NCBI GenBank assembly: GCA_947472765.1
Contig: CANJCM010000011.1
Coordinates: forward strand, 1 to 64,000
Source of the DNA: Opitutia bacterium
GTDB lineage: Bacteria > Verrucomicrobiota > Verrucomicrobiia > Opitutales > Opitutaceae
DNA length: 64,000 nt
Direction of reading: 5' to 3'
This document shows positions 1 through 64,000 of this stretch, one piece after another. The notes beneath the pieces were generated by a model. It was not told the DNA's origin. It did no database searches and worked only from the letters and a program-made list of their open reading frames with translations. The position numbers and the translations under genes are program-made. Positions within the stretch are counted from its first letter, which is position 1, and the number at the start of each line of letters is the position of its first letter.

Positions 1-508
1 ACGAAGGCACGAAGCTCACAGAGCCAATCGGCAGCTTTGGATCGGTCACTCAACACTCATCCCTCAACTCTCAACCAATCCGCCACACACGCGCATGAGG
101 CGCAGGGGGGCGGGGTCCGGCTCGGTGCCTCGGTGTCTCGGTGGTTAAAAGGCTTGGTGGCTCGAAGATCGAATGCCCGGGCTTCGTGTCTTCGTGGTTA
201 ACCGGATTGGATCCATCTGCGTAAATCTGCCGGTCATCTGCGGATGATCAGGTCCTGCGCCTCGTGTGCCTTTTGTGGCAATCGGTTTTGGATCAATCTC
301 CCAGACATTTTATCCACAGATGTCGGGCAGATTTCCACAGATTCGATCTTCCGGGAGGGCGGCACCCGGAATTTGGGGCTCAATCCGCCAACGTGGGGGT
401 TGAAACGCACGAAGACACGAAGTACACCGAGCGAATCATCGATGGCCACACGCTCTTTCATCTCGGCGGTAACTTGACCCGAACACACGCTGTGTTCATT
501 TTTTCGGC

Positions 509-733
509 ATGGAACGGAAGACGATTACCATCGATCGGGAAAGTTACACCCGGTTGGCCGCCGCCCAGCGGCCGGGAGAGACGTTTTCGCAGACGATCGA
601 TCGTCTCGCCCGGGTGAGAACCAACACCGACGCCTTAGCCCACTACCGCGAAAAGCGATCCTGGCTGAGTCCCGCGAAACTCGCCTTGATCGAGGGTGTC
701 CGCGCGGGGCGGCGTCGCTCACCCCGTCAGTGA
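509..733 (+). CDS. VapB-like antitoxin
   Basis: Small ORF (MERKTITIDRESYTRLAAAQRPGETFSQTIDRLAR) overlapping the PIN ORF by 4 nt (GTGA). Confidence 0.75.
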   Translation: MERKTITIDRESYTRLAAAQRPGETFSQTIDRLARVRTNTDALAHYREKRSWLSPAKLALIEGVRAGRRRSPRQ

Positions 734-1116
734 TCTACGATAGTACTTTCCTAATCGCGCTGGAGCGGAAAAGGACTCGCGCGGCGGCGATCAATTTCCT
801 GATGCGACACTTGGACGAGCCCGCCCGGGTGCCGGTCATCGTGCTCGGCGAACTGGCCGTGGGCTACAGTTCGTTGGAAGAACTGAGGCACAACCTTGAT
901 CCCGCCTACATCGTGGAGCCGCTGACCGAGGAAATTGCCTGGTTGGCTTCGCGCGTGCAGGAGACCCTGGCTCGCCAAGGTCGGCTGATCGGCGAAAATG
1001 ATACGTGGATTGCCGGCTTCGCACTTTATTTTCATGAACCGCTGATCTCGCGCGACACCGACTACGCCAGCGTGGTCGCGGCCGGCTTTCCCCTCGACTG
1101 GCGCCATACTTGGTAA
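730..1116 (+). CDS. PIN-domain ribonuclease toxin, VapC family
   Basis: GTG start; acidic PIN motifs MIYDSTFLIAL, ENDTWIAGFAL, RDTDYA. Confidence 0.85.
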   Translation: MIYDSTFLIALERKRTRAAAINFLMRHLDEPARVPVIVLGELAVGYSSLEELRHNLDPAYIVEPLTEEIAWLASRVQETLARQGRLIGENDTWIAGFALYFHEPLISRDTDYASVVAAGFPLDWRHTW

Positions 1117-1720
1117 GGACCGCCCAACGCCGGAGTCCCGGGCATTTTTAACCACGAAGGCACGAAGGACACAGAGTGGCGGCGCGTCGGCGAGCGACGG
1201 CCCTACAGGACGGAACAGCACCATTCCGAGTGGGGCCACCCACAGACGCGAGGACAGCGTCCGAGCGGTGCGACCCGCGCGTGCGAGGGCTGCCTGCATG
1301 ACGACGCTTCCATCCGGCAGCCCTCGGGCGCGCTGGATTGGGCTCATCTCGGTGCCTCGGTGTCTCGGTGGTAAAACTGATTGGTGGCTCGAAGATCGAA
1401 TGCCCGGAACTTCGTGACTTCGTGTCTTCGTTGTTAAACCGGTTTGGGGCCCGGCCTCGGATCGCCTCGGGTTGCCTCCGTGTTCAAACGGATTGAGGCT
1501 CGGGGATATCGGCTGAAGCGGCCCGTCGGCGAGCGACGGCCCTACAATTATCGGTGGCTATAAACAACCGCGGGATGGCCCGGTGAAATACCGGGATTCC
1601 GGTAGAGACGGGGATCGTCGTCCACGGCGGGAGGGGCCAGGGTGCGGTCACGATCTCAAGGGCGACAACGAAAACCCCACTCGTCGCGGCGCGGCTGGCC
1701 CCGGCGGGCACTCCACCACG

Positions 1721-2629
1721 ATGACCAACATCCATCATCTCGAGTTGTTTCACTATGTGGCCAGGCACAAGGGCATCTCGGCGGCGGCGCGGCAGATGCC
1801 GTACGGGGTCGGGCAGCCGGCCATCAGCGAACAGATCAAGCTGCTCGAGGAACATCTGGGCTATGCACTGTTTCAGCGCACGCCGTTCGAACTGTCCCCG
1901 CGCGGCGCGATTCTGGCCGCGCACATCGCCTCGTTTTTCGATCGCATCGAGGTCCTCGTGGATCGGCTGCGGAGTCCACACGCGACGCAGTTCCGGATCG
2001 CGGCGTCGGACTTCGTCCAACGCGAATACCTACCGGATGTCGTGGCGATGATGCAGCGCCGCGCCCCGGGCGTGGGGTTTGCGATGATGTCGGGGCCGCA
2101 GGCGCAAATTGAAGACTGGCTCCGGACGGGAGCGGTCGACTTGGCCATCGCGGCGCTGACCGAGACCCTGCCGGCGGGGGTCGAGGCGCTGCCGGTGCTG
2201 CGGTTCGCGCCCGTGCTGCTGGTGCCGAACACGAAGGAGCACCGTGCGATCAAATCGGCGGAGGACTTCTTTCGCGCCGGGGCGGCGATGGCGCCGCTGG
2301 TGTGTCCGCCCGAGACGGAGGGGGTGACGCGAGTGTTTCACCACGGGCTGAAACTCCGGGGCATCCATTGGCCGGTGGCCGTGCAGGTGAAGTCCGCGGA
2401 TGTCGTGACGCGCTACGTCGCGAGCGGCGGGAGCGTCGGTCTGAGCCTCGATTTGCCGCTGCTGGTGTCGCACCCTGGGGTGCGGGTGCTGCCGTTGAAG
2501 GGTTTTCAACCGGTGCCGTATGGCGTGGTGTGGCAGGCAGCGGCGGGTAAGCCAGCGGAGCTGTTGTCGGCGATTTTGGGGCGGGCGAGGATGTTGTGGC
2601 CGGAGGTGGAGGTGGATTCGGGGAGTTGA
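1721..2629 (+). CDS. LysR-family transcriptional regulator
   Basis: N-terminal HTH (HHLELFHYVARHKGISAAARQMPYGVGQPAISEQIKLLEEHLGYALFQRTPF) and substrate-binding domain; start trimmed to MTNIHH. Confidence 0.85.
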   Translation: MTNIHHLELFHYVARHKGISAAARQMPYGVGQPAISEQIKLLEEHLGYALFQRTPFELSPRGAILAAHIASFFDRIEVLVDRLRSPHATQFRIAASDFVQREYLPDVVAMMQRRAPGVGFAMMSGPQAQIEDWLRTGAVDLAIAALTETLPAGVEALPVLRFAPVLLVPNTKEHRAIKSAEDFFRAGAAMAPLVCPPETEGVTRVFHHGLKLRGIHWPVAVQVKSADVVTRYVASGGSVGLSLDLPLLVSHPGVRVLPLKGFQPVPYGVVWQAAAGKPAELLSAILGRARMLWPEVEVDSGS

Positions 2630-2884
2630 GGGATGGTGAAAGTTGAGAGGTGAGAGATGAGGGTTGGTGAAAGTTGAGAGTTGAGGGTTGGTGAAAGTTG
2701 AGAGTTGAGGGTTGAGAGTCGGACGCCTGAGGACGGAGGACGGAGGGCGGAGGGCGGCGGCGGAGAGAGGTGGAACTCCGAGTTGTAGGGCCGACGCTTG
2801 CCGGCGGGCCGCAGGGGCGGACGGAAATTCGTGACGAACGCGGCCCGGCGGTGAACGCCGGCCCTACATTCGAGCGCGGGCGCG

Positions 2885-2915
2885 AAAAAGCCGCCGGGGG
2901 ATCCGACCCGGCGGC
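2885..2915 (-). terminator. rho-independent-like terminator of the 2968-3531 gene
   Basis: GCCGCCGGG/CCCGGCGGC stem followed on the minus strand by TTTTT. Confidence 0.6.
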
Positions 2916-2967
2916 TCATGATTTACGGTCCCGCGTACGTCTCGCGGGACCGATGCTGGGTGGCGCG

Positions 2968-3531
2968 CTACGCGGTGAAGGGCTTCTGCAGCGTGCCGCT
3001 GTTGCCGGGACGGTCCTTGGCTTTCGCCTCGATCGTCACGGTCTCACCCGCGGGCAGCGCGGTCGTGGCAGTGTAGCGCCAGACGCCATCGGCCGACGCG
3101 GCCGCGCCCTCTTCCAGCACCAGGCCGGCGGCGGAGCGAATCACGACGGCCACGGACATCACCTGGGTGTCGTCCGTCGCGAGCACGGTCACGGGGTCAC
3201 CGATCTGGCCGCGGTAGTCGGACAGCTCGATGCCGGTGACGCGGGGACGCTTGAGGTAGTCGCTCATGGCGACGGCGAAGACCGAGGTCTTCTTCTCGAG
3301 CGCTAGCGGCTCGTAGAACGCCAACTTCACCGGGTCGCCGGCCACGGAGTTGGCAAACGCCGAGGCGAGCTTGAACCGGTTTTGCACGTCCACTTGGGCG
3401 GCGCTCGGCGGAACGTCCGGACGCGTCGGTGGACGCGAGAGGAAGGAGCTTCCGTTGCGTTTCCGCACGACGATGTCGCCGAAGCGGCCCTTGATACGGT
3501 CGAGCAATCCGTTGAGGATGAGCTTAGCCAT
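2968..3531 (-). CDS. conserved-looking hypothetical protein (MAKLILNGLLDRIKGRFGDIVVRKRNGSSFLS...)
   Basis: Good SD (AAGGAGGG) before ATG; 8-nt overlap with the upstream ORF; followed by a hairpin terminator. Confidence 0.6.
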   Translation of the reverse strand: MAKLILNGLLDRIKGRFGDIVVRKRNGSSFLSRPPTRPDVPPSAAQVDVQNRFKLASAFANSVAGDPVKLAFYEPLALEKKTSVFAVAMSDYLKRPRVTGIELSDYRGQIGDPVTVLATDDTQVMSVAVVIRSAAGLVLEEGAAASADGVWRYTATTALPAGETVTIEAKAKDRPGNSGTLQKPFTA

Positions 3532-3886
3532 GGTGGCACCCTCCTTTCGCCGGATTGGCGATTCGACCGCTGGGGAGCCGGACCCAAGGCAGGCCGTGGG
3601 GTCGGTGGCCCGCGCGGCGAGATCCTTCGGTTATCCTTCGGTAATCCTTCGGATATCCTTCGGGACCGGCGGGGCGCGAGCTGTAGCTCTCGAGCTTCAC
3701 CTTTTGAACCTCGGTGGGCGGCGGGCTGCCGCGGCGGCGGAAGAGTCCCAGGATGGGACCGAGGACCAACGACGCGATCGCGACGATGGGGTTGCGTTGG
3801 AGAGCTGAGGTGATCAGCTCCCGGCCAGCGGATTGCGCCACGGCGGTGTTGCTTTCGGACGAACGACTCGGGGAGTCGGTTTTCAT
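3524..3886 (-). CDS. small hypothetical protein with one hydrophobic segment
   Basis: MKTDSPSRSSESNTAVAQSAGRELITSALQRNPIVAIASLVLGPILGLF...; SD-like GAAAGG; translationally coupled to 2968-3531. Confidence 0.5.
   Translation of the reverse strand: MKTDSPSRSSESNTAVAQSAGRELITSALQRNPIVAIASLVLGPILGLFRRRGSPPPTEVQKVKLESYSSRPAGPEGYPKDYRRITEGSRRAGHRPHGLPWVRLPSGRIANPAKGGCHHG
3622..3665. repeat. 4 x 11-bp tandem repeat (ATCCTTCGGNN) inside a small CDS
   Basis: ATCCTTCGGTT ATCCTTCGGTA ATCCTTCGGAT ATCCTTCGGGA. Confidence 0.9.
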
Positions 3887-4320
3887 ATGATGCCTTTCGT
3901 TGTTTTGCTTCGTCTGATCCCGAAGCCCGGGAATCGGGCTCCTTCGCAGACGGGCGCAACGTACCGGAAGGCAGGGCGCGGGCGTTAATCGGTAATACCG
4001 ATGGGGGTATGGGGGGCGGCTGAGAGTTGAGAGTTGAGCGTTGAGAGACGGAATCTCCAATCCACCCGAGTGGTTTGAACACAGAGGCAATCCGAGGCGA
4101 CCCGAGGTCGGAGCTTCCAATCCCAGGCATTTTTCACCACCAAGACTCCGAGACACAGAGAGCCGGGCTGGCTCGGTGCCTCGGTGCCTCGGTGTCTCGG
4201 TGGTGAAAGCCTGGCTCCGTGAGCTTCGTGCCTTCGTGGTTCCACCCGGCTTTTTTTGTTAAGCCCGAGTAAACGTTGCGGATTTTTCCGGGCGACTCGC
4301 GTACAGTCACCGTGCGATCC

Positions 4321-5862
4321 GTGAAAGTCTCCTACCCACTTTCCCTCAAGGTCTCCGTCTGGCTGCTGCTCAATCTGCTGCTGCTCGCCGGGCTGGGCGT
4401 GGGCTTTTTGGTTTATCAGGGCGGCATTGGCTGGGATGCGCTGGTCGCGGGGACGAGTGGCACGCGGGCGCAGGCCACGGCCAACGTCATCGCCGGCGAA
4501 GCCACGGCCGCCGCCACGCCCGAGGGCGCCCAAGCCGTGCTCAATCGCTTCGGCTCCGCGTATGGCGTGGAGTTTTATCTCTTCCGCGGTGATGAAGCCC
4601 AGATTGCCGGGACCACGGTTGAACTGCCGCCCGAGGTGAAAGCGCGGATCGATCTCTGGCCCATGCGAGGCGGGTTCGGCGGCCGCGGGGAGTTTGGACC
4701 GGGTCGCGAGGGCCGGCGGCCGGGCGATTTCAAGGGACCACGGCGCGAACCACCGGAGAAGGCGAAGCGCGAGCCCGGCGACATGACGCGGCGTGAGCCG
4801 CCGCCCTTTGAGCCCGGCCCCGAGCGGATACCGGGCCGTTTCGTGATTCGCACCGGCTCGCCCACCGCTTACTGGGTCGGACTGCGTGTGCCCGTGGTCT
4901 TCGGTGAACGCGGTCGCTTTCCGATTCCCAGCGTGCTGGTGGCACGCGTCGACTCACTCTGGTCGCTGCTTCACTTCCTCGACCTGCAGACCTGGCTGCT
5001 CGCCGGCACGGGCGTGCTCGTGCTCTCCGTGCTCTTCTGGCTGCCACTGGTGCGCGGCATCACCATCGCCCTGGGTCAGCTCACGCGGGCGACCGAGGAA
5101 ATAGCGGATGGCCGGTTCGATGCGCGGGTGCCCGCCGATCGGCGCGACGAACTCGGCAAGCTCGGTGACTCCGTCAACCGGATGGCGTCGCGGCTCGATA
5201 CCCACATGAAGGGACAGAAGCGCTTTCTCGGCGACGTGGCGCATGAACTTTGTTCGCCGCTGGCCCGGCTCCAGATGGCCACCGGCATCCTCGGTGAGCG
5301 CGCTCCCGCCGAGCTGCGCGGGACGGTCGAGGATGTGCGCGACGAGGTTCAGCAGATGAGCACCCTCGTGAACGAACTGCTCGCCTTCACCAAGGCCGGC
5401 ATGCAGCGCCGCGACGTGGAACTCACCACGCTCCCGCTCGCGCCGCTGGTGCAGGACGCCATTGCGCGCGAAGGCGGCGGCGAGCGCGTGACCGTGCTCG
5501 TTCCGGCCGAGTTGCAGGTGCGCGGCGAGACCGACCTCCTGACGCGGGCCATTGGCAATCTCGTCCGCAACGCGCTGCGTTACGCCGATGCCAGCGAAGC
5601 GATTCTCGTCAGCGCCCGGCGTGAAGGCGACCGGGTGATCGTCGCCGTCGACGATCATGGCCCCGGCGTTCCGCCCGAGGCCCTCGATCGGCTCGGAGAA
5701 CCTTTCTTCCGCCCCGAAGCCGCCCGCACCCGCGAACTCGGTGGCGTCGGGCTCGGCCTCTCGATTGTCCGTAGCGCGGTCGTTTCCTGCGGGGGCGAAG
5801 TGCATTTCTCGAATCGGACACCCCGCGGCTTCCGCGCCGAGATTTCGCTGGCGTCTGGATGA
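4321..5862 (+). CDS. sensor histidine kinase (HAMP, HisKA, HATPase_c)
   Basis: DVAHELCSPLARLQ H-box, NLVRNALRYA N-box, DHGPGVP and GGVGLGLSIV G-boxes; Gly/Arg/Pro-rich sensor region; upstream in-frame start at 4276 possible. Confidence 0.9.
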   Translation: MKVSYPLSLKVSVWLLLNLLLLAGLGVGFLVYQGGIGWDALVAGTSGTRAQATANVIAGEATAAATPEGAQAVLNRFGSAYGVEFYLFRGDEAQIAGTTVELPPEVKARIDLWPMRGGFGGRGEFGPGREGRRPGDFKGPRREPPEKAKREPGDMTRREPPPFEPGPERIPGRFVIRTGSPTAYWVGLRVPVVFGERGRFPIPSVLVARVDSLWSLLHFLDLQTWLLAGTGVLVLSVLFWLPLVRGITIALGQLTRATEEIADGRFDARVPADRRDELGKLGDSVNRMASRLDTHMKGQKRFLGDVAHELCSPLARLQMATGILGERAPAELRGTVEDVRDEVQQMSTLVNELLAFTKAGMQRRDVELTTLPLAPLVQDAIAREGGGERVTVLVPAELQVRGETDLLTRAIGNLVRNALRYADASEAILVSARREGDRVIVAVDDHGPGVPPEALDRLGEPFFRPEAARTRELGGVGLGLSIVRSAVVSCGGEVHFSNRTPRGFRAEISLASG

Positions 5863-6034
5863 CAGGAGTCCGGCAGCCAGGCACCGAGCCTTTTAGACAG
5901 GATGACAGGATGGAGCAGGATTTAATTCCCGCTTCGATCCCTGTCCTCTCCGCGTGAGCCCGACTGCCCCGGCCTGGACTCCAATCCTGTCCATCCTGTC
6001 ATCCTGTCCACTAATCGGGGCCCCTCTCCTGTCC

Positions 6035-6063
6035 GCCTTTACACAGGCTTAACAATTCTCCCC
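6035..6063 (+). promoter_or_regulatory. candidate ECF-type promoter motif upstream of the ECF sigma gene
   Basis: GCCTTTACACAGGCTTAACAATTCTCCCC, nearly repeated at 7391-7418. Confidence 0.45.
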
Positions 6064-6139
6064 GCGCGCGAAACGAAGGCCTAACACGGTTCGGGCTTAC
6101 TAGCGGCGTCGCCAGCCCGGCGGCTCACCCATTCCGGCC

Positions 6140-6826
6140 ATGATTCTTCCGACGCCCGAACACGATTTGAACCGGGGGACCTCCACTCCCGAAGCCTTCG
6201 ACTCTGAGGAGCAGACGACCACGAAGTCCGGTCTCACTCCGGCCGCCCGGCGCGATCTCGCCGACCTCGTGCGCCGGGCCCACGCCGGCGACGCTGCCGC
6301 CCAGACGCTCCTCGTGCAGCGCTACACCCGCCGGATCTCTGGCTACGTCCGCTCCATCATCCATCAACCCGATGCGGTCGAGGACGTGGTGCAGACGGTC
6401 TTCATCAAAATGTTTCGCCGCCTCGGACGGCTGCGCGATCCGTCCTCGTTCGAATCATGGCTGTTCCGGCTCGCCCGCAACACGTCGGTCGACTTCATCC
6501 GCCGCCGGCGCTGCCGGCCCGTGACCGTGCCGGCCGAGGACAACGCCTTCGACATCCCGGATCCTACCGACTCCACGGCGACGAACGAAATTCTGGAGGC
6601 GCTCGCCGCCGCCCTCACGCAGGTCAGCGCCAAGGACCGCCGGCTGGTGAATCTTTTCGTCGCCGGCAACAGCTACCAGACCCTCGCCCACGACAACGGC
6701 CTGACGCTCGGCGCCGTGAAGGCGCGGCTGCATCGCATGCGCCCGTTTCTCCGCACCTTCGTCGGCGAAGCGACAGCCAGCCGCCAGCCACACGCCGACG
6801 GCGGGCGGCTGGCATTTGAGATCTGA
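6140..6826 (+). CDS. RNA polymerase sigma factor, sigma-70 family (ECF)
   Basis: Region 2 (YVRSIIHQPDAVEDVVQTVFIKMFRRLGRLRDPSSFESWLFRLARNTSVDFIRRRR) and region 4 HTH (YQTLAHDNGLTLGAVKARLHRMR). Confidence 0.9.
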   Translation: MILPTPEHDLNRGTSTPEAFDSEEQTTTKSGLTPAARRDLADLVRRAHAGDAAAQTLLVQRYTRRISGYVRSIIHQPDAVEDVVQTVFIKMFRRLGRLRDPSSFESWLFRLARNTSVDFIRRRRCRPVTVPAEDNAFDIPDPTDSTATNEILEALAAALTQVSAKDRRLVNLFVAGNSYQTLAHDNGLTLGAVKARLHRMRPFLRTFVGEATASRQPHADGGRLAFEI

Positions 6827-6842
6827 GATTTGAAATTTGAGA
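6815..6842. repeat. heptamer array TTTGAGA-TCTGAGA-TTTGAAA-TTTGAGA overlapping the ECF gene stop
   Basis: Four 7-nt units; TGA stop at 6824-6826 lies inside the array. Confidence 0.85.
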
Positions 6843-6919
6843 TCGATGCGCGGCCGGCCGTTGAACTCGGATCGTCGTCCGCTCGCCCCGTCAAAAATCA
6901 CTTTCCCGCCAATCCACGT

Positions 6920-6940
6920 TTGTCATCCATTAGATGACAA
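6920..6940. repeat. solo 21-bp palindrome TTGTCATC-N5-GATGACAA
   Basis: TTGTCATCCATTAGATGACAA. Confidence 0.85.
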
Positions 6941-7390
6941 ACACGTCGGCTGAGAGCGAAGTTCTGTCCCGTAAAGTGTAGGTGCGATGCCGCGTTCTCA
7001 GGCCCGCTTTGCTGGCGTAACGGCGGGGCGTTGGCGCTCAAGCCGGAGCCTGCAGGTTCTGGTAATTCGAGCTTTGAAATCTGAGATCTGAGATTCCAGC
7101 CCGGCCGCTTCGGCCGTCGATTCGCCTCGGATCGGCTCCTGTTCAACCGACTGGGGATTGGGCCGGGACGCGGAGTGAAGAGCCGTTCATTCGTGGCCAC
7201 TCCCGGAGCAGAAGCTGAACGACTCCACGACGGCCCCGGGTATTGGCACAGAAGACAATCCAAGGTCGAGCCAGGCCCCGCGAATCCACGTCCCTCTTCG
7301 CGCCGTCGCGACTTTGCGCTTCACGCCCGCCACCGCCCGTGGACCGGTTCTCAAATCTCAGATCTCAAATGCCGCGCCGGCGCCCGGCGC

Positions 7391-7418
7391 GGCTTTACAC
7401 AGGACTAACAATTCTCCC
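7391..7418 (+). promoter_or_regulatory. candidate ECF-type promoter motif upstream of the EF-hand gene
   Basis: GGCTTTACACAGGACTAACAATTCTCCC, near copy of 6035-6063. Confidence 0.45.
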
Positions 7419-7535
7419 GTTCCGACACACAGAATCCAAACACGCTCGGTGTTTAATCATCCCAGTTCACCACGACCTCCGTTACTCCGCCACCCCGTTG
7501 GTTGGCGGCGGATCGCCAGGGTGAACGAAGCTTCC

Positions 7536-8120
7536 ATGAATAAACTCCCTCGCTTCCTCGCGCTCAGCGCGTTTCTCGGTCTCGCCGCCATCGTCACCGC
7601 CCAACCCGGCCCGCGCGGTCGCGGTGGCCGCGGCGCGGGTGGCCCCGGCGGCCACGGCGGTCCGGGCGGTCACGGCGCTCACGGCATGCTGATCGTCAAA
7701 GTACTCGATAACGATCAGGACGGCGATCTCTCCTCGACCGAACTCGCGAACGCCTCCTCGAACCTGCTCGCCCTCGACCTCAATGCGGATGGCGCGGTCT
7801 CGACCGACGAACTCCACCCGCGCCCGGCCGACGCGCCCACGCCGCCGGCCGATCGCCCGGGCCGGCCCACCGACGCCGATCATCCGCGTCCCGTGTTTCC
7901 GCTCATGCTGGCACTCGACGCCGACAGTGACGGCGCGCTCTCGGCCAGTGAAATCGCGAACGCCACCGCGAGCCTGACCGCCCTCGACGCCAACGGCGAT
8001 GGCAAGATCTCGGCCGACGAATATCGCCCGGTGCCGCCGGAAGGCGCCCCGGCCGAGGGTGGCCGCGGTCATCGTCAAGGCCCGCCCCCGGCCCGCGACG
8101 GCACGAAGAAGGGCGCCTGA
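7536..8120 (+). CDS. secreted Gly/His-rich EF-hand protein (four EF-hand loops)
   Basis: Signal peptide; loops DNDQDGDLSSTEL, DLNADGAVSTDEL, DADSDGALSASEI, DANGDGKISADEY. Confidence 0.85.
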   Translation: MNKLPRFLALSAFLGLAAIVTAQPGPRGRGGRGAGGPGGHGGPGGHGAHGMLIVKVLDNDQDGDLSSTELANASSNLLALDLNADGAVSTDELHPRPADAPTPPADRPGRPTDADHPRPVFPLMLALDADSDGALSASEIANATASLTALDANGDGKISADEYRPVPPEGAPAEGGRGHRQGPPPARDGTKKGA

Positions 8121-8146
8121 TCCCAGATCATTCACATTCCCTCACG

Positions 8147-8178
8147 AACGCCGGTCATCCGACCGGCGTTCTTTTTTT
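8147..8178 (+). terminator. rho-independent terminator
   Basis: AACGCCGGTC-atcc-GACCGGCGTT-CTTTTTTT. Confidence 0.9.
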
Positions 8179-8229
8179 CGCCGCGCCGCTCTTACCCGAA
8201 GCGGCGCACGACGCCGCGGGCCGTCGGCT

Positions 8230-8910
8230 TTACTTCACGCGCTGCTCAATCACGACCGCGCCCTGGACGCCCGGGCCATGCACGCCCTCGATCAGGATGC
8301 CCTCGACATCGGCCGTCTTCGAGGGCCCGGTCACCCAGATCGTGCTCCGGTCCAGGCCGAGCGCCCGGATGCCCGCCGGCACATCCAGCAGAATATCCTC
8401 GCGCAGGATGACGGCGAAGTGAGCCCACGGCGCGAGCGAACTCAACCGGCTGGAAGAGATTTCGTCGGTCAGGATGATGGTGCCGGTTTCCGCGATCGCG
8501 CCTCCCGCGAGCGTGATGGAGAACTGGTAGTCGTCCAACCGCCGGGACTCAAAGTGCAGCTCCACCTTGAAATTGGGTCCGAAGTGGGCCTTGAAGGTGC
8601 GCCAAAGCGCTGGCGCGCAGTAGCCCCGCAACCAGCCTTGGGATTCCAGATAGGTGACAATGGCGGCCGGGTTCGGAAACAGCTTCGTGTTCACGCGCTG
8701 CATCCGTTCGCCGAGCACTTCCACCGGATCGCGTCCGGCCAGGACCGAGTGCTGGATTACCACCTTGGAATCGTAGAGCGGCATCAGCGCCCGGTTCGGC
8801 AGCTTTTCGAGCGCCTTGCTCACCCGGGTGAGGATCTGATCCCGGTCGCTGATGGTATAGTCGGGCCGCGGCGGCTCCCCGAATTCGAGTAACTCGGACC
8901 AGAGGCTCAT
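8230..8910 (-). CDS. lutC: lactate utilization protein C (LUD domain)
   Basis: LUD-type sequence; 4-bp overlap with lutB. Confidence 0.8.
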   Translation of the reverse strand: MSLWSELLEFGEPPRPDYTISDRDQILTRVSKALEKLPNRALMPLYDSKVVIQHSVLAGRDPVEVLGERMQRVNTKLFPNPAAIVTYLESQGWLRGYCAPALWRTFKAHFGPNFKVELHFESRRLDDYQFSITLAGGAIAETGTIILTDEISSSRLSSLAPWAHFAVILREDILLDVPAGIRALGLDRSTIWVTGPSKTADVEGILIEGVHGPGVQGAVVIEQRVK

Positions 8911-10307
8911 GAGGGTCGCCTCCGCTCTGCGAGCCACTTTCGGAAGGCACCGCCGCGCCACTCCGGCAGGGCCCGCGACTGCTCCCAGGCCTGGAGCGCC
9001 GGAATCGGCAGCAGATCCGTCGGCAGACGATTCAGGACGCGGCTGGCCGAAAGCGCCGTTCGCCAGGCCAGCGGTTGCGAGGCCAGCACCGACCATGCAC
9101 CCATCGGCGGCGACCCTTCCATCGCCACCCCGCGCACATGCGCCCGATTGCGCAACCGCAGCAGCAAGTCCGGGATTGGAATGTTCACCGGGCACACCTC
9201 GTGGCAGGCGCCGCAGAGACTCGACGCCTTGGGCAAATCGGCCTTCTCGAAAAAGAGCCGCTTGCCCATCATCAGCGGCGACAGCACCGCGCCGAGGGGT
9301 CCCGGATAAACGCTGCGGTACGCGTGTCCGCTGGCCTGCCGGTACACCGGGCAGACGTTGAGGCAGGCCCCGCAACGGATGCAGCGCAGGATTTCGGTGC
9401 AATCGCTCTCGAGCACGTCCGTGCGGCCGTTGTCGACGAAGATGACGTGAACCTCATCCGAGCCATCGAGCTGATCCTCATGGCGCGGGCCCTTGATGAA
9501 CTCGGTGTACACTGTCAGTTCCTGCGCGGTCGCCGACCGGCCGAGCAGGTTGAGGAACAGCGGAAGATCCTGATCGCGGGGCACGATCTTCTCGATCCCG
9601 ATCAAGGCGATGTGGCACCGGGTGGCCGCAAGGCAGAAGCGGGAGTTGCCCTCGTTCGTCACCAGCACGATCCGCCCGCTCTCCGCCGACACAAAGTTCG
9701 CACCCGTGATCGCGACATCCGCCTCCATGTACTTGTGCCGAAGATGCTCTCTCGCCCGCATCGTGATCGTCTTCGGATCGTCGTTGTAGGCCCCGAGGCC
9801 CTCGCGCTCGAAGCTCTGCGCAATCTCGCGCCGGTTCTTGTGGATGATGGGGCGGACGATGTGGCTCGGATGATCCTTGTCGATTTGGACGATGAACTCG
9901 CCGAGGTCGGTCTCGACCGACTCGATCCCATGATGCTGCAGGAAACGCCCGAGCCGGATCTCCTCGCTGACCATCGTCTTCGTCTTGACCACCCGGTACG
10001 CGCGGCGGGCGACGAGAATGTCCAGGACGGTGTGGCACGCCGCGCTGGCCGTCGCCGCCCAATGCACCTTGATGCCGTTCTGCTGCATCCGGGCCTCCAC
10101 CGCCGGCAGGTACGAATCGAGATTATCGATCACATGCTGCTTCACCTCCCCGGCCCACTGGCGGAGCTGATCCGGATTCTTGTACTGATCGAAGAGGAGC
10201 TTGGTCCGCTTCTCGTGCGTGACCTTGGTGCTGTGATAGACCGAGGCCTGCGTTTCCGCGGATAACTCGGCCGCGGCCTGGTCGACACTCTTGCGCCCGT
10301 TCATCAC
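8907..10307 (-). CDS. lutB: lactate utilization iron-sulfur protein B
   Basis: LUD region plus ferredoxin motifs CIRCGACLNVCPVYR and CGACHEVCPVNIP. Confidence 0.9.
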   Translation of the reverse strand: MMNGRKSVDQAAAELSAETQASVYHSTKVTHEKRTKLLFDQYKNPDQLRQWAGEVKQHVIDNLDSYLPAVEARMQQNGIKVHWAATASAACHTVLDILVARRAYRVVKTKTMVSEEIRLGRFLQHHGIESVETDLGEFIVQIDKDHPSHIVRPIIHKNRREIAQSFEREGLGAYNDDPKTITMRAREHLRHKYMEADVAITGANFVSAESGRIVLVTNEGNSRFCLAATRCHIALIGIEKIVPRDQDLPLFLNLLGRSATAQELTVYTEFIKGPRHEDQLDGSDEVHVIFVDNGRTDVLESDCTEILRCIRCGACLNVCPVYRQASGHAYRSVYPGPLGAVLSPLMMGKRLFFEKADLPKASSLCGACHEVCPVNIPIPDLLLRLRNRAHVRGVAMEGSPPMGAWSVLASQPLAWRTALSASRVLNRLPTDLLPIPALQAWEQSRALPEWRGGAFRKWLAERRRPS

Positions 10308-11074
10308 GCGGTCCCTCCGTTGGCGAGCATGGCATCACGCAGGATCTGCGCGAAGTGCTGGGTCTTGATCGGTTTGCCTTCCTTGGTCGCCCGTCCGCCG
10401 AGGTGCATCAGGCAACTCATGTCGGCGGACACGAGCACGTCCGGCTGGACCGCACGAATGTGCTCGAGCTTCAAATCGCCCATCGCGGTGGAGATGTGCG
10501 GAAAGGTGACCGAAAACGTGCCGCCGAAACCGCAGCACTGCTCGCCCTCGCCAAACTCCTTCACGGTCACGCCCGGGATGGACGCGAGCAACGTCGTCGC
10601 CGCCTCCGCGCTGCGGGAGCCGCGGGAGTGACACGAGCGGTGAAACGCGATCGTCGCGTCGTACCGGCCCGGCCACTTCGTGATCCCGCGACCGTGCACA
10701 AGGAAATCCGCCAGCTCCCAGGTCCGCTGGCCGAGCTCCTGCACGGCGGACAGATCCCGCTCCTTCTCAAACTCCAGCGGCGCCCCATGAGCCAGCATCG
10801 CCGTGCACGAACCGCTCGGCACGATGACCGGCAGGTCGCCCGCAAAGGTCCGGAGCGTGTGGCGGACGACGCGGCGCGAGGCGCTCCAATCACCGCCGTT
10901 GAAGGCCGGCTGACCGCAGCAGGTCTGCCCTTCCGGGAACTCCACATCGAGGCCGACGAATTCCAGCACCTGCAGCGTCGCCGCCGCGACGTCGTCATAG
11001 AACGCGTCACAGAGACACGTCGCCATGAGTTGGACACGGGAACCGGCGTAGGGAGGGCGCGCGGAAGATTGCAT
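10304..11074 (-). CDS. lutA: lactate utilization (Fe-S)-binding protein A
   Basis: CCG motifs (QTCCGQPAFNGG, EQCCGFGGTFSV); 4-bp overlap with lutB. Confidence 0.9.
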   Translation of the reverse strand: MQSSARPPYAGSRVQLMATCLCDAFYDDVAAATLQVLEFVGLDVEFPEGQTCCGQPAFNGGDWSASRRVVRHTLRTFAGDLPVIVPSGSCTAMLAHGAPLEFEKERDLSAVQELGQRTWELADFLVHGRGITKWPGRYDATIAFHRSCHSRGSRSAEAATTLLASIPGVTVKEFGEGEQCCGFGGTFSVTFPHISTAMGDLKLEHIRAVQPDVLVSADMSCLMHLGGRATKEGKPIKTQHFAQILRDAMLANGGTA

Positions 11075-11221
11075 GCGACGGGAAAAAAGCTGCGGCGCAC
11101 GCACCGGCTGGCAACTGGAAACCGGTCCCCCAATTTCGGGGTGCCGGCGGCCTCGCCAGGTGGGTCGGATTTTGCCGTGACGCTGGCGGGCGCCGGCCTT
11201 TTCCTCGGCTTCCCCTTCCCC

Positions 11222-12667
11222 ATGCCCGCCTCCGTCCACGCCGCCGCGATCGATTTGGGAGCCACCAGTGGCCGGGTCATCCTCGGCACCTGGGCGCGAA
11301 ACCGCCTCACGTGGCGCGAGGTGCACCGCTTCCCCAATGCGTTCCGCACGCTCGACGGGCACGACTACTGGGACGTCGGCTCCTTGTGGCAGGAAGTGCA
11401 GGCCGGCCTCCGCCTCGCGGTGGCGGCACTCCCCCGCGGAGCGAAGCTGGCATCCGTCGGCGTCGACACCTGGGGCGTCGACTACGCGCTCGTCAACGAT
11501 GCCGGCCGGCTCGTCTTCCCGGTTCACGCCTATCGCGACAGCCGCACGCAGCCGGGTCTGCAGAAGCTGGCCCGCACCCGGGCCGCGCTCGCCCGCCTCT
11601 ACGCCGCCACCGGCGTGCCCAACGTCTTCTACAATTCGTCGCTGCAACTCGCCGAGGTCGTCGCGGCCTGCCCGGCGATCGAGGATTTGGCGACGCGGTG
11701 CCTGTTCCTGCCCGACTACTTCAACTTCCTCCTCTCGGGCCGGATGGCGAACGAACTCTCGATCGCGAGCACCTCGCAACTGCTCGACGTCCATTCGACG
11801 CAATGGTCCCGCGCGGCGCTCGATTACTTTCGAATCCCGGCGCACTGGTTCACCCCGCCGGTGCCGGCGGGTACGCGGCTCGGACGGGTCCGCGGAATTC
11901 CCGCGCTGGCCGGCACGCAGGTCATCGCCGTGCCAGGCCATGACACCGCCTGCGCCTACGATGCCATGCCCGCCGCGCCCGACGGCACCGATCTTTTCCT
12001 GAGTTCCGGCACGTGGTCGCTGGTGGGTTTCGAAAGCGAAACGCCGGTCCTCGGCGCCGAGGCACTCGCGGCGCGGATTTCCAACGAACGCATCGGCGAC
12101 GGCCGTTACCGTCCGCTCACGAACGTCATTGGACTCTGGATGCTCGAGGGGACATTGAAGGACTTCGCCTCGCGCCCGAACAACGACCGCGAGTGGAACG
12201 CGTTGATCACGGCGGCCGCAAAGCGTCCGGCGCCGGCGCGGTTGCTCGACGTCGCGGATCCCGCGTTTGCCAATCCCCCGTCGATGCGCGCCGCCATCGA
12301 TCGCCAGCTCAAGAAATTCCGGGTGACTCCACCGCGCGACCTCGCCGGGTATGTCCGGTTGATCTGCGACTCGCTCGGCCGCGGCCACGCGGAGGCCATG
12401 CGCAACTTCGAGCGGATGACCGGCCGGCGGTTCAAGCGGATCCTGATCGTCGGCGGTGGTTCGAAGAACCGCCTGCTTTGCCAGGCCACGGCGGATGCGG
12501 CCGGCGTGCCGGTGGTGTCCTTCGCCCTCGAGGGCACCGCCGTCGGCAATCTCGCCAGCCAGTTCATCGCTCTGGGCGCCGTGAAGGATCTGACGACCTT
12601 CCGCCGTCACCTCGGCGCCGGTTTGAAGCAGACCGTGTATGCGCCTGACGGATCCAAACCTGTTTAA
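11222..12667 (+). CDS. rhaB: rhamnulokinase
   Basis: FGGY kinase motifs (AIDLGATSGRVILG, VGVDTWGVDYALV, SSGTWSLVGFE, IVGGGSKN). Confidence 0.9.
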   Translation: MPASVHAAAIDLGATSGRVILGTWARNRLTWREVHRFPNAFRTLDGHDYWDVGSLWQEVQAGLRLAVAALPRGAKLASVGVDTWGVDYALVNDAGRLVFPVHAYRDSRTQPGLQKLARTRAALARLYAATGVPNVFYNSSLQLAEVVAACPAIEDLATRCLFLPDYFNFLLSGRMANELSIASTSQLLDVHSTQWSRAALDYFRIPAHWFTPPVPAGTRLGRVRGIPALAGTQVIAVPGHDTACAYDAMPAAPDGTDLFLSSGTWSLVGFESETPVLGAEALAARISNERIGDGRYRPLTNVIGLWMLEGTLKDFASRPNNDREWNALITAAAKRPAPARLLDVADPAFANPPSMRAAIDRQLKKFRVTPPRDLAGYVRLICDSLGRGHAEAMRNFERMTGRRFKRILIVGGGSKNRLLCQATADAAGVPVVSFALEGTAVGNLASQFIALGAVKDLTTFRRHLGAGLKQTVYAPDGSKPV

Positions 12668-12823
12668 CCACTCATTTTCACTCATCGGACACTAATCCAA
12701 TCCAGGCAGAGGGGGTCCAATCCTTGAACCACTAACTTTCACTAACGGGACACTAACTCGATCCAGTCTGAGTGGTTCGAAGTATTCTCCGAGATTAGTG
12801 ACCGATTAGTGCCAATTAGTGGT
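12648..12823. repeat. CAC-box repeat array between convergent rhaB and oligopeptidase
   Basis: Units such as AACCACTCATTTTCACTCATCGGACACTAAT in both orientations. Confidence 0.8.
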
Positions 12824-14642
12824 TCCCCCGTGCCTTGATCGCCGCTTCGAACGCATCGACTGACTCGCCGCAGCCGGCGATGGCCTGCGCCCAGAATGCC
12901 TTCGTGCCGATGTCCCAGCCGAGCGTCGACTTCACCGCGTCCTCACAGGACGCACTGCCGGTCGCGAGCAGGAACTGCTCGTACTTCGGAAGGAACGACG
13001 CCCCCTCGCGCCGGAACTGCGAGAACAGCGCCTGGCTGAGCAGAAACCCAAACGTGTACGGGAAATTGTAGAACGACACTTCCGCGATGAAGAAGTGGAG
13101 CTTCGACGCCCAGAACCAGGGATCGCGCCCGTGCGGTTCCAGCGCCGGCCCGTAAACCTCGGCCTGCGCCTGCGACATCAGTTCGCAGAGGCGCGACACG
13201 CTCACCACGCCCGCCTTACGCTCCTCGTAAAAGCGCTGCTCAAACAGAAAGCGCACCGGAATGTTCAGCAGATACGCCGGCATGTGGTTCGTCTCCATGT
13301 CGAGGAGGAAGGCCCGGCGCGACGGCGTGAGGCCGGGCGCAGACAGCAGCCCGTGCACGAGAATTTTCTCCGCGAAGGTCGAGGCCGTCTCCGCCAGCGT
13401 CATCGGGTAGTCGCGCGCAATCGGCCGCAGCCCGCCGAGCACATGCGAGTGCCACGCATGGCCGGCTTCGTGCGCGAGGGTCACGACGTCGCCCATCGTG
13501 CCGTTGAAGGTCATGTAAATCCGCTCTTCCCGCGTCAGGGGCGAACCGGTGCAGAACGCGCCGGAGCGTTTGTTGGCGCGCTTTTCCCCCTCGAGCCAGC
13601 GGTCCCGCACACTCTGGCGGAAATACTCGCCGAGCCGCGGATAAGCGGCGTCGAAGGCCGACTGCACCATCGCGATGCCCTCGTCCCATGAAATGTCCGC
13701 AATCGGATCCAGCGGCCGCGGCGCCTCGAGGTCGTACCATTCGAGCGCCTGCGTGCCCTGCAGCCGCGCGCCGATCTGCATGATCCGCCGCGGCAGCGCG
13801 TAGTTCTCGCCGATCGCCGCGAACATCGCATCGAGGGTCGGCTTCGCCAGCGCCGCATCGTGCAATGGAGCATCGAGGAAATGTCCGCGACCGCGCCGTG
13901 CGTACAGCGTGTGCCGCGTGCCGGCGAGGGCGTTGATCGCCGCCGCACAGGTGTCACCCGCCGCGACCCAGACCTTGTTGCCCTCCTCGAACGCGACCTT
14001 CCGGATCGCGCGGTCGGGATTCGTCATCAGCGCGCGGCGTTGCGACATGGGGACGCGTTCGCGGCGTCCATCGGGGAACGTCATCTCGAAACTCATCTTG
14101 CCCGTGACCGTGTCGTAGAGCCGGCTCCACGCCTTGAAGCCGTCGACCCCGAGGTCCGACGCCAGCGCCTCCTGCGCCGCATCCATCTGGTAAACCGCCT
14201 CGGCCCGCAGCCGCCGCAACGCGTGGGCGGCACCGGCGGTCTCCGACGCGGCGAGCAATGCCGCGAAGGCCGTCTCGTCCGCCGGGCGGAGCCCACGGAG
14301 GAGCTGTGATTTCAACTTCGATTCCTCGGCCGCGGCGAGCGACAGCGCCGCCTCCTCGGTCTGATAAGCCTCGTTGGCCGAGTCCGCCGCGCTAAGGCAG
14401 CCGAGATACGAATTGAGATGCCCCATCCGAGTCATCAGCCCTTCCCAGGTCGCAAACGCCCGGGCCCACGCCTGCACGCTTTCCGAAGTCGACTGGAGCG
14501 GCGCGAGCGCGCTGGCCGCGGCGAGCGCAGCCTTGAGGTCGGAATTCAGAGCGGTCCGGAACGCGCGATATTCCGGTCCATCGAAGGTGGGAAAATAGGA
14601 CCGGAGGTCCCAGGTCTGCGGCAAAGGGCGATGCGTCGTCAT
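12816..14642 (-). CDS. M3 family oligoendopeptidase (PepF-like)
   Basis: Zinc motif HEAGHAWHSHVL; M3 C-terminal sequence. Confidence 0.9.
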   Translation of the reverse strand: MTTHRPLPQTWDLRSYFPTFDGPEYRAFRTALNSDLKAALAAASALAPLQSTSESVQAWARAFATWEGLMTRMGHLNSYLGCLSAADSANEAYQTEEAALSLAAAEESKLKSQLLRGLRPADETAFAALLAASETAGAAHALRRLRAEAVYQMDAAQEALASDLGVDGFKAWSRLYDTVTGKMSFEMTFPDGRRERVPMSQRRALMTNPDRAIRKVAFEEGNKVWVAAGDTCAAAINALAGTRHTLYARRGRGHFLDAPLHDAALAKPTLDAMFAAIGENYALPRRIMQIGARLQGTQALEWYDLEAPRPLDPIADISWDEGIAMVQSAFDAAYPRLGEYFRQSVRDRWLEGEKRANKRSGAFCTGSPLTREERIYMTFNGTMGDVVTLAHEAGHAWHSHVLGGLRPIARDYPMTLAETASTFAEKILVHGLLSAPGLTPSRRAFLLDMETNHMPAYLLNIPVRFLFEQRFYEERKAGVVSVSRLCELMSQAQAEVYGPALEPHGRDPWFWASKLHFFIAEVSFYNFPYTFGFLLSQALFSQFRREGASFLPKYEQFLLATGSASCEDAVKSTLGWDIGTKAFWAQAIAGCGESVDAFEAAIKARGNH

Positions 14643-14694
14643 GCCTCCACCGAGGCGCGGAATCACCTCGGAGGCGAGACTAAGGGAAGTGAGA

Positions 14695-14722
14695 GTTAAG
14701 AGTTATGAGCTATGAATTATGA
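14695..14722. repeat. heptamer array GTTAAGA-GTTATGA-GCTATGA-ATTATGA
   Basis: Four 7-nt units. Confidence 0.8.
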
Positions 14723-14756
14723 GGGAAGAAACGGACCAACACACCCCGCCTTGGCA

Positions 14757-14784
14757 GATTTTGGATTCTCGATTTTCGATTCTC
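14757..14784. repeat. heptamer array GATTTTG-GATTCTC-GATTTTC-GATTCTC
   Basis: Four 7-nt units. Confidence 0.85.
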
Positions 14785-14903
14785 CCTCCGTTCGGCCGTA
14801 CCTTTCTCAATGGAGGGCCGGTGCCCTCACCGGCCATTTGGCGAGTCCCGCTTACGACCTGCTTCTCGTTCTCATTCTCGTAATCGTTCTCGTTCTCGAA
14901 CCA

Positions 14904-14963
14904 GGCGCGGACGAGCCGCGCCCCTACGAAAGCCGTTTGTAGGGGCGCGCCTCGTGCGCGCCC
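14904..14963. repeat. family E inverted hairpin doublet
   Basis: GGCGCGGACGAGCCGCGCCCCTACG ... CGTAGGGGCGCGCCTCGTGCGCGCCC-type pair. Confidence 0.8.
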
Positions 14964-15009
14964 GCCGGCTCCGATCACCGCCTGCAATCGGCCGGCCCCA
15001 ACACCCTTC

Positions 15010-15072
15010 AACCCAGAACCCAAAACTCAAAACCCAGAACTCATAACCCTGAACTCAAAACCCAGAACCCCC
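15010..15072. repeat. heptamer array, nine AACYCAR-type units
   Basis: AACCCAG AACCCAA AACTCAA AACCCAG AACTCAT AACCCTG AACTCAA AACCCAG AACCCCC. Confidence 0.9.
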
Positions 15073-15091
15073 GCGGCCCGCCGCGGGCGCC

Positions 15092-17284
<2,193 letters not shown>

Positions 17285-17353
17285 GGGGCGAATCTATCCC
17301 GGCCCGGGGCGGACGGTTCAAACAAATACAGGCCGGCACGGCCCGGGGCGGGC

Positions 17354-17452
17354 ATTTTGGATTCTGGATTCTCGATTTTGGATTGGGGGACGTCCGACGC
17401 TGCGCGCGGACGTAGAAAATCCAAAATCGAGAATCCAAAATCCAAAATCCTC
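17354..17452. repeat. inverted pair of GATTTTG heptamer arrays
   Basis: CATTTTG GATTCTG GATTCTC GATTTTG ... AAAATCC AAAATCG AGAATCC AAAATCC AAAATCC. Confidence 0.85.
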
Positions 17453-18218
17453 AAAGTCCCAGCGCCTGCTGCCGGTAATGCTCATCCGGCCGGCCCGCGA
17501 TGCGCGCGACCGTCGCCGCGGAAAGATAGCGCGGCTGGCCGCGATTGAGCACCGCCGCACCAAAGAAAACCTCGGCCGCCTTGTTGCCCATCAGCGTCGC
17601 CGCGAGCACCGCCGCCGGCGTGGCCCCGAGCGCGATGAAGCCGTGGTTCTCGAGCAGGATGACCCGCGGCGCCCGGCTCGTCCGCCGGATAAACGCCACC
17701 ACTTCGGACCGGATGGCCTGCGCGAGCTTCAGCCCCGGGTCCGCGTAGCCGACGTACACGCTCTCCACGCCGCAGCACACGACCTCGTCCGGACACGTCC
17801 GGCGCTGCGCAAATGCCTTCGCATACTTGGAGCAGAGCACGCGGTTCACAGCGACCGGATGGGTGTGGCCGACAAAGTTCACGCCCGGCAACGTCAGCAG
17901 GTAGGCGTGAAACATCGCCTCCACGGAAGGCTTCTTCGCCGTCGGATCCAACCGGGCATCGAGCAGTGTCTGATCGACCTCGGCATCGGGCACCCGTTTC
18001 CGGTCGAGCAGCGCCAGGATGGGACCAAGCCGGCATTCGGTCACCCCGAGGGGCGAGAGCGTCGCGAGATTCGATCCGCTCGCCTTCACGAGAAAGCAGT
18101 CACCCGGCAGCCGCGCCGAGGTGTTGCCCTCGCCGAGAATCGCCAGCGCGCGTTCCTCGCGACCCAGCTCATGCGAGAGCGTCAGCAAGGCAGCGCGCGG
18201 TTCGACAGGAGCGGACAT
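17451..18218 (-). CDS. class II aldolase/adducin family protein
   Basis: GEGNTSARL, VKASGSNLA, VGHTHPVAVN, LENHGFIALG motifs. Confidence 0.85.
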   Translation of the reverse strand: MSAPVEPRAALLTLSHELGREERALAILGEGNTSARLPGDCFLVKASGSNLATLSPLGVTECRLGPILALLDRKRVPDAEVDQTLLDARLDPTAKKPSVEAMFHAYLLTLPGVNFVGHTHPVAVNRVLCSKYAKAFAQRRTCPDEVVCCGVESVYVGYADPGLKLAQAIRSEVVAFIRRTSRAPRVILLENHGFIALGATPAAVLAATLMGNKAAEVFFGAAVLNRGQPRYLSAATVARIAGRPDEHYRQQALGL

Positions 18219-18397
18219 GGCGCGACGAAAGACTCTCGAACGGAATAATTCGAACGAAATTCTTCCCGCCCGCGCCGCTTGTCATTCTGAGCGGGAGCGA
18301 AGAATCCATGTGATCGGCCCAACTTACGGATGGATTCCTCGCTGCGCTCAGAATGAAAGAGGGATAGCTATTCGAGGCACCGAACAGCCTTCCCGAG

Positions 18398-18425
18398 TCT
18401 CAAATCTCAGATCTCAAATTTCAAA
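18398..18425. repeat. heptamer array TCTCAAA-TCTCAGA-TCTCAAA-TTTCAAA
   Basis: Four 7-nt units just downstream of panC. Confidence 0.85.
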
Positions 18426-18436
18426 TGCGCTCCTGT

Positions 18437-19279
18437 TCACAGGAGCGCATTGTCGATCATCCGCAGTTCGTCCACCCAGACCGCAATCGCCAGCATTGTC
18501 CGCCCCGGCACGACTTCGCGCAGCGGCTCCATCGTGTTGGGATCGACGATCGAGACATAGATGACGCGAATTCGCCGCCGCTCGCCGAAGAGATGCGTGG
18601 CCTCCGCAATAATCCGATCCGGACTGCGCACCCCCTGCGCGACCATTTCGCGGGCGCGTTGCAGCGCCGCCGGAATGGCAGCCGCCTCCTGCCGCTGGCC
18701 GGACGTCAGATCGCGGCTGCGGAACGTGACCGCGAGGCCGTCGGTGTCCCGCACCGTCGGTGCCAGCAAGACTTCCGTTCCGAGGCTGAGATCGTTGATC
18801 ACCTTGCGCATCACGGCCGCCTGCTGGGCGTCGCGCTGGCCCATGATGAGGAAGTCGGGCCGGACGATGTTGAGCAGCTTGACCGTGCCCGTGGCCATGC
18901 CCCGGAAATGACTCGGCCGTGACACCCCGCAAAGCGGCTTGCTGACGGCCTCCTCGATCACGTAGGTGGAATACCCTTTCGGATAAAATTCCTCGGTCCC
19001 GGGCAGGAAGACCGCATCCACCTTCAGGTCCTCGCACAGCTTCAGGTCGGCGTCGGGGCTGCGCGGATAGCCCGCGAAATTCTCACTCGGGCCAAAGGCC
19101 AGCGGGTTGCGGAAAACGGAGACGACGACGTGCTGCGCGTGACTTTTGGCCGCCGCGATCAGCGCGGCGTGGCCGGCGTGCAACGCCCCGTTCGTGGCCA
19201 CGAGGCCAATCGACCGGCCCTCCTGCCGCGCGACAGTCGAGGCGGCACGCATCTCGGAAACAGTCTCGTATTTATGCAT
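18437..19279 (-). CDS. panC: pantoate--beta-alanine ligase
   Basis: NGALHAGHAAL, VVSVFRNPLAFGPSENF, LIMGQRDAQQAAVMRKVINDL motifs. Confidence 0.9.
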   Translation of the reverse strand: MHKYETVSEMRAASTVARQEGRSIGLVATNGALHAGHAALIAAAKSHAQHVVVSVFRNPLAFGPSENFAGYPRSPDADLKLCEDLKVDAVFLPGTEEFYPKGYSTYVIEEAVSKPLCGVSRPSHFRGMATGTVKLLNIVRPDFLIMGQRDAQQAAVMRKVINDLSLGTEVLLAPTVRDTDGLAVTFRSRDLTSGQRQEAAAIPAALQRAREMVAQGVRSPDRIIAEATHLFGERRRIRVIYVSIVDPNTMEPLREVVPGRTMLAIAVWVDELRMIDNALL

Positions 19280-19397
19280 GGGGCACGGCGGGGTGGACGG
19301 CGAACGTCGGGCTTGAACTAACCCTTCCCGGTGCGTTTGTTCAAGTTTTTCGCCGGTCCCACCGGTCCGATCCGCCGCCGCTCCCTCCTCCCTTCCC

Positions 19398-20621
19398 ATG
19401 ATCCGCATCAACGAGAATTACACCAAGCTCAAGGCGTCCTACCTTTTCAGCGACATCGCCAAGCGCGTCAGCGCCTATGTCGCCGCCAACCCGACCAAGC
19501 CCGTCATCCGGCTCGGCATCGGCGACGTCACCGAGCCGCTCCCGCCGGTGTGCGTCGAGGCGCTCCATGCCGCGACCGACGAGATGGCGAACCGCGCCAC
19601 GTTCAAGGGCTACGGCCCCGAGCAGGGCTACGCGTTCCTCCGCGACGTGATTGCGCAGCACGACTACGCGGCGCGCGGCTGCCAGATCGACGCCGATGAG
19701 ATCTTCATCTCCGACGGCGCGAAGTGCGACTGCGGCAACATCCAGGAAATCTTCGGCCAGGACATCCGCCTCGCGATTCCCGATCCCGTTTACCCGGTCT
19801 ACATCGATACGAACGTCATGGCCGGCCGCACCGGTCAGAACGTCGACGGCCGCTACCAGGGCGTCACCTATCTCGATAGCACGCCGGCGAACGGCTACGT
19901 GCCCGCGATTCCCGAGGTCGCGACCGATCTAATCTACCTCTGCTTCCCGAACAACCCGACCGGCGCCGTCGCCACCAAGGCCCAACTCGCGGCCTGGGTT
20001 GCCTATGCGAAGAAGCACAAGGCGATCATCCTCTTCGACTCCGCCTACGAGGCCTACATCCGCGACCCGCAGATTCCGCACTCCATCTACGAGATCGAAG
20101 GCGCCCGCGACGTCGCGCTCGAGTTCCGCAGCTTCTCCAAGACCGCGGGCTTCACCGGCACGCGCTGCGCCTACCTCGTCGTGCCGAAGTCAGTCGTCGC
20201 CTACGATGCCGCCGGCAACGCGCATCCGGTTCATGCCCTCTGGAATCGCCGCCACAGCACCAAGTTCAACGGCGTGGCGTATCCGATCCAGAAGGCCGCC
20301 GCCGCCATCTACACCGACGCCGGCAAGCAGCAGACCAAGGCGCTGATCGATTTCTATCTCGGCAACGCCAAGCTCATCCGCGATGCGGTGAAAAGCTGGG
20401 GCTTCAGCTGCATCGGCGGCGACAACGCGCCCTACCTCTGGATCAACACCGGCCGCGACTCCTGGGAATTTTTCGACCTGCTCCTGAACAAGGCCCAGGT
20501 CGTCTGCACGCCCGGCGCCGGCTTCGGCAAGTGCGGCGAAGGCCACGTCCGGATCAGCGCCTTCAACTCGCGCGAGAACGTCGAGAACGCGCTGGCGCGA
20601 ATCGCCGCCGCGCTGAAGTGA
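19398..20621 (+). CDS. dapL: LL-diaminopimelate aminotransferase
   Basis: [38 protein letters not shown] motifs. Confidence 0.92.
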
Positions 20622-20627
20622 GGAAAA

Positions 20628-20655
20628 ATTAAGAGTTAAGAATTAGGAATTAAGA
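20628..20655. repeat. heptamer array ATTAAGA-GTTAAGA-ATTAGGA-ATTAAGA
   Basis: Four 7-nt units between the dapL stop and its terminator. Confidence 0.85.
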
Positions 20656-20687
20656 AACCGATCCGGTACGGGTCGGTTTCTTTTTTT
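20655..20687 (+). terminator. rho-independent terminator of dapL
   Basis: AAACCGATCC-ggtac-GGGTCGGTTT-CTTTTTTT. Confidence 0.85.
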
Positions 20688-20699
20688 GCCATGCCGGAA

Positions 20700-20723
20700 G
20701 TGGCACGGGTCTCCCGACCCGTG
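20700..20723. repeat. family H half element
   Basis: GTGGCACGGGTCTCCCGACCCGTG, identical to the recD2 arm. Confidence 0.85.
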
Positions 20724-20753
20724 AAAGCCGTTCGAACGAACGTCGATCCGTGG

Positions 20754-20916
20754 CCGACACACCCCGCCCTACGGCACCCCTCTCGAGCCGGAATGATGCA
20801 GTGGAACGAAATCGGCGGGTGTGGGCACCCGCCCTCCATGGCAGGCGGATCGTTCGGACTTCCGTTCGCGCTCCTCTCAAAGAGCAATCCCTGGAGGGCC
20901 GGTGCCCCCACCGGCC
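20754..20916. repeat. family F long element (about 163 bp)
   Basis: Near copies at 30702-30865 and 59002-59166. Confidence 0.85.
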
Positions 20917-21000
20917 ATTCGGCGTCGCCCCTTTCCGAACGCGCCGTGACGACACTGCGCCTCCAGCCAGGCCTCGGCCCCGTTTCGACCTTCTTCCCTC

Positions 21001-21672
21001 TTACTTCGTCTTCGAGAGCTCTGCCGAAATCTCCGCCGCCAGTCCCGCCACCGCCTGGCTCAGGCCGGCGACGAGTTCGGATTCGGTCTTGCCGTCCCAA
21101 CGCAGGTTCGCCGCGCGAAAATCGCCGCGGGCGATGGGCTCGTTCTTCCCGTCCGGCCCAAAAATCTCCCACACCGACCGAAACGCGATCGATCCGTCGG
21201 TCGATCCTTCCGCCGTCAGGACGCGCACCTTGAGTTCGCGATTGTAGGTCACACCGGCCGCCCGCATCCCGGGCGTCAGCACCGCCGCGGCCGCTCCCCG
21301 CGCCAGCAATTCCTCGCGCAACACGCGGCCGAGCCCGAGTTCGATCGGCTCACCCCAGCGGGCATATTCGCGGAACTCGATCTCGTGCTGGCCGCGGCGG
21401 ACCACAATCGGACGCGCCCGCAGATAGGTCGCGACCTCGACCTCGCGCAGGTGCACCACGGGCCGGGCACCCGCCGGTTCCGGAGCCGGTGCGGTCGACG
21501 GGGCGGTCAGGACGTAGAAGCGCGTGGGATCCGCCGCCGCCTGCGGAATCGGGATCGAGCAGCCGGTCACCGCCAGCGCGGCGAGGGCAAGGAAACCGCC
21601 AACCACTCCCCAGCGGGGGCCGCCTCCCGTTGCCTCGGTCACGGCGGGGTTCTGTATCGGACGGGACATCAT
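21001..21672 (-). CDS. ABC-type transport auxiliary lipoprotein (PqiC/Mla-associated)
   Basis: Lipobox (ALAVTGC); overlaps the MCE gene; family sequence (ARPIVVRRGQHEIEFREYARWGEPIELGLGRVLREEL). Confidence 0.75.
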   Translation of the reverse strand: MMSRPIQNPAVTEATGGGPRWGVVGGFLALAALAVTGCSIPIPQAAADPTRFYVLTAPSTAPAPEPAGARPVVHLREVEVATYLRARPIVVRRGQHEIEFREYARWGEPIELGLGRVLREELLARGAAAAVLTPGMRAAGVTYNRELKVRVLTAEGSTDGSIAFRSVWEIFGPDGKNEPIARGDFRAANLRWDGKTESELVAGLSQAVAGLAAEISAELSKTK

Positions 21673-22673
21673 GGTTGATCCGGCCGCTTGCGGCCGGTGA
21701 TGAGGGCATTGGGATTGCGCTCGAGGAAATCCGCGAGGCGTTTCACCGCTTCCGCGGCTTCGTTCAGATGCGCGAGCGTGCCGGCGACTTCCTCGCCGAT
21801 GCCGCTGTGCGTATCGAGGAAACTTTGGGCCGTTGCCGCCGTGGATCGAAAGGATTGCAGCGTGCGTCGCGTTTCCGCGAGCGTCTCGTTCAGCTCCCTG
21901 CTCGTCGGCTCGATTTGCGCGTCCAGCCGGGCAATTACCGACCGCAGCTCACCCGCCGCCGTATTCAGGTTCTCGATCGTCCGCTTGATGTCGGGATTCG
22001 TGACGAGCGCCTCGACCTGCACCCCGGTTTTCTTCCATTGCTCGACCACCCCCTTCAGATCGACGCCATCGACCTGCTTGCGCGCGGTGTTGGCGAGCGA
22101 ACTCAGGTCGCGGGCGAGCCCCGCCATGTCGACGCGGCGGAAGTTGGCCAGCACCTCGCTGATGCCGTTCTGGAACTCGGAAATCGCCGATGGCACGTAG
22201 GGCACGACGACGAGCCGCTCCGGCGGCCGGGCGGTCGCAGGAAATTCCTTGGGGTCGTGGAAGTCGAGTTCGACGAACAACAGGCCGGTGGCGAGTCCCT
22301 GCACGCCAAGTTGGGCGCGCAGACCGCGGTCGACGAGCTGCTGCAATTCCGCGCGCGCCGACACGTTGATCGGCGCACCCGTGCTGTCGGCGACCCGGTC
22401 CCGCCCAAATTCGCACCTCACGGCGACGACCGAGAGGTTCTTCGTCGCATCGTAGGTGATGGTGAGGTCAACCACCCGGCCGACCGGTACGCCGCGCAGC
22501 TTCACCGGCGAGCCGAGGGTCAGGCCGTGCACCGATTCGTCGAAATACACCACGAACCGCTGCGGCTTCGCAAAAAAGTTCACGCCGCCAAAGGTGAGCA
22601 CCGCAATGATGCCCAGCGCAAAGGCGCCGATGACGAAGGCTCCGACCACCGTCGGGCTGAACTTCGTCTTCAT
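21669..22673 (-). CDS. MlaD/MCE family protein
   Basis: N-terminal TM and MCE domain (VYFDESVHGLTLGSPVKLRGVPVGRV). Confidence 0.9.
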   Translation of the reverse strand: MKTKFSPTVVGAFVIGAFALGIIAVLTFGGVNFFAKPQRFVVYFDESVHGLTLGSPVKLRGVPVGRVVDLTITYDATKNLSVVAVRCEFGRDRVADSTGAPINVSARAELQQLVDRGLRAQLGVQGLATGLLFVELDFHDPKEFPATARPPERLVVVPYVPSAISEFQNGISEVLANFRRVDMAGLARDLSSLANTARKQVDGVDLKGVVEQWKKTGVQVEALVTNPDIKRTIENLNTAAGELRSVIARLDAQIEPTSRELNETLAETRRTLQSFRSTAATAQSFLDTHSGIGEEVAGTLAHLNEAAEAVKRLADFLERNPNALITGRKRPDQP

Positions 22674-22752
22674 GGCGCCGCCGCCCTCCCGCGGCCATCG
22701 CCGGCACCCACCGGCATACTCGTTCTGTTGAGACTCACGCGGAAATTTTCCA

Positions 22753-23565
22753 TCACGCGCCCGGCTTTGGCAAATCATCCCGCCTCAGGAATTCCCGCAC
22801 GCGCGGATCGCGACTCGACGCCGCCAGCTCGCGGGGATGGCCCTCGGCGATGATCCCCTGCTGCGCGCTATCCAGCATCACGACGCGATCGGCGAGATCG
22901 AAGATCGAGGCGAGTTCGTGCGACACGACCACGATGGTCGTGCCGAAGGTGTCGCGCACCTCGCGGATGAGTTCGTCAAGCTTCCGCGACGTCACCGGAT
23001 CGAGACCCGCCGAGGGCTCGTCGAAGAACACAATCGCCGGGTCCAGCGCCAGGGCGCGGGCGAGCCCGGCGCGCTTCTTCATGCCGCCGCTGATCTCCGA
23101 CGGAAAATAGTCCTCGAACCCTACCAGCCCAACCTGCCGCAGCTTGAGCGCGACGACTTCCTCGATGTCGCGCGCCGAGAGCGTCGTGTATTCCTCGAGC
23201 GGCAGCGCCACGTTTTGCCGGAGGGTCAGCGAGGTCCAGAGCGCCCCGCCTTGGAAGAGCATGCCGAAGGTGCGCAGGATCTGGCGGCGCGTTGCCGGGT
23301 CCGCCGCGCTGAACGGCTGCCCGAGGAACTTCACCAGCCCGGCCCGCGGCTGATTCAGGCCGACGAGATGCCGCAGCAGCGTGCTTTTGCCGCAACCCGA
23401 GCCGCCGATGATGAAGAAAATCTCCCCCGGCCTGACGGTGAACGACACGTCCTTCAGCACGACCTTGCCTTCGTAGCCGCACTCGAGGTGTTCCACCTCG
23501 ATCGCCGGAGCGGGTGGCAGGGCGGAGGCCTCGTCTGGATTCTGCCTGTGGCTGGTTCCGTTCAT
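22753..23565 (-). CDS. ABC transporter ATP-binding protein (MlaF-like)
   Basis: Walker A GGSGCGKSTLL, signature EISGGMKKRAGLARAL, Walker B. Confidence 0.92.
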   Translation of the reverse strand: MNGTSHRQNPDEASALPPAPAIEVEHLECGYEGKVVLKDVSFTVRPGEIFFIIGGSGCGKSTLLRHLVGLNQPRAGLVKFLGQPFSAADPATRRQILRTFGMLFQGGALWTSLTLRQNVALPLEEYTTLSARDIEEVVALKLRQVGLVGFEDYFPSEISGGMKKRAGLARALALDPAIVFFDEPSAGLDPVTSRKLDELIREVRDTFGTTIVVVSHELASIFDLADRVVMLDSAQQGIIAEGHPRELAASSRDPRVREFLRRDDLPKPGA

Positions 23566-23569
23566 GGCG

Positions 23570-24697
23570 TCAGATTCCCAGGGCGTTGAACAGCACCGCG
23601 AAAATCGCATCGGCCACGATCATGAGGAGGATGGCGGTCACCACCGCCGAGGTCGCCGCGCGACCGACGCCGGCCGCGCTCCGTTCCGCCTGCAGGCCCC
23701 GCAGGCAGCCGGCCAGTCCGATGATGACGCCAAACGCGACGCCGCGAATCACGCCGCTCGCGACATCGGACAAGTCGACGATGGTCAGCATCTCGGCCCA
23801 AAACGCCGCCGGGGGAATCGAGAGCTGGCCATAAGCAACCAACAACCCGCCAATGATGCCGAGCGCGTCGGAGTAGAGGACGAGAAACGGCATCATCAGG
23901 CCAAGCGCCAGGATCCGGGGCAGGACGAGGAACTGCACCGCGGGAATGCCGAGGGTCTCGAGGGCATCGATCTCCTCGTTCGCCTTCATGTTGCCGAGTG
24001 TCGCGGCGAACGCCGCCCCGGTGCGGCCAGCCAGCACCACGCCGGTCATCACTGCGCCCATTTCCCGCACCATCGCGAGGCCGATCAGGTCGGCGATGTA
24101 GATGTCGCCGCCGTACTGCCGGAGCACGAGCGCACCGGTGTAGGCGAGCGTCACGCCGACGAGCAGGCTGACGAGGCTCACGATCGGCAGCGCCATCGCG
24201 CCGCACTGCTGCATCTCGGTGAAGCAGTCGCGCCAGCGAAACCGCTGCGGGCTGCGCACGAGCCGGACGGTGCTGAGGACGCATTCGCCGACGAAACTGG
24301 AAATCGCGCGCGCCTTGGCCAGCGTGTCAGCCGTCGCCAGGCCGACGGTCGCGAGAAAACTCTCGGTGCGATCGAACGGCACGCTCGACTCGTGCGACGC
24401 CATCATCTGCGCCAAAAGCACCCGGATTTTCTCCGGCAGCGCCTCGGAATTGAAATAGAATCCGCGCTGGCGGCACCACTCCTCCACCTCGAGGAGAAAG
24501 AGCAGCAGCGAAGTATCCCACCGCGGCACTTCGCCCAGCCGCACGGTCACCCGCTTCGGTTCCGCGGCGCCGAGAAGCTTCGCCCAGGACGGTCGCGGAT
24601 CAGTGATCTGCCAGCTCCCGGCCAGGACGACTTCACAGCCCTCGCCCACCGCGTTCACGGTGACGCGGGCGGGCTGAATTTCCGAGGGCTGAGACAT
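23570..24697 (-). CDS. MlaE-family ABC permease with N-terminal STAS-like domain
   Basis: GAVMTGVVLAGRTGAAFAATLGNMKANEEIDALETLG. Confidence 0.9.
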   Translation of the reverse strand: MSQPSEIQPARVTVNAVGEGCEVVLAGSWQITDPRPSWAKLLGAAEPKRVTVRLGEVPRWDTSLLLFLLEVEEWCRQRGFYFNSEALPEKIRVLLAQMMASHESSVPFDRTESFLATVGLATADTLAKARAISSFVGECVLSTVRLVRSPQRFRWRDCFTEMQQCGAMALPIVSLVSLLVGVTLAYTGALVLRQYGGDIYIADLIGLAMVREMGAVMTGVVLAGRTGAAFAATLGNMKANEEIDALETLGIPAVQFLVLPRILALGLMMPFLVLYSDALGIIGGLLVAYGQLSIPPAAFWAEMLTIVDLSDVASGVIRGVAFGVIIGLAGCLRGLQAERSAAGVGRAATSAVVTAILLMIVADAIFAVLFNALGI

Positions 24698-25010
24698 CGC
24701 GTTAAAGCTCACTGCCGCTGCGCGCCGGTTCAAGCTTCGGGAGCGAAGGCCCAAACCGGGTTGAGCCGGAAGCCAGGAAGAGAGGAATAGGACTCCCAAC
24801 CAGTGAACCACTAACCGGCACTAACGAGACACTAACTCCGAACCACGGATTTGAACCGCTGGTCCGGATTCCGGGATTCCTGGCTTCAGGCTCCATGGCT
24901 TGGATTAGGGCCCATAAGTGAACACGCGTGGCGACCCCGTTTGAAGCACGGCCGACCGCGACGAACTCCGGCTTGCAGCCTCCGCCCGGACTCCACGCAA
25001 TGCGCCTCTC

Positions 25011-25661
25011 ATGCCTCGTTTTCAGACTGTCCTGCTCGACCTTGATGGCACGCTGGTGGACGCGTTCACCACGATTCACCGGAGCTACGTGCACGTGCTG
25101 CCACAATTCGGCCGCCCGGCGCCCACCGCCGCCGCCGTCCGGCGCGCCGTCGGCGGGGGACTCGAGAACGCGATGCGGCACTTCCTGCCCGAGGAGCTGA
25201 TCGCCGAGGCGGTGAAGAAGCACATCGCCCACACCGAGACCATTTTGCTCGAGGACGCCCGCGCCCTGCCCGGCGCGCTGGAGTTGCTCAAGTCCCAGCA
25301 CGAGGCCGGCGCCACCCTCGCCGCCTTCACGAACAAGCGCGGCGAACATGCCCGCAAAGTGTGCGCCCACCTCGGCATGAGCCCGTATCTCCGCGGCATC
25401 TACGGCGCGAAGGACACGCCCTGGCTCAAGCCGCAGCCGGAATTCGCCGCCCATGTCCTCACCGCGCTCAATGCCACCGCCGCGACCACGATCCTGATCG
25501 GCGACTCACCGTTCGACGTTCAAGCTGCGCACAACGGTGGTTTCCCCTGCTGGTGCGTCACCACCGGCACGCACAGCGCCGAGGAACTTCGCGAGGCCAA
25601 GGCCGACGGCGTCTTCGAGGATCTGTTCGCCGTCCAGGCCGCGCTCGCGGCCGCGAAATAA
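25011..25661 (+). CDS. HAD-superfamily hydrolase (phosphoglycolate phosphatase-like)
   Basis: LLDLDGTLVDAF, LIGDSPFDVQAAHNGG. Confidence 0.88.
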   Translation: MPRFQTVLLDLDGTLVDAFTTIHRSYVHVLPQFGRPAPTAAAVRRAVGGGLENAMRHFLPEELIAEAVKKHIAHTETILLEDARALPGALELLKSQHEAGATLAAFTNKRGEHARKVCAHLGMSPYLRGIYGAKDTPWLKPQPEFAAHVLTALNATAATTILIGDSPFDVQAAHNGGFPCWCVTTGTHSAEELREAKADGVFEDLFAVQAALAAAK

Positions 25662-25713
25662 TCCCCCGCCCGCCGGGGTCGGCCCCGCCCCTCACCACCA
25701 AGCCAAGCCCAGT

Positions 25714-25734
25714 TTGTCATCTATCAGATGACAA
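25714..25734. repeat. solo 21-bp palindrome TTGTCATC-N5-GATGACAA
   Basis: TTGTCATCTATCAGATGACAA. Confidence 0.9.
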
Positions 25735-25767
25735 CCACGGCAATCCCCGCTGCGGCAGCTGAGCAAC

Positions 25768-25788
25768 TTGTCATCCAATGGATGACAA
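25768..25788. repeat. solo 21-bp palindrome TTGTCATC-N5-GATGACAA
   Basis: TTGTCATCCAATGGATGACAA. Confidence 0.9.
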
Positions 25789-25820
25789 GATCGCCGGGCC
25801 TCCAGCTGCATCTCTTCCGG

Positions 25821-25972
25821 TTGTCATCTGATACTTGGATTCCGAAGTTGGCTTCGTAGCCCGCTGCGTGAGCAGCGGGAGGGCTTGAGGCGAAGCGATC
25901 AAGAAGTCCCTGTCCTCACGGACAGGGCCACGCCAATCCGTTTAACTTCGGAATCCAGGTATTGGATGACAA
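25821..25972. repeat. 152-bp composite element (family I doublet inside about 29-bp terminal inverted repeats), copy 1
   Basis: TTGTCATC..TGGATTCCGAAGTT ... CCCGCTGC-GTGA-GCAGCGGG ... CCCTGTCC-TCAC-GGACAGGG ... AACTTCGGAATCCAGGTATTGGATGACAA. Confidence 0.92.
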
Positions 25973-26107
25973 CGACGGCCTGGCCTTCGGCTCGGGCGCC
26001 GGCTCGGTGGATGGGCCGCCGCCCGCGGACTTTTCCCTTTCCCTTCCCGCGCCCGCCGCACAGCGTCACGCGACTTCGCCCCCGGCCTCGCTTCGGGCCG
26101 CCCCGCC

Positions 26108-27988
26108 ATGACCCTCCTTCCGCTCGACTGGGCCATCGTCCTTTTCACGCTGCTCATCTGCTTCGTGCCCGCGCTCTTCTTCGGGCGGCGCGCCGGACAG
26201 AGCACGTCCGAGTTCTTCGCCTCCGGCCGCTCCGTGCCGTGGTGGCTCGCGGGGCTCTCGATGGTCGCGACGACCTTCAGCAGCGACACGCCGAACTGGG
26301 TCACGCAACAGGTCCGCCAATACGGCGTCGCGGGCAACTGGCAGTGGTGGGCCTTCGTGCTCACCGGCATCTCCACCGTCTTTTTCTTCGCACGGCTCTG
26401 GCGACGGTCCGGCGTGATGACGGATCTCGAGTTCTACGAGTTGCGCTACTCCGGCCGCGCCGCGTCGGTCGTCCGCGGCTTCCGCGCCGTGTATCTCGGG
26501 CTGTTCTTCAACTGCTTCATCATGGCGATGGTGACGCTCGCGGGCTGCAAGATCGCCAACATCCTCTTCGGTCTCCCGCCGTGGCAGACGATCGTCATCT
26601 GCGGCGTGCTCAACGTCCTCTTCGCCGCCCACGCCGGCCTCTGGGGCGTGCTCGTCATCGATATGGTGCAGTTCTTCATCAAGATGACCGCGGTCGTCGC
26701 CGCGGCGTACTTCTCGCTGAAGGAAGTCGCGCGCCACTCCGGGGTCGGTGACAGCGCCCTCGCCGGTCTGCACAAGCTCGTCGACATCCTCGGGGTGCAA
26801 CAGGTGACGTTCCAGGGCGGGCAGCCGCTCGTCTCCGTCATCGACGGCAAGGGCCAGCCGATCCTCGACCTGCTGCCCAACTTCTCCCTCGGCGAACTCG
26901 CGCTCATGATTTTCATCATGCCGATCGCGATTGGCTGGTGGGCCAACTGGTACCCCGGCGCGGAGCCCGGCGGCGGCAGCTACATCGCCCAGCGGATGCT
27001 GGCCTCGCGCTCCGAGAAGGACTCCCTCGGCGGCACGCTGTTCTTCAACTTCGCCCATTATGTGGTGCGTCCGTGGCCGTGGATTATCACCGCGCTTTGC
27101 TCGATGGTGATTTTCCCCGAGCTGAAAGACATCCAGACCGCGTTTCCGAATGCCGACCCGAGTCTGCTCGGCCACGACAGCGCGTTCCCCGCGATGTTGA
27201 AGTTCCTGCCGGTCGGCTTCGTCGGCCTGATGGTCGGCGGCCTGATCGCGGCCAATTCGTCGACCATCCTGACGCATCTCAACTGGGGCTCGTCGTATCT
27301 GGTCCACGACTTCTATCGCCGCTTCCTTCGTCCCGCCGCGACCGAGAAACACTACGTCAACATCGGCCGGCTCTGCACCGTCGGCCTCTACGTCGTCGCG
27401 GCGATTTTGAGCCGTTTTCTCGATTCCGCCCAGGAAGCCTTCGAGATCATCATCTCGATCGGCGCCGGCACGGGCCTGCTCTACCTGCTGCGCTGGTACT
27501 GGTGGCGGATCAACGCGTGGTGCGAGGTGGTCGCGATGGTCAGCTCGTTCGCGATCTCGGTTGCGTTCTTCATTGCGCGCAAATCCGGTCACGCGCTCCC
27601 GTTCGCGCAGACCGTGCTCTACTCCGTCGCGTTCACGACGATCTGCTGGCTCATCGCCGCGTGGACGACGCCCGGCACGAACATGGGGCGGCTCGTGGCG
27701 TTCTATCGCAAGGTCCGGCCCACCGGCCCCGGCTGGAACCCGGTTCGCGACGCCGCTGGCATCAGTGCCGAAGAAGCCGCGCGCCATGGCGACGATCTCG
27801 GCCAGGCCACGATTGGCTGGATCTCGGGCTGCCTCGCCATCTGGTCGGCGCTCTTTGCGATCGGCTACTTCCTCTACGGTCGCACCACCACCGCCTGGCT
27901 GCTCACCGCGATCTTCGTCGTGAGCACAGGCATCCTGATCTTCACCGTGAATTCGCTCTGGGGCAAAGACACCGCTGAGCGACGCTGA
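26108..27988 (+). CDS. sodium:solute symporter family transporter
   Basis: Multi-TM SSS sequence (FFASGRSVPWWLAGLSMVATTFSSDTP). Confidence 0.9.
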   Translation: MTLLPLDWAIVLFTLLICFVPALFFGRRAGQSTSEFFASGRSVPWWLAGLSMVATTFSSDTPNWVTQQVRQYGVAGNWQWWAFVLTGISTVFFFARLWRRSGVMTDLEFYELRYSGRAASVVRGFRAVYLGLFFNCFIMAMVTLAGCKIANILFGLPPWQTIVICGVLNVLFAAHAGLWGVLVIDMVQFFIKMTAVVAAAYFSLKEVARHSGVGDSALAGLHKLVDILGVQQVTFQGGQPLVSVIDGKGQPILDLLPNFSLGELALMIFIMPIAIGWWANWYPGAEPGGGSYIAQRMLASRSEKDSLGGTLFFNFAHYVVRPWPWIITALCSMVIFPELKDIQTAFPNADPSLLGHDSAFPAMLKFLPVGFVGLMVGGLIAANSSTILTHLNWGSSYLVHDFYRRFLRPAATEKHYVNIGRLCTVGLYVVAAILSRFLDSAQEAFEIIISIGAGTGLLYLLRWYWWRINAWCEVVAMVSSFAISVAFFIARKSGHALPFAQTVLYSVAFTTICWLIAAWTTPGTNMGRLVAFYRKVRPTGPGWNPVRDAAGISAEEAARHGDDLGQATIGWISGCLAIWSALFAIGYFLYGRTTTAWLLTAIFVVSTGILIFTVNSLWGKDTAERR

Positions 27989-27999
27989 TCTCCAATCCG

Positions 28000-28304
28000 G
28001 TGAACCACTAATTGGCGCTAATCGGACGCTAATCCCGGAGCAGAGGACTAACCACTGATTGGCACTGATTGGACACTAATTTCGGAGGAGGGCTCCGAAC
28101 CACGAAGCAACGTTTGGGTTAGTGTCCCGTTAGTGAAAGTGAGTGGTTCAAGGATTGGATCCTCTCCGCCTGGCTCGGGATTAGCGTCCCATCAGCGAAG
28201 ATTAGCGGTTAAACCTGAATCAGCCCCATCAGCGTTACACCCCGATTCGGGGTGAAACGCCCCGCACAGGAAACTTCACTAATCCGCATTAGTGTCCATT
28301 AGTG
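28000..28304. repeat. CAC-box repeat array upstream of recD2
   Basis: AACCACTAATTGGCGCTAATCGGACGCTAAT-type units in both orientations. Confidence 0.8.
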
Positions 28305-28311
28305 GCGCGCA

Positions 28312-30696
28312 GTGGCCCAACAACGGCAGTCCTCCGCACCCAGCGCTTCGCTCACCGGCGTGATCGAGCGCATCATTTTTCTCAACGAGGAGAACCACTA
28401 CACCATCGCCGAGCTCCGGCCCGATCCGCCGCCCGGCAAGTCCGTCGATCCCAAGGCGCGCCCCGAGGCGGTCACGGTCGTCGGCCCGCTCCCCGGCGTC
28501 GAATGCGGCGAGACGCTCCACCTCACCGGCGAGTGGTCGCATCACACCCAGCATGGCGCCCAGTTCAAAATTGCGGCGTTCAAGAGCGAGTTGCCGGCGA
28601 GCGTCTACGGCATCCGCAAGTACCTCGGCAGCGGACTCGTCTCCGGCATCGGCAAGGTCTACGCGAACAAGATCGTCGACGCCTTCGGCACCGACACGTT
28701 TCGGATCCTGAGCGAGGAGTCGGGCCGGCTGCGCAGCGTCGACGGCATCGGCAAGAAGCGCGCCACGGCGATCAAACTGGCGTGGGACGAGAAACGCACC
28801 GAGCGCGAACTCTACATTTTCCTCCAAACCTACGGCGTCACGCCGAGCCAGTGCGTGAAGCTGGTGAAACAATACGGTCCCGCCGCCCAGCGGATCCTCA
28901 CCACCGAGCCATACCGGGTCGCCCGCGAGATCGACGGCATCGGCTTCAAGACCGCCGACCGGATCGCGATCAATCTCGGGTTCGCCAATGACGCCGCGCC
29001 CCGCCTGGACGCCGGGCTTCTCTACGCGCTCGAGACGCTGCAGGAGGAGGGACACACCGCATTTCCCCACGACGATCTCGTCGCGCACACCGCCAACCTG
29101 CTCGAGACGGACTCGCGGCTCGTCACCGCCCGGATCGCCGCCCTCATCGAGTCCCACGCGGTCGTCGCCCAGACCCCGCCGGACGTGCCGGATTCCGCAG
29201 CGTTAACCAACACCACGCTCCTCCAGCTACCGCACAACGACCGCGCCGAGCAGAAAATCGCCGCGACCGTGGGGCGTCTCAATCGCGTCGCGAGCGGACT
29301 GCCACCCATTCGGATCGATGCCGCCGTGAAGTGGGCCGAGGAGAAAGCAGGCTTCGAGTTTCACGAGTTGCAGCGCACCGCAGTCCGCCACGCCCTCGCC
29401 CGCAAGCTCACGATCCTCACGGGTGGTCCCGGCACCGGCAAGACCACCATCCTGCGCGCGCTCGTCGAAATCCTGAAAGCCAAGAAAGTCCGCATACATC
29501 TCGCCGCGCCCACCGGCCGGGCGGCCCAACGACTCGCCGAAACCACCGGCGGATACGCCTCCACCATTCACCGGCTGCTGAAATACGACGCCAGCAAGGG
29601 GGGCTTCACCGCGAACGAGAATACTCCTCTCGCCACGGATTTCCTGATCGTCGACGAGGCCTCGATGCTCGACACGCGTCTCGCCGCGGCGCTCTTCCAG
29701 GCGGTCCCGTCCCGCGCCCATCTCCTGCTCGTCGGCGACATCGACCAACTCCCGAGCGTCGGCCCCGGCAACGTCCTCAAGGATCTCATCACCGCCGCCA
29801 CCTCCCTCTCTCAACCCTCAACTCTCAACCCTCAACTATCAGCCCCCGCCGCCGTCACGCGCCTTTCCGTCATCTACCGCCAGAAGGAACAGAGCGGGAT
29901 CGTCACGACCGCGCATGCGATCAACTCCGGCGATCCCTCGCTGCCGCCCGCGGTGCCTGACGTCGCGTCGGCCCAGGCCTGGTCGGATCTCACCTTCGTC
30001 GTTGCGACCGATGCGGAGGATTGCGTCCGCAAGGTGATCGAACTCTGCACGGAGTTCATTCCGCGGCATTGGAAGTGGTTCGATCCGGTCAACGACGTGC
30101 AGATCCTCGCGCCGATGCACAAGGGCGTCGCCGGCGTCGCGAATCTCAATGTGCAGCTGCAGGGCGCGTTGAATAATCCGGGTGTGGCACGGGTCTCCCG
30201 ACCCGTGATGGAACGTTCCACGGGTCGGGAGACCCGTGCCACTTCGAACCATCCGGCCCCGTCGCTGCGCGGGCCTGGCGGCGAGTTTCGCCCGGGCGAC
30301 AAAGTCATCCAGCTCCGGAACAACTACGACAAGAACCTCTTCAACGGTGACATTGGCAACGTGACCGCGGTCGATCCCACCGCGGGCAAACTCGAGGCCG
30401 CGTTCGACGGCGATCGCCATGAATTCTCGCGCGGCGAGTTCGGTGACCTCGCCCTCGCCTACGCCATCAGCATCCACAAGTCACAGGGCAGCGAATATCC
30501 CGTCGTCATCGTGCCGCTGCTGAAGGGGCATTTCATGATGCTCCAGCGGAACCTGCTCTATACCGCGATCACCCGCGGCAAGAAGAAGGTTTTCCTCGTC
30601 GGCGAGCCCGCCGCGTACGCGATGGCCGTGCGCAACAGCGAGTCGAAGCAACGGCTCACGCACCTGCGCGAGAAGATCGCGGCGCTGCTGGCGTAG
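28312..30696 (+). CDS. recD2: SF1B ATP-dependent RecD-like DNA helicase (RecD2 type)
   Basis: HhH region, Walker A LTGGPGTGKTTILRALV, VDEASMLD, YAISIHKSQGSEYP; carries two in-frame repeat insertions. Confidence 0.92.
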   Translation: MAQQRQSSAPSASLTGVIERIIFLNEENHYTIAELRPDPPPGKSVDPKARPEAVTVVGPLPGVECGETLHLTGEWSHHTQHGAQFKIAAFKSELPASVYGIRKYLGSGLVSGIGKVYANKIVDAFGTDTFRILSEESGRLRSVDGIGKKRATAIKLAWDEKRTERELYIFLQTYGVTPSQCVKLVKQYGPAAQRILTTEPYRVAREIDGIGFKTADRIAINLGFANDAAPRLDAGLLYALETLQEEGHTAFPHDDLVAHTANLLETDSRLVTARIAALIESHAVVAQTPPDVPDSAALTNTTLLQLPHNDRAEQKIAATVGRLNRVASGLPPIRIDAAVKWAEEKAGFEFHELQRTAVRHALARKLTILTGGPGTGKTTILRALVEILKAKKVRIHLAAPTGRAAQRLAETTGGYASTIHRLLKYDASKGGFTANENTPLATDFLIVDEASMLDTRLAAALFQAVPSRAHLLLVGDIDQLPSVGPGNVLKDLITAATSLSQPSTLNPQLSAPAAVTRLSVIYRQKEQSGIVTTAHAINSGDPSLPPAVPDVASAQAWSDLTFVVATDAEDCVRKVIELCTEFIPRHWKWFDPVNDVQILAPMHKGVAGVANLNVQLQGALNNPGVARVSRPVMERSTGRETRATSNHPAPSLRGPGGEFRPGDKVIQLRNNYDKNLFNGDIGNVTAVDPTAGKLEAAFDGDRHEFSRGEFGDLALAYAISIHKSQGSEYPVVIVPLLKGHFMMLQRNLLYTAITRGKKKVFLVGEPAAYAMAVRNSESKQRLTHLREKIAALLA
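29808..29842. repeat. heptamer array inside recD2 coding sequence
   Basis: CTCTCAA CCCTCAA CTCTCAA CCCTCAA CTATCAG. Confidence 0.9.
30184..30242. repeat. family H inverted doublet inside recD2 coding sequence
   Basis: Perfect 24-bp arms GTGGCACGGGTCTCCCGACCCGTG / CACGGGTCGGGAGACCCGTGCCAC. Confidence 0.95.
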
Positions 30697-30701
30697 AGCC
30701 G

Positions 30702-30865
30702 CCGACCCACCCCGCCCTGCGGGCACCCCTCTGGGGCCGGGACGATGCCGTGGAAGGAGATCGGCGGGTGTGGGCACCCGCCCTCCATGGTCGGCGGATC
30801 GTTCAGACTTCCGTTCGCTCTCCTCTCCAAGAGCAATCCATGGAGGGACGGTGCCCCCACCGTCC
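30702..30865. repeat. family F long element
   Basis: Near copy of 20754-20916 and 59002-59166. Confidence 0.85.
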
Positions 30866-31079
30866 AAGGCTGCCTAACGTGCGACGGAACGTCCGCGGAT
30901 CGGTGCAGGGCCCGGGATTCCCTCCGTCTGGCCGTGAGCTTGCCGAACCGGCTCGCCGCCGGGCCGCTTCGCGAAAGAAGTGCAAGGCCCGGCAGCCAGC
31001 GCCGGCCCTACAGAAGGACGAGAGTGCACGGAAGTAACCCCGATTCACCGGATTGATCGTCCGCGCACCTCGGCTCGAT

Positions 31080-31107
31080 TTCTTCCTTCTGCCTTCTCAG
31101 TTCTTCC
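31080..31107. repeat. heptamer array TTCTTCC-TTCTGCC-TTCTCAG-TTCTTCC
   Basis: Four 7-nt units upstream of the cupin gene. Confidence 0.75.
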
Positions 31108-31150
31108 TTTCCGTCTCCTCCCACCTGCTTCGTGCTCCTCTCACTTCCCC

Positions 31151-31561
31151 ATGACCAAATCGACCCTCGCCTCCACCCTCGCCCTCCTCCTCGCGTTGCC
31201 CGTCGCCGGGCTCTTCGCGGCTGACACTCCTCCCGCCTTGTTCACGCGGACCATCCTGCAGGATCAGGACATCGCCGCGGCCGGCCACCACGTCGTGATC
31301 GCCCAGGTTGATTTCAAAAAGGACGCAATGGTCCCGGCGCATACGCACCCCGGCGAAGAGTGCGGCTATCTCATCGAGGGCACCGTCATCGTCGCAATCG
31401 CCGGGCAGCCGCCGAAGACGATCAAGGCAGGTGAAGCGTTTGTCATCCCGGCGGGTGCGGTGCACTCCGCCCGCAACGTGACGGGCGGCCCCGCGCGGCT
31501 CGTGGCGAATTACATTCTCGAAAAGGGCAAGCCGCTCGCGACGCCCGTCGCGGCGAAGTAA
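31151..31561 (+). CDS. secreted cupin-domain protein
   Basis: Signal peptide; cupin motif VPAHTHPGEECGYLIEGTVIV. Confidence 0.88.
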   Translation: MTKSTLASTLALLLALPVAGLFAADTPPALFTRTILQDQDIAAAGHHVVIAQVDFKKDAMVPAHTHPGEECGYLIEGTVIVAIAGQPPKTIKAGEAFVIPAGAVHSARNVTGGPARLVANYILEKGKPLATPVAAK

Positions 31562-31622
31562 TTTCCGATCGTCCGGCGCCGACCCACCCCGCCTTCGAGT
31601 ACCCCTCCCAAGCGGTTCCCAT

Positions 31623-31695
31623 TGTAGGGCCGGCGCTCGCCGCCGGGCCGCTTCGCGAATGAAACACGTGGCCTGCCGACGAGCGGCAGCCCTAC
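31623..31695. repeat. family G inverted hairpin doublet
   Basis: TGTAGGGCCGGCGCTCGCCGCCGGGCC ... GGCCTGCCGACGAGCGGCAGCCCTACA. Confidence 0.85.
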
Positions 31696-31757
31696 ACCGC
31701 ACGACGCCCTTCTGCGCCGTCCTTGACTCGCAGGACGAGACGCCAAGAAGTGCAGCC

Positions 31758-32417
31758 ATGACTCTGCTCGCCCGCCGTTCCCTTTTCGCTTTCGTCGCCT
31801 GCAGTTTTCTCCTCGCCGGCTGCAAGCCGAAGACCGCGCCGGCTCCCAGCGGCGCCGCCGCGTCGGCGGCCATGCCAACCACCACGCATCCGAAGATCCC
31901 CGCGGGGGCGAAAAGCTCGGGCGGCAAGCACGCCGTGCTCGCGATGGATCAGGGCACGATCGAAATTGAGCTGCTGCCCGACGCCGCGCCGAAGGCCGTG
32001 GAGAATTTCCGCCTCCTCGCGGAGCACGGGCTCTACGACGGACTCACGTTTCACCGCATCATCAAGGATTTCATGATCCAGGGCGGCGACCCGCAGGGCA
32101 ACGGCATGGGCGGCGTCAGCGCCTGGGGCGGCCCGTTCGAGGACGAGATCGACCGCAGCTCGCAACTCTACCGCACCGGCTACAAGCGTGGGATCGTGGC
32201 GATGGCGAATTCCGGCCCGAACTCCAACACCAGCCAGTTCTTCATCCTGCACGCCGACTACCGGCTGCCGCCCGCGTACGTGATCTTCGGTCGCGTGACC
32301 AAGGGCATCGAGGTCGTCGACAAAATCGTGAACCTCCCGATGGCGATGGGCTCAGACGGCGATCTCAGCCGTCCCCTGCAGCCCGTCGTGATGAAGAAGG
32401 TCGCGATCAAGCCGTAG
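31758..32417 (+). CDS. peptidyl-prolyl cis-trans isomerase, cyclophilin type (lipoprotein)
   Basis: Lipobox LLAGC; FHRIIKDFMIQGGDPQGNGMGG, MANSGPNSNTSQFFI. Confidence 0.92.
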   Translation: MTLLARRSLFAFVACSFLLAGCKPKTAPAPSGAAASAAMPTTTHPKIPAGAKSSGGKHAVLAMDQGTIEIELLPDAAPKAVENFRLLAEHGLYDGLTFHRIIKDFMIQGGDPQGNGMGGVSAWGGPFEDEIDRSSQLYRTGYKRGIVAMANSGPNSNTSQFFILHADYRLPPAYVIFGRVTKGIEVVDKIVNLPMAMGSDGDLSRPLQPVVMKKVAIKP

Positions 32418-32742
32418 CGAATCCGCGAACGCGGATTCGCCACGCGGCGCGCGGAGGCGCGCCGCAGGAATACTCGTTCTCGTTATCTTTCTCGTTCTCG
32501 TCTGAGGTCGAGAACGAGGACGATTAAGCGAACGAGGACGAATCAGGGTGGCGAATTACGTCCCGCTTTGGCCGGTGGGGGCACCGGCCCTCCATGGTAC
32601 GACCTTCGGATCGATGTAGGGCCGGCGCCCTTCGACCAGCTCAGGACCTCGGTTTGGATCGACCGTCAGGCCGTGAGCCTGTCGAACGGCTCGCCGCCGG
32701 GCCCAGTCGAAAATGCCGAAAGCCTGCCGACGAGCGGCAGCC

Positions 32743-32784
32743 ATTCGAAACTCGGCATTCGCCAATCGCCATTCGGCATTGGCG
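32743..32784. repeat. heptamer array, six ATTCGNN units
   Basis: ATTCGAA ACTCGGC ATTCGCC AATCGCC ATTCGGC ATTGGCG. Confidence 0.85.
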
Positions 32785-32794
32785 CAACCGCGCC

Positions 32795-33796
32795 TCACGC
32801 CGTTTTCAGCCCGAACATCTTCGCCGCGTTCGTGAGGTAGATCTTCTGCTGCACGTCTTCCGGCAGTTGCAGGAAGTTGAGCGCGACCAGCTTGATCCCC
32901 GACCAGCACGTCGGCATGCCGCCGGTCGTACACGTGCAGTCCGAGCCCCACATGATTTTGTCCTGATGCCGGGTGATGAAGTCCTTCGCGAAATCCGGGT
33001 CGCGCATGATCGCCGTGCTCCCCGACTGCGCCGAGAGATCGCAGTGGAGGTTCGGGTAACGCGCGAGCCATTGGTCGGTCAGGCCGCCCGGAGTGACACG
33101 GCCACGCGGATAGGTGCCGCCCTTGACCGAATAGTTCTTGTCGACGGCACCCCACCAGTCGATCGCGTGGCCGATGAACGTCACCGTGGGATACTTTTCG
33201 ATCGTCTTGTAGAACTCCGAGTAGACCGCCGCCGGATAGAGCGCCTCCTGAAAGTGAAACAGGATCGGCACCTTGTAGTCGCGCGCCATGTCGAGAATCG
33301 CCCGGGTAAACGGGATGTCACCTTCCCAGCGATGCTCGCCGATGCCGCGCGCGCCGCCCTTGAGCGCCGCCTCGACCGCCGCCGCGCGATCGCCACCCGC
33401 CGGTCCCGCCGCCGCGAACCGGACGTAGCGGCCGGGATTCTCCTTCATGAATTCATACTCGTAGGCGTTGCCCCCGAGAATCACGCCGCCAATCGCGTTC
33501 ACGGCCTTCTGGTGCGCGACGAACTGCGCCTCCGTGCGGCCGCCGCCACCTTTCTTGCCACTGCCGCCACGCATGCTGTCCGGAGACTGGTGCACGTGGA
33601 TATCAATCAACGGATGCGTCGGCCCGCCGCCGTTGGACACCGGAGCCTTGCCGGCCTTGGCCGGTGGCGCCGGATCCTGGGCGAGCATCGACGGCACCCC
33701 GGCCGCCACCGCGGCCAGCGAGGCCACGGTCAGGAAATCGCGCCGGGTCATGCCGGACTGGGAGTGCTGACAATTCGAGGTGCAGATATGGTGCAT
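32795..33796 (-). CDS. amidohydrolase family (TIM-barrel) protein with Tat-like signal
   Basis: MTRRDFLTVASLAAVAAG; LIDIHVHQSPD; IMWGSDCT. Confidence 0.8.
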   Translation of the reverse strand: MHHICTSNCQHSQSGMTRRDFLTVASLAAVAAGVPSMLAQDPAPPAKAGKAPVSNGGGPTHPLIDIHVHQSPDSMRGGSGKKGGGGRTEAQFVAHQKAVNAIGGVILGGNAYEYEFMKENPGRYVRFAAAGPAGGDRAAAVEAALKGGARGIGEHRWEGDIPFTRAILDMARDYKVPILFHFQEALYPAAVYSEFYKTIEKYPTVTFIGHAIDWWGAVDKNYSVKGGTYPRGRVTPGGLTDQWLARYPNLHCDLSAQSGSTAIMRDPDFAKDFITRHQDKIMWGSDCTCTTGGMPTCWSGIKLVALNFLQLPEDVQQKIYLTNAAKMFGLKTA

Positions 33797-33860
33797 GGGG
33801 AGGTGGAGGTTCGGTGACACGCCGCTTGACGCAGCGCGACGCGAATCGGTCCGCGGCCTG

Positions 33861-34445
33861 ATCCAATCCTTGAACCGCTAATTTTCGCGAATGGGCGCTA
33901 ATCCTGACCCAATCTTTGAACCACTAACTTTCACTAACGGGACACTAACTAGGGCCGGACGGATCCAAACCTGTTTAACCACTAATCTTCACTAATCGGA
34001 CACTAATCCAATCCAGCGGAGGGGTTCGATCCCGGAGAGGTGCGACGCGTCGCTCGCTCAGGAATTAGTGTCCAATCAGTGCCAATGAGTGGTTCACCGC
34101 CTTGGTCGGGAGTTAGTGCACCATTAGTGCCCGTTAGTGGTTTTGATCCGGTCCGGATCGGAAGGGTTGAACCACTCATTTTCACTGATTGGACACTCAT
34201 TCGATCCCGCCGGAGAGGGTCCAATCCTTGAACCACTAACTTCCACTAACGGGACACTAACTCGATCGAGTCAGAGTAGTCCGTGGCCTTCTCCAAAATT
34301 AGTGTCCGATGAGTGCCAATCAGTGGTTCCCCCGCCTTGGTCCGAAGTTAGTGCACCGTTAGTGCCCGTTAGTGGTTTTGATCCGGTCCGGGATTAGTTC
34401 CGATTAGTGGTCCCCCCACCGAAATCAGCCTCAATCAGCGGTCCG
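33861..34445. repeat. about 585-bp CAC-box repeat array between divergent genes
   Basis: Many AACCACTAAYTTTCACTAACGGGACACTAACT units and reverse complements. Confidence 0.88.
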
Positions 34446-34553
34446 CCATTCGTCGCTAACCGCTTGGCGCGGCGGCCGGGCCTGTGCATTGTCCCGGCTC
34501 CCAACGCGACTTCTGCTGTCGCCGGTCCGTCTGTTCCGCCACCGCACTTTGCC

Positions 34554-37550
34554 ATGAAACGATTCCTTCCCGTTCCGCTCCTCGTCCTGGCCGCGTTCGT
34601 TCTTCCTGCCTTCGCCGCCGAGCGGCCCAACGTCGCCGGCTTCGAATTCGTCAAGGAGTCCGGCGGCGTCACGGAGTTCAAGCTCACCGCGAACGACCTC
34701 AACGTCCTGCTCCTCGAGGACCACTCCGCCCCGGTGCTCACGTTCATGGTCACCTACCGCGTCGGCTCGCGCAACGAGGTCACCGGCACCACCGGCGCCA
34801 CGCACATCCTCGAACACCTCATGTTCAAGGGCAGCCAGAATTTCCACCCCGGGATCGGCAAGGGCTTCGACACGATGATGGACCAGGTCGGCGGCATCAA
34901 CAACGCCACCACCTCCCTCGACCGCACCAACTACTACGAGAACCTGCCGAGCAACCACCTCGAACTCGCCGTCGCCATGGAGGCCGACCGCATGCGCCAC
35001 CTGCTCCTGCGTGACGAGGATCGGCAGCCGGAGATGACCGTCGTCCGCAACGAATTCGAACGCGGCGAAAACGATCCCGCCGAGGCGCTCGAGAAGGAGA
35101 TCATGTCCACCGCCTTCGTCGCCCACCCGTACCACCACCCGACGATCGGCTGGCGGAGCGACATCGAGAAGGTGTCGATCGCGAAGCTGAAGGAGTTCTA
35201 CGACACATTCTACTGGCCGAATAACGCGACGATCACAGTCATCGGCGACTTCGCCCCCGCCAACGCGCTTCAGCTCATCCAGAAATATTTCGCCGTCATC
35301 CCCCGTGCGCCGCACCCGATTCCCACGATCTACACGGAGGAGCCCGCCCAGACCGGTCCGCGCCGCGTGGTGGTAAAACGGCCCGGTGAGGTCGGCGTCG
35401 TCCAGATCGCCTACAAGACGCCCCGCGCCCTGCATCCCGATCATGCGCCTCTCGAGGTCCTCTCCGTGCTGCTGAGCGAGGGGAAGTCCAGCCGGCTTTA
35501 CCGCGCGCTGATCGACGCCAACCTCGGCATCAGCGCCGACGCCTGGAAGGGCGCGTTTCACGACGACATGCTCTTCTCGCTGAGCTCGATGCTCGCGCCC
35601 GGCGTCGGTCACGAGCAGGTCGAGAAGACGCTCCTCGCCGAGGTCGAGAAGGTGAAGAAGGACGGCGTCACCCCGACCGAGGTCACGCGGGCCATCAATC
35701 AACTGCTAGCCGGCATCGCGTTTCACCGCGACGGGTCCTTCGCGATCGCGGGACAAATCAACGAGGCCATCGCGGTCGGTGACTGGACGAGCTACACCGG
35801 CTTGCTCGAGAAGTTGAAGGTCGTGACCGCCGCCGACATTCAGCGCGTCGCCCGGCAGTACCTCAACGAGGACCAAAGCACGACGGGTTGGTTCATCCCG
35901 CAGGCGGAGCCCGCCGAGCCCGCCAAAGGCCAGGCTAGAAACGCAAAGATGCGCGAAGCGGGAGATGACTCTCTTGGTAGCCCGCTGCGTGAGCAGCGGG
36001 ACGACGTCAGGCTCAGCAGTGAAGAAGTCCCTGCCCTCACGGGCAGGGCTACCCTGGACGAGGGTCGGGATGCCGAACGCCATGCAACAGCTCTGCCGCT
36101 CGGTGGCAGCACGTCGGCCGTCACCTCCGCAATCGCATCGTACTCCGGCGCCGGTCGCTTCCTGCACTACTACCGGGACCCTCGCGGTCAGGATGACTTC
36201 AACGCGCCGCCGACCCGAGGCGCTCCCGCCGCTCTCGCCGCCGCTCCCATCACCGGCGGCGGCAAGGCCGCCACCGGGGCATTGATCGCTCCGCGCGTCC
36301 GTCGCCGCCAGGTCGCAGGCATCGACGTCCTCACGCTCAAGACCGGAATCAAGGACGTCGTGACCATTCGCGGCGTGCTCGGCGCCGGCGATGTTTTCAA
36401 CCTGCCAGGCAACTCCGCCATCGCCGATCTCACCGCGGGCATGTTGGACCAGGGCACGGTCAAACGTGACAAGTTCGCCGTCGCCGCGGTGCTCGAGGAA
36501 ACCGGTGCCACGCTTCGTTTCGGGACCGGCAGCCACACGCTCAACTTCTCCGGCAAAAGCCTGCGCAAGGACCTGCCGCTCGTCGTCGGATTGCTCGCCG
36601 AACAGTTGCGCACGCCGCGGCTCGATGCGGAGGAGTTCGCGAAGCTGAAGACCCAGCTCATCGGCCGGCACAAGCGCGCGATGGACGACACCGACTTCCG
36701 CGCGGGCCGCGAATTCGAGCGCGCCATTTATCCGGAGGGCCACCCGAACCGCCCGCCCGCGAACGAAAAATATCTGGCCGACGTCGAGGCCGCGACGCTC
36801 GACCAGTTGCGCGCTTTCCACGCCGCCAACTACGGCCCGACCGCCGCCCGGCTCGTGATCGTGGGCGATGTCGACGACGCCGCGATCGACGCGGCCATCG
36901 GCGAGGCCTTCGCCGGCTGGAAGGGCGGGCGCCCGATTCCGCCGGCACCGCGCGCTCCGGCCCTCGCCGCTCCCCGCGTCGAAAAGGTCGCGATGCCGGG
37001 CAAGACGAGTGTGTCGCTCACCATCGGGCAACCGTCCGGTCTGCGTTACACCGATCCCGGCTATCAGGCGCTCAACATGGCGACGTCGGTCCTCGGCAGC
37101 GGTTTCTTCTCGGCCCGGCTGCTCGACATCATTCGCAACCGCGAGGGACTCACCTACGGCATCTTCGCCCAGCTCAGCGGCGACACCTACGCTGACGGCG
37201 GCTGGCAAATCTCCGGCACCTTCGCTCCCGACCTGCTGGAGAAGGGTCTCGCCTCCACCCTGCGCGAACTCAACCGCTTCGCCCGCGAAGGCCTGACCGC
37301 CGCGGAACTCACCACGTTCAAGGTCACCCTCACGGGTTCGTACAAAGTCGCCCTCGCGACGACGGACGGCCTCGCCTCGACGCTGCTCAATACCATTCAG
37401 CGCGGGTACGGTCCGGAGTGGGTTGATGAGTTACCCCGCAAGATCGAAGCGCTGTCGCTCGCCGAGGTGAACGCCGCGATCAAGCAGTACCTGAATCCGG
37501 ACAAGATGGTGACGGTCATGGCCGGCACGTTTCCCGAAGCGGGAAAGTAG
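34554..37550 (+). CDS. M16 family zinc peptidase (two-half fused)
   Basis: Inverse zinc motif GATHILEHLMFKG; second M16 half; signal peptide MKRFLPVPLLVLAAFVLPAFAAE. Confidence 0.9.
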   Translation: MKRFLPVPLLVLAAFVLPAFAAERPNVAGFEFVKESGGVTEFKLTANDLNVLLLEDHSAPVLTFMVTYRVGSRNEVTGTTGATHILEHLMFKGSQNFHPGIGKGFDTMMDQVGGINNATTSLDRTNYYENLPSNHLELAVAMEADRMRHLLLRDEDRQPEMTVVRNEFERGENDPAEALEKEIMSTAFVAHPYHHPTIGWRSDIEKVSIAKLKEFYDTFYWPNNATITVIGDFAPANALQLIQKYFAVIPRAPHPIPTIYTEEPAQTGPRRVVVKRPGEVGVVQIAYKTPRALHPDHAPLEVLSVLLSEGKSSRLYRALIDANLGISADAWKGAFHDDMLFSLSSMLAPGVGHEQVEKTLLAEVEKVKKDGVTPTEVTRAINQLLAGIAFHRDGSFAIAGQINEAIAVGDWTSYTGLLEKLKVVTAADIQRVARQYLNEDQSTTGWFIPQAEPAEPAKGQARNAKMREAGDDSLGSPLREQRDDVRLSSEEVPALTGRATLDEGRDAERHATALPLGGSTSAVTSAIASYSGAGRFLHYYRDPRGQDDFNAPPTRGAPAALAAAPITGGGKAATGALIAPRVRRRQVAGIDVLTLKTGIKDVVTIRGVLGAGDVFNLPGNSAIADLTAGMLDQGTVKRDKFAVAAVLEETGATLRFGTGSHTLNFSGKSLRKDLPLVVGLLAEQLRTPRLDAEEFAKLKTQLIGRHKRAMDDTDFRAGREFERAIYPEGHPNRPPANEKYLADVEAATLDQLRAFHAANYGPTAARLVIVGDVDDAAIDAAIGEAFAGWKGGRPIPPAPRAPALAAPRVEKVAMPGKTSVSLTIGQPSGLRYTDPGYQALNMATSVLGSGFFSARLLDIIRNREGLTYGIFAQLSGDTYADGGWQISGTFAPDLLEKGLASTLRELNRFAREGLTAAELTTFKVTLTGSYKVALATTDGLASTLLNTIQRGYGPEWVDELPRKIEALSLAEVNAAIKQYLNPDKMVTVMAGTFPEAGK
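35976..36053. repeat. family I doublet (78 bp) inside the M16 peptidase coding sequence
   Basis: GGTAGCCCGCTGCGTGAGCAGCGGG ... CCCTGCCCTCACGGGCAGGGCTACC. Confidence 0.92.
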
Positions 37551-37645
37551 TTTCACCGGGCTGGCCACTGTAGGGCCGGCGCTCGCCGCCGGGCCGCCTC
37601 GCGACCGAAATCCAAGGCCCGTCGGTGGCGGGCCGAAGCGTCCCC

Positions 37646-37708
37646 GGGCGCGCACGAGGCGCGCCCCTACGGCGGCTTTCGTAGGGGCGGGGCTCGTCCA
37701 AGCCCCCC
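37646..37708. repeat. family E inverted hairpin doublet
   Basis: GGGCGCGCACGAGGCGCGCCCCTACG ... CGTAGGGGCGGGGCTCGTCC. Confidence 0.85.
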
Positions 37709-37711
37709 GCT

Positions 37712-37784
37712 CATGGAGGGCCGGTGCCCCCACCGGCCACGCAGACGGAACGACGTTGGCGGGTGAGGCACCCGCCCTCCATGG
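37712..37784. repeat. family F short doublet
   Basis: CATGGAGGGCCGGTGCCCCCACCGGCC ... GGCGGGTGAGGCACCCGCCCTCCATGG. Confidence 0.85.
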
Positions 37785-37929
37785 CACGTACCGCGATCAC
37801 TTCGGCGGAATCGAAGATTAGAAATCCACCGCCCCTGGTTTCGCTTTTACGAATACTTGTGCGCTGGCCTCCCCACGAAAGCGCTTCGGCCTTTGACGCG
37901 CGGACGAACGACCGTCATGTTCCAGCCAC

Positions 37930-38268
37930 ATGTCCGCACCGCTCCTGGAAATCGACCTTGCCCCGCTTTGGAAGGCGCTCGCGCCCTACGGGAAGCTGCT
38001 GAAGGAACTCTACCAGGAGCACAACCTGCTCACGCTGATCTGCGGGTTCTTCGTCGTGCTGATTACACTGAATTTCTACCGCTTCCTGCGCAGCATCAAC
38101 CCGGCGCTCGTCGGACTCCTGCTGCTGATGATGCTCGTGATCCTGATCATGCACTGGACGGTGACGCGCACCGAGCCGGCGTTCCTCAAGCCTTTGGTCG
38201 ACTTTCTCGCGCCGTTCTTCCCGAGCATCGATCCGGTGGCCGTGCCAGTGCCGAAGCGGGTCAACTAG
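37930..38268 (+). CDS. small membrane protein, hypothetical (about 2 TM)
   Basis: Hydrophobic segments LLTLICGFFVVLITLNFYRFL and ALVGLLLLMMLVILIMHW. Confidence 0.65.
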   Translation: MSAPLLEIDLAPLWKALAPYGKLLKELYQEHNLLTLICGFFVVLITLNFYRFLRSINPALVGLLLLMMLVILIMHWTVTRTEPAFLKPLVDFLAPFFPSIDPVAVPVPKRVN

Positions 38269-38297
38269 GGCCGGTCTCCGAGCTTGCCCGCCAGGGT

Positions 38298-38372
38298 GTG
38301 GCCCTGCCCGTGAGGGCAGGGACCTCTTTGTGCTCCGCTTAAAGTCGTCCCGCTGCTCACGCAGCGGGCTAC
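38298..38372. repeat. family I doublet without the outer arms
   Basis: GTGGCCCTGCCCGTGAGGGCAGGGAC ... GTCCCGCTGCTCACGCAGCGGGCTAC. Confidence 0.9.
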
Positions 38373-38469
38373 AACACCAACGCACGCCTCCTGCGAATCC
38401 TGTCATCCTGTCCACGCTTTGAATGGCTCCTGAATTCTTGGCTTCAGGCTGAAGCAGGTAAGACGCAGC

Positions 38470-38540
38470 GGGCGCGCACGAGGCGCGCCCCTACGAAGGG
38501 CGTGACGACTTTCTCGTAGGGGCGAGGCTCGTCCACGCCC
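38470..38540. repeat. family E inverted hairpin doublet
   Basis: GGGCGCGCACGAGGCGCGCCCCTACG ... CGTAGGGGCGAGGCTCGTCCACGCCC. Confidence 0.85.
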
Positions 38541-38609
38541 GGCTTGGGTTCGGTTTTCCAACCCAATGAGTGTCCCATCAGTGCCCATCAGTGGTTAACC
38601 ATCAGGGAC

Positions 38610-40232
38610 TCAGCCGCGCGCCTCGCGCCACCGCGCCCGCTCCGCCTGCGCCCGCGTGTGCGCGGCCCCCGCACCCGCATCGCGCAGAATTTCGCGAAAA
38701 CGCGGATGCCCCCGCAGCGAATCGAACACCGGCAAATACATCAGCAGCGACAACTCCGCCGGCCGCGCAATCGACGGCGCCATCAGCGCAATCACGTCGT
38801 CGCGACGTCCCGTCACCGCGAGCAGGTAGTACACCGACGTCTTCACCGCCGCCGGGATCTGCTTGAAGGCCTCATCGGCTTCGCGACGTTGTCCGCCCCG
38901 ATAGAGCACCGCGGCCGCAAACGTGGCCTCCATTGAGCCCCCTTTTTTCGCCAGCCGCCTGGCTTCCTCAATTGCCTCCGGCATCCGCTGCAAATCCACC
39001 AGCGCCCAAGCTCGCCAGCAGCGCGCCTGCGAATTCTCCGGCTGCAGCGCCAGCGTGGCATCCAGCCGCTCGAGCGCGGCGGCGCTCTGTCCGGCCAGTA
39101 CGAGCGCCAGGGCATAATCGGTCGCGACGGCCGGCGACAACGGATCCAATCCCACCGCGCGGCGGTGCTCCGCCAGCGCGTCCTCGAGCCGGCCCTCCGA
39201 TTCCCACACTTGCGCGAGCCAGCGATGCGCGGACGCGTCGTTGCGATTCAGGCGAATCGCGGTGTCGAGCGACCGCTCGGCATCGCCGCCCTGCCACGCC
39301 CCGGCGTAGGCGTCGCCAAGCAAGGCGTGCGCCTCCGCGAGGTTCGGCTCGAGTTCGATCGCCTTCTTCAACTGGGCGATGATGTTCGGCAAAAACGCGG
39401 GATTCGCCCGGCTGAAGCCAGCCCGATCACCCTCCGTCTGGCCGCGGACCAGCCAGACGGCCGCGAGCGAGGAATGCGCCGGCGCAAAATCCGGCGACAA
39501 CGCGATCGCCTTGTTGAACGCCTCCTCCGCCTTGTCGCGTCCTTCGGCCGTCCCGAGATGCCACGCCTGCCGCCCCTGCGCATAAATCTGGTACGCCTCC
39601 GCGTTCACCGCGCTGCTTCCCGCCGGCGACGCGACCGACGCGCCCAACTCGCGGGCTACTCCCGCCGCGACCGCCGCCGCCAGACCCGGCACATGGTCGC
39701 GTTCCAGTTCGAAAGTCTTGGTCCAGATCACCGCACCCGAATTCGCCCGCACGAGCCGCACCGTGATCCGCGACTTATCCCCCGCCGACTCGATCACACC
39801 CTCGACGAAATGTCTCACCCCCAACCGGCGGCCGGCCTCCGCCGCGACAATCTTTTCCCACCGCAAGGCGAACGCCGAGGTCCGCGCGATCACGTCGAGA
39901 TCCGGCACCGCCCCAAGTTCGCGAATCACATCCTCCGTCAGCGCGTCGGCCAGCGCGCCATTCGTGGGATCCGTTCCCGTCACGGTGAAAGGACGAACCG
40001 CAACCGACTTCGCGGACGCCGTCTCGGGCGCTTCTGCCGCCTTCGCGCTTCGCACCACCGCGGGTGGAACGGAAGCCTGTGCGACCGCCGCCGGGACTTC
40101 GGACGCGGCGGAGGCGCCAGACGCCTGCGGTTCCGTCCGACGACAGCCGTTGCCAAAAATCGCGAGCAGGCACGCCGCCATCGCGAATCCATGCGCTCCT
40201 GATGTCCGAGGAAATTTGACCGCCGAGCTCAT
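38610..40232 (-). CDS. TPR-repeat lipoprotein with TolB/FlgO-like N-terminal domain
   Basis: Lipoprotein signal; tandem TPR motifs; VAVRPFTVTGTDPTNGALADALTEDVI. Confidence 0.75.
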   Translation of the reverse strand: MSSAVKFPRTSGAHGFAMAACLLAIFGNGCRRTEPQASGASAASEVPAAVAQASVPPAVVRSAKAAEAPETASAKSVAVRPFTVTGTDPTNGALADALTEDVIRELGAVPDLDVIARTSAFALRWEKIVAAEAGRRLGVRHFVEGVIESAGDKSRITVRLVRANSGAVIWTKTFELERDHVPGLAAAVAAGVARELGASVASPAGSSAVNAEAYQIYAQGRQAWHLGTAEGRDKAEEAFNKAIALSPDFAPAHSSLAAVWLVRGQTEGDRAGFSRANPAFLPNIIAQLKKAIELEPNLAEAHALLGDAYAGAWQGGDAERSLDTAIRLNRNDASAHRWLAQVWESEGRLEDALAEHRRAVGLDPLSPAVATDYALALVLAGQSAAALERLDATLALQPENSQARCWRAWALVDLQRMPEAIEEARRLAKKGGSMEATFAAAVLYRGGQRREADEAFKQIPAAVKTSVYYLLAVTGRRDDVIALMAPSIARPAELSLLMYLPVFDSLRGHPRFREILRDAGAGAAHTRAQAERARWREARG

Positions 40233-40475
40233 CACTTCCCGAACTCCCCGGCCTTCCTGTTCAAACTCTCTGCGTGGGAAGCTTCGGCCATGCAGCGCAG
40301 CCGCGACCCGGCATCCCCGGTTCGCTCTACCTGCCCCCTTCCATCCGCCGTCACCTCCGGTGCGCATAAAACCCATCACCGACAGGACGAAGCCACCGGG
40401 GCGGTCGTTTGCATGGCCCGCACCTTTTCTCCGACCTTTGATTTCGTCAACACACGTACGGCCTTCGTTACGTTC

Positions 40476-40548
40476 GGGCGCGCACGAGGCGCGCCCCTAC
40501 GAAAGCTGAGAACGCGATCCGTCGTAGGGGCGGGGCTCGTCCACGCCC
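40476..40548. repeat. family E inverted hairpin doublet
   Basis: GGGCGCGCACGAGGCGCGCCCCTACG ... CGTAGGGGCGGGGCTCGTCCACGCCC. Confidence 0.85.
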
Positions 40549-40591
40549 GCTTTGGCCCTTCAGCGAGTCCTACGATTGCGCTCACCCCTAC

Positions 40592-40668
40592 CCTGGAGGG
40601 CCGGTGCCCCCACCGGCCAATCTACACTCCGCATCCGCAAACGCGCGGTGAGGGCACCGCGCCTCCAG
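40592..40668. repeat. family F short doublet
   Basis: CTGGAGGGCCGGTGCCCCCACCGGCC ... GCGGTGAGGGCACCGCGCCTCCAG. Confidence 0.8.
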
Positions 40669-40725
40669 CGAATACCGCCACTCGCTCACGCTCGCAGCCA
40701 CCCAACGCCCCGTCCGCTCTTCCTC

Positions 40726-40760
40726 ATTCGGCACTCGGCATTCGCCAATCGGCAATCCTC
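40726..40760. repeat. heptamer array ATTCGGC-ACTCGGC-ATTCGCC-AATCGGC-AATCCTC
   Basis: Five 7-nt units. Confidence 0.8.
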
Positions 40761-40774
40761 CTCCCAGCCTCGGA

Positions 40775-40808
40775 TTCCTACTTCTTCCTTCTTACTTCTT
40801 CCTTCCCA
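40775..40808. repeat. heptamer array TTCCTAC-TTCTTCC-TTCTTAC-TTCTTCC abutting the M20 start codon
   Basis: 7-nt units immediately upstream of ATG 40809. Confidence 0.8.
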
Positions 40809-42419
40809 ATGAACGCCCTCCGTACCGCCCTCCCCGTTACGCTCGCCCTTCTCCTCGCCTCCCCGCTCGCCGCCCAATCCGTCGCCGTCGCCGAGTACAA
40901 GGCGATGGTCCGCACGGACGTCGAAGCGATGAAGAAGAAGACCCAGGTCATGATCGACACGGTCTTCAGCTTCGGCGAACTCGGCTTCCAGGAAGTCGAA
41001 ACCTCGAAATACCTCACCGGCATCCTCGAGCAGGAGGGCTTCAAGGTGGAACGCGGCGTCGCCGGCATTCCGACCGCGTGGGTCGCGCGCTGGGGCTCGG
41101 GCCATCCGGTCATCGCGCTCGGCTCCGACATCGACTGCATTCCGCAGGCGTCGCAGAAACCGGGCGTTGCCTACCACGATCCGATGATCGAGGGCGCCCC
41201 CGGCCACGGCGAGGGCCACAACTCCGGCCAGCCGCTCAACCTCACCGCCGCGCTCGCCGTGAAGCGCATAATGGAGAAGTCGAAGCTGCCCGGCACGATT
41301 GTGCTCTGGCCCGGCGTCGCCGAGGAACAGCTCGGCTCGAAGGCCCATCTCGTTCGCGCCGGCGTGTTCAAGGACGTCGACGTCGTCCTTTTCACGCACG
41401 TCGGCAACAATCTCGAGACGTCCTGGGGCACCGGCACGAACACCGGCATGGTCTCCGTCGAATACACTTTCCGCGGCGAGACGGCCCACTCCGCGATGGC
41501 GCCCTGGCGCGGTCGCAGCGCACTCGATGCCGTCGAACTGATGAACATCGGCTGGAATTACCGCCGCGAACACCTGCGTCTCCAGCAGCGCTCGCATTAC
41601 GTGATCACCAACGGCGGCGACCAGCCCAACGTCGTCCCCGCCAACGCGAGCGTCTGGTACTACTTCCGCGAACTCGAATATCCGGAGATCATCAAGCTCC
41701 GCCAAATCGGCGACACCATGGCGAAGGCCGCGACGATGATGACCGACACGACGATGTCCGTGCGCGTCCTCGGCACCGCCTGGCCGGGCCACTTCAACCG
41801 TCCCGTCGCCGAAGCTCTGACCGCGAACATCAACGAAGTCGGACTCCCCGAGTGGAGCGACGCGGATCAAACCCTCGCGAAAGCGCTGCAGGGCGAACTC
41901 AACGCGCCCATGACCGGCCTCCCCGTGCAGTTGAAAGCGATGCAGGGACCGGCCACCGACGAGACGCGCGTCGGCGGATCGGACGACATCGGCGATGTCT
42001 CGTGGAACGTGCCCACCGTCATTCTGCGTTACCCCGCGAACATCCCAAATCTGCCGGGCCACAACTGGGCCAACGCGATCGCGATGGCCACACCGATCGC
42101 GCACAAGGGCACGACGGCCGGCGCGAAGGCGCTCGCGATGACGATGCTCGATCTCATCACGCAGCCGGAGCTCGTCGCGAAGTCGTGGGACTATTTCCGC
42201 AACGTCCAGACCAAGGACGTGAAGTACCAGCCGCTGATCGGCCCCGAGGACCAACCCGCCCTGCACCTCAACGCGAAGATCATGGCCGAGTACCGCGCGA
42301 AGATGAAACCGTTCTACTACGACGCCTCGAAGTACGATACATACCTAGATCAGCTCGGCATCACGTATCCGACGGTGCGGCCGCGTGGGGCCGCGGCGGG
42401 GGCGGGAAGTCAGAAGTAA
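40809..42419 (+). CDS. M20-family amidohydrolase (AbgB-like)
   Basis: Signal peptide; IALGSDIDCIPQASQKPG, GHGEGHNSGQPLNLTAALA, GETAHSAMAPWRGRSALDAVELMNIG. Confidence 0.88.
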   Translation: MNALRTALPVTLALLLASPLAAQSVAVAEYKAMVRTDVEAMKKKTQVMIDTVFSFGELGFQEVETSKYLTGILEQEGFKVERGVAGIPTAWVARWGSGHPVIALGSDIDCIPQASQKPGVAYHDPMIEGAPGHGEGHNSGQPLNLTAALAVKRIMEKSKLPGTIVLWPGVAEEQLGSKAHLVRAGVFKDVDVVLFTHVGNNLETSWGTGTNTGMVSVEYTFRGETAHSAMAPWRGRSALDAVELMNIGWNYRREHLRLQQRSHYVITNGGDQPNVVPANASVWYYFRELEYPEIIKLRQIGDTMAKAATMMTDTTMSVRVLGTAWPGHFNRPVAEALTANINEVGLPEWSDADQTLAKALQGELNAPMTGLPVQLKAMQGPATDETRVGGSDDIGDVSWNVPTVILRYPANIPNLPGHNWANAIAMATPIAHKGTTAGAKALAMTMLDLITQPELVAKSWDYFRNVQTKDVKYQPLIGPEDQPALHLNAKIMAEYRAKMKPFYYDASKYDTYLDQLGITYPTVRPRGAAAGAGSQK

Positions 42420-42742
42420 GAACGAAGAAACCGGGCGAAGCTTACAAAGGTCCCCTCCGGAGCCGGACCAAGGCAGTTGAACCACAGATGGACACCGATG
42501 CACACAGATGAGTGAAGGTGTCGGTCATGGCCCACTCGCTAGTGCGCCCATTTCGAGCCTCTCGCTCCGGAGTTTCTGCCTCTGAATCCGTGTCCATCTG
42601 TGGTTGTTGCCACTGCATTGATCCGGCTCGAGGGGGTGGCGCGCAGTACCGGGGTGTGTTGGGACACTTTCGATTTCCGATCGGCAGAAACGCCACTCAT
42701 TCGTAGCCGCGAATGTGAGCGAGTGGAGTTCGTTCGGCCTTC

Positions 42743-42964
42743 AACTCCGAACACCAAACGCCAAACTCTCCAGTGGCTGCGAGCGTGAGAGACGTTGGGA
42801 GAAGTCGCCCCCCTTCATGTCATTCTGAGCGCAGCGAAGAATCCATGGTCTCGAGGGACTCACGCGTGGATTCTTCGCTGCGCTCAGAATGACAGGGTAT
42901 TCACACAGTCTCTCACGCTCGCAGCCACCAATCGAGTTTGGGGTTTGGGGTTCGGAGTTTGGAG
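42743..42964. repeat. 222-bp nested inverted repeat built from three repeat families
   Basis: Arms: AACNCCA heptamers / TGGNGTT heptamers; 21-bp GTGGCTGCGAGCGTGAGAGAC; 28-bp TGTCATTCTGAGCGCAGCGAAGAATCCA. Confidence 0.88.
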
Positions 42965-42993
42965 AGGAACGCCGCGCTTTGCGACCGAATGGG

Positions 42994-43028
42994 AATCGAA
43001 AATCGAGAATCCAAAATCGAAAATCCAA
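42994..43028. repeat. heptamer array GAATCGA-AAATCGA-GAATCCA-AAATCGA-AAATCCA
   Basis: Five 7-nt units. Confidence 0.85.
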
Positions 43029-43345
43029 CCATGCAGCTGCCTCGTACTGGACTGGAGTACGGCTCCGCTGGAACACCGATCCAAATGTAGCTGGGGCACG
43101 GACAAGGAAGCGGGCTCGATAACAACTTTCCGGCGTTTCTAAGCGATTCGTTTTCATAGCATTGTCTACGAAACGGAGGGCCTGTTCCGGCCTATGATTG
43201 GGGCCAGCAATTGGCGGAGGCGTCTGGCGTTTTGGGTTTGGAGTTCGAAGTTTCGTCGAGAACGCGCTCAAGAACGGCACCCGCGCGCATCCACGAGCAC
43301 CCCGCCATCACCAGTGGAGAAATTCCGGCACGTGCCGGTCGGTAT

Positions 43346-43497
43346 TTGTCATCTGTTAAATGGATTCCGAAGTTGATTGGCTCGGCGTGGCCCTGTCCGT
43401 GAGGACAGGGATTTCTCGATCGCTCTGCATGAAGCCGTCCCGCTGCTCACGCAGCGGGCTACGAAGCCGACTTCGGAATTCAGGTGCTAGATGACAA
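43346..43497. repeat. 152-bp composite element, copy 2 (inner doublet reversed)
   Basis: TTGTCATCTGTTAAATGGATTCCGAAGTT ... ACTTCGGAATTCAGGTGCTAGATGACAA. Confidence 0.92.
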
Positions 43498-43544
43498 AGA
43501 CGGATCGGTGGCCGGAGCGGAGCGCTGCACGCGACGGTGGCTCG

Positions 43545-43586
43545 GAGTTTAGAGTTTGGAGTTTGGAGTTTGGAGTTTGGAGTTTC
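43545..43586. repeat. heptamer array, six GAGTTTG units
   Basis: GAGTTTA (GAGTTTG)x4 GAGTTTC. Confidence 0.92.
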
Positions 43587-43801
43587 GGGTTCACCGGCAG
43601 CGTTCCGCACTTCCGCACTGCAGCTGCAGCTCCGGCATCTGGCCTCAGCCCTCTGGCATCCGTCCTCCGCCTGCCGCCGTCCGTCGTCTATAGTCTATTG
43701 TCCATCGTCCGCGCGCCGCGCGACCGTCGTCCGTCGTCCGACCTCCGTCCTCTGTCCTCAGTCCTCGCGCGCCGCGCGCGCCCTTCGCCGTTGACACCGC
43801 C

Positions 43802-45304
43802 ATGCACGACGCGGACACATTTCCGCCGATGCCCGAGCCCACCCAATTGCCCGTCTTCCACGTCGTTGGATTCACGGGTCATCGGCAGCTCACGGACCCG
43901 GACGGCGCGACGCGGGTGATGCGGGAGGTCCTCACCGAGCTGAAAGCCGAGCCGGGCGTCGAATGGCTCGCGTTGTCCTCGGTCGCCGCGGGCAGCGACG
44001 TCCTGTTCGCCCGCACGGCACTGTCCCTCGGGCTCGGCTGGGAGGCCGTCCTGCCCCTTCCGCCGGCGGAATTTCGGCGCGACTTCGACGACGTGTCGTG
44101 GCGCGAGGTCGAGACCCTGCTCAGTGAGGCCGAGGCCGTGCGCGTGATTGGCGAACGCCCGGAGCGGGAAGATGCCTATCTCGACAGCGGCATGGAGGCC
44201 GTGAACTACTGCGATGTTCTCCTCGCTTTCTGGGACGGCGAACCCGCGCGCGGTCGCGGGGGTACGGCCGAGATCGTCGCCTATGCCCGCGAAATGGGCC
44301 GGCCCGTCATCCTGATCAACGCCCGCACGCTGGCGGTTCGCCGCGAGAACGCGGACAAGCTGAAGCTTGGCGATCGGCATCTGGCGTTCCTCAACCGGCT
44401 CCCGGAAGCGGCGCCGATCACGGACGACGATCCCGGCCGCAAGACCGTGCGGGAATTTCATCACAAGGTGGACTACGCCGCCACGCAGGGCGCGCCGCAC
44501 TTCCGGCGGCTCATCGTGTTCTCGGTCGGGCTGCACGTGCTTGCGACCGCCCTGGCCGCCGCGACGCTGGCGTTCAGCCTGCACTCCCCCGCCCTGCCAT
44601 GGGGCAAGCTCGCGTGTCTCGTCGGCGCGCTCGGCGTGGCGCTGCTAATTCGTCATCACCACCACCGCTCCGCGCCGGTGCGCTGCCGGCTCGCGGCGGA
44701 AATCACGCGCAGCGCGCTCGACACGTGGGGGCTGCCGCGTTCGCTGCGGCTCTTCGACGACTTCGACTGGGCGGGACTCGAACCGCTGCGCCGTTCGCTC
44801 GACATCCTCCAGCGCCGCGGGGCCCGCGCGCATCCGGCGGAATTCGACGAGTTCAAGCAGCATTACCTGAAGGAACGAATCGACGGGCAACTCGCCTACT
44901 TCGCCCGGCAGGAGGCGCGCGCGGTGCCGCTGCTCGGACGGCTCCGCACGGGATTCTACATCGTGTCGACGCTGGCGATCGTGTTCACCGCCGCCTACGC
45001 GCTCCACAGCGTGACGCCGGACGTCCCGGTGCCGCACTGGGTGGAAACATGGATCTTCGGCTTCGGCCCCATCGTGCTGCCGGTGATGGCCGCGGGATTC
45101 ATTTCGCTCATCTCGATCAACGACCTCGATCGCCGCGTGGCGCGCTATCGCGAGATGCGGGTCCGCTTGCTGACGGCCCGCAAGGAGGCGGTTTTCGCGC
45201 AAACCTGGGGCTCACTCGAGCGCGTCGTGGCCAAGGCCGAACGCGCGCTGCTCCAGGAAGTCTTCGAGTGGCACTCGATCACGAGCTTCTCGGAAACGCA
45301 CTGA
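43802..45304 (+). CDS. SLOG-like nucleotide-binding domain protein with C-terminal 4-TM (SLATT/DUF4231-like) region
   Basis: VVGFTGHRQL, SSVAAGSDVLFARTALSLG, LAFWDGEPARGRGGTAEIVAYAREMGRPVILIN; four hydrophobic segments; YLKERIDGQLAYFARQEARAVPLLGRLRTGFYI. Confidence 0.7.
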   Translation: MHDADTFPPMPEPTQLPVFHVVGFTGHRQLTDPDGATRVMREVLTELKAEPGVEWLALSSVAAGSDVLFARTALSLGLGWEAVLPLPPAEFRRDFDDVSWREVETLLSEAEAVRVIGERPEREDAYLDSGMEAVNYCDVLLAFWDGEPARGRGGTAEIVAYAREMGRPVILINARTLAVRRENADKLKLGDRHLAFLNRLPEAAPITDDDPGRKTVREFHHKVDYAATQGAPHFRRLIVFSVGLHVLATALAAATLAFSLHSPALPWGKLACLVGALGVALLIRHHHHRSAPVRCRLAAEITRSALDTWGLPRSLRLFDDFDWAGLEPLRRSLDILQRRGARAHPAEFDEFKQHYLKERIDGQLAYFARQEARAVPLLGRLRTGFYIVSTLAIVFTAAYALHSVTPDVPVPHWVETWIFGFGPIVLPVMAAGFISLISINDLDRRVARYREMRVRLLTARKEAVFAQTWGSLERVVAKAERALLQEVFEWHSITSFSETH

Positions 45305-45307
45305 TCG

Positions 45308-45342
45308 GATTTTGGATTTTGGATTCTCGATTTTCGATTTCG
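45308..45342. repeat. heptamer array GATTTTG-GATTTTG-GATTCTC-GATTTTC-GATTTCG after the stop codon
   Basis: Five 7-nt units starting 3 nt after the 45304 stop. Confidence 0.88.
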
Positions 45343-45456
45343 GGCGCCGAGCCCCGAGCGGTTTAACCACGAAGGCACGAAGGGCACGGAGTCGATTCGG
45401 CGATCTGCGCAACCTCCATGGAGGGACGGTGCCCTCACCGTCCACAGCTTTCAGCG

Positions 45457-46239
45457 TTACCTGGCCGCGAGGGCGCGGACGACTTCGCCGGCGGCGGCGA
45501 GACCGAACGCGCCGGTGACAAATACCGCGGTGCCGAAACCGCTGTCACAGTCGAGCCGCAGGTTGCTGCCGGGCTCCGCTTCCGCCGCGCACGTGCCATC
45601 GGCCCAGGGGAAGACGGGATGTTCGTCCGTCCAAACGCAGCGCACGCCGAAGTTCATCCGGCCGCGTTCGGTGCCCGCATCGAAGCCATAATCGCGCCGC
45701 AACTTCTTCCGCACGACGCGAAGCAACTCGTCGTTGAAGGCATCGCCGAGATCGCCGGTCTGCACGCGCGTGGGATCGCGGCGTCCGCCGGCCGCGCCGA
45801 CGGTCAGAACCGGCCAGCCGCGATCCCGACACGCCGCGATCAACTCGGCCTTCGGCGTCATGCGGTCGATCGCATCGACGACGAAATCGAACGGCCCGGC
45901 GAGCAATCGCGCGGCCGTGGCGGGCGTGAAATATTCCGTCACCGCCGCCACCTCGCAGGCCGGGTTAATCAGCCGCACGCGTTCCGCCAGCACGGTGACC
46001 TTGGGTCGCCCGACCTGGCCATCGAGCGCCGGCAACTGGCGGTTCACGTTCGTCACGCAGACATCATCGAGATCGATCAGCGTGAGCCGGCCGACGCCGC
46101 TGCGCGCGAGGCCCTCAACGATCCACGAACCGACCCCGCCGACGCCGACCACCGCGACATGCGCGGCCCGCAGCCGGCCGAGGGCATCGCGGCCGAGCAG
46201 GCGGCCGACGCCGCCGAAGCGCTGTTCGTAGTCATCCAT
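45457..46239 (-). CDS. tcdA: ThiF/MoeB-type tRNA threonylcarbamoyladenosine dehydratase
   Basis: [62 protein letters not shown]. Confidence 0.88.
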
Positions 46240-46381
46240 GGTCGCTGCCGGATGTATCGGGCTTGCGCTGCCGCGCAAGCCGGGGGCGCCGTGCCGGCGC
46301 CGGGACTTCCGGGCATTTTCTTGCGACGGACTTGCGCGCGGCCGCCGGGCTCAGTCCTATGGGACGCCTCGTCGGCGCCCC

Positions 46382-46687
46382 ATGCTCATCGTCCACGTCC
46401 ACGTTCACACCCATCCGGATCAGGTCGAAGCCTTCAAGGCGGCCACCGTCGCCAACGCCCGCGCCAGCCTCCAGGAACCCGGCATCGCGCGCTTCGACGT
46501 CATCCAGCAGAACGACGATCCCACGCGCTTTCTCCTCGTCGAAATCTACCGCACACCCGCCGCCGCCAGCGCGCACAAGGAAACCGCCCACTACGCGACC
46601 TGGCGCGACACCGTCGCCCCCATGATGGCGACGCCACGCTCCAGTGTGAAATTCACGAACGTCTTCCCAGGCGACGCGAACCTCTGA
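46382..46687 (+). CDS. antibiotic biosynthesis monooxygenase (ABM) domain protein
   Basis: [48 protein letters not shown]-like sequence. Confidence 0.85.
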
Positions 46688-46711
46688 TCCGTCCCGCCCC
46701 CCGTCGCCCGA

Positions 46712-46746
46712 GAAATCGCAAATCGAGACTCCAAAATCGAAAATCC
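46712..46746. repeat. heptamer array GAAATCG-CAAATCG-AGACTCC-AAAATCG-AAAATCC just before ATG 46751
   Basis: Five 7-nt units occupying the expected SD position. Confidence 0.85.
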
Positions 46747-46750
46747 CAAG

Positions 46751-47905
46751 ATGCGCTTCGAATTCGCCACCGCCAGCCGGATCGTTTTCGGCCCCGGCAC
46801 CCTCGCCGAAGTCGGCCCGCTCGCGCGCGGATTTGGCCGGCACGCGCTCGTGGTGACTGGCCGCGATCCGCGGCGGGCGACGACCTTGCTGGCTCACCTG
46901 GGCAAAGCGGGCGTGGCGACCACGACCTTCGCGGTGGCGGGCGAACCTTCGCTCGCCGATGTCACCCGCGGCACCGGGATGGCCCGCGCCGCGCAATGCG
47001 ATTTCGTCATCGGGTTCGGCGGCGGCAGCGCAATCGATGCGGCCAAGGCCATCGCGGGGTTGATCCCGAATCCGGGCGAACTGCTCGACTACCTCGAGGT
47101 TATCGGCCGCGCGCTGCCGCTGGCCCAGCCCGCCCTGCCCGTGATCGCGATCCCGACCACGGCCGGCACGGGCGCCGAAGTCACTCGCAACGCGGTGCTG
47201 AGTTCGCCCGCCCACCGTGTGAAGGTGAGTCTCCGCAGCGTGCACCTGCTGCCGCGGCTCGCGCTCGTGGATCCCGAGCTCACTTACGATCTCTCGTCCG
47301 AATTGACGGCGAGCACGGGTCTCGACGCCCTCACGCAACTTATCGAGCCCTACGTTTCGTCCCGCGCGCAGCCGCTCACGGATGCCTTGTGCATCGAGGG
47401 GATTCGACGTGCGGCCGGTTCGCTGCGGACGGCCGTCGAGCAACCGCGGGACGCCGCCGCCCGCGAGAACATGGCTGCCGCCAGTCTCTTCGGGGGACTC
47501 GCGCTGGCAAATTCCGGACTCGGAGCGGTGCACGGTTTCGCGGCGCCGATCGGGGGACGCTTCGACGCGCCGCACGGCGCCGTATGCGCGGCGCTCCTGC
47601 CCGGGGTGATCGAGGCCAACGTGCGTGCCCTGCGGTCCCGGGCCGCGGGTTCGCCCCTGCTTGCGCGCTTCGAAGAGATCGCCCGGCTCCTCACCGGCCG
47701 GCCGCACGCGACGTCCGACGATGCTGTGCACTGGTTGCGCGAACTGCTTCAGGTTTTGCAGATCAAGCCTCTCGCGGCCTACGGCCTGACCGCCGCGGAC
47801 GTGCCCGCCCTGGTCGCCGCGGCCGCGCAGGCGAGCAGCATGAAGGCGAACCCGATCCCGCTCACCGCGGAGGAATTGACGCAAATTCTGCAGGACGCGC
47901 TCTGA
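46751..47905 (+). CDS. iron-containing alcohol dehydrogenase family
   Basis: GFGGGSAIDAAKAIAGLI, TTAGTGAEVTRNAVL, GAVHGFAAPIGGRFDAPHGAVCA. Confidence 0.92.
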   Translation: MRFEFATASRIVFGPGTLAEVGPLARGFGRHALVVTGRDPRRATTLLAHLGKAGVATTTFAVAGEPSLADVTRGTGMARAAQCDFVIGFGGGSAIDAAKAIAGLIPNPGELLDYLEVIGRALPLAQPALPVIAIPTTAGTGAEVTRNAVLSSPAHRVKVSLRSVHLLPRLALVDPELTYDLSSELTASTGLDALTQLIEPYVSSRAQPLTDALCIEGIRRAAGSLRTAVEQPRDAAARENMAAASLFGGLALANSGLGAVHGFAAPIGGRFDAPHGAVCAALLPGVIEANVRALRSRAAGSPLLARFEEIARLLTGRPHATSDDAVHWLRELLQVLQIKPLAAYGLTAADVPALVAAAAQASSMKANPIPLTAEELTQILQDAL

Positions 47906-47945
47906 GCACGACGGGGCGGTTTTAAGAAATGCGTCACCGCCGCGA

Positions 47946-48029
47946 GGCGTGGACGAGTCCCGCCCCTACACCGATTTCGTAGCGCCCGGTCGAACGCCGA
48001 TTTCGCAGGGGCGCGCCTCGTGCGCGCCC
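47946..48029. repeat. family E inverted hairpin doublet
   Basis: GGCGTGGACGAGTCCCGCCCCTAC ... AGGGGCGCGCCTCGTGCGCGCCC. Confidence 0.8.
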
Positions 48030-48065
48030 TCCGCGGCCGGATGGGCACAGAAGTCAGGCCCGACG

Positions 48066-48106
48066 CCGAGCCTCTTCGTCATCTATCAGATGACAAAGAG
48101 GCTCGG
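48066..48106. repeat. extended TTGTCATC-type hairpin with 19-bp arms
   Basis: CCGAGCCTCTTCGTCATCT-atc-AGATGACAAAGAGGCTCGG (one mismatch). Confidence 0.88.
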
Positions 48107-48251
48107 GTGGTAATCCAAGGTACGGTCGAGCAGGCTGGCTTGGTTCGACCTTGGATTGCCTTCTGTAAAATGGATTGGGCGCCTGGTTCGCGGTAAACGC
48201 CCATGCGCGAAGTCACCAAGGACCCGCTTGAACCCAGGATCTCCGCGCCGG

Positions 48252-49097
48252 TCACTGACCTTCGGTCGCGGGTTCCGGTCCAGGTTTCGGCGACGACTTC
48301 GGCGTCGCCACAAAGGCCTCGAGCGACTCGCGCGTGATCGTGTGGCGCGCCGCACAACGCGGGCAGCGGATCTCGATCTTGTCGTCACCGCCGAAGAGCT
48401 CGTCCGGCTCGTGCCGCATCGACGGCGCGAGCACTTCCATCATCCGCTGCTGATTGCAGCCGCAGTGCCAGCGATAGATTCGACGCTCGAGCAGCGCGAG
48501 GGTCTCGCGCTGGTCGAGGGTCGCCGCCTGTTCGGTCGTGACGCCCCGAAACCAGGGCAGGTCGCAGTCGGGATGCTCCGACAACAGCGTGAAGTTCTCT
48601 TCGCCGAGTTGGAAGTAGCGCGCGCCCCGCTGTTCGCTTTGCAGGTAGAACTTCTCCGCGGCGGCGATCGGATCGGCGCCTTGGAACGTGACCGCGCTCC
48701 GCCGCTTCGGCTGCGCACCGCGGACGACATCGGAGTAGAACAGGTTCTCCGGCCCCTCCTTCACGTTTTCGTCGAAGATTCTTCCCGTCACCGCGCCGGT
48801 CTCGTTGTCACCGGTCAGGAACAGGTTCACGAGCGGATCCTGGAAGTTGATCGTCCACGCGATCATTTCGTTCCACGGCCGGGACGCACAGTGCAGGGTG
48901 AAGGCCGCGAGCGCCCGCTTGAACATGGCATCATGCTGCGGGCTGACCTTGATCTGGTTGGAGCTGAGGTGGAGGTAGTAGTCGACGAACAGATCGCCGA
49001 AGTCGGCGCGGGCGATGAGGGTATTGCGGTTGCGCACAAAGTAAGTGCGCACCTCGAGGCCGGAATCGGCGGTGTTCGGCGGCGTGGTTTCAGGCAT
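48252..49097 (-). CDS. hslO: Hsp33-family redox-regulated chaperone
   Basis: C-terminal CxC...CxxC (WHCGCNQQRMMEVL ... IEIRCPRCAARHTI). Confidence 0.82.
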   Translation of the reverse strand: MPETTPPNTADSGLEVRTYFVRNRNTLIARADFGDLFVDYYLHLSSNQIKVSPQHDAMFKRALAAFTLHCASRPWNEMIAWTINFQDPLVNLFLTGDNETGAVTGRIFDENVKEGPENLFYSDVVRGAQPKRRSAVTFQGADPIAAAEKFYLQSEQRGARYFQLGEENFTLLSEHPDCDLPWFRGVTTEQAATLDQRETLALLERRIYRWHCGCNQQRMMEVLAPSMRHEPDELFGGDDKIEIRCPRCAARHTITRESLEAFVATPKSSPKPGPEPATEGQ

Positions 49098-49154
49098 CGC
49101 GGAACCTTTCCCCCGGTTGGAGGAATTGTCCAGTCGCCCACCTGCATCGGGCCT

Positions 49155-49306
49155 TCGTCACGTATTACGTGGATTCCGAAGTTGGCCTGGTAGCCCGCTG
49201 CGTGAGCAGCGGGACGGCATGGAGCGCAGCAATGAAGGAGTCCCTGTCCTCACGGACAGGGCCACGCCAATCCGTTTAACTTCGGAATCCAGGTATAACG
49301 TGACGT
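49155..49306. repeat. 152-bp composite element, copy 4 with alternative terminal tips
   Basis: TCGTCACGTATTACGTGGATTCCGAAGTT ... AACTTCGGAATCCAGGTATAACGTGACGT. Confidence 0.9.
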
Positions 49307-49700
49307 GCAAGGATTGGGAAACGGGGCCGCCACGCCGGGGCGACACGGCCCGCAAACCCGGCACGTCACGTAATGCGTTACATTGGGGCCTGGGGGTGCC
49401 GGGACAGGGAAGCGGCCTGGCGTCGTCGCGCGCGGCGTGCGCGGCGGGACTGGCTTAGAGGAGATTAGGTTGAAGGGTAGCCGATCAGAACATAGCGGGC
49501 GCGCACGAGGCGCGCCCCTACGAAATGGGTGTTCGACCGGGCGCTACGAGAGGGGTGCAAGGACGGGCCGGGTAGTGCCGCGTCTCCGACCGGCGAAAGA
49601 ACTGATCTCGCGGCGTTACGGCTTTCGCCAGTCGGAGACCGGCGCCTCGTCACTCTCCTTCTCGCTTGGCTCGTAACGCCTGACTCCGATTCTCGCCTTC

Positions 49701-50072
49701 ATGCCACCCGCCTCCGACGCCGCCGTAGTTGTCCAACGCCAGCTCGAGGCCTACAACGCCCGCGATCTCGACGCGCTACTCGGCATCTACGCCAGTGACG
49801 CGCAGCTCTTCGAACATCCCCACACGCTCCTCGCCCGCGGCCCGGCGGAGCTGCGGGCCCGGTTCGCGGTGCGTTTTCAGGAACCCAATCTCCACGCGCA
49901 CCTGATGCAGCGAATCGTGTCGGGCGCCACGGTCATCGATCACGAACGCGTGACGCGCACGTTCCCCGAGGGTCCCGGCACCGTCGAGCTCGTCATGATC
50001 TACGAGGTGCAGGACGGACGCATCAGCCGCGCGTGGTCCATCGCCGGCGCGAAGACGTTGTTCGCCTCCTGA
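49701..50072 (+). CDS. SnoaL/NTF2-like domain protein
   Basis: VVVQRQLEAYNARDLDALLGIYASDAQLFEHP. Confidence 0.85.
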   Translation: MPPASDAAVVVQRQLEAYNARDLDALLGIYASDAQLFEHPHTLLARGPAELRARFAVRFQEPNLHAHLMQRIVSGATVIDHERVTRTFPEGPGTVELVMIYEVQDGRISRAWSIAGAKTLFAS

Positions 50073-50094
50073 GATCTTCGTGCTCCCTTCCGTG

Positions 50095-50646
50095 ATGAAG
50101 TGGCTGCTGCCCGCGATCGTGCTTCTCACCGCCAGCCTGCGCGCTGAGATCCAGTTCTCCGGCTTTTTCCTCACGTCGCAGGACGCACGTTATTCGCTGA
50201 CCGAAACCACCGACGGCCGCTCCTCGGGTTGGCTGCGGGTCGGGCAGTTCTTTCGCGACCACCGCGTGGTGTCGTTCGACCGCGAGCACGAGATCATCAC
50301 ACTCGAGCACGAGGGACGGACAGTCACGGTTCCGCTGCGGACGGCGAGGATCAAGGCCGGCAAAGCCACGGTCAGCGGCCGCATCACATTTCCCGGCGGG
50401 CAACTCGAGGGCGTGTACGCGTCGCTTTTCCTCGGCGAGGAAACGGCGTTCCCGCTGCGGGAGGGCATCACGCTGCATCTGCAACCCGAAGGGCGTCCCG
50501 ACGGCAGTGCCCTGTACCGCGCCCGCTTCGTCCTGAAGCAGCCTGACGGAACCGAGAACGTCGTCGCGGCCCCGGCCGTGATCGCCCGCCCCGGCAGCAG
50601 CTTCAGCGTGCAGATCGGCGAAGTGGGCTTCACGTTTCACCCGTAG
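50095..50646 (+). CDS. secreted hypothetical protein
   Basis: Signal peptide MKWLLPAIVLLTASLRAE; single ORF between the NTF2-like gene and repeats. Confidence 0.6.
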   Translation: MKWLLPAIVLLTASLRAEIQFSGFFLTSQDARYSLTETTDGRSSGWLRVGQFFRDHRVVSFDREHEIITLEHEGRTVTVPLRTARIKAGKATVSGRITFPGGQLEGVYASLFLGEETAFPLREGITLHLQPEGRPDGSALYRARFVLKQPDGTENVVAAPAVIARPGSSFSVQIGEVGFTFHP

Positions 50647-50779
50647 AGCCGGAACGCTGCAGTTGAATGTAACGACGGCGCTCGCCTCCGGCCCGTTTCT
50701 CAAACGAAGGACCTGGCCCGGCGACGAGCCCCGGCCCGAAACCGATCGGTGGGGGTTCAGTCGGAAATGATACCAGCCT

Positions 50780-50882
50780 GGACGGTGAGGGCACCGTCCC
50801 TCCATTGATTGCGCTTTCAGAGGAGAAACGTAGGTCGCAGGAAGAGCCCTCCGACCCTGGAGGGCGGGTGCCCTCACCCGCC
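50780..50882. repeat. family F doublet
   Basis: GGACGGTGAGGGCACCGTCCCTCC ... CTGGAGGGCGGGTGCCCTCACCCGCC. Confidence 0.8.
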
Positions 50883-50998
50883 GGTTCGTGCAACGACATC
50901 GTTCGGCCAAGGGGCGCGCCGGGGAGTCACCGCGGCGGGGGAACCCGTCTCCGGCCTTGGCGTCCGTCCGCTGCTCGTTCACCGTCCGCCCCACCCCC

Positions 50999-52075
50999 AT
51001 GCGTCGACTACTCCTGCTTGTCCTGCCCTGCCTCGTGGCCTCCGCCCAGACGATCTCGATCGAGGAGTTCGAGCCGAAGTCCACCCTGCGCGTCCCGGAA
51101 CATCATCTGACCCGCGCCAAGTTTCCGTTCATCGACGTCCACAATCACCAGCGCGACGTGTCACCGGGCAAGCTCGACCAGTTGCTCCGCGACATGGACG
51201 GCCTGAACATGCGCATCCTGGTCAACTCGCCCGTGGGCGGCGGCCACGGGAAGTGGGTCGCGGACGCGGTCAAGGCGATGCAGGCGCGCGATGCCAAGCG
51301 TTTCGCGGTCATGACCAACATCGACTACGCGAATCTCGACGCCCCCGACTACCCGGCTCGCGCGGCCGCGCAGCTCGAGGCCGACATCAAGGCCGGCGCG
51401 ATCGGACTCAAGGTCTGGAAGCACCTCGGGATGATGCTCACCGATGGGAAGGGACGCGTGAAGGTCGATGATGCGCGCTTCGATCCCGTTTGGGAGATGT
51501 GCGCGAAGTACAAGATTCCCGTCCTGATTCACACGGCGGATCCGTGGGGACTGTTCCAGCCGATGGACAAGAATAACGAGCGCTGGCTCGAGCTGAAGTT
51601 GCGCGCGACTCGCAACCAGTCGCAGCAATCCGAGTTCACCTGGGAGCAGCTTATCGACGAGCAGCACGCGCTCTTCACGAAGCACCCGAACACGATCTTC
51701 ATCAACGCGCACCTTGGCTGGCTCGGCCACGATCTCGAACGGCTCGGGGCGCTGCTCGATCGCCTGCCGAATGTGTACGCGGAGATCGGGGCGATCACGA
51801 GTGAGCTTGGCCGCCAGCCGCGGGCGTCGCAGCGGTTTTTCAAGAAGTACCAGGACCGGATCCTCTTCGGGAAGGATCTCTACGACGTGAAGGAGTACTA
51901 CACGTACTTCCGGTTGCTCGAGACGGACGACGACTACTTCGATCCGATCCGGAAATACCACGGCATCTGGAAACTCTACGGCCTCGATCTGCCGGACGAC
52001 GTGCTGAAGAAGGTGTATTACAAGAACGCGCTCCGGCTCTTCCCGAGCCTGTCGAAGGACGGCTTCCCTCAATAA
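50999..52075 (+). CDS. amidohydrolase family (TIM-barrel) protein, secreted
   Basis: Signal peptide; FPFIDVHNHQRDVSP; VLIHTADPWGLF; ILFGKDLYD. Confidence 0.82.
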   Translation: MRRLLLLVLPCLVASAQTISIEEFEPKSTLRVPEHHLTRAKFPFIDVHNHQRDVSPGKLDQLLRDMDGLNMRILVNSPVGGGHGKWVADAVKAMQARDAKRFAVMTNIDYANLDAPDYPARAAAQLEADIKAGAIGLKVWKHLGMMLTDGKGRVKVDDARFDPVWEMCAKYKIPVLIHTADPWGLFQPMDKNNERWLELKLRATRNQSQQSEFTWEQLIDEQHALFTKHPNTIFINAHLGWLGHDLERLGALLDRLPNVYAEIGAITSELGRQPRASQRFFKKYQDRILFGKDLYDVKEYYTYFRLLETDDDYFDPIRKYHGIWKLYGLDLPDDVLKKVYYKNALRLFPSLSKDGFPQ

Positions 52076-52126
52076 GGGTTTTGGCTGCGCCAAAACCCCA
52101 GGCCCTTTCGGCCTCGCCGAAAGGGC
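52076..52126. terminator. tandem hairpins after the amidohydrolase stop
   Basis: GGGTTTTGGC-tgc-GCCAAAACCC and GCCCTTTCGGC-ctc-GCCGAAAGGGC. Confidence 0.7.
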
Positions 52127-52239
52127 ATTCGACTTTTTAGGGCGGGTCTTGGGTCGGACACTTCACCGTGGATTCGGAACTTGGCGGCGATTGATGCCAT
52201 CGGCGGAAGAATGGTTACCAGAGTCTCCCCACCCCCGCC

Positions 52240-52289
52240 GCTTTGGCCACAGGCCAAAGCCCAGGCAATTTCGGCCGCCGAAATTGCCT
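52240..52289. terminator. tandem hairpins after the MBL-gene stop
   Basis: GCTTTGGCC-aca-GGCCAAAGC and AGGCAATTTCGGC-c-GCCGAAATTGCCT. Confidence 0.7.
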
Positions 52290-52290
52290 C

Positions 52291-53268
52291 CTATTTGGCG
52301 ATGTCGCCGGGCTTGATGCCGCGGCCGAGTTCGAAGCCGGCGCCGACGGCGCCGACGACGGCGTGTGCACGATCGAGACTGAGATCCTTGCGAAAGCGAT
52401 AGACCGTCTCGACGCCGGTGCAGTGGGCGCCGATGAGATTGTCGATGCCGATGCCGCGCAACTTTTCCGCGGTCCAGGACAGCGTCGTCTCGCTCGCGTT
52501 GAAGAGATGGATCCCGCCGATCAGGGCGTGAACCTTGGTCGGGCGAATGAAGTCGCGGGCGTGCTCGATGATGTTGATGACGCCGGCATGGCCGCAGCCG
52601 GTGAGCACGACGAGTCCCTGCTCCGTGTCGAAGACGAGCGACATGTCATCCTGCACCGTATCCTCCACGACTCCCTTCGGCGTCGTCACTGAAACGCTGC
52701 CGCTCCAGTTGCGCTCGGGATAACGGCGCGGCACGGGACCGGTGAGCCAGACGCCAGGCTGGAGCTGGGCGGGGCCGGCGTGCGACACGAAGACGCCGCC
52801 GGTTTTCTCGTAGTCGGCCTTCAGCCGGATCATCTGATTGATTTCAACGTGCGGCGGATTCGAGCGCCGCGGATAGAACATGCCCTCGGCCACGTGCGTG
52901 CGCGCCAGGGCGGTGGGCGTCGCGGTTTTCACCGAGTCCCGCAGCGGCAGAAATCCGCCGATGTGGTCCGAGTGCCAGTGGCTGAGGATGACGTCGGTCA
53001 CATTGCCAAGATCGATCTTCAGGCTCCGCGCGTTGCGCAGGACGACGTCGGTGTTCGCGCCGGTGTCGAAGAGGATGCGTTTTCCGTCAGCCTCCACGAG
53101 TGCCGCGAACCCCCACTCGCCCAACTCGTCGCCGTCGGCGAGCATCGTGGAGAGAACGGTGATCTTGAGATCGCGAACGCGTCCCTTCTCGGCGGCGGCC
53201 AATCCGGACGACCACCCGAGCGCGATAAACAGAAGCGCCAGGCGAAGCGGGGTCGGGAAAATCTTCAT
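52291..53268 (-). CDS. MBL-fold metallo-hydrolase (secreted)
   Basis: DVILSHWHSDHIGGFLPL; signal peptide MKIFPTPLRLALLFIALGWSSGLAAAE. Confidence 0.9.
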   Translation of the reverse strand: MKIFPTPLRLALLFIALGWSSGLAAAEKGRVRDLKITVLSTMLADGDELGEWGFAALVEADGKRILFDTGANTDVVLRNARSLKIDLGNVTDVILSHWHSDHIGGFLPLRDSVKTATPTALARTHVAEGMFYPRRSNPPHVEINQMIRLKADYEKTGGVFVSHAGPAQLQPGVWLTGPVPRRYPERNWSGSVSVTTPKGVVEDTVQDDMSLVFDTEQGLVVLTGCGHAGVINIIEHARDFIRPTKVHALIGGIHLFNASETTLSWTAEKLRGIGIDNLIGAHCTGVETVYRFRKDLSLDRAHAVVGAVGAGFELGRGIKPGDIAK

Positions 53269-53378
53269 GCCGCCAGCGAACACGGGGCCGTCGAGGAAGC
53301 CAACTCCGCAACGCCTCTCGCTTGCCCGTCCCACTCCGCCGGAACAAGGTACCAGCGACCCCTCAACCCCCGCCCCTC

Positions 53379-55019
53379 ATGCGTTGCACCCTCCTTCGAT
53401 CACCTCGACTCGCCGTTCTCCTGCTTCTCGGGTGCTCCGGCTCGGTCGGCCGCGCAGCGGCCGACCCGCGCTGGAACATCCTCTTCGTGTTCGCCGATGA
53501 CTGGGGCCGCTACGCGAGCGCGTATGCCGCCGTCGACGGGCGGCCGTCGCCGAACGACGTGGTCAAGACCCCGAACATCGATCGCGTGGCACGGCAGGGC
53601 GCATTGTTTCGCAACGCGTTCGTCAATTCGCCCTCCTGCACGCCCTGCCGCAGCGCCCTGCTTTCCGGGCGCTATTTCTTCAACACGGGCCAGGGCGCGA
53701 TTCTCCGCGGCGCCGTGTGGGACCCGAAGATTCCCAGCTTCCCGTTGATGCTGCGCGATTCGGGCTATCACATCGGCAAGAGCTTCAAGGTGTGGGGCCC
53801 GGGCACACCGGCGGACGCGCCCTTCGGCGGCCAGGCTCACGCGTACGAGAAGGCCGGTCGTGATCCGAACGATTTCTCGGAAGTCGCCACGGCGCGCGTG
53901 CGCAGCGGAACCGGCATCGCGCAGGCCCGGGACGAGATTCTCGGACAGGTCCGCGCCAACTTCGACGCCTTCCTCGCCGACCGAAAACCGGGTCAGCCCT
54001 GGCATTATTTCTTCGGTCCCACCAACACGCATCGCCTCTGGGTCAAGGGATCTGGCCTGCGCCTCTGGGGCATCAATCCGGATCAATTGAAAGGGAAACT
54101 ACCGGCCGCCATGCCTGATGTGCCCGAAGTGCGCGAGGACTTCGCGGATTACCTCGGGGAAGTGCAGGCACTCGACGCCTACGTCGGCGTCCTGCTCGAG
54201 CGGCTCGAGGCCAGTGGCGAGGCCGATCACACACTCGTGGTCATCGCCGGCGACCACGGCGCTCCCGGTTTCAACTCCGGCAAATGCACCCTTTACGACA
54301 ACGGCACCGGCGTGGCGCTGGTGGTGCGCGTGCCCGGCGGCAAGGGCGGACGCGTCATCGATGATCTAGTCTGCCTGCCGGAACTCGCGCCGACCTTCAT
54401 GGACATTGGCGGGCTCACTCCGCCGGCCGGCTTGTACGGACGCAGCCTGCTCCCGCTTCTGCTCTCGGATCGAAGCGGACAAATCGATCCGAACCGTAAC
54501 TGGGTCGTCACCGGCCGCGAGCGCCATGTCGACGCCGCGCGCGAGGGCAACCTGCCTTATCCGACCCGCGCGTTGCGCACGCCGGACTTTGTGTACATCC
54601 GCAACTTTGCCCCGGATCGGCTGCCGATGGGTTCGCCGGGCCGCGCGCTTTCACCGGAGGCCCTGGCCAGCGGCGAAGTCGAAGTGAACACGCGCATCGG
54701 ATTCGCCGACTACGACGCGGGACCCTCGAAGGCCTGGCTGATTCAGCACCGCGACGAGCCCCAGTGGGCCTGGCACTACGACTGGGCGTTCGGCCTGAAG
54801 CCGGGCGAGGAGCTCTACGATCTGAAGAAGGACCACGATCAGATCCACAACGTCGCCAGCGACCCTGCTTACGCTGCGATCAAAGCCGAACTCGCGGGAC
54901 GGCTCATGACGAAACTGAAGGACGCGGGCGATCCGCGGGTGACAGGCGACGGCAAGACCTTTGATCGGATGCCGTACACGGTGGTCGAACCGCCGCCGAA
55001 GCCGGGCTCGCCGATGTAA
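53379..55019 (+). CDS. sulfatase (arylsulfatase-type, secreted)
   Basis: NILFVFADDWGRYASAY; formylglycine-type motif SCTPCRSALLSGR; VVIAGDHGAPGF. Confidence 0.9.
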   Translation: MRCTLLRSPRLAVLLLLGCSGSVGRAAADPRWNILFVFADDWGRYASAYAAVDGRPSPNDVVKTPNIDRVARQGALFRNAFVNSPSCTPCRSALLSGRYFFNTGQGAILRGAVWDPKIPSFPLMLRDSGYHIGKSFKVWGPGTPADAPFGGQAHAYEKAGRDPNDFSEVATARVRSGTGIAQARDEILGQVRANFDAFLADRKPGQPWHYFFGPTNTHRLWVKGSGLRLWGINPDQLKGKLPAAMPDVPEVREDFADYLGEVQALDAYVGVLLERLEASGEADHTLVVIAGDHGAPGFNSGKCTLYDNGTGVALVVRVPGGKGGRVIDDLVCLPELAPTFMDIGGLTPPAGLYGRSLLPLLLSDRSGQIDPNRNWVVTGRERHVDAAREGNLPYPTRALRTPDFVYIRNFAPDRLPMGSPGRALSPEALASGEVEVNTRIGFADYDAGPSKAWLIQHRDEPQWAWHYDWAFGLKPGEELYDLKKDHDQIHNVASDPAYAAIKAELAGRLMTKLKDAGDPRVTGDGKTFDRMPYTVVEPPPKPGSPM

Positions 55020-55135
55020 GCCAGAGCGGCGCCGGACGACGGAGTCGGTAACGAACCACCGGCAATGGATCGCCGTCAACCCTGGCACACGACTCCGCCG
55101 GAATTTCGTCAGCGCACGCTCCCGAAAAGCAATTC

Positions 55136-55212
55136 CTGGAGGGACGGTGCCCCACCGTCCGGTGTGAAGGGCCCGATGCCATCTGGCGGACGGGGGCGTC
55201 CGCCCTCCATGG
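55136..55212. repeat. family F short doublet
   Basis: CTGGAGGGACGGTGCCCCACCGTCC ... GGCGGACGGGGGCGTCCGCCCTCCATGG. Confidence 0.8.
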
Positions 55213-55249
55213 TAAGAGGCCCGGCGGCGAGCTCCGCTCCAGGCCGTAG

Positions 55250-55401
55250 TTGTCATCCAATACTTGGATTCCGAAGTTGGCTTCGTAGCCCGCTGCGTGA
55301 GCAGCGGGACGGCTTTAGGCGAAGCGATCACGAAGTCCCTGTCCTCACGGACAGGGCCACGCCAATCCGTTTAACTTCGGAATCCAGGTAATAGATGACA
55401 A
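55250..55401. repeat. 152-bp composite element, copy 3
   Basis: TTGTCATCCAATACTTGGATTCCGAAGTT ... AACTTCGGAATCCAGGTAATAGATGACAA. Confidence 0.92.
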
Positions 55402-55430
55402 AGCCGTCCGGTCCGACATCGTCGGACCGC

Positions 55431-56585
55431 ATGGATTCCAGTGCGCTTCGCGACCAGCTCATCGCGTGGTCGAATATCAACTCGGGCAGCGATCATGCGG
55501 CCGGGCTCGATCGCATGCGTCAGGTCCTCTCGGCGGAATTTGCGACACTCCCGGGGGCGCGGGTCGAAACCGTGCCGCTCGCCGGCGGCGCCGCCGCGCT
55601 GCGGGTCACCGTGCGTCCCGAGGCACCGCGGCAGATTCTGTGCAGCGGGCACTTCGACACGGTGTACGGCGCGAGCCATCCGTTTCAGGCCTGCACGCTC
55701 ATGGACGCGAACACGCTGCGCGGTCCGGGTGTCGCCGACATGAAGGGCGGAATTGTCCTCATGCTGGCGGCGCTGCGGGAGTTCGAGCGTTCGCCGCACG
55801 CCACGCAGCTGGGCTACGAAGTACTGCTCACGCCGGATGAGGAAACGGGATCAGTCGCGAGCCGGCCCGCGATCGAGTCCGCCGCTCGCTCCGGCAAGTT
55901 CGCCTTCGCGCTCGTGTTCGAACCCGCCCGGGCCAACGGCGATCTGGTGAAGTCGCGGAAGGGCACCGGGATTTTCACGATCACGTGTCACGGCCGCGCC
56001 GCCCATGCCGGCCGCGATCCCAAGGCGGGACGCAGTGCGATCCTCGCCCTCGCCGAGTACCTGCCGCGAGTCCATGCGCTCAACGACGAATTGGACGGCG
56101 TGATGATCAACATCGGGTCGATCCGCGGCGGCAGCGCGGTGAACATCGTGCCCGATCTCGCGAGTGCCGAGGTGGGCATCCGGATCACGCGCAGTCGTGA
56201 CGGCGACGCTGTTCTGTCCCGGTTGCACGAGCTCGCGGCGCCGATCAACGCCCGCGACGGCTATCGGATTGAAATCACCGGGCAGTTCAACCGCCAGCCG
56301 AAGGAAGTGACCCCGTTCGAGGAAAGCCTCTTCGCGCAATGGCAGGCGTGCGGTCGTGAGCTCGGCTTGAATTTTTCCTGGCAGCACGTCGGTGGCGGCA
56401 GCGACGGCAATCTGATGTCGGCGGCCGGGCTGCCCAGCCTCGATGGCATCGGGCCGGTGGGCGATCACCTGCACAGCCCGGAGGAATTTGTGAACCTGCC
56501 GAGCCTGGTGCAGCGGGCGGAGCTGGCGGCGCGGTTCCTTGGGCGGTTCGCGGCGGGGGAAATTAAGTTCGAACGGGTCAGGTGA
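55431..56585 (+). CDS. M20-family peptidase (glutamate carboxypeptidase-like)
   Basis: ILCSGHFDTVYG, GPGVADMKGGIVLMLAAL, GRAAHAGRDPKAGRSAI; start trimmed because ATG 55395 lies in the repeat. Confidence 0.9.
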   Translation: MDSSALRDQLIAWSNINSGSDHAAGLDRMRQVLSAEFATLPGARVETVPLAGGAAALRVTVRPEAPRQILCSGHFDTVYGASHPFQACTLMDANTLRGPGVADMKGGIVLMLAALREFERSPHATQLGYEVLLTPDEETGSVASRPAIESAARSGKFAFALVFEPARANGDLVKSRKGTGIFTITCHGRAAHAGRDPKAGRSAILALAEYLPRVHALNDELDGVMINIGSIRGGSAVNIVPDLASAEVGIRITRSRDGDAVLSRLHELAAPINARDGYRIEITGQFNRQPKEVTPFEESLFAQWQACGRELGLNFSWQHVGGGSDGNLMSAAGLPSLDGIGPVGDHLHSPEEFVNLPSLVQRAELAARFLGRFAAGEIKFERVR

Positions 56586-56595
56586 ATTGTACGGC

Positions 56596-56663
56596 CGCCG
56601 AGCGCCGGCGGACCGGGAATGCACGACGACAGGAAGAGGCCCGGCGGCGAGCGCCGGCCCTAC
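56596..56663. repeat. family G inverted hairpin doublet
   Basis: CGGCCGCCGAGCGCCGGCGGACC ... GGCCCGGCGGCGAGCGCCGGCCCTACA. Confidence 0.75.
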
Positions 56664-56725
56664 AGCAGAGAAATTTCAGCCGACGGGCTGGCGAATGGCG
56701 CCGTTCGGGGAACTGGGCGGACAAC

Positions 56726-56798
56726 GGGCGCGCACGAGGCGCGCCCCTACGAAAGCTGGGAACGTGATCCATCGTAGGGGCGTGGCTCGGGCACGCCC
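56726..56798. repeat. family E inverted hairpin doublet
   Basis: GGGCGCGCACGAGGCGCGCCCCTACG ... CGTAGGGGCGTGGCTCGGGCACGCCC. Confidence 0.85.
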
Positions 56799-56823
56799 GA
56801 AATTCCCATCCACCCACCCCCGC

Positions 56824-58926
56824 TTACGGCAGCGCGAAGGCCACGTACGAATCGCCGGAGCGGTTGCCTTGTTTCCCGCCGCCGCAGGCGATGACGACGA
56901 ACTGCTTGCCGTTCACCTCGTAGGTGGCGGGCGTCGCGAAACCCGCGGCGGGCAACTGCGTTTCCCACAGCAGCTCGCCGGTCGCGGTCGAGAACGCGCG
57001 GAATTTTTCATCCGTCGTCGCGGCGAGGAAGAGCACCCCGCCCGCCGTCACGACCGGGCCGCCGTAATTCTCGGTCCCAGGTGGACGCGTTTCGCCGGGA
57101 TACGGCTTCGGCGGATCACCGAGCGGCCGGCGCCAGAGATACTCACCCGTGTTGAGATCGATCGCGTTCAAGGTGCCCCACGGCGGCTTGATGCCCGGAT
57201 AGCCGTCGGGATCGAGGAAACGGTTGTAGCCGGTGATCACATACGCGCTGTTGGCCGGCGGCGTGGTGATTGAGCCGGGCTCGGGGCGCGGCGTGCCGCC
57301 TTCCAGCGGCGGCACGGTCAGGAACTGCGCGAGCGCCTCCTTGGCCGGATTCGGCAGGAAGTTGAAGGACGGCATCACACCCTTGCCAGTGCGGAGCAGC
57401 GCGACGATGTCATCGGCTTTGAGCCTGGAGCCCACGTTGACGAGGCTCGGAATGTTGGCCGAGGGATTGCCCTCCATCTTCGGACCATGGCAGGAAAGGC
57501 AGAGCTGGGCGTATTGCTGGCTCGCGCCGCTGGCGAAGAGCGCAGTCGGGACGAGGGTGAACGTGTAAGGCAGCTCGCTGCTGTTCACATAGAGAATGCC
57601 CTTCGGATCCACGGCCGGCCCGCCCCATTCGCCGCCACCGTCGGTGCCCGGCATCATGATCGCGCCGCGCAAACTCGGCGGCGCAAACGGCGCACTCGGA
57701 TCGAGCTCAGCCAGCCGCTTCAGCACGTACTCGCGGGCGGCCGGCGTGCGGTCGGTGGCCTCAGCGGCGGTGAACCGCTGGCGCGTGAACGGCGCGGGTT
57801 TCAACGGGAACGGCTGCGTCGGCCAGCTGACTTCGCCGGGCACGGTCGACTGCGGCACGGGCTCCTCGCGCCAGGGGAAGAGCGATTCGCCGGTCTCGCG
57901 GTTGAAGACCCAGACGTGGCCGGACTTCAACGTCTGCGCCACGGCGGGAATCTTCTTTCCGTCGCGTGTGACTTCGCAGAGCACGGGCGGCGCCGGGGGA
58001 TCGCGATCCCAGAGATCATGGTGCACGAACTGGAAGTGCCACTTGAGTTCGCCGGTGGCCGCGTCGAGGGCCAGCAAGCAGTTCGAGTAGAGATTCTGGC
58101 CGGCGCGGTCGGCTCCGTAGAAATCGTAGGACGCGGAACCCGTCGGCATGAACGCGAGGCCTCGCGCCTGATCGATCACGAGGCCCGGCCAGTTGTTGGC
58201 GCCGCCCACCTTTTCCCAGGAATCCTTCGGCCAGGTGTCATGGCCCTTCTCGCCGGGGAAAGGAATCGTGTGAAAAATCCAGCGCCGCTTGCCGGTGCGA
58301 ACATCGAACGCCCGGATGTGTCCCGCCGCCGCCGGTGCCGGACCTTCGCCCACGCGAATCGGCATGATGATCAGATCGCGATAGATGGCACCAGGGGTGT
58401 TACTGACGAGGTAGAGTCCGGTGACATCGCGATCGAGTCCCTCCGCGAGATCGATGCGGCCCTCGACGCCGAACGTCGGAATCGGCCGGCCGGTCTCCGG
58501 GTTGATCGCATAGAGGAAGCGGCCCGCGCAGTACATGAGCTGCCGTTCCTTCCCGTCCTGCCACATGGTCAGGCCGCGGTTGAGTCCACCGCGCGCATCG
58601 TTCGGCTCGAAATGCCACTTCTCGGTGCCGGTCGCGGCGTCGACGGCGAAGAGGTTCAGCGTCGGCGACGTGCCGTAGAGAATGCCGTCGATCACGAGCG
58701 GGTTACACTGGATCTGCGAGCGGTTGTTCTCGGCCGTGCCGCCACTGCGGTACTCCCAGGCCTTTTTCAGGCCGGCGACGTTTTTGGCATCGATGCCCTT
58801 GAGCGTGGAGTAATGCGTCGCACCGGCGTCGCCCAGGTAGGCGTCCCAATTGCGATCGGCAGCGGAGAGCGAAACGGCGGCGGCAAGCAGGGTCGCGCCC
58901 GCGAGAAAACGAAGACGTGGGTTCAT
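56824..58926 (-). CDS. PQQ-dependent dehydrogenase with cytochrome c motif (secreted)
   Basis: Beta-propeller quinoprotein repeats; heme motif CLSCH; signal peptide. Confidence 0.9.
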   Translation of the reverse strand: MNPRLRFLAGATLLAAAVSLSAADRNWDAYLGDAGATHYSTLKGIDAKNVAGLKKAWEYRSGGTAENNRSQIQCNPLVIDGILYGTSPTLNLFAVDAATGTEKWHFEPNDARGGLNRGLTMWQDGKERQLMYCAGRFLYAINPETGRPIPTFGVEGRIDLAEGLDRDVTGLYLVSNTPGAIYRDLIIMPIRVGEGPAPAAAGHIRAFDVRTGKRRWIFHTIPFPGEKGHDTWPKDSWEKVGGANNWPGLVIDQARGLAFMPTGSASYDFYGADRAGQNLYSNCLLALDAATGELKWHFQFVHHDLWDRDPPAPPVLCEVTRDGKKIPAVAQTLKSGHVWVFNRETGESLFPWREEPVPQSTVPGEVSWPTQPFPLKPAPFTRQRFTAAEATDRTPAAREYVLKRLAELDPSAPFAPPSLRGAIMMPGTDGGGEWGGPAVDPKGILYVNSSELPYTFTLVPTALFASGASQQYAQLCLSCHGPKMEGNPSANIPSLVNVGSRLKADDIVALLRTGKGVMPSFNFLPNPAKEALAQFLTVPPLEGGTPRPEPGSITTPPANSAYVITGYNRFLDPDGYPGIKPPWGTLNAIDLNTGEYLWRRPLGDPPKPYPGETRPPGTENYGGPVVTAGGVLFLAATTDEKFRAFSTATGELLWETQLPAAGFATPATYEVNGKQFVVIACGGGKQGNRSGDSYVAFALP

Positions 58927-59001
58927 GGGGGGGGGCCTGCATGTAGAGGCGATTGTCGCGGGCAAACGAGCCGAATGTGGGGAGGCGTAATGCAGTCGGC
59001 G

Positions 59002-59166
59002 CCGACACACTCCGGCGCTATGCGCAACCCTCTCGAACCGGAACGATGCAGTGGAACGAAATCGGCGGGTGTGGGCACCCGCCCTCCATGGTAGGCGGAT
59101 CGTTCAGACTTCCGTTCGCTCTCCTCTCAAAGAGCACTCCATGGAGGGACGGTGCCCCCACCGTCC
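59002..59166. repeat. family F long element
   Basis: Near copy of 20754-20916 and 30702-30865. Confidence 0.85.
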
Positions 59167-59540
59167 AGGGCGGCATTTCGTCGAGCTGAACGTTCACCAA
59201 TCAGTATAGGGCTGCCGCCCTTCGACTGGCTCAGGGCCCCCGATTCCCTCCGTTTGGCCGTGAGCCTGCCGAACCGGCTCGTCGGCAGCCCACGGGTCTC
59301 ATTCGCGAAGCGGCCCGGCGGCGAGCGCCGGCCCTATATTTGAGTGCATTGTTCCGGCTCAAGAGGGGACCTTTTGATCAGCGGCATCGAGAGATTCCTG
59401 CTCGCCGACGGGTGAGGGCACCGGCCCTCCATTGATTTCTTTTCTCCATCCCGGCTCCGCGCTTGCCCGAAATCGGCGCGACCATTAACGCAATCTCCGA
59501 TGATTACCCCTACCCCGGTGCGTGACGCTGCGTTCGCCGC

Positions 59541-60827
59541 ATGAGCGCACCCTCCCGCTCCTCAATTCGGATGGTGGCTCTGGCGAGTTTCGTCGGGACG
59601 ACGATCGAGTGGTACGATTTCTTCCTCTATGGCACGGCGGCGGCGCTGGTCTTCAACAAGCTGTTCTTCCCGACCTTCGATCCGATCGCGGGCACGCTCG
59701 CCTCGTTCGGCACGTATGCGGTCGGGTTCATCGCCCGGCCGTTCGGCGGCGTGATTATCGGGCACTACGGCGACAAAATCGGCCGCAAATCGATGCTCGT
59801 GCTGACGCTGCTCATCATGGGGGTCGCGACGTTTCTCATCGGGCTGCTGCCCACGTATGCGACGCTCGGTCCCTGGGCGGCTGGACTCCTCGTGCTGTTG
59901 CGGCTGGTGCAGGGCTTCGGCGTCGGTGGCGAATGGGGCGGCGCGGTGCTGATGGCGGTCGAACATGCACCGCCGCACCGGCGCGGGTTCTACGGAAGCT
60001 GGCCGCAGATGGGCGTGCCGGCGGGGTTGCTGCTCTCGACCTTCGTCTTTGCCGCATTCTCGCGGCTGCCCGAGGATCAGTTTCTCGCGTGGGGCTGGCG
60101 CGTCCCTTTCCTCGTCAGCATTTTTCTCGTCGGGCTCGGACTGCTGATCCGGATGCGGATCCTCGAGACGCCGGCTTTCGCCAAGATGAAGGAGAAGCGC
60201 GTCGAGGCGATGATGCCGATCGTGGAGGTGCTGAAAAAATATCCGCGGCAGGTGCTGCTCGCCGCCGGCGCCCGTGTGGCGGAGAACGGCGGCTTCTATA
60301 TCTTCAGCGTGTTCACGCTCCTCTACGCCACGCAGCATGCGAAGGTGGAGCGCAGCGTGGCGCTCACCGGCGTGATGATCGCGTCGGCCTTCGATTTCGT
60401 GGCAATTCCGTTCTACGGCCACCTCTCGGATCGGATTGGGCGGCGGCCGGTGTACATCTTCGGCGCGGTCATGACGGGGGTGCTCGCCTACCCGCTTTTC
60501 TGGCTGATCGACACGGGGTCGACGCCGCTGGTCTGGCTCGGGCTGGTGCTCGTGTTCACCTTCGCCCACGCGCCGATGTACGGACCGCAGGCGGCGTTTC
60601 TCTCCGAACTCTTCGGCACCCGCGTGCGCTACAGCGGCGCCTCCCTCGGGGCGCAACTGGCCTCGATTGTGGCCGGTGGCCTTTCGCCGTTCATCGCCAC
60701 GGCCTTGATGCCCAAGTACGGCCGCGCGGGACTCTCAGTCTATCTCGCCGTGATGGGATTGATCACGGTCTTCGCCGTCCTCGCCGCCGCGGAAACCGCG
60801 CGGAAGGACATTCACGAGGACGCGTGA
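59541..60827 (+). CDS. MFS transporter (metabolite:H+ symporter type)
   Basis: FVGTTIEWYDFFLYGTAAALVFNKLFFP; GHYGDKIGRKSMLVLTL; RLVQGFGVGGEWGGA. Confidence 0.93.
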   Translation: MSAPSRSSIRMVALASFVGTTIEWYDFFLYGTAAALVFNKLFFPTFDPIAGTLASFGTYAVGFIARPFGGVIIGHYGDKIGRKSMLVLTLLIMGVATFLIGLLPTYATLGPWAAGLLVLLRLVQGFGVGGEWGGAVLMAVEHAPPHRRGFYGSWPQMGVPAGLLLSTFVFAAFSRLPEDQFLAWGWRVPFLVSIFLVGLGLLIRMRILETPAFAKMKEKRVEAMMPIVEVLKKYPRQVLLAAGARVAENGGFYIFSVFTLLYATQHAKVERSVALTGVMIASAFDFVAIPFYGHLSDRIGRRPVYIFGAVMTGVLAYPLFWLIDTGSTPLVWLGLVLVFTFAHAPMYGPQAAFLSELFGTRVRYSGASLGAQLASIVAGGLSPFIATALMPKYGRAGLSVYLAVMGLITVFAVLAAAETARKDIHEDA

Positions 60828-60862
60828 GATTTTGGATTTTGGATTCTCGATTTTCGATTTTC
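60828..60862. repeat. heptamer array starting the base after the MFS stop codon
   Basis: GATTTTG GATTTTG GATTCTC GATTTTC GATTTTC. Confidence 0.9.
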
Positions 60863-60919
60863 GATCCGGCCGGCGCGGGGTGGACTGAGCCGGAGGCGGC
60901 GAGCGGAGCGATCCAAACC

Positions 60920-60984
60920 GGGCGCGCACGAGGCACGCCCCTACAACGATAACACTTTCGTAGGGGCGCGCCTCGGGCGCGCCC
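60920..60984. repeat. family E inverted hairpin doublet
   Basis: GGGCGCGCACGAGGCACGCCCCTAC ... GTAGGGGCGCGCCTCGGGCGCGCCC. Confidence 0.85.
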
Positions 60985-61055
60985 GGCTCGGCGCCCGGTA
61001 TTCGGACAATGGAAATGGCCGGTGGTGACACCAGCCCTCCATCAACGGAGCGCCG

Positions 61056-62354
61056 TCACTGCGCTTCCTGGACGCGGATCCGGCGGTACTCCATCTGCCC
61101 GTGATCGCTTTCGAGGCCGATGGGACCCGAGGTGGGGATGGGCATCGCGTCGATCAAGACCTCTCCGTTGCAGGTGCAGTGGGCGAGGCCGCCCTTCACC
61201 GTGATCACGATCTCGTTCCAATCCAGCGGGCGATACCGCTTCAGATTCATGTACGGCCCGGCGATGAGGAAGTCGCGACACTGGAGCTGCGGCCCGCGCA
61301 CATAGATGCCGCTGTCGGCGTTTGGACTGGCGCGAAATTCGAGCTTCAGCGTGAAGTCCTTCGCGAAGACGCGCTCGGTCACGACGCGCTTGAAGACGCG
61401 GACCACGCGGGCCGGGGTCACGACGAGCCGGCCGTTGCGCACCACGAAGCGCCCGTCGCTTGTGTCGGTCTTGCCGCCAAGCGCGGGAGTCTCGGAGTAC
61501 GTCCAGCCCGTGAAGTCGCGGCCGTTGAACAGACTCGTGAAGCCCGGCTCGGGCGTGAAGTCATCGGGCCATGACGGCACGAGACCATTGGCCTCGAGGG
61601 CCGGCCGCAGCGCCCGCTCCCAGCGCGCGTAGCCGATGCCGTTCGGATGCAGCAGATCGGGAAACTCGTCGGCGTTCGCGTCGCCGAACGTGTTTGCGAA
61701 GAGCGCGTAGGTGTCGACGACCGTGACCTGCGGCTCATTCGCGAGCCCGGCGAGGTAGAGCTGGTTGAGCGCACGAATCTTCGAGGCCGGCCGCTTCTTC
61801 GTGGCCGAGCTGGGAAACACGTTGCACAGGATCACCGGCATCGTGGGGTTGTGCTGCTTCAGCGCGGCAATGATGAGCCCCAGGTTTGCCGCCACCGTCG
61901 CGGGCTCGGCCTGCTCCTCGAGATCGTTGGTGCCGATGAGCAGCACGACGCCCTTCGGTTTCAGGCTGAGCACGTCCTCCTGCAACCGGATCAAAACGCC
62001 GCGGGTCGTATCGCCGCTGATGCCGCGGTTCGCGACCTTCACGCCGGGATACATCCCGCCGATGTTGTCGGTCCAGCCCTGCGTGATGGAGTCGCCGAGG
62101 AAGACGAGCGCGCCCTGGTCCTGCGTCACCCGCGCCGCCCAGTTGGTCCGCCGCTCGAGCCACAGTTTCTGGAACCACTCGTAGCGGCGAACGGGGCCGG
62201 CGCCGGGCAGGCCGTCGTCGGTCGCGGGGATGGCCAGGGGACTCGCCACGGCCGCGGCCGGGGCCGCCGCAACCGGTTCGGCCGCACGGAGCAACCCGGA
62301 CAGGGCCAGCGGAACAACCAGCGCGGCGAGGAGGAAACAGGGGGGTAGTTTCAT
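61056..62354 (-). CDS. GDSL-type esterase fused to a DUF1080 domain (secreted)
   Basis: VFLGDSITQGW, GISGDTTRGVLIRL, LLIGTNDL, LHPNGIGYARW; DUF1080-like SLFNGRDFTGWTYSE. Confidence 0.9.
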   Translation of the reverse strand: MKLPPCFLLAALVVPLALSGLLRAAEPVAAAPAAAVASPLAIPATDDGLPGAGPVRRYEWFQKLWLERRTNWAARVTQDQGALVFLGDSITQGWTDNIGGMYPGVKVANRGISGDTTRGVLIRLQEDVLSLKPKGVVLLIGTNDLEEQAEPATVAANLGLIIAALKQHNPTMPVILCNVFPSSATKKRPASKIRALNQLYLAGLANEPQVTVVDTYALFANTFGDANADEFPDLLHPNGIGYARWERALRPALEANGLVPSWPDDFTPEPGFTSLFNGRDFTGWTYSETPALGGKTDTSDGRFVVRNGRLVVTPARVVRVFKRVVTERVFAKDFTLKLEFRASPNADSGIYVRGPQLQCRDFLIAGPYMNLKRYRPLDWNEIVITVKGGLAHCTCNGEVLIDAMPIPTSGPIGLESDHGQMEYRRIRVQEAQ

Positions 62355-62427
62355 GGCAAAGAGAGAGGACGGGCAGTGCATCCGCAACGCCGGCCGATTT
62401 ACAGGCTGAAACCGCGGGGTCGCGGCC

Positions 62428-63066
62428 TCAATCGCCGACGAGTCCGGCCTCGATGCACCAGCGCGTCAGGCTGGCCACCTTGTGGAGGCCGACCTTCTGC
62501 ATGATGTTTTCGCGGTGCTTCTCGACGGTGCGCAGGCTGAGGTTCAGGCGCATGGCGATCTCCTTGGACATCTTCGCGCTCGCCACCAGTCGCGCGATTT
62601 CCTCCTCGCGCCGGGTGAGGGGCGCCGAGAGGGCGCGCACCTGGCCGGGAACGAACTTTGCCGTTTTGGCCTGAACATGACTTGCGAAAAACATCCCGCC
62701 GTTTCGCACCGTCTCGATCGCCTTCAGCACGTATTCGATGGGCTCGTTTTTGTCGACGTACCCATTCACCCCGAGGGCGATGAGCTCGGCCGGGAGCTGC
62801 GCGCTGGGATGCGCGGTGATGATGAGAATGATGACCTCCGGCCGCGACCGGCGCAGCTCGCGGACGATCTCCATGCCGTTGAGATCGGGCAGCACGAGAT
62901 CCACGACGACCAGATCGATCTCGTGGTGCAGACAGTATTGGAGGGCGGGCTTGCCGAGTTCGAAGGCCGCCGCGACCTGAAGATCGCGCGCCTGCCGCAG
63001 CGTGGAAAGCACGAGCTGACGAAACATCGTTTCGTCTTCGACGATGACCGTGCGAAGTTTGCGCAT
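62428..63066 (-). CDS. response regulator, LuxR/NarL family
   Basis: Receiver domain with LVVVDLVLPDLNGMEIV; LuxR HTH LTRREEEIARLVASAKMSKEIAMRLNLSLRTVEKHRENIMQKVG. Confidence 0.93.
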   Translation of the reverse strand: MRKLRTVIVEDETMFRQLVLSTLRQARDLQVAAAFELGKPALQYCLHHEIDLVVVDLVLPDLNGMEIVRELRRSRPEVIILIITAHPSAQLPAELIALGVNGYVDKNEPIEYVLKAIETVRNGGMFFASHVQAKTAKFVPGQVRALSAPLTRREEEIARLVASAKMSKEIAMRLNLSLRTVEKHRENIMQKVGLHKVASLTRWCIEAGLVGD

Positions 63067-63272
63067 GCTGGAACGCGGCGATTGGAGAACAGGACGCGTC
63101 GAGGGGTCGGACGCGGGAGGGACGGGCGGAAAATTCGGCTACGCCCCGCTACGGGGCAATGAGATTCCGGCACAGTGACGGCCCAGTCCGACGCACGGCT
63201 GCGAGACCCTGAAACTTGCCCGCGACGGGGCGGCCACCCAGCGTCCGGGCTGATGCCGCCAGCCCGCCTGAG

Positions 63273-64000
63273 ATGAACCCGACCGCCGACCACCATCCCT
63301 TCGCGCACCACACGCGCGGCGTGGCCCTCATGCTGCTCTCGACGGCGTTTTTCACGGCGAACGTGCTGCTCATCCGCGCCCTCGGCCAGCTGCAGCACGT
63401 CAACGTCTGGCTCATCACCTGCGTGCGCTTCGGCGTCGGCCTGACGCTCGTCGCGACCGTCTACCGGCGCGAGTTTCAACCCCTGAACCTTTTTCGCAGT
63501 CGCAAGCTGGCCCAGCGCGGGATCATCGGCGGCGCGACCGTGTATGTGTTCTACAGCACGATCGTGGTCCTCGGAGCCGGCCGGGCCACGTTCATCAACA
63601 ACACCTATGTCATCTTCGCGGCGCTGATGGCGGTCGTGATGGTGGGGGAACGTTACCGCCCCAGCCTTGGCGTCGGCAGCGCCGCTGCACTCGGCGGCCT
63701 CGCGTTGCTGACCAACGCCTTTGCCGGCGGCGTGCACGCGGGCCCCTATGATTTTCTGGCCGTGGCGGGAGCGCTGGGCTCGGCCTACGTCGTCGTGACG
63801 ATCCGCCAGCTCCACGCCACGGAACACACGGCGACCATCTTTGCGGCGCAATGCGTCTATGGCCTGCTCGTCTGCGGGGTGCCCGCGATGCTTCATCCGG
63901 AGCCCGTCAGTCTCGGGGCGTGGGGCGTGATGGTGCTGGCGGGCACGTTTGCGGCGGCCGGACAAATCTCGATGACCCGCGCCTTTCGCGATCTGCCCGT
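63273..64000 (+). CDS. EamA/DMT-family transporter, truncated by the window end
   Basis: My translation (MNPTADHHPFAHHTRGVALMLLSTAFFTANVLLIRALGQLQHVNVWLITCVRFGVGL...) is multi-TM and open to the window edge; absent from the ORF track because no stop is reached. Confidence 0.85.
   Translation, partial: MNPTADHHPFAHHTRGVALMLLSTAFFTANVLLIRALGQLQHVNVWLITCVRFGVGLTLVATVYRREFQPLNLFRSRKLAQRGIIGGATVYVFYSTIVVLGAGRATFINNTYVIFAALMAVVMVGERYRPSLGVGSAAALGGLALLTNAFAGGVHAGPYDFLAVAGALGSAYVVVTIRQLHATEHTATIFAAQCVYGLLVCGVPAMLHPEPVSLGAWGVMVLAGTFAAAGQISMTRAFRDLP

Follow-up and report, generated by a model that had tools for sequence, protein, structure and literature searches.

GTAG-type REPs form several families in Opitutus terrae, one of them mostly with GTGG heads, and many of their copies lie within genes (PMC3733652). 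REP palindromes are also targets of insertion sequences (IS), for which one survey lists the IS3, IS110, IS4, IS256 and IS5 families and not IS1380 (PMC1525189). Within the IS1380 family, IS1247 is described with inverted repeats of 16/13 and a direct repeat of 5 (PMC3281130).

Here we describe a repeat from bases 1-64000 of contig 11 of an Opitutia bacterium genome of 4.97 Mb in 157 contigs; this whole 64,000-nucleotide stretch is referred to as the window. We regard it as probably a non-autonomous transposon (MITE) of 126 bp, whose inverted ends (CYTGGATTCCGAAGTT) are 16 bp long and whose interior is a REPIN.

Anatomy of the repeat

The initial annotation had placed four 152-bp copies of a composite, mobile-type element at 25821-25972, 43346-43497, 49155-49306 and 55250-55401. 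These coordinates and the length hold, and its description of a high-copy element of fixed length is supported. It had also given each copy imperfect terminal inverted repeats of about 29 bp. The arms are real as a string, but they are not the single terminal repeat of a 152-bp element. Each consists of three parts in series (one half of the palindrome at the target, the duplicated target site and a terminal repeat of 16 bp), and they looked 29 bp long because each insertion is flanked by a half-palindrome plus a duplication. The longer terminal repeat was overturned by isolated palindromes, since in the window and in sampled stretches of the genome the outer sequence is also found with no element inside it, as a palindrome of 21 bp, TTGTCATC-N5-GATGACAA. 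The 152-bp unit is made up of 8 (half-palindrome) + 5 (duplication) + 126 (element) + 5 + 8 bp, the element itself measuring 122 bp from TGG to CCA plus the two outermost bases at each end.

All four elements in the window are 126 bp long. Copy 1 lies on the forward strand at 25834-25959 and has the ends CTTGGATTCC and GGAATCCAGG; it is bordered by TGATA (25829-25833) and TATTG (25960-25964), which match at 2/5 positions, and then by the half-palindromes TTGTCATC (25821-25828) and GATGACAA (25965-25972). Copy 2 (43359-43484) is on the reverse strand, inverted with respect to copy 1, with duplications TAGCA/TAACA (43354-43358 and 43485-43489, 4/5 match) and half-palindromes at 43346-43353 and 43490-43497. 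Forward again are copy 3 (49168-49293), between TATTA (49163-49167) and TATAA (49294-49298), and copy 4 (55263-55388), between CAATA (55258-55262) and TAATA (55389-55393). The half-palindromes of copy 3 (49155-49162 and 49299-49306) belong to a second class, GTCACG/CGTGAC; those of copy 4 are at 55250-55257 and 55394-55401. The duplications are imperfect in all four window copies.

Searching the genome for an excess of copies showed a family far above chance. From stretches of the genome 71 copies were extracted, 69 of them exactly 126 bp long; these copy numbers are lower bounds. A nucleotide search gave 287 first-look candidates, of which 40 were scored and all were strong. The exact 14-mer TGGATTCCGAAGTT occurs 82 times, with no occurrence in the reversed control; for the 16-mer end, allowing one mismatch, the count is 143. 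Relatives of the element number at least 13 in G004, a genome of the same genus. Nine copies from relatives were delimited (eight from G004, one from genome G018) and 8/9 are 126 bp; the eight from G004 share the 122-bp core length, and several have exact duplications. An exact-pattern scan of GTDB contigs, possibly not including the present genome, for the element end plus REP gave no match, nor did searches of plasmid and phage collections.

On another contig of the same genome (C72; L096:891-1384), three copies stand in tandem, spaced exactly 184 bp apart and each with flanking palindrome halves, which is probably a local tandem amplification. The window also holds another dispersed repeat family, with AACCACTAATTTTCACTAATCGGACACTAATC units in both orientations (12656-12830, 24796-24850, 27990-28178 and 33863-34334).

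Insertion at the centre of short palindromes

Uninterrupted target palindromes are present in the window at 6920-6940 (TTGTCATCCATTAGATGACAA), 25714-25734, 25768-25788 and 48076-48096 (one mismatch); the second lies 54 bp before the third, and the third 53 bp before the palindrome split by copy 1. Allowing one mismatch, 52 were counted genome-wide and 0 in the control. As read from the sequences, the element interrupts short palindromes in the middle, and their 5-nt centre is repeated directly on both sides. Of 69 copies, 23 have an exact 5-bp direct duplication, and the mean agreement is 3.65/5, compared with maxima of 9 copies and 2.65/5 over 10,000 shuffles. The five bases beside each end form a direct and not an inverted repeat; in a first set of 35 copies, 12 were exact in direct and none in inverted orientation. 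Duplications are imperfect in two thirds of the copies, and a strict 5-bp rule fails, as at least three copies carry 4-bp repeats. By site, 40 of the 69 belong to the first class (TTGTCATC-N5-GATGACAA) and 15 to the second (GTCACG-N5-CGTGAC, often within CCAAACCTTGCACGTCACG...), and the flanks of the 14 that fit neither are still weakly palindromic (shuffle p = 0.03).

The search for empty sites in relatives yielded two orthologous ones, one in G004 and one in the genome under study. At the region of G004 orthologous to an insertion in our genome (L018), an intact palindrome, TTGTCATCTATTAGATGACAA, is kept, with flanks matching on both sides; once our own flanks are joined, 92/122 aligned bases are identical (score 88 compared with a shuffle maximum of 20). 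Conversely, a G004 locus (L058) reads TTTCA-element-TTTCA where our genome has a single TTTCA (L014; score 89, shuffle maximum 32). Three further candidate pairs (L138/L050, L067/L057 and L065/L039) are too diverged to read. The element has the features of a MITE: it is short and non-coding, with inverted ends, many copies of fixed length, a target-site duplication and empty sites.

At regular spacing, the target palindromes are grouped into small arrays, whose spacers mostly differ. Spacing is about 54 bp in our genome (window 25714-25828) and 26-28 nt in genome G003 (loci L173-L179). The arrays of the same-genus genome G022 (loci L162-L172, L180 and L181) read AGT-GTCACGTNNNACGTGAC-ACT, with spacers alternating between 29 and 38 nt, the longer often with CGAGGGAG. 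Such palindromes are abundant in some members of the genus only, with 22-69 in seven of them and 37 in our genome.

An IS1380-family IS with the same ends

A search with the end sequence led to an intact 1498-bp IS in G022 (L116:1501-2998). Its ends are CCTGGATTCCTAAGTT and CCTGGATCCCGAAGTA, its duplication is TAATA and its target is of the GTCACG/CGTGAC type, written out GTCACG-TAATA-CGTGAC. The 450-aa transposase scores 220 bits with the NCBIfam IS1380 model (cut-off 180) and matches PF13701 (5.5e-39). A second IS, from an Oleiharenicola sp. MAG (L161), encodes a protein 67% identical to it and has the same ends, with the duplication TATTA inside a different palindrome, AAGTAGG..CCTACTT. The ends of our element share 14-15/16 bases with each end of these two IS. 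In G018, a 251-bp element has the same type of end, the duplication TAATA and the same target, with other cargo.

No IS1380 transposase was found in the same genome as the element, either in our genome, where an assembly about 96% complete was searched with PF13701 and the G022 protein, or in G004. Fixed length, ends, target duplication, palindromic target and empty sites can all be read directly from the genomes; trans-mobilisation by an IS1380 transposase is what we infer, the candidate enzyme having been found in relatives only and such mobilisation thus not being tied directly to these hosts. Together with the partly decayed duplications, the failure to find an IS1380 gene in our genome and G004 suggests that most insertions are old, and since no such gene was found in this assembly the present activity of the element is doubtful. 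The G022 IS and the MITE have only their ends in common, which does not establish that the MITE arose from that IS by deletion.

We also considered that a DDE transposase from some other family, with ends alike by convergence, might move the same 126-bp MITE, as the lack of a detected IS1380 gene in our own assembly would allow. We think this unlikely, because the element agrees with the G022 and Oleiharenicola IS in its ends (14-16/16 bases), the length of its duplication, its target palindrome and even the target loop.

Two side observations concern related elements. The 251-bp MITE of G018 (L126:1501-1751) carries the Rfam Acido-Lenti-1 RNA motif (RF01687, 47 bits), suggesting that transposons can carry this motif along as cargo. 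An 85-bp hairpin element in genome G016 (L119:18-102) has ends (CCTAAATTCCGCAGTA/CCTGGATTCCGCAGTT) resembling those of an IS1380 element in genome G014 (L149:1378-2904), a possible second IS-MITE pair.

The REPIN interior and the RAYT genes

Inside copy 1, at 25856-25931 on the forward strand, are REP A (25856-25879, forward; GTAG CCCGCTGC GTGA GCAGCGGG) and REP B (25908-25931, reverse; GTGG CCCTGTCC GTGA GGACAGGG); the corresponding positions in the other window copies are 43387-43462, 49190-49265 and 55285-55360. Two hairpins in inverted orientation, with GTGA/TCAC loops and three compensated stem differences, had been noted here at the outset and are as claimed. The reading of the doublet as a REPIN, two inverted REPs with GTAG/GTGG heads, is likewise borne out. 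Also confirmed are doublets without the MITE ends, both on the forward strand, at 35977-36052 (type B stem CCCTGCCC) and 38298-38372 (B then A). Both hairpins are orthodox REPs with a GTAG or GTGG head and an 8-bp stem. In 464 kb examined, all 37 REPs had the loop GTGA, and 18 had GTGG and 17 GTAG heads. Most occur as inverted doublets with heads outward that pair a type A REP (CCCGCTGC) with a type B REP, whose stem is CCCTGTCC in the MITE and mainly CCCTGCCC in free REPINs. The REP motif occurs 437 times in our genome and 48-114 times each in G004, G012, G015, G016 and G017 (controls 0). Because G012, G015 and G017 gave no match to the MITE end, although the REP motif is abundant there, the REPIN is independent of the MITE ends.

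The stems covary. At four variable positions in 37 distinct REPs, pairing is 91%, compared with 56% after shuffling (maximum 68%). Across 45 MITE copies, nine pairs changed on both sides, a number reached by 0/500 shuffles; the terminal repeat holds one of them and the two hairpins the other eight. Since cells are not independent events, this is support short of proof.

The free REPIN at 35977-36052 is in frame within an M16 (insulinase-type) peptidase ORF (34407-37550), where it stands between the two halves of the ORF and adds about 26 residues. In a second kind of REP dimer, the same two types face each other head-to-head across 9 bp, with a conserved spacer, TTTCAGTC (L049:16217-16273 and L054:14828-14884).

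The initial annotation implied that the whole unit was mobilised by a RAYT (REP-associated tyrosine transposase) and proposed looking for such a gene elsewhere in the genome. Seven RAYT (Y1_Tnp) genes are indeed present, several of them beside other REP families, and the GTAG/GTGG-headed interior is a genuine REPIN. Even so, we consider it very unlikely that a RAYT moves the entire 152-bp unit as a REPIN whose arms have been extended. The boundaries are CYTGG ends with 5-bp direct duplications and lie outside the REP heads, and they match the ends of an IS1380-family IS. Moreover, the element's REP family was absent from the roughly 1.5 kb of flanks examined at the seven RAYT loci, and among relatives it did not directly flank any of 30 RAYT matches; the shortest distance between such a REPIN and a RAYT, in five relatives, is about 1.2 kb.

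Five of the seven RAYT genes adjoin other REP families: GTAG-GGGCGCGC at loci L031 and L032, GGACGGTG..CACCGTCC..CCATGG at L033 (variant stem) and L036, and GTGG-CACGGGTC doublets on both sides at L037.

Genomic setting

By codon-usage gene calls made for this analysis, not a published annotation, 0/69 copies lie inside predicted genes. Orientation relative to neighbouring genes is unbiased (18 -+, 17 +-, 15 ++ and 14 --), and the genes flanking the window copies include those for a HAD hydrolase, a sodium:solute symporter, M20 peptidases, Hsp33-like and SnoaL-like proteins and a sulfatase. That the repeats are not mobile and are structured intergenic regulatory RNAs or DNA sites under selection would fit this placement outside genes and the compensated hairpin pairing, but is highly improbable given the unrelated neighbouring genes, the unbiased orientation, the target duplications, the orthologous empty sites and an Rfam search that had no match in the window or the palindrome arrays.

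Proposed mechanism

We therefore favour an IS1380-type MITE that captured a REPIN and inserts at palindrome centres as the likely explanation. An IS1380-family DDE transposase, like the enzyme of the same-genus IS, would act in trans on the ends, cut the palindrome centre with a 5-bp stagger and join the element there. Capture of the REPIN by an ancestral MITE may predate the divergence of the host species, and the REPIN would since have been amplified as passive cargo. Free REPINs would spread separately, probably via a RAYT, and the IS1380 enzyme may later have been lost or be absent from the assembly.

Target arms vary between species (GTCATC, GTCACG, GTAACG and AAGTAGG), and insertion position and duplication length are constant. 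We tentatively raise the possibility that this IS1380 clade recognises the shape of a palindrome (a hairpin or cruciform with a 5-nt loop) over its sequence, and that it takes an undescribed, genus-wide system of regularly spaced arrays of short palindromes as its landing sites, spreading captured REPINs along with itself. As the target loop would itself become the duplication, shape-based target choice would be directly testable.

Comparison with known systems

If our preferred reading of an IS1380-type MITE carrying a REPIN is correct, one mobile system is nested in another, unrelated one and the two are amplified together: REPINs are normally associated with tyrosine transposases, and this one lies inside a DDE-type MITE. 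IS1380 would then join the families known to pick palindromes as targets. There is also a warning for repeat annotation, in that a half-palindrome plus a duplication mimics a long terminal repeat. In the open-licence literature that we searched, neither palindrome targeting by IS1380 nor a MITE carrying a REPIN is reported.

The interior resembles described REPINs and GTAG-type REPs (PMC3116915; PMC3733652) in its GTAG/GTGG heads, short stem, fixed loop and inverted doublet, and in being intergenic and high-copy with occasional in-frame copies in genes. It differs in that inverted ends of 16 bp enclose the doublet and a 5-bp target duplication is present, so that what moves extends beyond the REPIN and does not stop at the REP heads. 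With the IS1380 family (NCBIfam NF033539; IS1247, PMC3281130) the element shares its ends and duplication length, and also the palindromic targets seen in the G022 and Oleiharenicola members; unlike them, it has no transposase gene and a REPIN interior, and it resides in an assembly with no detected IS1380 gene. Like the bacterial MITEs Correia/NEMIS, RUP, ERIC and TIMEs (PMC3733652; PMC4133298), it is small, high-copy, intergenic and non-coding, with inverted ends and a target duplication, but the transposase family is another, the interior is a REPIN and insertion is at palindrome centres. Finally, insertion into dispersed palindromic repeats is shared with the REP-targeting IS (IS1397, ISKpn1, IS621 and ISRm22; PMC1525189), whereas here it is a MITE that inserts, and it does so into palindromes of another repeat set, one without a name.

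Follow-up and report, generated by a model that had tools for sequence, protein, structure and literature searches.

Insertion sequences (IS) of the IS1380 family have ends that begin with CC and generate target duplications of 4-5 bp; in ISEcp1, a member of this family, the ends start with CCTRGATTC and the duplication is 5 bp long. Several other IS, namely IS1397, ISKpn1, ISPsy8, ISPpu9, ISPpu10 and ISRm22, are known to target REP or PU sequences, and the survey of REP-targeting IS published in 2006 lists members of the IS3, IS110, IS4, IS256 and IS5 families, with IS1380 absent (PMC1525189). With regard to the repeats themselves, GTAG repeats have been reported in Opitutus terrae, where GTGG is found in the majority of one family (GTAG-20), and intragenic REPs have been reported for the same organism (PMC3733652).

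The window analyzed here is a stretch of 64,000 nucleotides of contig C11 from a 4.97-Mb draft genome of Opitutia bacterium (hereafter G000). It contains four 152-bp units, at positions 25821-25972, 43346-43497, 49155-49306 (copy 4) and 55250-55401, of which the first, second and fourth have the tips TTGTCATC...GATGACAA. An earlier note on this DNA held that copy 4 carries a different but self-complementary tip, and re-reading the coordinates and sequences of all four units bore this out: the tip is TCGTCACG...CGTGACGT (7/8 paired) or, when the termini are taken as 9 bases long, TCGTCACGT...ACGTGACGT (8/9 complementary, the mismatch being the outermost pair). The same note drew the boundaries of the element at 152 bp, which does not hold, given that the register of the flanking duplication delimits a mobile unit of 126 bp. 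The 152-bp "element" is a composite that consists of a 126-bp MITE and 5-bp direct target duplications, seated in the 5-base loop of a palindrome, and the tip of copy 4 represents the arms of the genomic palindrome that was hit by this non-autonomous transposon, outside the repeat proper (Table 1). We consider it highly probable that the complete account is a 126-bp MITE that entered a dispersed intergenic palindrome at its 5-base loop and duplicated the loop, with a transposase of the IS1380 family as the likely mobilizer.

Table 1. Positions of the MITE copies, their target sites and the uninterrupted palindromes in the window
Feature	Position	Strand	Sequence or context
Solo type-A palindrome	6920..6940	+	
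Solo type-A palindrome	25714..25734	+	same array as the MITE at 25834
Solo type-A palindrome	25768..25788	+	same array as the MITE at 25834; spacers 33 and 32 bp
MITE (copy 1 of the earlier note)	25834..25959	+	flanking 5-mers TGATA/TATTG; type-A arms 25821-25828 and 25965-25972
MITE	43359..43484	-	duplications TGTTA/TGCTA; type-A arms; REP core on the minus strand
Solo type-A palindrome	48076..48096	+	TCGTCATC-TATCA-GATGACAA; overlooked in the earlier note
Left arm of type-B target palindrome, copy 4	49155..49162	+	TCGTCACG
Left target-site duplication, copy 4	49163..49167	+	TATTA; 4/5 match to the right duplication
MITE, copy 4	49168..49293	+	ends CGTGGATTCCGAAGTT ... AACTTCGGAATCCAGG; boundary from the 5-bp direct-duplication register in 68 copies
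REP-dimer (REPIN-like) core of copy 4	49190..49265	+	GTAGCCCGCTGC...GACAGGGCCAC
Right target-site duplication, copy 4	49294..49298	+	TATAA
Right arm of type-B target palindrome, copy 4	49299..49306	+	CGTGACGT; flank runs on as the type-B consensus GCAAGGATTGG
Uninterrupted, degenerate type-B palindrome	49363..49383	+	ACGTCACG-TAATG-CGTTACAT; neighbor of copy 4
MITE	55263..55388	+	duplications CAATA/TAATA; type-A arms

Of 283 candidates from a DNA search of G000, 40 were scored as copies; pattern searches combined with targeted fetches then brought the collection to 81 copies in which both ends are present. Matches with a single end were considered as potential autonomous copies and rejected, as those inspected contain the REP core or a fragment thereof, with the second end decayed. 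All 81 copies carry a CYTGGATTCCGAAGTT-like sequence on both ends as terminal inverted repeats; the element is non-coding and nearly fixed in length at 126 bp, the inner marks being 122 bp apart in nearly all copies. The five bases immediately outside CYTGGATTCC...GGAATCCARG agree directly between the left and right sides in 84, 71, 72, 78 and 69% of 68 copies, and one base to either side of these five the agreement falls to 32%. The overall identity of the flanking 5-mers in the direct register is 254/340 (75%) compared to 155.7 +/- 7.4 (46%) when the right flanks are swapped among copies; in the inverted register, the same five bases show no excess identity in the 68 copies. The excess persists within each tip type (127/160 vs 91 +/- 5 for type A, and 85/100 vs 58 +/- 4 for type B; see below). 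The direct agreement of exactly five bases indicates a 5-bp target-site duplication, which limits the mobile unit to 126 bp and assigns the 8-bp tips to the target. In 30 of the 81 copies, the flanking 5-mers match at three or fewer of the five bases; some of these have unlike flanks, and such copies (e.g., L080) may be recombinants.

The element thus has the hallmarks of bacterial MITEs: it is short (under 300 bp) and non-coding, is present in many copies, and has terminal inverted repeats, a 5-bp target duplication and a likely partner IS with matching ends, found in another member of the genus (G022). Unlike the usual bacterial MITEs, it carries a REP dimer as its interior and targets another repeat family. 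A different reading takes the whole 152-bp unit as mobile, with the tips within the terminal inverted repeats, and implies that the copy-4 subfamily changed both tips by recombination or compensatory mutation. The tips and the element ends indeed form one long imperfect inverted repeat, but the tip is separated from the element by the direct 5-bp duplication, in contradiction to this reading.

Beyond the duplication, the left and right flanks are complementary to each other for 8 bp, and this complementarity continues weakly to about 20 bp. The arms come in two major types, type A, TTGTCATC, which in some copies extends outward as CCCAAGCCCCG, and type B, ACGTCACG, often with the outward extension CCAAACCTTGC. 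Among the 81 copies, 52 could be classified on both sides, with 50 concordant (32 A/A and 18 B/B, including copy 4) and 2 mixed. GTCA-like half-sites are present on both sides in 40 of the 51 copies with 4-5 matches in the duplication, on one side in 10 and on neither side in one, compared to 0.3% (both sides) and 9% (one side) at random positions. From these counts, the target can be described as the dyad GTCAYS-N5-SRTGAC, although a single half-site can suffice, as in GGTCACG-GAGTA-CACAAAG (L310). Accordingly, the tip of copy 4 differs because its landing site was of type B (CGTCACG-N5-CGTGACG), whereas the landing sites of the other three units were of type A (TTGTCATC-N5-GATGACAA). The breakage of the palindrome at one and the same point, the signature of REP-targeting IS, is evident in these well-preserved copies (both half-sites in 40/51, one in 10 more); for the IS itself, this observation comes from one case. 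In another genus member, G004, which is the closest relative that carries the repeat, several MITE copies (L125, L132, L164 and L165) are located in a third type of palindrome, GTAACG-N5-CGTTAC.

In a variant of this account, what guides insertion would be the hairpin or cruciform structure common to all palindromes, and not the GTCA half-sites themselves. Almost all targets are palindromic, with arms that reach about 19 bp, and one insertion (L084) shows an exact duplication in a different palindrome, CTACG-GATCT-CGTAG; however, ten well-duplicated copies, L310 among them, have one half-site only, and we regard guidance by structure as unlikely.

The palindromes are also present in uninterrupted form. 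The window contains three matches to TTGTCATC-N5-GATGACAA (at 6920, 25714 and 25768) vs none in 100 shuffles, and the solo palindromes that the earlier note placed near the elements are indeed there, with type A next to the first unit and type B next to copy 4. Genome-wide, there are 31 exact type-A solos in G000 vs none for a reversed-pattern control, and 62 matches to GTCAYS-N5-SRTGAC vs 2 in the control. Under a stricter loop pattern, solo palindromes were found in 21 of the 27 genus genomes, with 73 in G022 and up to 102 (in G003). Exact matches to the 14 bases of the MITE end number 82 in G000 and 7 in G004; G018 and G039 have a single match apiece, the one in G039 lying inside a coding sequence and being taken as chance. 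Uninterrupted palindromes are present also in genus members that lack the MITE. In G000, the palindromes are often arrayed, with spacers of 31-34 bp, and once the insert and one duplication (131 bp) are subtracted, the spacers of the occupied palindromes are mostly 32-34 bp, similar to those of their uninterrupted neighbors. The expectation that tip type would predict the neighboring solos was borne out in 23 of 25 typed comparisons, but nearly all of these involve type A.

The palindromes are dispersed and, according to rough gene calls, mostly intergenic, and they lack the GTAG tag. A role as terminators between convergent genes was considered and rejected because the orientation of the surrounding genes, as predicted with a rough home-made gene caller, is mixed. 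An Rfam search produced no match at the gathering threshold, and weak matches of palindrome pairs to microRNA families were judged to be chance hairpins. One array (L101, contig C72, 740-1480) has three MITEs in successive palindromes and an exact repeat of one 32-bp spacer, which implies that part of the array arose by tandem duplication (recombination between copies). In G022, palindromes of the form AGTGTCACG-N5-CGTGACACT are paired about 55 bp apart (L195-L208), with GAGGGA or GAGGGC at a nearly fixed place in the spacer in 11 of 11 distinct cases vs 1.9 expected by shuffling; these pairs are often flanked by more palindromes 46 bp away, and the side spacers have no excess of these hexamers (2/17). 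Quite tentatively, we suggest that the palindrome arrays could themselves constitute a conserved intergenic element that has not been described, with a host protein binding to it or an RNA made from it, and that the IS1380 lineage might have specialized on them as safe landing sites, tracking the dyad variants from species to species.

Tip type is barely tied to the lineage of the element. In a tree built from the 81 cores, with few columns and poor resolution, tip type requires 19 changes compared to 20.5 with shuffled labels, and 25 of the 68 core pairs that differ at four or fewer positions carry different tips. Nearest core neighbors share tip type slightly more often than by chance (42/64 vs 32.6, P = 0.017), as the mobility of the entire 152-bp unit would predict; however, the lack of tip-type clustering on the tree and the occurrence of the tips as solo palindromes, including in element-free genomes, speak against that reading. 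The combined pattern fits a tip acquired anew with every insertion, and some local bursts or rearrangement at a later stage.

A search of the genus with the DDE_Tnp_1_4 profile (PF13701) identified, in G022 (L219), a complete 1,498-bp IS with the ends CCTGGATTCCTAAGTT and CCTGGATCCCGAAGT (short form CCTGGATTCC), flanked on both sides by an exact TAATA duplication and by the palindrome arms CACTGTCACG and CGTGACAC; three further palindromes of the same array follow this IS. Its transposase scores 220.1 bits against NF033539 (IS1380), above the curated cut-off of 180, and together with the CCTGGATTCC ends, which start with CCTRGATTC, and the 5-bp duplication, this aligns the element with the IS1380 family, including ISEcp1. 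On the strength of its sequence and its location, this IS is likely to be the autonomous partner of the MITE. It differs from the other IS1380 elements of the genus (L220, L221 and L228), in which 4-5 of the five flanking bases match and the target is not palindromic, in that it targets a palindrome loop. In a class-wide search, the closest relatives of the transposase reached at most 53% identity, and no palindromic target was seen at those of their ends that could be located. In G018 (L307), a 251-bp MITE with similar ends and a different interior is flanked by an exact TAATA duplication within ATGTCACG/CGTGACAT. As this MITE shares the type of ends and target but not the REP core, it is the ends, not the core, that go with the target.

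The presence of an IS and of a MITE with an unrelated interior at the same junction further argues against a mobile 152-bp unit, which we consider highly improbable. Of the two options raised in the earlier note, the first, in which the elements entered the loops of different palindromes that already existed, is favored by the 5-bp duplication, the concerted tips in 50 of 52 copies, the solo palindromes in MITE-free relatives and the IS in the same kind of loop; tip exchange followed by compensatory change is unneeded and does not predict direct duplications.

The sequences show a 5-bp duplication, a palindromic target, covariation of the tips and, at a site of the same type, an IS with matching ends. 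Under the insertion account, the IS1380-family transposase most likely binds the CYTGGATTCC ends and would join the MITE ends 5 bp apart at the dyad of GTCA half-sites, GTCAYS-N5-SRTGAC, so that the five bases of the loop would be duplicated on insertion; a transposase dimer that recognizes the half-sites would set the target, and the IS lineage seen in G022 could have mobilized the MITE in trans. The PF13701 search detected no IS1380 transposase in G000 (a 96% complete draft), and we therefore infer the mobilization step from the single copy in another species.

The core of the MITE consists of two inverted hairpins, tagged GTAG and GTGG, in the arrangement of a REP dimer, as in REPINs. Hence the possibility that the palindromes are of REP type and that the 126-bp insert spread as a REPIN, via RAYT (Y1) transposases acting on the GTAG core and with no involvement of a DDE transposase. 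In line with this scenario, G000 contains 7 Y1_Tnp genes, and a core-only copy that lacks the MITE ends is located at 35973-36052, within a long open frame (34407-37550, plus strand). However, inverted terminal repeats and a fixed 5-bp duplication suit a DDE transposase, and the 251-bp MITE of G018, in which the GTAG core is absent, resembles the 126-bp element in its ends and target. Thus, spread by a RAYT appears very improbable for the MITE, although a RAYT may explain the core-only copies. The core resembles GTAG-tagged REPs and REPINs (PMC3733652, PMC3116915) in its inverted hairpins and in the presence of Y1 transposases in the genome, and differs from them in being the cargo of a MITE with a 5-bp target duplication. 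Other repeats in the window include a family of CACTAATC/CACTCATT units (12643-12830, 28088-28178 and 33954-34391), and one MITE copy (L049) is apparently inserted in a similar sequence, CACTAATG...CATTAGTG. A second REP-dimer-like family, GCGCGCACGAGGCGCGCCCCTACGAAA...TCGTAGGGGCG, is found at 40475-40549, 56725-56799, 47959-48046 and 49480-49567.

Copy 4 has its left tip 57 bp upstream of the start of an ORF that matches the Hsp33 C-terminal domain and for which orthologs at most 79% identical were found in 24 other genus genomes. Among the 19 upstream regions read, which come from relatives too diverged for a decision on the empty site, there was no clear palindrome with a 5-nt loop at the position orthologous to copy 4. 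Upstream of the Hsp33-like gene, where copy 4 is located in our genome (window 49098-49160), G004 and G018 contain TGTCACACGTGTGACA, and G002 contains the similar sequence TGTCACAGGTGTGACA (L254, L262 and L265). The palindrome TGTCACACGTGTGACA, or its one-base variant, is possibly an operator.

The system described here is similar to the REP- and PU-targeting IS in that insertion occurs at one fixed point of dispersed intergenic palindromes, and differs from them in that it involves an IS1380-family element and MITEs that share its ends, and palindromes that form evenly spaced arrays of symmetric GTCA dyads. A search of a body of literature with few subscription journals for IS1380 elements with palindromic or REP targets yielded nothing relevant by title or abstract. 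Targeting of palindromes by IS is known, and an IS1380 member that does so together with its MITEs appears to be new, adding this family to the palindrome-targeting transposases beyond those in the 2006 survey. The locus stacks three layers of repeats, the palindrome, the MITE and the REP core, and cautions that repeat boundaries drawn from inverted repeats can take in the target. Dozens of natural insertions make the target rule readable, and they point to a transposase with an apparently strong choice of target that is open to testing.
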